This document shows positions 1 through 10,990 of a stretch of DNA of 10,990 bases, one piece after another. Under the pieces are notes generated by a model. It had not been told where the DNA came from. It saw only the letters and a program-made list of their open reading frames with translations, and did not search any database. The stretch comes from Patescibacteria group bacterium. GTDB lineage: Bacteria > Patescibacteriota > UBA1384 > XYA2-FULL-43-10 > CAINNR01. The stretch is taken from NCBI GenBank assembly GCA_028690755.1, contig JAQVAO010000009.1, forward strand, positions 1-10,990, given 5' to 3'. How positions within the stretch are numbered: position 1 is the stretch's first letter; the number at the start of each line of letters is the position of its first letter. The position numbers and the translations under genes were made by a program.

Positions 1-330
1 GAAATATCAAAGGTGGATGGAACACTAATAATCACTGCTGATCACGGTAACGCTGAACAGATGGTTCAGCTTAAAGAGATCGGCGATCGAGAAACTTTCC
101 ATACTCTAAATCCAGTGCCTTTTATCTTGGTTAGAAATGATTTAGCGCAGTCCAGACCAACTGTCGCTGGCCAAGAAATCCTAAGCAAGATGCTTTTCTC
201 TAGCCACTCTCTGGCAGACATCGCCCCCACCATTCTCGACTTGATTGGACTGGACACGCCACCAACTATGGAAGGTAAAAGTTTGCTAAAATATTTAATA
301 AGGAACGAAAATGGACAACATCTCAGTTGA
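1..330 (+). CDS. gpmI: 2,3-bisphosphoglycerate-independent phosphoglycerate mutase, C-terminal part (5' end outside window)
   Basis: This is the last 109 codons of a gene whose reading frame is open to the window edge. The enzyme interconverts 3- and 2-phosphoglycerate in lower glycolysis, in the cytoplasm, using two divalent metal ions in an alkaline-phosphatase-type fold. Visible marks of the family are TADHGNAE at fragment residues 12-19, where the Asp and His are metal ligands, and FHTLNPVPF starting at residue 33, whose His is another ligand. The closing stretch SLADIAPTILDLIGL followed by GKSLL is also typical. The stop TGA lies 20 bases inside the next gene (pduL), so the two are probably translationally coupled in one transcript. 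The neighbours continue the flow of carbon from glycolysis to acetate. The N-terminal half and the catalytic serine are not in the window. Family assignment is firm. Confidence 0.95.
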   Translation, partial: EISKVDGTLIITADHGNAEQMVQLKEIGDRETFHTLNPVPFILVRNDLAQSRPTVAGQEILSKMLFSSHSLADIAPTILDLIGLDTPPTMEGKSLLKYLIRNENGQHLS

Positions 331-886
331 AATTGAAGTTTCCGCCAGACACATTCATCTTTCAAGAGATGATTATAATTTTCTTTTTGGTGAAGATAGC
401 GATTTTAAAATAGTGAAACAACTGAGTCAAGAGGGTGAATTCGCAACTGATAAAAAAGTCAAAGTCATTGGTCCAGAAGGATCAATTGAAGCGAGATTTT
501 TAGGACCATTCCGTAAAAAAACGCAACTTGAGCTTTCAACTACTGATTGTTTTGAAATCGGAATATCCGCCCCCTACGCGATTGAAGTATCTGAAGAAGC
601 AGCAGAGATTAAACTAGCCGGCAAAGAGGCCGAGATAAGAAGAAACTGTGCTATTATTGCTAGACGACATCTCCACTGCAATCCGAAAGAAGCCAAAAAA
701 CATAATTTTACACCCGGCCAGCTTTTAGACTTAACTATTAAAACCGAGCGAGGCGGCGTTATATATTCTGATGTTGTAGTCAGAATCGCCGATCACTACC
801 GGATGAGAGTTCACCTAGACACAGATGAAGGAAATGCGGCAGGAATAACCGAACAGTCAAAAGGAATTTTAACACTGGAAAAATGA
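311..886 (+). CDS. pduL: PduL-type phosphate acyltransferase (phosphotransacylase)
   Basis: 191 residues. PduL enzymes exchange CoA for phosphate, acetyl- or propionyl-CoA + Pi to acyl phosphate + CoA, and are unrelated in sequence to Pta. Visible family motifs are VSARHIHLS (residues 10-18), GPFRKKTQLELSTTD (65-79), ARRHLH (117-122) and HLDTDEGNAAG (168-178). The His pairs at 14/16 and 120/122 match the known zinc-binding positions of the family's duplicated beta-barrel. The protein starts directly at the first barrel, with no N-terminal microcompartment-targeting extension, so it is probably a free cytoplasmic form. The ATG at 311 is preceded by AAGGA at 300-304 and lies inside the end of gpmI. 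The stop overlaps the ackA start as ATGA, so the gene is tightly coupled to acetate kinase. The likely role is acetyl-CoA to acetyl phosphate. The acyl preference cannot be read from sequence. Confidence 0.94.
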   Translation: MDNISVEIEVSARHIHLSRDDYNFLFGEDSDFKIVKQLSQEGEFATDKKVKVIGPEGSIEARFLGPFRKKTQLELSTTDCFEIGISAPYAIEVSEEAAEIKLAGKEAEIRRNCAIIARRHLHCNPKEAKKHNFTPGQLLDLTIKTERGGVIYSDVVVRIADHYRMRVHLDTDEGNAAGITEQSKGILTLEK

Positions 887-1875
887 TTTTAATAATAAAT
901 ACCGGTTCATCATCAATAAAATACAAACTTTTTGATAACGACTTTTCAGAAGTTATTTCTGGCAATTTTCGGGTCGAAGGGAAAAACTATTCTAAATCAA
1001 TCGCAGATATTATTGCGCAAACTCATGGGTATATAGATGATATAAAAATAATTGGCCATCGCGTGGTTCACGGTGGGAATGATGCTGATGAAATCATGCC
1101 GGTATCTCTAGATACAATGAAAATAATTAAAAAGTATTCTCCTTTAGCTCCGCTTCATAATCCACCAGCGGCCGAAGTAATCAAAATTGCAATTGAGAAA
1201 TTTCCTCAGACCAGGCAATTTGCCGCCTTTGATACTGCATACTTTAAAAATCTTCCGAAATTTGTAAAGACTTATCCCATAAACAGAGAAATCGCTGAAA
1301 AATATTCAATTTTCAAATATGGCTTTCATGGATTTTCCCACCAAGAAATGGCTCTTCAATTTGATCCTAATAAAAATAGAAAGATTGTTACTGTTCACCT
1401 TGGAGCTGGTTGCAGTGCTTCAGCAATCTCTTCTGGTAAGCCGATTGATACTTCTATGGGATTTACCCCAATTGAGGGGTTACCAATGCAAACTAGATCC
1501 GGAGATCTAGACCCAGAAATCGTTTTGTATTTGGTCGAAAAAATCGGCATTAAAAAAACTAAAGAATTAATTGAGTATCGATCAGGTCTTGCGGGAATTT
1601 CTGGCAAATCGGGTGACATGCTAGAGCTTCTTGAAAGCGATGATGAGTATTCGAAGCTGGCGATTGAAATTTTTTGCTATCGTATAAAAAAATACATTGG
1701 CGCTTATGCAGCAGCACTTGGCGGAATAGATGCAGTCGTGTTTTCAGGAGAGATTGGATATGGTTCAGAATTTATCAGAAAAAAAATTACTTTTGGCCTA
1801 AAATACCTGAATTTCAAAACTGAAAAATTAAAACCTAATGAAGAGTTAGCCATCGCGAAAAAGATAAACAAATAG
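883..1875 (+). CDS. ackA: Acetate kinase, unusually short form
   Basis: Converts acetyl phosphate + ADP to acetate + ATP. It belongs to the ASKHA superfamily and acts in the cytoplasm. Recognisable motifs are IINTGSSSIKYKLFD (residues 4-18, with N6), GHRVVHGG (58-65, with R60), APLHNPP (89-95, with H92), KYGFHGFSH (145-153, with H149), VHLGAGCSASAI (171-182), MQTRSGDLDPE (202-212, with R205) and NEELAIAK near the C-terminus (319-326). These match the substrate-binding and catalytic Asn, Arg and His positions of characterised acetate kinases. The length is 330 residues against about 400 for the family. The shortfall is mostly between residues 20 and 58 and in loops. The ADP-site motif, usually GGIGENS, reads SGEIGYGS here (288-295). 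The ATG overlaps the pduL stop by four bases (ATGA). Butyrate kinase is a less likely alternative, because pduL is adjacent. Confidence 0.93.
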   Translation: MILIINTGSSSIKYKLFDNDFSEVISGNFRVEGKNYSKSIADIIAQTHGYIDDIKIIGHRVVHGGNDADEIMPVSLDTMKIIKKYSPLAPLHNPPAAEVIKIAIEKFPQTRQFAAFDTAYFKNLPKFVKTYPINREIAEKYSIFKYGFHGFSHQEMALQFDPNKNRKIVTVHLGAGCSASAISSGKPIDTSMGFTPIEGLPMQTRSGDLDPEIVLYLVEKIGIKKTKELIEYRSGLAGISGKSGDMLELLESDDEYSKLAIEIFCYRIKKYIGAYAAALGGIDAVVFSGEIGYGSEFIRKKITFGLKYLNFKTEKLKPNEELAIAKKINK

Positions 1876-1895
1876 AATTTTAATTTTATTTCCGA

Positions 1896-1908
1896 TATAC
1901 TTGAGTGA
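1896..1908 (+). promoter_or_regulatory. Possible -10 element for a leaderless korA transcript
   Basis: The gap between ackA and korA contains TATACT at 1896-1901, one mismatch from the bacterial -10 consensus. A transcript starting about seven bases downstream would begin at or next to the korA ATG at 1908, as leaderless mRNAs do. No convincing -35 element is seen at the usual distance, and the region is AT-rich, so this could be chance. Confidence 0.25.
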
Positions 1909-2963
1909 TGGATGGAGGATATTTGGAAAAGTTAAGTTATATAACTGGTAATGAAGCTGCTGTTCTTGGCGCTATTGAAGGAGACGCCGAAAGTTTTTTT
2001 GGTTATCCAATCACTCCAGCAACAGAAATTTTAGAGGGCTGGATAAGGAAGGCGGAAGAAAATAAAAACCTAAACTATCTGCAAACCGAGGATGAAATTG
2101 CCGCCGGTTTTGCTGTAATTGGTGCCCTGCTTGCCGGTAAAAAAGCTTTTACTGCTACAGCTGGAATTGGACATGTTCTAATGCAAGACCCGATCTCAAT
2201 GGCAGAAAACGAGAGGTTACCTTTTGTCGGAATTATTGCACAGCGTGGGGGTCCATCTACTGGAACCGTTATTTACTCGCAACAAGAACTAAATTTAGCG
2301 TCTTACGGTGGTAACGGAGATGGTTTGAGAATTGTTTATTCTGCCAGCAGTGTTTCAGAAGTTTATTATTTAAGCCAAAAAGTATTTTCAATTGCCTGGA
2401 AATACCGATTTCCAACTTTCCTCTTAACTGACGGCTACCTGGCAAAACAACGAGTAAATACGAAACTTGAAAAATATTTAAAACCATTTCCATCTTCAAA
2501 GATATTAAGAGAAATGAAAGATAAACCAACTCATCTTAGAAACTGTTACGGCTCAGAGATTGAATTTGCAAATATTTTGAAAAGAAATATTGCCGATTAT
2601 AAGTCATTAATTAACAAAGTTGCAGAATCAGAAAGCTACAAAGCATCAGATTCGAAATACTTGATTATCGCTCACGGCAGCGTCGCTTCTGCTGCGAAAG
2701 ACTCAGTAGATATTTTACGCAACAGCAATGTTAAGGCTGGCTTATTGCGACCGATAACTATCCGGCCTCTTGATTCGAGAAACATACGAAGACTGGCGTT
2801 AAAAGCAGAAAAAGTATTTATAATTGAGTCGGCATTTGAGCAATTCGCCAGGATGATAATTTTCAAAGTTCCAGAAATTGCAAATAAAACAGTAAAAATA
2901 TACAAACCAGCAGAGGGATTCACGCCCGACGAAATTGCTAGTTTGGTTAATGAAAAAATATGA
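1908..2963 (+). CDS. korA: 2-oxoacid:ferredoxin oxidoreductase, alpha subunit
   Basis: This is the alpha subunit of a thiamine-pyrophosphate-dependent oxidoreductase that decarboxylates a 2-oxoacid to acyl-CoA and reduces ferredoxin. Numbering from the ATG at 1908 (351 residues), GYPITPATE (32-40) is the YPITP motif that contacts the 2-oxoacid. EDEIAAGFA follows (61-69). QRGGPSTGT (112-120) is typical of KorA/VorB-type subunits, and the C-terminal third is the transketolase-C-like domain. The gamma domain is not fused here and is encoded separately downstream (korC). The start is uncertain. GTG 1905 and ATG 1908 are in frame, and a TTG at 1923 follows a GGAGGA at 1914-1919 with a short spacer. 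The stop overlaps the korB start as ATGA. Substrate may be pyruvate, 2-oxoglutarate or a branched-chain oxoacid. The pduL-ackA neighbours favour pyruvate, but that is inference. Confidence 0.9.
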   Translation: MDGGYLEKLSYITGNEAAVLGAIEGDAESFFGYPITPATEILEGWIRKAEENKNLNYLQTEDEIAAGFAVIGALLAGKKAFTATAGIGHVLMQDPISMAENERLPFVGIIAQRGGPSTGTVIYSQQELNLASYGGNGDGLRIVYSASSVSEVYYLSQKVFSIAWKYRFPTFLLTDGYLAKQRVNTKLEKYLKPFPSSKILREMKDKPTHLRNCYGSEIEFANILKRNIADYKSLINKVAESESYKASDSKYLIIAHGSVASAAKDSVDILRNSNVKAGLLRPITIRPLDSRNIRRLALKAEKVFIIESAFEQFARMIIFKVPEIANKTVKIYKPAEGFTPDEIASLVNEKI

Positions 2964-3709
2964 CAAAGACCATCGATAAAAATTTTTCAATGCCGAAATG
3001 TTTTAATGAAAGATCAAAACCTAGTTTATATTGCCCTGGCTGCGGTCAAAGCATTTTTTTAAAGCACTTGGGCTTTATAATCGATGATCTGGAAATTCAA
3101 GGTAAAACTACTCTTGGAATTGATATTGGCTGTTCACTTCTTGCATGGAACTTTTTTAATTTTGATATCGTCCAAACACACCACGGCAGATCTGTACCGG
3201 TTGCTGTAGGTTATAAATTGTCCAATAAACGAAGAATTGTTATGTCAATTATGGGTGACGGCGGTGGCTATGCCATCGGCTTACAATCACTGTTACATGC
3301 GGCTTTTAGAAATAATCCAATATCAGTATTTGTCCTCAACAACACCGGGTATTCAATGACTGGAGGTCAAATGGCACCAACATCGATTCCAGGAGAAATT
3401 ACGACTACTTCCCCCAGCGGGAAAGACCCAAAAAACTCTGGTAAAGCTTTCCACGGTCCTGAGCTAATCAAACAGATATCGGATAACAGCGCATATATAG
3501 CCCGGGCATCAGTTTCAAATCCGATAATGCTGCAAAAAATGATCAAAAAAACACTTGAAAATCAGATCAAAAATAACTCTTTCTCCTTCTTGGAAGTTTT
3601 GACCCCTTGCCCAACCAATTGGAAGACAACGGCTTCCGAGAGTTTTAATTTTTTATCTAAAATGGAAAAGGAATTTCCAATCGGGGAAATGACTAAAAAT
3701 GAAAAATGA
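2960..3709 (+). CDS. korB: 2-oxoacid:ferredoxin oxidoreductase, beta subunit (TPP-binding)
   Basis: 249 residues forming the TPP- and [4Fe-4S]-binding catalytic partner of KorA. YCPGCGQS (24-31), DIGCS (55-59) and HHGRSVPVAVGYK (74-86) lie in the N-terminal half. MGDGGGYAIG (98-107) with NNTGYSMTGGQ (127-137) is the TPP/Mg motif region. Cys25, Cys28, Cys58 and Cys217 (in TPCPTNW) occupy the four positions that hold the iron-sulfur cluster in characterised archaeal oxoacid:ferredoxin oxidoreductases, so the cluster is probably intact. No Shine-Dalgarno is evident. The ATG overlaps the korA stop by four bases, so translation is probably coupled to korA. The end overlaps korC by 11 bases. The protein is smaller than some family members but contains every expected motif. 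Confidence 0.92.
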   Translation: MTKTIDKNFSMPKCFNERSKPSLYCPGCGQSIFLKHLGFIIDDLEIQGKTTLGIDIGCSLLAWNFFNFDIVQTHHGRSVPVAVGYKLSNKRRIVMSIMGDGGGYAIGLQSLLHAAFRNNPISVFVLNNTGYSMTGGQMAPTSIPGEITTTSPSGKDPKNSGKAFHGPELIKQISDNSAYIARASVSNPIMLQKMIKKTLENQIKNNSFSFLEVLTPCPTNWKTTASESFNFLSKMEKEFPIGEMTKNEK

Positions 3710-4526
3710 TTTAACAAAAATTGTCATATCGGGCGAAGGCGGCCAAGGAATCCAAACAATCGCTAAGGTGCTAGCCGAATCATTTAAAGATTCTGGTTTT
3801 TACGTTTCTTATATTCCTCAATTTGGTCCGGAGCAACGAGGAGCACCATCAATATCATTTATCCAATATTCCACGAAAGAAATTAAATACCCGCGTTTTT
3901 ATAAAGCTGATTATTTAATTGTGCTGCGAGAAAGAGCTATCCCAGCGACTACCACCTTTGTTAATAGCAAAACAAAAGTAATCTTTGATTCATCGACTAT
4001 CAGACCAAATGTGATAAAACAAAGTGAGAACAAAAAAGAAGCCGTTCCGGCAACTAAATTAGCATTTGATTTATTTGGCAAGAAAAATCTTAATCTGATA
4101 ATTAGCGGTTACCTAACAAAATTATTTTCACTTAATGAAAAAGCTGTTTGGAAAATCATAAAAAACCAACTCCAAAAAAAATTTTCAGAAAAAAAAGATC
4201 TTGAAGACAATGCTCGCAATGCATTTATTTATGGATATGAATTTACTTCAGAAAAGAAAAACTTCTCTCAGCCAACATTTAAAACTAACAAAACGATAAT
4301 CATCTCAAAAAACCGAGAGAGAGAGGCGTTTATATCGCCAGAGCTCTGTAAAGGTTGTGGAATTTGTATCGAGAAATGCCCCGTTGGCGCTTTGAAATTT
4401 GGCGATGAAATAGGGGTTTACGGAAACCCTATACCAGAAATTGATATAGATAAATGTATCAATTGTGGCAACTGTTTTCGATTTTGTCCTGATTGTGCAA
4501 TAAAAGTAAAAAAGAAAAGTAAATAA
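3699..4526 (+). CDS. korC: 2-oxoacid:ferredoxin oxidoreductase, gamma subunit fused to a 2x[4Fe-4S] ferredoxin domain
   Basis: 275 residues in two parts. Residues 1 to about 185 are the gamma (catalytic CoA-side) domain, with ISGEGGQGIQT (10-20) and QFGPEQRGAPS (41-51), both characteristic. Residues 210-275 form a bacterial dicluster ferredoxin domain. Cys217, 220, 223 and 227 make the first CxxCxxCxxxCP motif, and Cys253, 256, 259 and 263 make the second, with an extra Cys266. The domain therefore corresponds to the delta (KorD/PorD) subunit, which is usually a separate gene, and it would pass electrons from the KorB cluster to soluble ferredoxin. The ATG at 3699 lies in the end of korB, with a GGGGAA at 3683-3688 upstream. 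The basic tail (KVKKKSK) is short. The order alpha, beta, gamma-delta completes the complex. Gamma and ferredoxin assignments are firm, and the substrate is not known. Confidence 0.92.
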   Translation: MKNDLTKIVISGEGGQGIQTIAKVLAESFKDSGFYVSYIPQFGPEQRGAPSISFIQYSTKEIKYPRFYKADYLIVLRERAIPATTTFVNSKTKVIFDSSTIRPNVIKQSENKKEAVPATKLAFDLFGKKNLNLIISGYLTKLFSLNEKAVWKIIKNQLQKKFSEKKDLEDNARNAFIYGYEFTSEKKNFSQPTFKTNKTIIISKNREREAFISPELCKGCGICIEKCPVGALKFGDEIGVYGNPIPEIDIDKCINCGNCFRFCPDCAIKVKKKSK

Positions 4527-4533
4527 TACTCTT

Positions 4534-4611
4534 ATGGCTTGGTACTGGTGGATTATCGTATTTATTATGCTCGCGACCCTGATCTATTGGGCCTTTATCG
4601 AAACGAAGTGA
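4534..4611 (+). CDS. Possible 25-residue Trp-rich single-pass membrane peptide
   Basis: A short ATG-to-TGA frame begins 7 bases after the korC stop. It encodes 25 residues. MAWYWWIIVFIMLATLIYW is followed by a short end that closes with the charged residues Glu-Thr-Lys. The near-continuous hydrophobic stretch of about 20 residues would suit one transmembrane helix, and four of the 25 residues are Trp. It looks slightly richer in G+C than the flanking sequence. No Shine-Dalgarno precedes it, so expression would depend on read-through coupling from korC. I do not recognise it. It may be a real small membrane protein or a chance frame, and only conservation in relatives would decide. Confidence 0.35.
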   Translation: MAWYWWIIVFIMLATLIYWAFIETK

Positions 4612-4615
4612 CTCC

Positions 4616-4639
4616 CGCTTGAATTAAGCGTCTAGTTTT
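4616..4639 (+). terminator. Weak terminator-like hairpin before tRNA-Ala
   Basis: CGCTT (4616-4620) and AAGCG (4626-4630) form a perfect 5-bp stem with a GAATT loop, followed shortly by a four-T run (4636-4639). It lies between the kor operon and the tRNA gene, where a transcript end would be sensible. The stem is short and the T-run is poor and not immediate, so termination here is only a possibility. TTGAAT and GATAAA in the same stretch could instead be a weak promoter for the tRNA. Confidence 0.25.
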
Positions 4640-4658
4640 GATAAATTGAAGGTGGTTG

Positions 4659-4734
4659 GGGCCCGTAGCTTAGTTGGTAGAGCGCCTCCATGGCATGGAG
4701 GAGGTCAGGAGTTCAAGTCTCCTCGGGTCCACCA
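4659..4734 (+). tRNA. tRNA-Ala, anticodon GGC
   Basis: A 76-base cloverleaf is complete. The acceptor stem is GGGCCCG (4659-4665) with CGGGTCC (4724-4730). It contains a G3-U70 wobble pair, the classical alanine identity element. The D arm is GCTT/GAGC. The anticodon stem is CCTCC/GGAGG around loop ATGGCAT (4690-4696), which places anticodon GGC at 4692-4694, reading GCC and GCU codons. The T arm is AGGAG/CTCCT with loop TTCAAGT. A73 and an encoded CCA end the gene at 4734. It sits 24 bases before the leuS ATG and is probably co-transcribed with it, so 3'-end processing would release an mRNA with a very short leader. Confidence 0.97.
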
Positions 4735-4758
4735 ATCTTGAAACTTAATTTTGACTTA

Positions 4759-7524
4759 ATGAAAAAAAATATCAAGAATTTTTATTGTCTGGATATGTTC
4801 CCTTATCCTTCCGGAGCCGGTTTACATGTTGGGCACCCAAGGGGCTATACTGCCACAGACGTCTATGCCAGGTACAAGAGATTAAACGGCTATAATGTTC
4901 TACACCCAATGGGCTGGGATGCTTTTGGTCTGCCAGCTGAAAATTTTGCAATCAAAAATAAAGTTCATCCAGAAAAAGTTGTTAAAGAAAATGTCGCTAA
5001 ATTTAAACAGCAACTCAAGAATTTTGACCTGCAATATGACTGGGACAAGGAAATTAACACAACCGACCCCAATTATTATCGTTGGACTCAATTTATATTT
5101 TTAAAACTATTTGAGCGCGGTTTAGCATATGAGGACGAGTCGCCAATTAACTTTTGTCCTTCATGTAAAACCGGTCTTGCTAACGAAGAAGTTGTTGGTG
5201 GCAGCTGTGAGCGTTGTGGCTCAACTATCGAGAGAAAAAAAATCCGACAATGGATTCTAAAAATCACCGAATACGCCGACCGTTTACTCGAAGACCTAGA
5301 CGGACTTGATTGGCCAGAACCAATAAAAGAGATGCAGAGAAATTGGATCGGCCGCTCTGAAGGGTCAAGTATAATATTTGATATTAAGGATATTGATAAA
5401 TCCATCGAGGTTTACACCACTCGGGCTGATACTCTTTTCGGCTGTACATGGGTGGTTTTAGCTCCAGAACATCAATTGATCCAGAATCTAAAGGATAAAA
5501 TAGACAATTGGGATGAAGTTGAAAAATATATTATCAAATCTCAGAATAAATCTGATTTGGAAAGAACAGAACTTCAAAAAGAAAAAACCGGTGTTGAAAT
5601 CAAAGGAATCACTGCTATCAACCCAATAAATGGTGAGGAAATCCCGATTTGGATCTCTGATTATGTTCTTGCTCATTATGGCACTGGGGCAGTGATGGCT
5701 GTACCAGCTCATGATGATCGAGACTTTCAATTTGCTAAAAAATTTAACATTCCGATCAAATATGTTATTGAGCCGAAATTTGTTGGGATAGATGGTGATG
5801 GAGCGATAAAACCTGGTTTGGATTTCATGAGACGAAATGCGATTTGTGCTATTGTTAGAAATCCAAAAAACGATAATTATCTTTGTGTCAGTTGGAAGAA
5901 ATTCAAAATGCATGGATTAATTACCGGTGGCATTGAAAAAGATGAAGACCCTATCGAAACTGCAAAGCGCGAAATTAGAGAAGAAACAGGTTACAAAAAT
6001 TTAAAGTTTATCAAGTCTGAACCACTGGCAATAAACACCCAATTTTACCATCGAGTTAAGAGAGAGAATCGCTGGGCTCATTTCCAATTTCTGCATTTTG
6101 AACTCGAGAATGAGGAGAAAGATGAAATAGACCAAAAGGAAAGTCAGCTCCATGATATTCTATGGAAATCCAAAAACGAGTTGAAAGACTTTTTTACTGT
6201 TTTCGAGGGCCAATATATCGCTGATCTATTACAAAATGGCGAGAGTGCATTCACTGGACATGGAATACTGGTAAACTCAGCAGAATTCGATGGGCTAGAA
6301 TCAGAAGAAGCTAAGAAAAAAATAACTGAAAAATTGAAAGCCTGTGGTCACGGTGATTTTTCAGTTAATTATAAACTCCGCGACTGGGTATTTTCAAGAC
6401 AACGATATTGGGGCGAGCCGATTCCGATTGTCCATTGTAAAAAATGCGGAATAGTTCCGGTTCCAGAAAAAGATTTACCGGTAATTTTGCCTCATGTCGA
6501 AAAATACGAACCAACTGGTGACGGTACCTCTCCACTATCAAATGAAAAAGACCCAGCAATCTTAAAGTGGCTAAATACTAAATGCCCCAAATGCGGCGGT
6601 CAAGCGAAAAGAGAAACCAACACTATGCCCCAATGGGCTGGCAGCTGCTGGTACTACATCGCCTATTTAATGAAAGATGGCTCAAAATATGAGTGGAATA
6701 AAGAGAAAATTGATCAGTGGCTACCAGTTGATCTGTATGTAGGAGGCGCAGAACATGCAGTACTGCATCTTTTATATGCCAGATTTTGGCACAAGATCCT
6801 TTATGATGAAAAGCTCGTGGGGAGCAAAGAACCATTCCAAAAACTGATTAATGTTGGAACAATATTGGGCGTTGATGGCAGAAAGATGTCAAAATCTTTT
6901 GGTAATACTATCAGCCCTGATTCTCTACTGAAAAAATATGGCTCTGACGCACTAAAAATGTATGAACTATATATTGGTCCTTTTTCACAGATGGCAAAAT
7001 GGGACCAAAATGGCATTGTTGGGATGCATCGTTTTCTGCAGAAAGTCGAAAAAATTTCCTACAATGACAAGAACAGTGATAAAAATAATGTCATTATCAA
7101 CAAAGCGATAAAAAAAGTTTCTAATGATATTGAAAGTTTTAATTTCAATACTGCAATTAGTGCAATAATCGAGACTTTCAACTCTATCCATTCGAACTCA
7201 TGGAGCAAGCTGGATGTCCAATCGTTTTTGACTCTGCTTTACCCATTTGCGCCAAAAACTACGACGAAGATTTCTTCTAGCTTAAAAATTAATATTAAAC
7301 AGTGGCCTGAGATTAATAATAAATACTTACAAGCCGAAAATATCATTATCCCTGTGCAAATAAATGGTAAGATTCGCGAACAATTAGTTGTAAAGAATGA
7401 TATTACAGAAAAAGAAATTAGGGATCTGGTTGATTCAAATAAAAAAATTAAGCAATGGATTCCTAGCGGCAATATTAAGAAGTTTATATTCGTTAAAAAC
7501 AAAATAGTCAGTATCGTGGTTTAA
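4759..7524 (+). CDS. leuS: Leucyl-tRNA synthetase with Nudix domain inserted in the CP1 editing domain
   Basis: 921 residues from the ATG at 4759. Class I synthetase marks are HVGH (23-26) for HIGH and KMSKS (709-713). The two zinc-ribbon sites are C133/C136/C150/C153 and C560/C563/C609/C612. The editing domain has VYTTRADT (218-225) and AHDDRD (317-322). T225 and D322 match E. coli Thr252 and Asp345, so editing of mischarged tRNA looks retained. QRNWIGRSEG and SRQRYWGEPIPI are typical, and the C-terminal domain (IQVNGKIREQL onward) is complete. Residues of about 356-494 are a Nudix domain absent from E. coli and B. subtilis LeuRS. The N-terminus begins FYCLDMFPYPSG at residue 8, against about residue 34 in B. 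subtilis, so a leading segment is missing. Starts farther upstream (TTG 4738, ATG 4690) give tRNA-derived or short nonhomologous sequence. No Shine-Dalgarno is visible. Confidence 0.95.
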   Translation: MKKNIKNFYCLDMFPYPSGAGLHVGHPRGYTATDVYARYKRLNGYNVLHPMGWDAFGLPAENFAIKNKVHPEKVVKENVAKFKQQLKNFDLQYDWDKEINTTDPNYYRWTQFIFLKLFERGLAYEDESPINFCPSCKTGLANEEVVGGSCERCGSTIERKKIRQWILKITEYADRLLEDLDGLDWPEPIKEMQRNWIGRSEGSSIIFDIKDIDKSIEVYTTRADTLFGCTWVVLAPEHQLIQNLKDKIDNWDEVEKYIIKSQNKSDLERTELQKEKTGVEIKGITAINPINGEEIPIWISDYVLAHYGTGAVMAVPAHDDRDFQFAKKFNIPIKYVIEPKFVGIDGDGAIKPGLDFMRRNAICAIVRNPKNDNYLCVSWKKFKMHGLITGGIEKDEDPIETAKREIREETGYKNLKFIKSEPLAINTQFYHRVKRENRWAHFQFLHFELENEEKDEIDQKESQLHDILWKSKNELKDFFTVFEGQYIADLLQNGESAFTGHGILVNSAEFDGLESEEAKKKITEKLKACGHGDFSVNYKLRDWVFSRQRYWGEPIPIVHCKKCGIVPVPEKDLPVILPHVEKYEPTGDGTSPLSNEKDPAILKWLNTKCPKCGGQAKRETNTMPQWAGSCWYYIAYLMKDGSKYEWNKEKIDQWLPVDLYVGGAEHAVLHLLYARFWHKILYDEKLVGSKEPFQKLINVGTILGVDGRKMSKSFGNTISPDSLLKKYGSDALKMYELYIGPFSQMAKWDQNGIVGMHRFLQKVEKISYNDKNSDKNNVIINKAIKKVSNDIESFNFNTAISAIIETFNSIHSNSWSKLDVQSFLTLLYPFAPKTTTKISSSLKINIKQWPEINNKYLQAENIIIPVQINGKIREQLVVKNDITEKEIRDLVDSNKKIKQWIPSGNIKKFIFVKNKIVSIVV
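5824..6240 (+). other. Nudix hydrolase domain nested inside LeuRS
   Basis: LeuRS residues of about 356-494. It begins with the strand RRNAICAIVRNPKND and continues to MHGLITGG. The Nudix box runs from G390 to Y412 and fits GX5EX7REUXEEXGU at every fixed position: G390, E396, R404, E405, I406, E408, E409 and G411, with Y412 in the last bulky position. The metal-binding REIREE core is therefore intact, so hydrolysis of a nucleoside diphosphate derivative is plausible. The flanks IPIKYVIEP before and FTGHGILVNS after join up in ordinary LeuRS, so this is a clean insertion into a CP1 loop. The reading frame is uninterrupted. The substrate is unknown. Confidence 0.9.
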
Positions 7525-7527
7525 ATA

Positions 7528-7556
7528 TTGACTTTTTTATAATCTTGTGTCAAAAT
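7528..7556 (+). promoter_or_regulatory. Probable promoter of rpmF-nusB-rnc
   Basis: TTGACT (7528-7533) is one base from the -35 consensus. It stands 17 bases from CAAAAT (7551-7556), which is preceded by an extended -10 TG at 7548-7549. An exact TATAAT also occurs at 7538-7543 but lacks a matching -35. TTGAC (7528-7532) and GTCAA (7549-7553) form an inverted repeat across the promoter, perhaps by chance. Predicted initiation near 7563 gives a leader of about 37 bases before rpmF. Confidence 0.4.
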
Positions 7557-7599
7557 ATTTTAGTACGAATTAATACAGAAAATAACTATTGGAGCAATA

Positions 7600-7794
7600 A
7601 TGGCAGAACCAAAAAAGAAAACCTCAAAAGCAAATACCAGATCTCGTCGGCATCAGATAAAAATGACCAAACCGGCTATGATTTATTGTGAAAAATGTCA
7701 CCAGCCAAAGCTTCGACATCATGTTTGTGGTATTTGTGGCACCTATAAGAATAAGGTTGTGCTTGCCACGCAGGAAGTTGTGGAAGAAAAATAA
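7600..7794 (+). CDS. rpmF: 50S ribosomal protein L32
   Basis: 64 residues with the L32 pattern. The N-terminus is basic and reads MAEPKKKTSK, then TRSRRHQIK. A zinc ribbon follows, with Cys30/Cys33 (CEKC) and Cys43/Cys46 (CGIC) around PKLRHHVC. All four cysteines are kept, so this is the zinc-binding (C+) form. It assembles on the large ribosomal subunit. The ATG at 7600 has GGAG at 7591-7594 with a 5-base spacer. The acidic tail (residues after 57, ending VVEEK) is slightly longer than in many homologues. It starts a cluster with nusB and rnc, all for RNA and ribosome production, behind a likely promoter in the 75-base gap after leuS. Confidence 0.96.
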   Translation: MAEPKKKTSKANTRSRRHQIKMTKPAMIYCEKCHQPKLRHHVCGICGTYKNKVVLATQEVVEEK

Positions 7795-7820
7795 TTATTT
7801 GCTAAGTACTAGGAGTGGAA

Positions 7821-8249
7821 ATGAACCGTCATTTATCGAGAATGGTGGCAATGCAAGCCATATATGAATGGAACTTCCGTCAGGATGCAGATCTAGACGA
7901 ATTGGTCGAGAGAAGTATATCGGAGTTTTCTAACGATGTTGATTCAAAATATATTCGCGATTTAATTAGTGGTGTTACAAAAAATTCAAAAACTATTGAT
8001 AGAGAGATAGAGACGTGTGCTCCGGAATGGCCAATTGAACAAATATCACATGTAGACAAATCTATTTTGGAGATTGCAATTTATGAATTAGTTTATGCAA
8101 AGGATATACCACCAAAAGTAGCGATTAACGAAGCAGTGGAACTTGCTAAACAGTTTGGCAGCAGCAATTCATCAAAATTTATCAATGGTGTTCTCGGTTC
8201 AGTCTATGACCGTCATGTTAAAGATAAAAAGGAAAAAAATAATGAATGA
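7821..8249 (+). CDS. nusB: Transcription antitermination factor NusB
   Basis: 142 residues, all helical in this family. NusB binds NusE (S10) and boxA RNA to help antitermination of rRNA operons. The N-terminal helix [13 protein letters not shown] (7-19), the central [14 protein letters not shown] (77-90) and the C-terminal signature [17 protein letters not shown] (97-113), then [12 protein letters not shown] (117-128), are all present at the usual spacing. I chose ATG 7821 because AGGAG at 7811-7815 lies five bases upstream. The in-frame GTG at 7815 overlaps that ribosome-binding site and would add only two residues. The lysine-rich tail (KDKKEKNNE) overlaps the rnc start by 8 bases. The gap after rpmF is 26 bases, so the three genes are likely one transcript. 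Confidence 0.94.
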
Positions 8250-8934
8250 ACTTACTAAATTTGAAAAAGAGATCAAAATTAATTTTAATGATAAAAAACT
8301 ACTTAAACAAGTTTTTATTCATCGTTCATATATAAATGAACACCGATCTGCCGGGCTGGAACACAATGAGAGGTTGGAATTTCTTGGTGATGCGGTTCTT
8401 GAGCTTGTTATCACTGAATACATCTATTCAAAATATGATCGACCAGAGGGAGAGATGACAAGCTGGAGAAGCGCATTGGTTAAAGGAGAGTCCTTATCAA
8501 AAGAGGCAAAAAAAATCAAAATTGATGACTATTTATGTGTCAGTCGTGGCGAAGCAAAAAATACCGGTAAGGCGAGAGATTTAATATTGGCGAATGCCTT
8601 TGAGGCACTGATAGGAGCAATATATTTGGACCAGGGATATAAAATTGTTAGTGATTTTATAATAAAAAATATCGCCTACAAACTCGAGGAAATTATATCA
8701 GGGGTTGAATATATTGACGCTAAAAGTAAACTCCAAGAACTCTCACAAGAAAAATTTTCTTTAACACCAACATATGAAACCGTATCCGAAACAGGCCCCG
8801 ATCACAATAAAAAATTTGTTGTTCTGGTAAAAATTGGTAATAAAATTGCTGGCGAAGGTGAAGGTAATTCAAAACAAAAAGCTCAAATTATGGCAGCTGG
8901 TCAAGCCCTAGAAAACAAAAAAATATTCAATTAG
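8242..8934 (+). CDS. rnc: Ribonuclease III
   Basis: 230 residues. Cleaves double-stranded RNA, including rRNA precursors, as a dimer with Mg2+. The endonuclease domain carries the signature [13 protein letters not shown] (41-53). E43, E46 and D50 match E. coli E38, E41 and D45. The second acidic motif reads [11 protein letters not shown] (116-126). E121 matches the essential E117, but N118 stands where E. coli has D114. The C-terminal double-stranded-RNA-binding domain runs from about 158 ([12 protein letters not shown]) to [15 protein letters not shown] (210-224). The ATG at 8242 is supported by AAGGAA at 8229-8234. The frame can be extended to 8143, but those residues lie over nusB and have no RNase III similarity. 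The 3' end overlaps the convergent dacA by 8 bases. Confidence 0.95.
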
Positions 8935-9886
8935 ACCAATATACGTTTGAAAAACCCCAGTCAAGTAGATCTCTTGCTTCATCCGCTGAAGCAGTCGGGC
9001 TATGAACATAGGTACCTAACACAACTGCTATCAATTGATGGCCGTCTCTTTCTGCTGCGCCAATTAGACAATGGCTAGCAGCATAAGTAAAACCAGTTTT
9101 CACACCAATCGCACCAGGATACTGGTAAGTGGTGATTAACCTGTTCGAGTTTTCCAGCTGATGGAATATCGTATTTGAAGTATTGCTGGCTACATACTTG
9201 TCAGTTTTTACAATGTTTCGAAATATTGGATTGAGCAGTGCATATCTGGTAAGTAATGCCATTTCGCTGGCAGTGGAGTAACCCTCATCAGATAAACCGG
9301 CAGGATCAAAAAAACGGGTGTTTTTGAGGCCCAACTCTTTGGCTTTCTGATTCATTTTATCGACAAAATAATCGGGCTTCGAACCGGTTTCTTCGTCCAT
9401 GTGGGAAGCTATGGCATAGGCAGCGTCGTTTCCGGAACGTATCAACAAACAATGGAGAAGTTCGGAAACAGTAATTTCTTCACCTGTCCTTAAATATACT
9501 ACAGTCGGAGTCTGTATTGTTGCCTCATAAGGAACAATGACGACGTCATCAAGTTTATAATTTTCTAAGGCTACAACGGCAGTCATTATTTTAGTCAGTG
9601 ATGCTATTGGTACCGGTGTTTTGGAATCTTTCCCGATTATTTCTTCACCACTTATACCGTCTACCAAAGTGTAGTTTCGGGTGTTAACATAGGCTTTATT
9701 GTAATTATTTTTAATAAGTGGCCGCTGAACTTGAAAAATTGATATTGATTCATCAACAGCTCTCGCTGATTCATAATCCTCTCTAGAATAATTTGCAGCA
9801 ATTTTTGAATCAAAACTACTAGCCGATAAATTTATACCGACCAAATTTAGGATCAAAGACATTAGGATTAGGGGTTTGGCGATCAC
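8927..9886 (-). CDS. dacA: D-alanyl-D-alanine carboxypeptidase (peptidase S11, low-molecular-mass penicillin-binding protein)
   Basis: 319 residues with a hydrophobic N-terminal signal (about residues 5-22, PLILMSLILNLVGINLSAS), so it acts outside the cytoplasmic membrane. It trims the terminal D-Ala of peptidoglycan stem peptides. The three active-site motifs are SLTK (96-99, nucleophile S96), SGN (151-153) and KTG (263-265). ASLTKIMTAVVALE, RSGNDAAYA and FFDPAGLS are typical of S11 enzymes. The protein ends soon after the catalytic domain. The C-terminal beta domain and amphipathic membrane anchor of E. coli PBP5 are missing, so it may be released or held by an uncleaved signal. Residues of about 25-65 form an unrecognised linker. 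The start is GTG at 9886, overlapping the upstream stop as GTGA, with GAGG seven bases before it. Confidence 0.94.
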   Translation of the reverse strand: MIAKPLILMSLILNLVGINLSASSFDSKIAANYSREDYESARAVDESISIFQVQRPLIKNNYNKAYVNTRNYTLVDGISGEEIIGKDSKTPVPIASLTKIMTAVVALENYKLDDVVIVPYEATIQTPTVVYLRTGEEITVSELLHCLLIRSGNDAAYAIASHMDEETGSKPDYFVDKMNQKAKELGLKNTRFFDPAGLSDEGYSTASEMALLTRYALLNPIFRNIVKTDKYVASNTSNTIFHQLENSNRLITTYQYPGAIGVKTGFTYAASHCLIGAAERDGHQLIAVVLGTYVHSPTASADEARDLLDWGFSNVYWSN

Positions 9887-10578
9887 AAAATATCCTCTTT
9901 ACTTATTTCTTTAATTTTCCCTAGAGGCAAGCTGATCTCTTCCAAAGACAACCTTCCAACTGATATTCGCTTGAGAGAAATTATTTCCAGTCCGATTCGA
10001 CCAGCAATAATTCTGATATGTCGTGTCTTGCCCTCGTGCAAGGAAATCTTGATTTTATTTCTGGCAATAAACTCTGCATTATCAACTTTATACTGAGTGC
10101 CGTGATGTTTTACTCCGAGTAAAAACTGCTTTATAATCCCCTTTTTCCCAACATTATCTGGCTTGCTTTGGTACTCTAAATGATAAATCTTTGTTTTTTG
10201 ATATTTTGGATGTGTTAGCTGCTGGGAAAAATCACCGTCGTTAGTAAATAATATCAATCCTTCAGTATCCTTATCAAGTCTACCCACCGGAAACAAGCGA
10301 ATATTGTCTGGTAAATACTTTTTTACTCCTTTGCCTTGAGTGTCAGAAAGAGAAGTAATTACCCCACGTGGCTTATTTAAAACAAAATAGCGCTTATTTC
10401 CATGAGGAGTAATCTTCTTGCCACCAACTGTTACAACATCTTCAGGGCCAACCATCGATCCTAATTTTGCCTGATTTTTATTTACAAATACCAAACCATT
10501 ATTTATCAGCTCATCGGCTCGACGCCTGGAACAAATCCCAGAGCTTGAAATAAATTTATTCAATCTAATCTTAGTCAT
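9883..10578 (-). CDS. RsuA/RluB/RluF-family rRNA pseudouridine synthase
   Basis: 231 residues. An N-terminal S4 RNA-binding domain ([20 protein letters not shown], 4-23, to about 50) precedes the pseudouridine synthase domain. RGVITSLSD (71-79) is the family's motif [21 protein letters not shown] (97-116) is motif II and includes the catalytic Asp102. KIYHLEY follows, then [15 protein letters not shown] (182-196), which corresponds to the EGxxRQVRRM motif with Thr and His replacements. It isomerises uridine to pseudouridine in rRNA, either 16S (RsuA) or 23S (RluB/E/F). Which site cannot be decided from sequence alone, so I give no symbol. The ATG at 10578 overlaps the aspS end by 8 bases, has a weak GGAA upstream, and the stop overlaps dacA by four bases, giving an aspS-synthase-dacA transcript. 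Confidence 0.92.
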
Positions 10579-10990
10579 TAGTTTCCGTATCAGACAACTT
10601 TAGTGCTTTGCCTTCGGCTTCTTTTGCTAATTTAATATGAACATCGGAAAGTTGACGTTCACTTACCGGCGACGGCGCGCCCATCATTGCATCTCTAGCA
10701 TCACCTGTTTTTGGAAATGCCATCACCTCCCTAATAACATTTTCATGAGAAAGTATTGCCGCAATTCGATCTATGCCAGGAGCAATCCCACCATGAGGAG
10801 GAGCCCCATACTCGAAAGCCTCAAGCATATGCCCAAAACGTCTTAATTTTTCATCTTCGGAAACTCCGAGTAGATCGAAAATCTTATCCTGAATATCGCG
10901 TTTATGAATCCTGATCGAGCCACCTTCGATTTCGAAACCATTCAGTACTAGATCATAGGCATAAGCTATGACTTCTTCCGGTTTACTATC
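10571..10990 (-). CDS. aspS: Aspartyl-tRNA synthetase, C-terminal part (5' end outside window)
   Basis: The frame is open to the window edge and encodes the last 139 residues. This class II synthetase charges tRNA-Asp, and in organisms lacking AsnRS sometimes tRNA-Asn as well. [19 protein letters not shown] (fragment residues 10-28) is the conserved active-site strand region. [20 protein letters not shown] (51-70) runs into motif 3, PGIDR (71-75), whose Arg75 contacts [23 protein letters not shown] (85-104) and [10 protein letters not shown] (105-114) are typical of bacterial AspRS. The tail after 120 is short. The Met within HMLEAFEYG is internal and not a start. The stop TAA lies in the start of the pseudouridine synthase gene. 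Motifs 1 and 2 and the anticodon-binding domain are upstream of the window. Confidence 0.95.

Follow-up and report, generated by a model that had tools for sequence, protein, structure and literature searches.

Does the leucyl-tRNA synthetase (LeuRS) gene at this locus encode a second working enzyme inside its own editing domain, and if so, how did that enzyme come to be there and what might it do? The window, by which we mean the whole stretch of 10,990 nucleotides analysed here from a Patescibacteria group bacterium, carries leuS at 4759..7524 (stop included), encoding a protein of 921 residues, P0002; the features of leuS given below lie on the same, forward (+) strand. P0002 is a bacterial LeuRS, scoring 975 bits in a profile search against the TIGR00396 equivalog (cut-off 548). 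The reading frame at 4690-7524 is open throughout, as the initial annotation had stated for the synthetase. Its first ATG falls within a tRNA-Ala gene (4659-4734), so 4759 is the likely start of leuS.

A tRNA-Ala(GGC) lies 24 nt upstream of this apparent start (window 4659-4800), and in alignment the N-terminus of P0002 is about 27 residues shorter than that of Thermus thermophilus LeuRS. HVGH at residues 23-26 (4825..4836), read from the sequence, is presumably the class I HIGH motif, and residues 709-713 (6883..6897), located from the sequence and by alignment with T. thermophilus LeuRS, are taken to be the KMSKS motif. Directly before the tRNA-Ala and leuS, window 311-4526 encodes a PduL-type phosphotransacylase (PF06130, which we take to be PduL), acetate kinase and three 2-oxoacid:ferredoxin oxidoreductase subunits, a gene run that constitutes an acetate-forming fermentation set.

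A Nudix domain in a CP1 loop of LeuRS

The best match of P0002 to the CP1 editing-domain profile (PF13603, positions 1-143 of 185) spans 5338..5778 and stops at residue 340, before the Nudix domain. Within this first part of CP1 lies TTRADTLFGCT (residues 220-230; 5416..5448), which we assume to be the Thr-rich peptide with a role in LeuRS editing. In an 85-row alignment of Nudix-bearing LeuRSs, T220, T221, R222, D224, T225, G228 and T230 are conserved in at least 90% of rows, and H318, D319, R321 and D322 of the HDDRD editing-site segment (residues 318-322; 5710..5724) are invariant. The editing-site residues of both the Thr-rich peptide and HDxRD are thus present in P0002. When P0002 is aligned with T. 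thermophilus LeuRS (1h3n), the alignment breaks after residue 338 (T. thermophilus 363) and picks up at 495 (374), which places the insert at residues ~339-494 (window ~5773-6240), consistent with alignment to Nudix-less relatives. It stands in place of a 10-residue CP1 loop (T. thermophilus 363 to 374). The part of CP1 after the insert, delimited by the same 1h3n alignment, covers residues 495-532 (6241..6354, with an approximate 3' limit) and starts ESAFTGHGILVNS. The extent proposed initially, 5824-6240, corresponds exactly to residues 356-494, but the true insert is slightly longer.

The initial annotation had proposed a Pfam search and a predicted structure as checks on the Nudix assignment, and both bear it out. 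Residues 357-478 (5827..6192) match PF00293 NUDIX with an E value of 6e-14 and 52.6 bits, above the gathering cut-off of 21.1, and an AlphaFold2 model of P0002 has a Nudix-like strand-helix order at residues 356-493, with ten-residue mean pLDDT values of 91-96 across residues 351-490. The Nudix box, GGIEKDEDPIETAKREIREETGY (residues 390-412; 5926..5994), fits GX5EX7REUXEEXGU including the metal glutamates; its earlier description as perfect needs one correction, since the last hydrophobic position (U) is a Tyr. An X-loop tyrosine, Tyr430 (6046..6048), follows 18 residues after the box.

A homologue search with P0002 residues 341-500 returned 128 proteins, with details for 120. All 120 homologues listed combine PF00293 with synthetase domains; 117 of them have the full Nudix box, and the other three (P0044, P0069 and P0114) have REXXEE. 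This conservation, together with the predicted Nudix-like fold, indicates that the box in P0002 is not a chance match. Nor is the nested architecture a one-off assembly join, since P0004 and P0006, 76-77% identical to P0002 over the whole protein, share it. Thus, residues ~339-494 of P0002 are a complete Nudix domain that replaces a CP1 loop.

NCBIfam gives this domain no family name: none of the Nudix models listed for P0002 reaches its curated cut-off, the best being RppH (PRK00714 equivalogs) with 27.4 bits against a cut-off of 118, and a name from this source was rejected.

Conservation, selection and distribution

Two residues outside the box, W379 and K434, are conserved in all 118 aligned proteins, N437 in 117 and R438 in 115; P0003, the cluster to which the window's protein belongs, is left out of this alignment, as are P0107 and P0109, which are short. 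To these homologues we added proteins from fetched loci, giving a pooled set of 227 embedded Nudix domains from 222 proteins. The set excludes P0003, L001 and L093, which duplicate the window's protein, as well as L017, whose contig contains an inverted copy; it includes close relatives, and its counts are not independent events. The three metal-binding glutamates are conserved in 223 of the 227 domains and REXXEE in 218, while W379 is found in 208, K434 in 220, and Y or F at the position of Tyr430 in 217. Four of the nine domains without REXXEE are additional Nudix domains in multi-Nudix proteins and five lie at the usual site. The altered REXXEE of the first-site domains in L012, L113, L116, L127 and L135 suggests that some lineages may have lost catalysis.

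Pairwise dN/dS was calculable in 12 of 13 chosen pairs for the Nudix domain, with values of 0.04-0.38, and in 12 of 13 for the LeuRS core, with values of 0.05-0.24; several pairs have dS above 1, and the pairs are all drawn from relatives of the window gene, which itself is in none of them. In 8 of the 11 pairs having both values, dN/dS is higher in the Nudix domain than in the LeuRS core. The conserved metal glutamates and these ratios make catalysis probable, and we consider the embedded Nudix domain probably catalytically competent. The domain is not a relic, as had been argued from its intact metal-binding core: across relatives, the glutamates appear to be kept under selection.

Among the 379 Patescibacteria genomes sampled, at least 51 have a LeuRS with a Nudix domain (46 from LeuRS frames read directly and five, G041, G073, G164, G236 and G344, from coinciding coordinates), a lower bound that may miss weaker cases. 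The initial statement that related insertions occur in other CPR LeuRSs was therefore correct. However, the suggestion that the architecture is lineage-wide does not hold. Within the window's family four genomes were sampled, and the Nudix domain is absent from all but the window's own. Nor is the domain confined to CPR: it is present in one Pacearchaeota MAG and in MAGs carrying the labels Bacilli, Clostridia, Erysipelotrichaceae or Tenericutes. At the insertion site, the same-family LeuRSs of G175 and G332 show the usual short loop, and that of G153 (L129:192-2873, minus strand) has a different insert of ~110 residues with no Pfam match. The latter looked like a degenerate Nudix domain in the alignment, a candidate rejected because Pfam found no Nudix in it. 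P0004 and P0006, close homologues of P0002, do carry the domain. Counts by group gave 9 genomes out of 247 for the class of G379, with G379 itself among the nine, and 32 out of 117 for the order of G387, the latter as matches in frames of 782-966 residues. Thus, LeuRS-Nudix is neither unique to the window nor lineage-wide.

Probable exchange, companions and free forms

Had the domain been inserted once, long ago, and since then only been lost, the trees of the LeuRS core and of the Nudix domain would be expected to agree. This scenario is unsupported, as the two conflict. In a tree built from 768 columns of 173 LeuRS cores, with the inserts excluded, at least 18 changes are needed to explain where the Nudix domain is present or absent. 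In the Nudix tree, 28 domains form one clade (SH-aLRT 99), most of them with a box starting GT and from Bacilli-or-similar MAGs, and their LeuRS cores are scattered over three places in the core tree. The Nudix domains of L042 and L044 (labelled Clostridia and Bacilli) lie outside this clade, and standalone Nudix proteins, most of which show 31-50% identity, branch in among the embedded ones. The large trees come from quick searches, and many forks of the Nudix tree, which is based on 145-146 alignment columns, are weak.

AU tests were run on author-chosen subsets of 40 and 45 rows, with the groups named after the trees had been seen. With LeuRS-core data (40 rows), forcing together 12 cores of the 28-domain Nudix clade was rejected (p-AU 5e-6), and with Nudix data (45 rows), so was forcing together L041, L058, L104, L110 and L119, a group in the LeuRS tree (p-AU 7e-7). 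A grouping of P0002, P0004, P0006 and P0020 was not rejected by Nudix data (p 0.37), so this test says nothing against their kinship. The conflict between the trees suggests that the module moved between LeuRS backbones. We read it as a module that may have been transferred repeatedly, among LeuRS backbones as well as between the embedded state and the free one; both trees are unrooted and carry no direction of transfer.

The Nudix domain is accompanied by other domains in some of these proteins. Further annotated domains, an alpha/beta hydrolase, Ham1 or DUF559, are present in 12 of the 120 homologues listed, and in seven of eight homologues scanned in full the extra domain, or in P0115 both of two, lies ahead of roughly position 20-22 of the PF13603 profile. 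The eighth, P0019, has a second Nudix domain there and an alpha/beta hydrolase beyond the usual Nudix. P0005 likewise has two Nudix domains. A 1735-residue LeuRS from a Taylorbacteria MAG (L019:1687-6891) nests three Nudix domains, an alpha/beta hydrolase and a HAD domain. The LeuRS of L127, which is truncated where the fetched stretch stops, contains nested HAD, Ham1, Nudix and nucleotidyltransferase domains, and L038 carries a complete Ham1 ahead of its anticodon domain. At the Nudix site itself, the LeuRS at L199:450-3557 (minus strand) has a SAM methyltransferase where its sister L010 has Nudix. In the multi-Nudix LeuRSs L111, P0005, P0019 and L019, one copy has a changed box, with Q at 396 and A or T at 404, which is probably a weakened copy beside an intact one.

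Other class I synthetases also carry such domains. L140:271-2919 is a ValRS with a Nudix domain after its editing part, matching the LeuRS-Nudix profile with an E value of 1.2e-27, and a histidine phosphatase is nested in three IleRS-type proteins (L128:2641-7272, L224:1480-5007 and L229:568-4464), the first of which additionally has a Nudix domain and a serine hydrolase.

In four proteins that stand alone, a reduced CP1 shell is joined to a Nudix domain and the synthetase is missing. They have lost the Thr-rich peptide and kept an intact Nudix box. A wider search for free forms, in 196 genomes from a single class and 117 from a single order, found none besides those in the two query genomes. 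One of the four genes has a Ham1 (XTP/dITP diphosphatase) gene 30 nt upstream, an association that hints at nucleotide house-cleaning. Ham1 was found at this one locus when ten neighbouring ORFs in all were scanned across the four, so it was rejected as a general rule for free forms; the free form in L025 has radical SAM and CYTH-domain genes upstream instead. Genetic recoding as an origin of these short CP1-Nudix ORFs was also rejected, since three of the four contain no TGA (code table 4), and the two TGAs of L025 (codons 7 and 19 of the extended frame) both lie upstream of the ATG.

Possible functions of the nested domain

From these sequence comparisons, we consider it probable that the insert is a competent Nudix pyrophosphohydrolase acting as an autonomous, exchangeable passenger. 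It would form a separately folded module emerging from a surface loop of CP1 and would cleave a substrate of the nucleoside-polyphosphate type, in NTP house-cleaning or at NpnN or RNA 5' ends, with LeuRS as its constitutive carrier. Aminoacylation and editing would apparently not need it; the editing-site residues are intact. The module would pass from one LeuRS gene to another, perhaps through recombination in the conserved CP1 sequences on either side of it. The same Nudix type also occurs without a LeuRS catalytic domain and in a ValRS, which is more in keeping with an autonomous enzyme than with a scavenger tied to one synthetase. The retention of a CP1 shell by the free form suggests that CP1 may contribute more than a mount.

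Such a scavenger had been suggested initially, in that the Nudix domain would hydrolyse Ap4A, or a related NpnN, made by LeuRS itself. An Ap4A hydrolase (1f3y) is indeed the top solved sequence for the embedded domain in a profile search (E 8e-7), the Foldseek neighbours of a free relative include RppH-Ap4A, CT771-Ap4A and RNA-bound RppH, and its Foldseek and VIA neighbours also include an Aquifex Ap4A hydrolase and an Ap6A hydrolase. However, Dcp2 decapping enzymes are practically tied with 1f3y in the same search (E 1.2e-6), and the MutT-type structures 2azw and MutT1 rank as high as Ap4A hydrolases among the fold neighbours. An X-loop Tyr motif is tied to diadenosine polyphosphates in one study (PMC5389931), and a Tyr lies 15 to 20 residues after the box in 187 of the 227 embedded domains, but this is a weak marker of Ap4A hydrolases. 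Self-clearance is weakened further by the classing of LeuRS as a low Ap4A producer in section 5 of a review (PMC10148737), as well as by the presence of this Nudix type in free CP1 shells, standalone proteins and a ValRS. We regard it as unlikely.

The position of the domain inside CP1, the CP1 shell of the freestanding form and the RNA-bound RppH neighbour would suit a coupled role, with CP1 and Nudix as a composite enzyme that shares in editing or in binding or processing tRNA ends or aminoacyl-adenylates. This seems quite unlikely, as same-family LeuRSs lack the domain, the editing-site residues beside it are intact, the module appears to have moved across LeuRS backbones, and the free form has lost the Thr-rich peptide. 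An inert or selfish passenger, tolerated but with no cellular function, would account for a patchy distribution with frequent gain and loss, for the many unrelated domains that LeuRS accepts and for the erosion of some Nudix boxes; we judge it very improbable in view of the conserved metal glutamates and of dN/dS ratios that stay well under 1 in the pairs tested.

The autonomous passenger that we favour is made of known kinds of parts. P0002 resembles RppH, Ap4A-hydrolase and MutT-type Nudix enzymes (PF00293) in its box, predicted fold, metal glutamates and nearest profiles and structures; it differs from them in being nested inside another enzyme's domain and in W379 and K434, which are specific to the embedded family. 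Compared with bacterial LeuRS as described by TIGR00396 and PF13603, the editing domain itself is here a host. A 2026 domain-insertion survey gives PF13603 as insertion-exclusive, with 213 events and zero host function (PMC13114784), and the Nudix-in-CP1 family is a counter-example to that statement. IleRS with a GNAT domain (NCBIfam NF040702), compared by family name only, likewise joins an extra enzyme domain to a class I synthetase, although both the synthetase and the added domain differ. YbaK, described as clearing Cys-tRNAPro, is likewise a synthetase editing module that forms its own protein, whereas the free CP1-Nudix proteins lack the Thr-rich peptide and have an intact Nudix box (PMC3973320). 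A search of open-access literature, judged by titles and the beginnings of abstracts and with most subscription journals outside its scope, yielded, among the papers listed, no description of a LeuRS-nested Nudix domain. What appears to be new is the way the parts are combined, one nested in the other, exchangeable and with a free form.

A broader reading, which we offer tentatively and hold as doubtful, is that editing class I synthetases (LeuRS above all, but also ValRS and IleRS) serve as a docking bay in CPR and in some Bacilli and Clostridia. Small enzymes of nucleotide metabolism (Nudix, Ham1, HAD, histidine phosphatase and others) would enter in or next to CP1, swap synthetases and leave with a CP1 shell, and CP1 plus Nudix may form a composite enzyme acting on an adenylylated or tRNA-linked by-product. 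If true, such a composite would tie nucleotide hygiene physically to translation.

For annotation, the finding bears on the names given for the homologues listed, which are leucyl-tRNA synthetase or class I tRNA ligase and leave the second enzyme unmentioned. LeuRSs without an insert, with Nudix and with other enzymes, together with the free CP1-Nudix proteins, offer a natural series for effects on editing, nucleotide pools and Ap4A. In these minimal-genome bacteria, a universally essential enzyme would be the carrier of an exchangeable second one.
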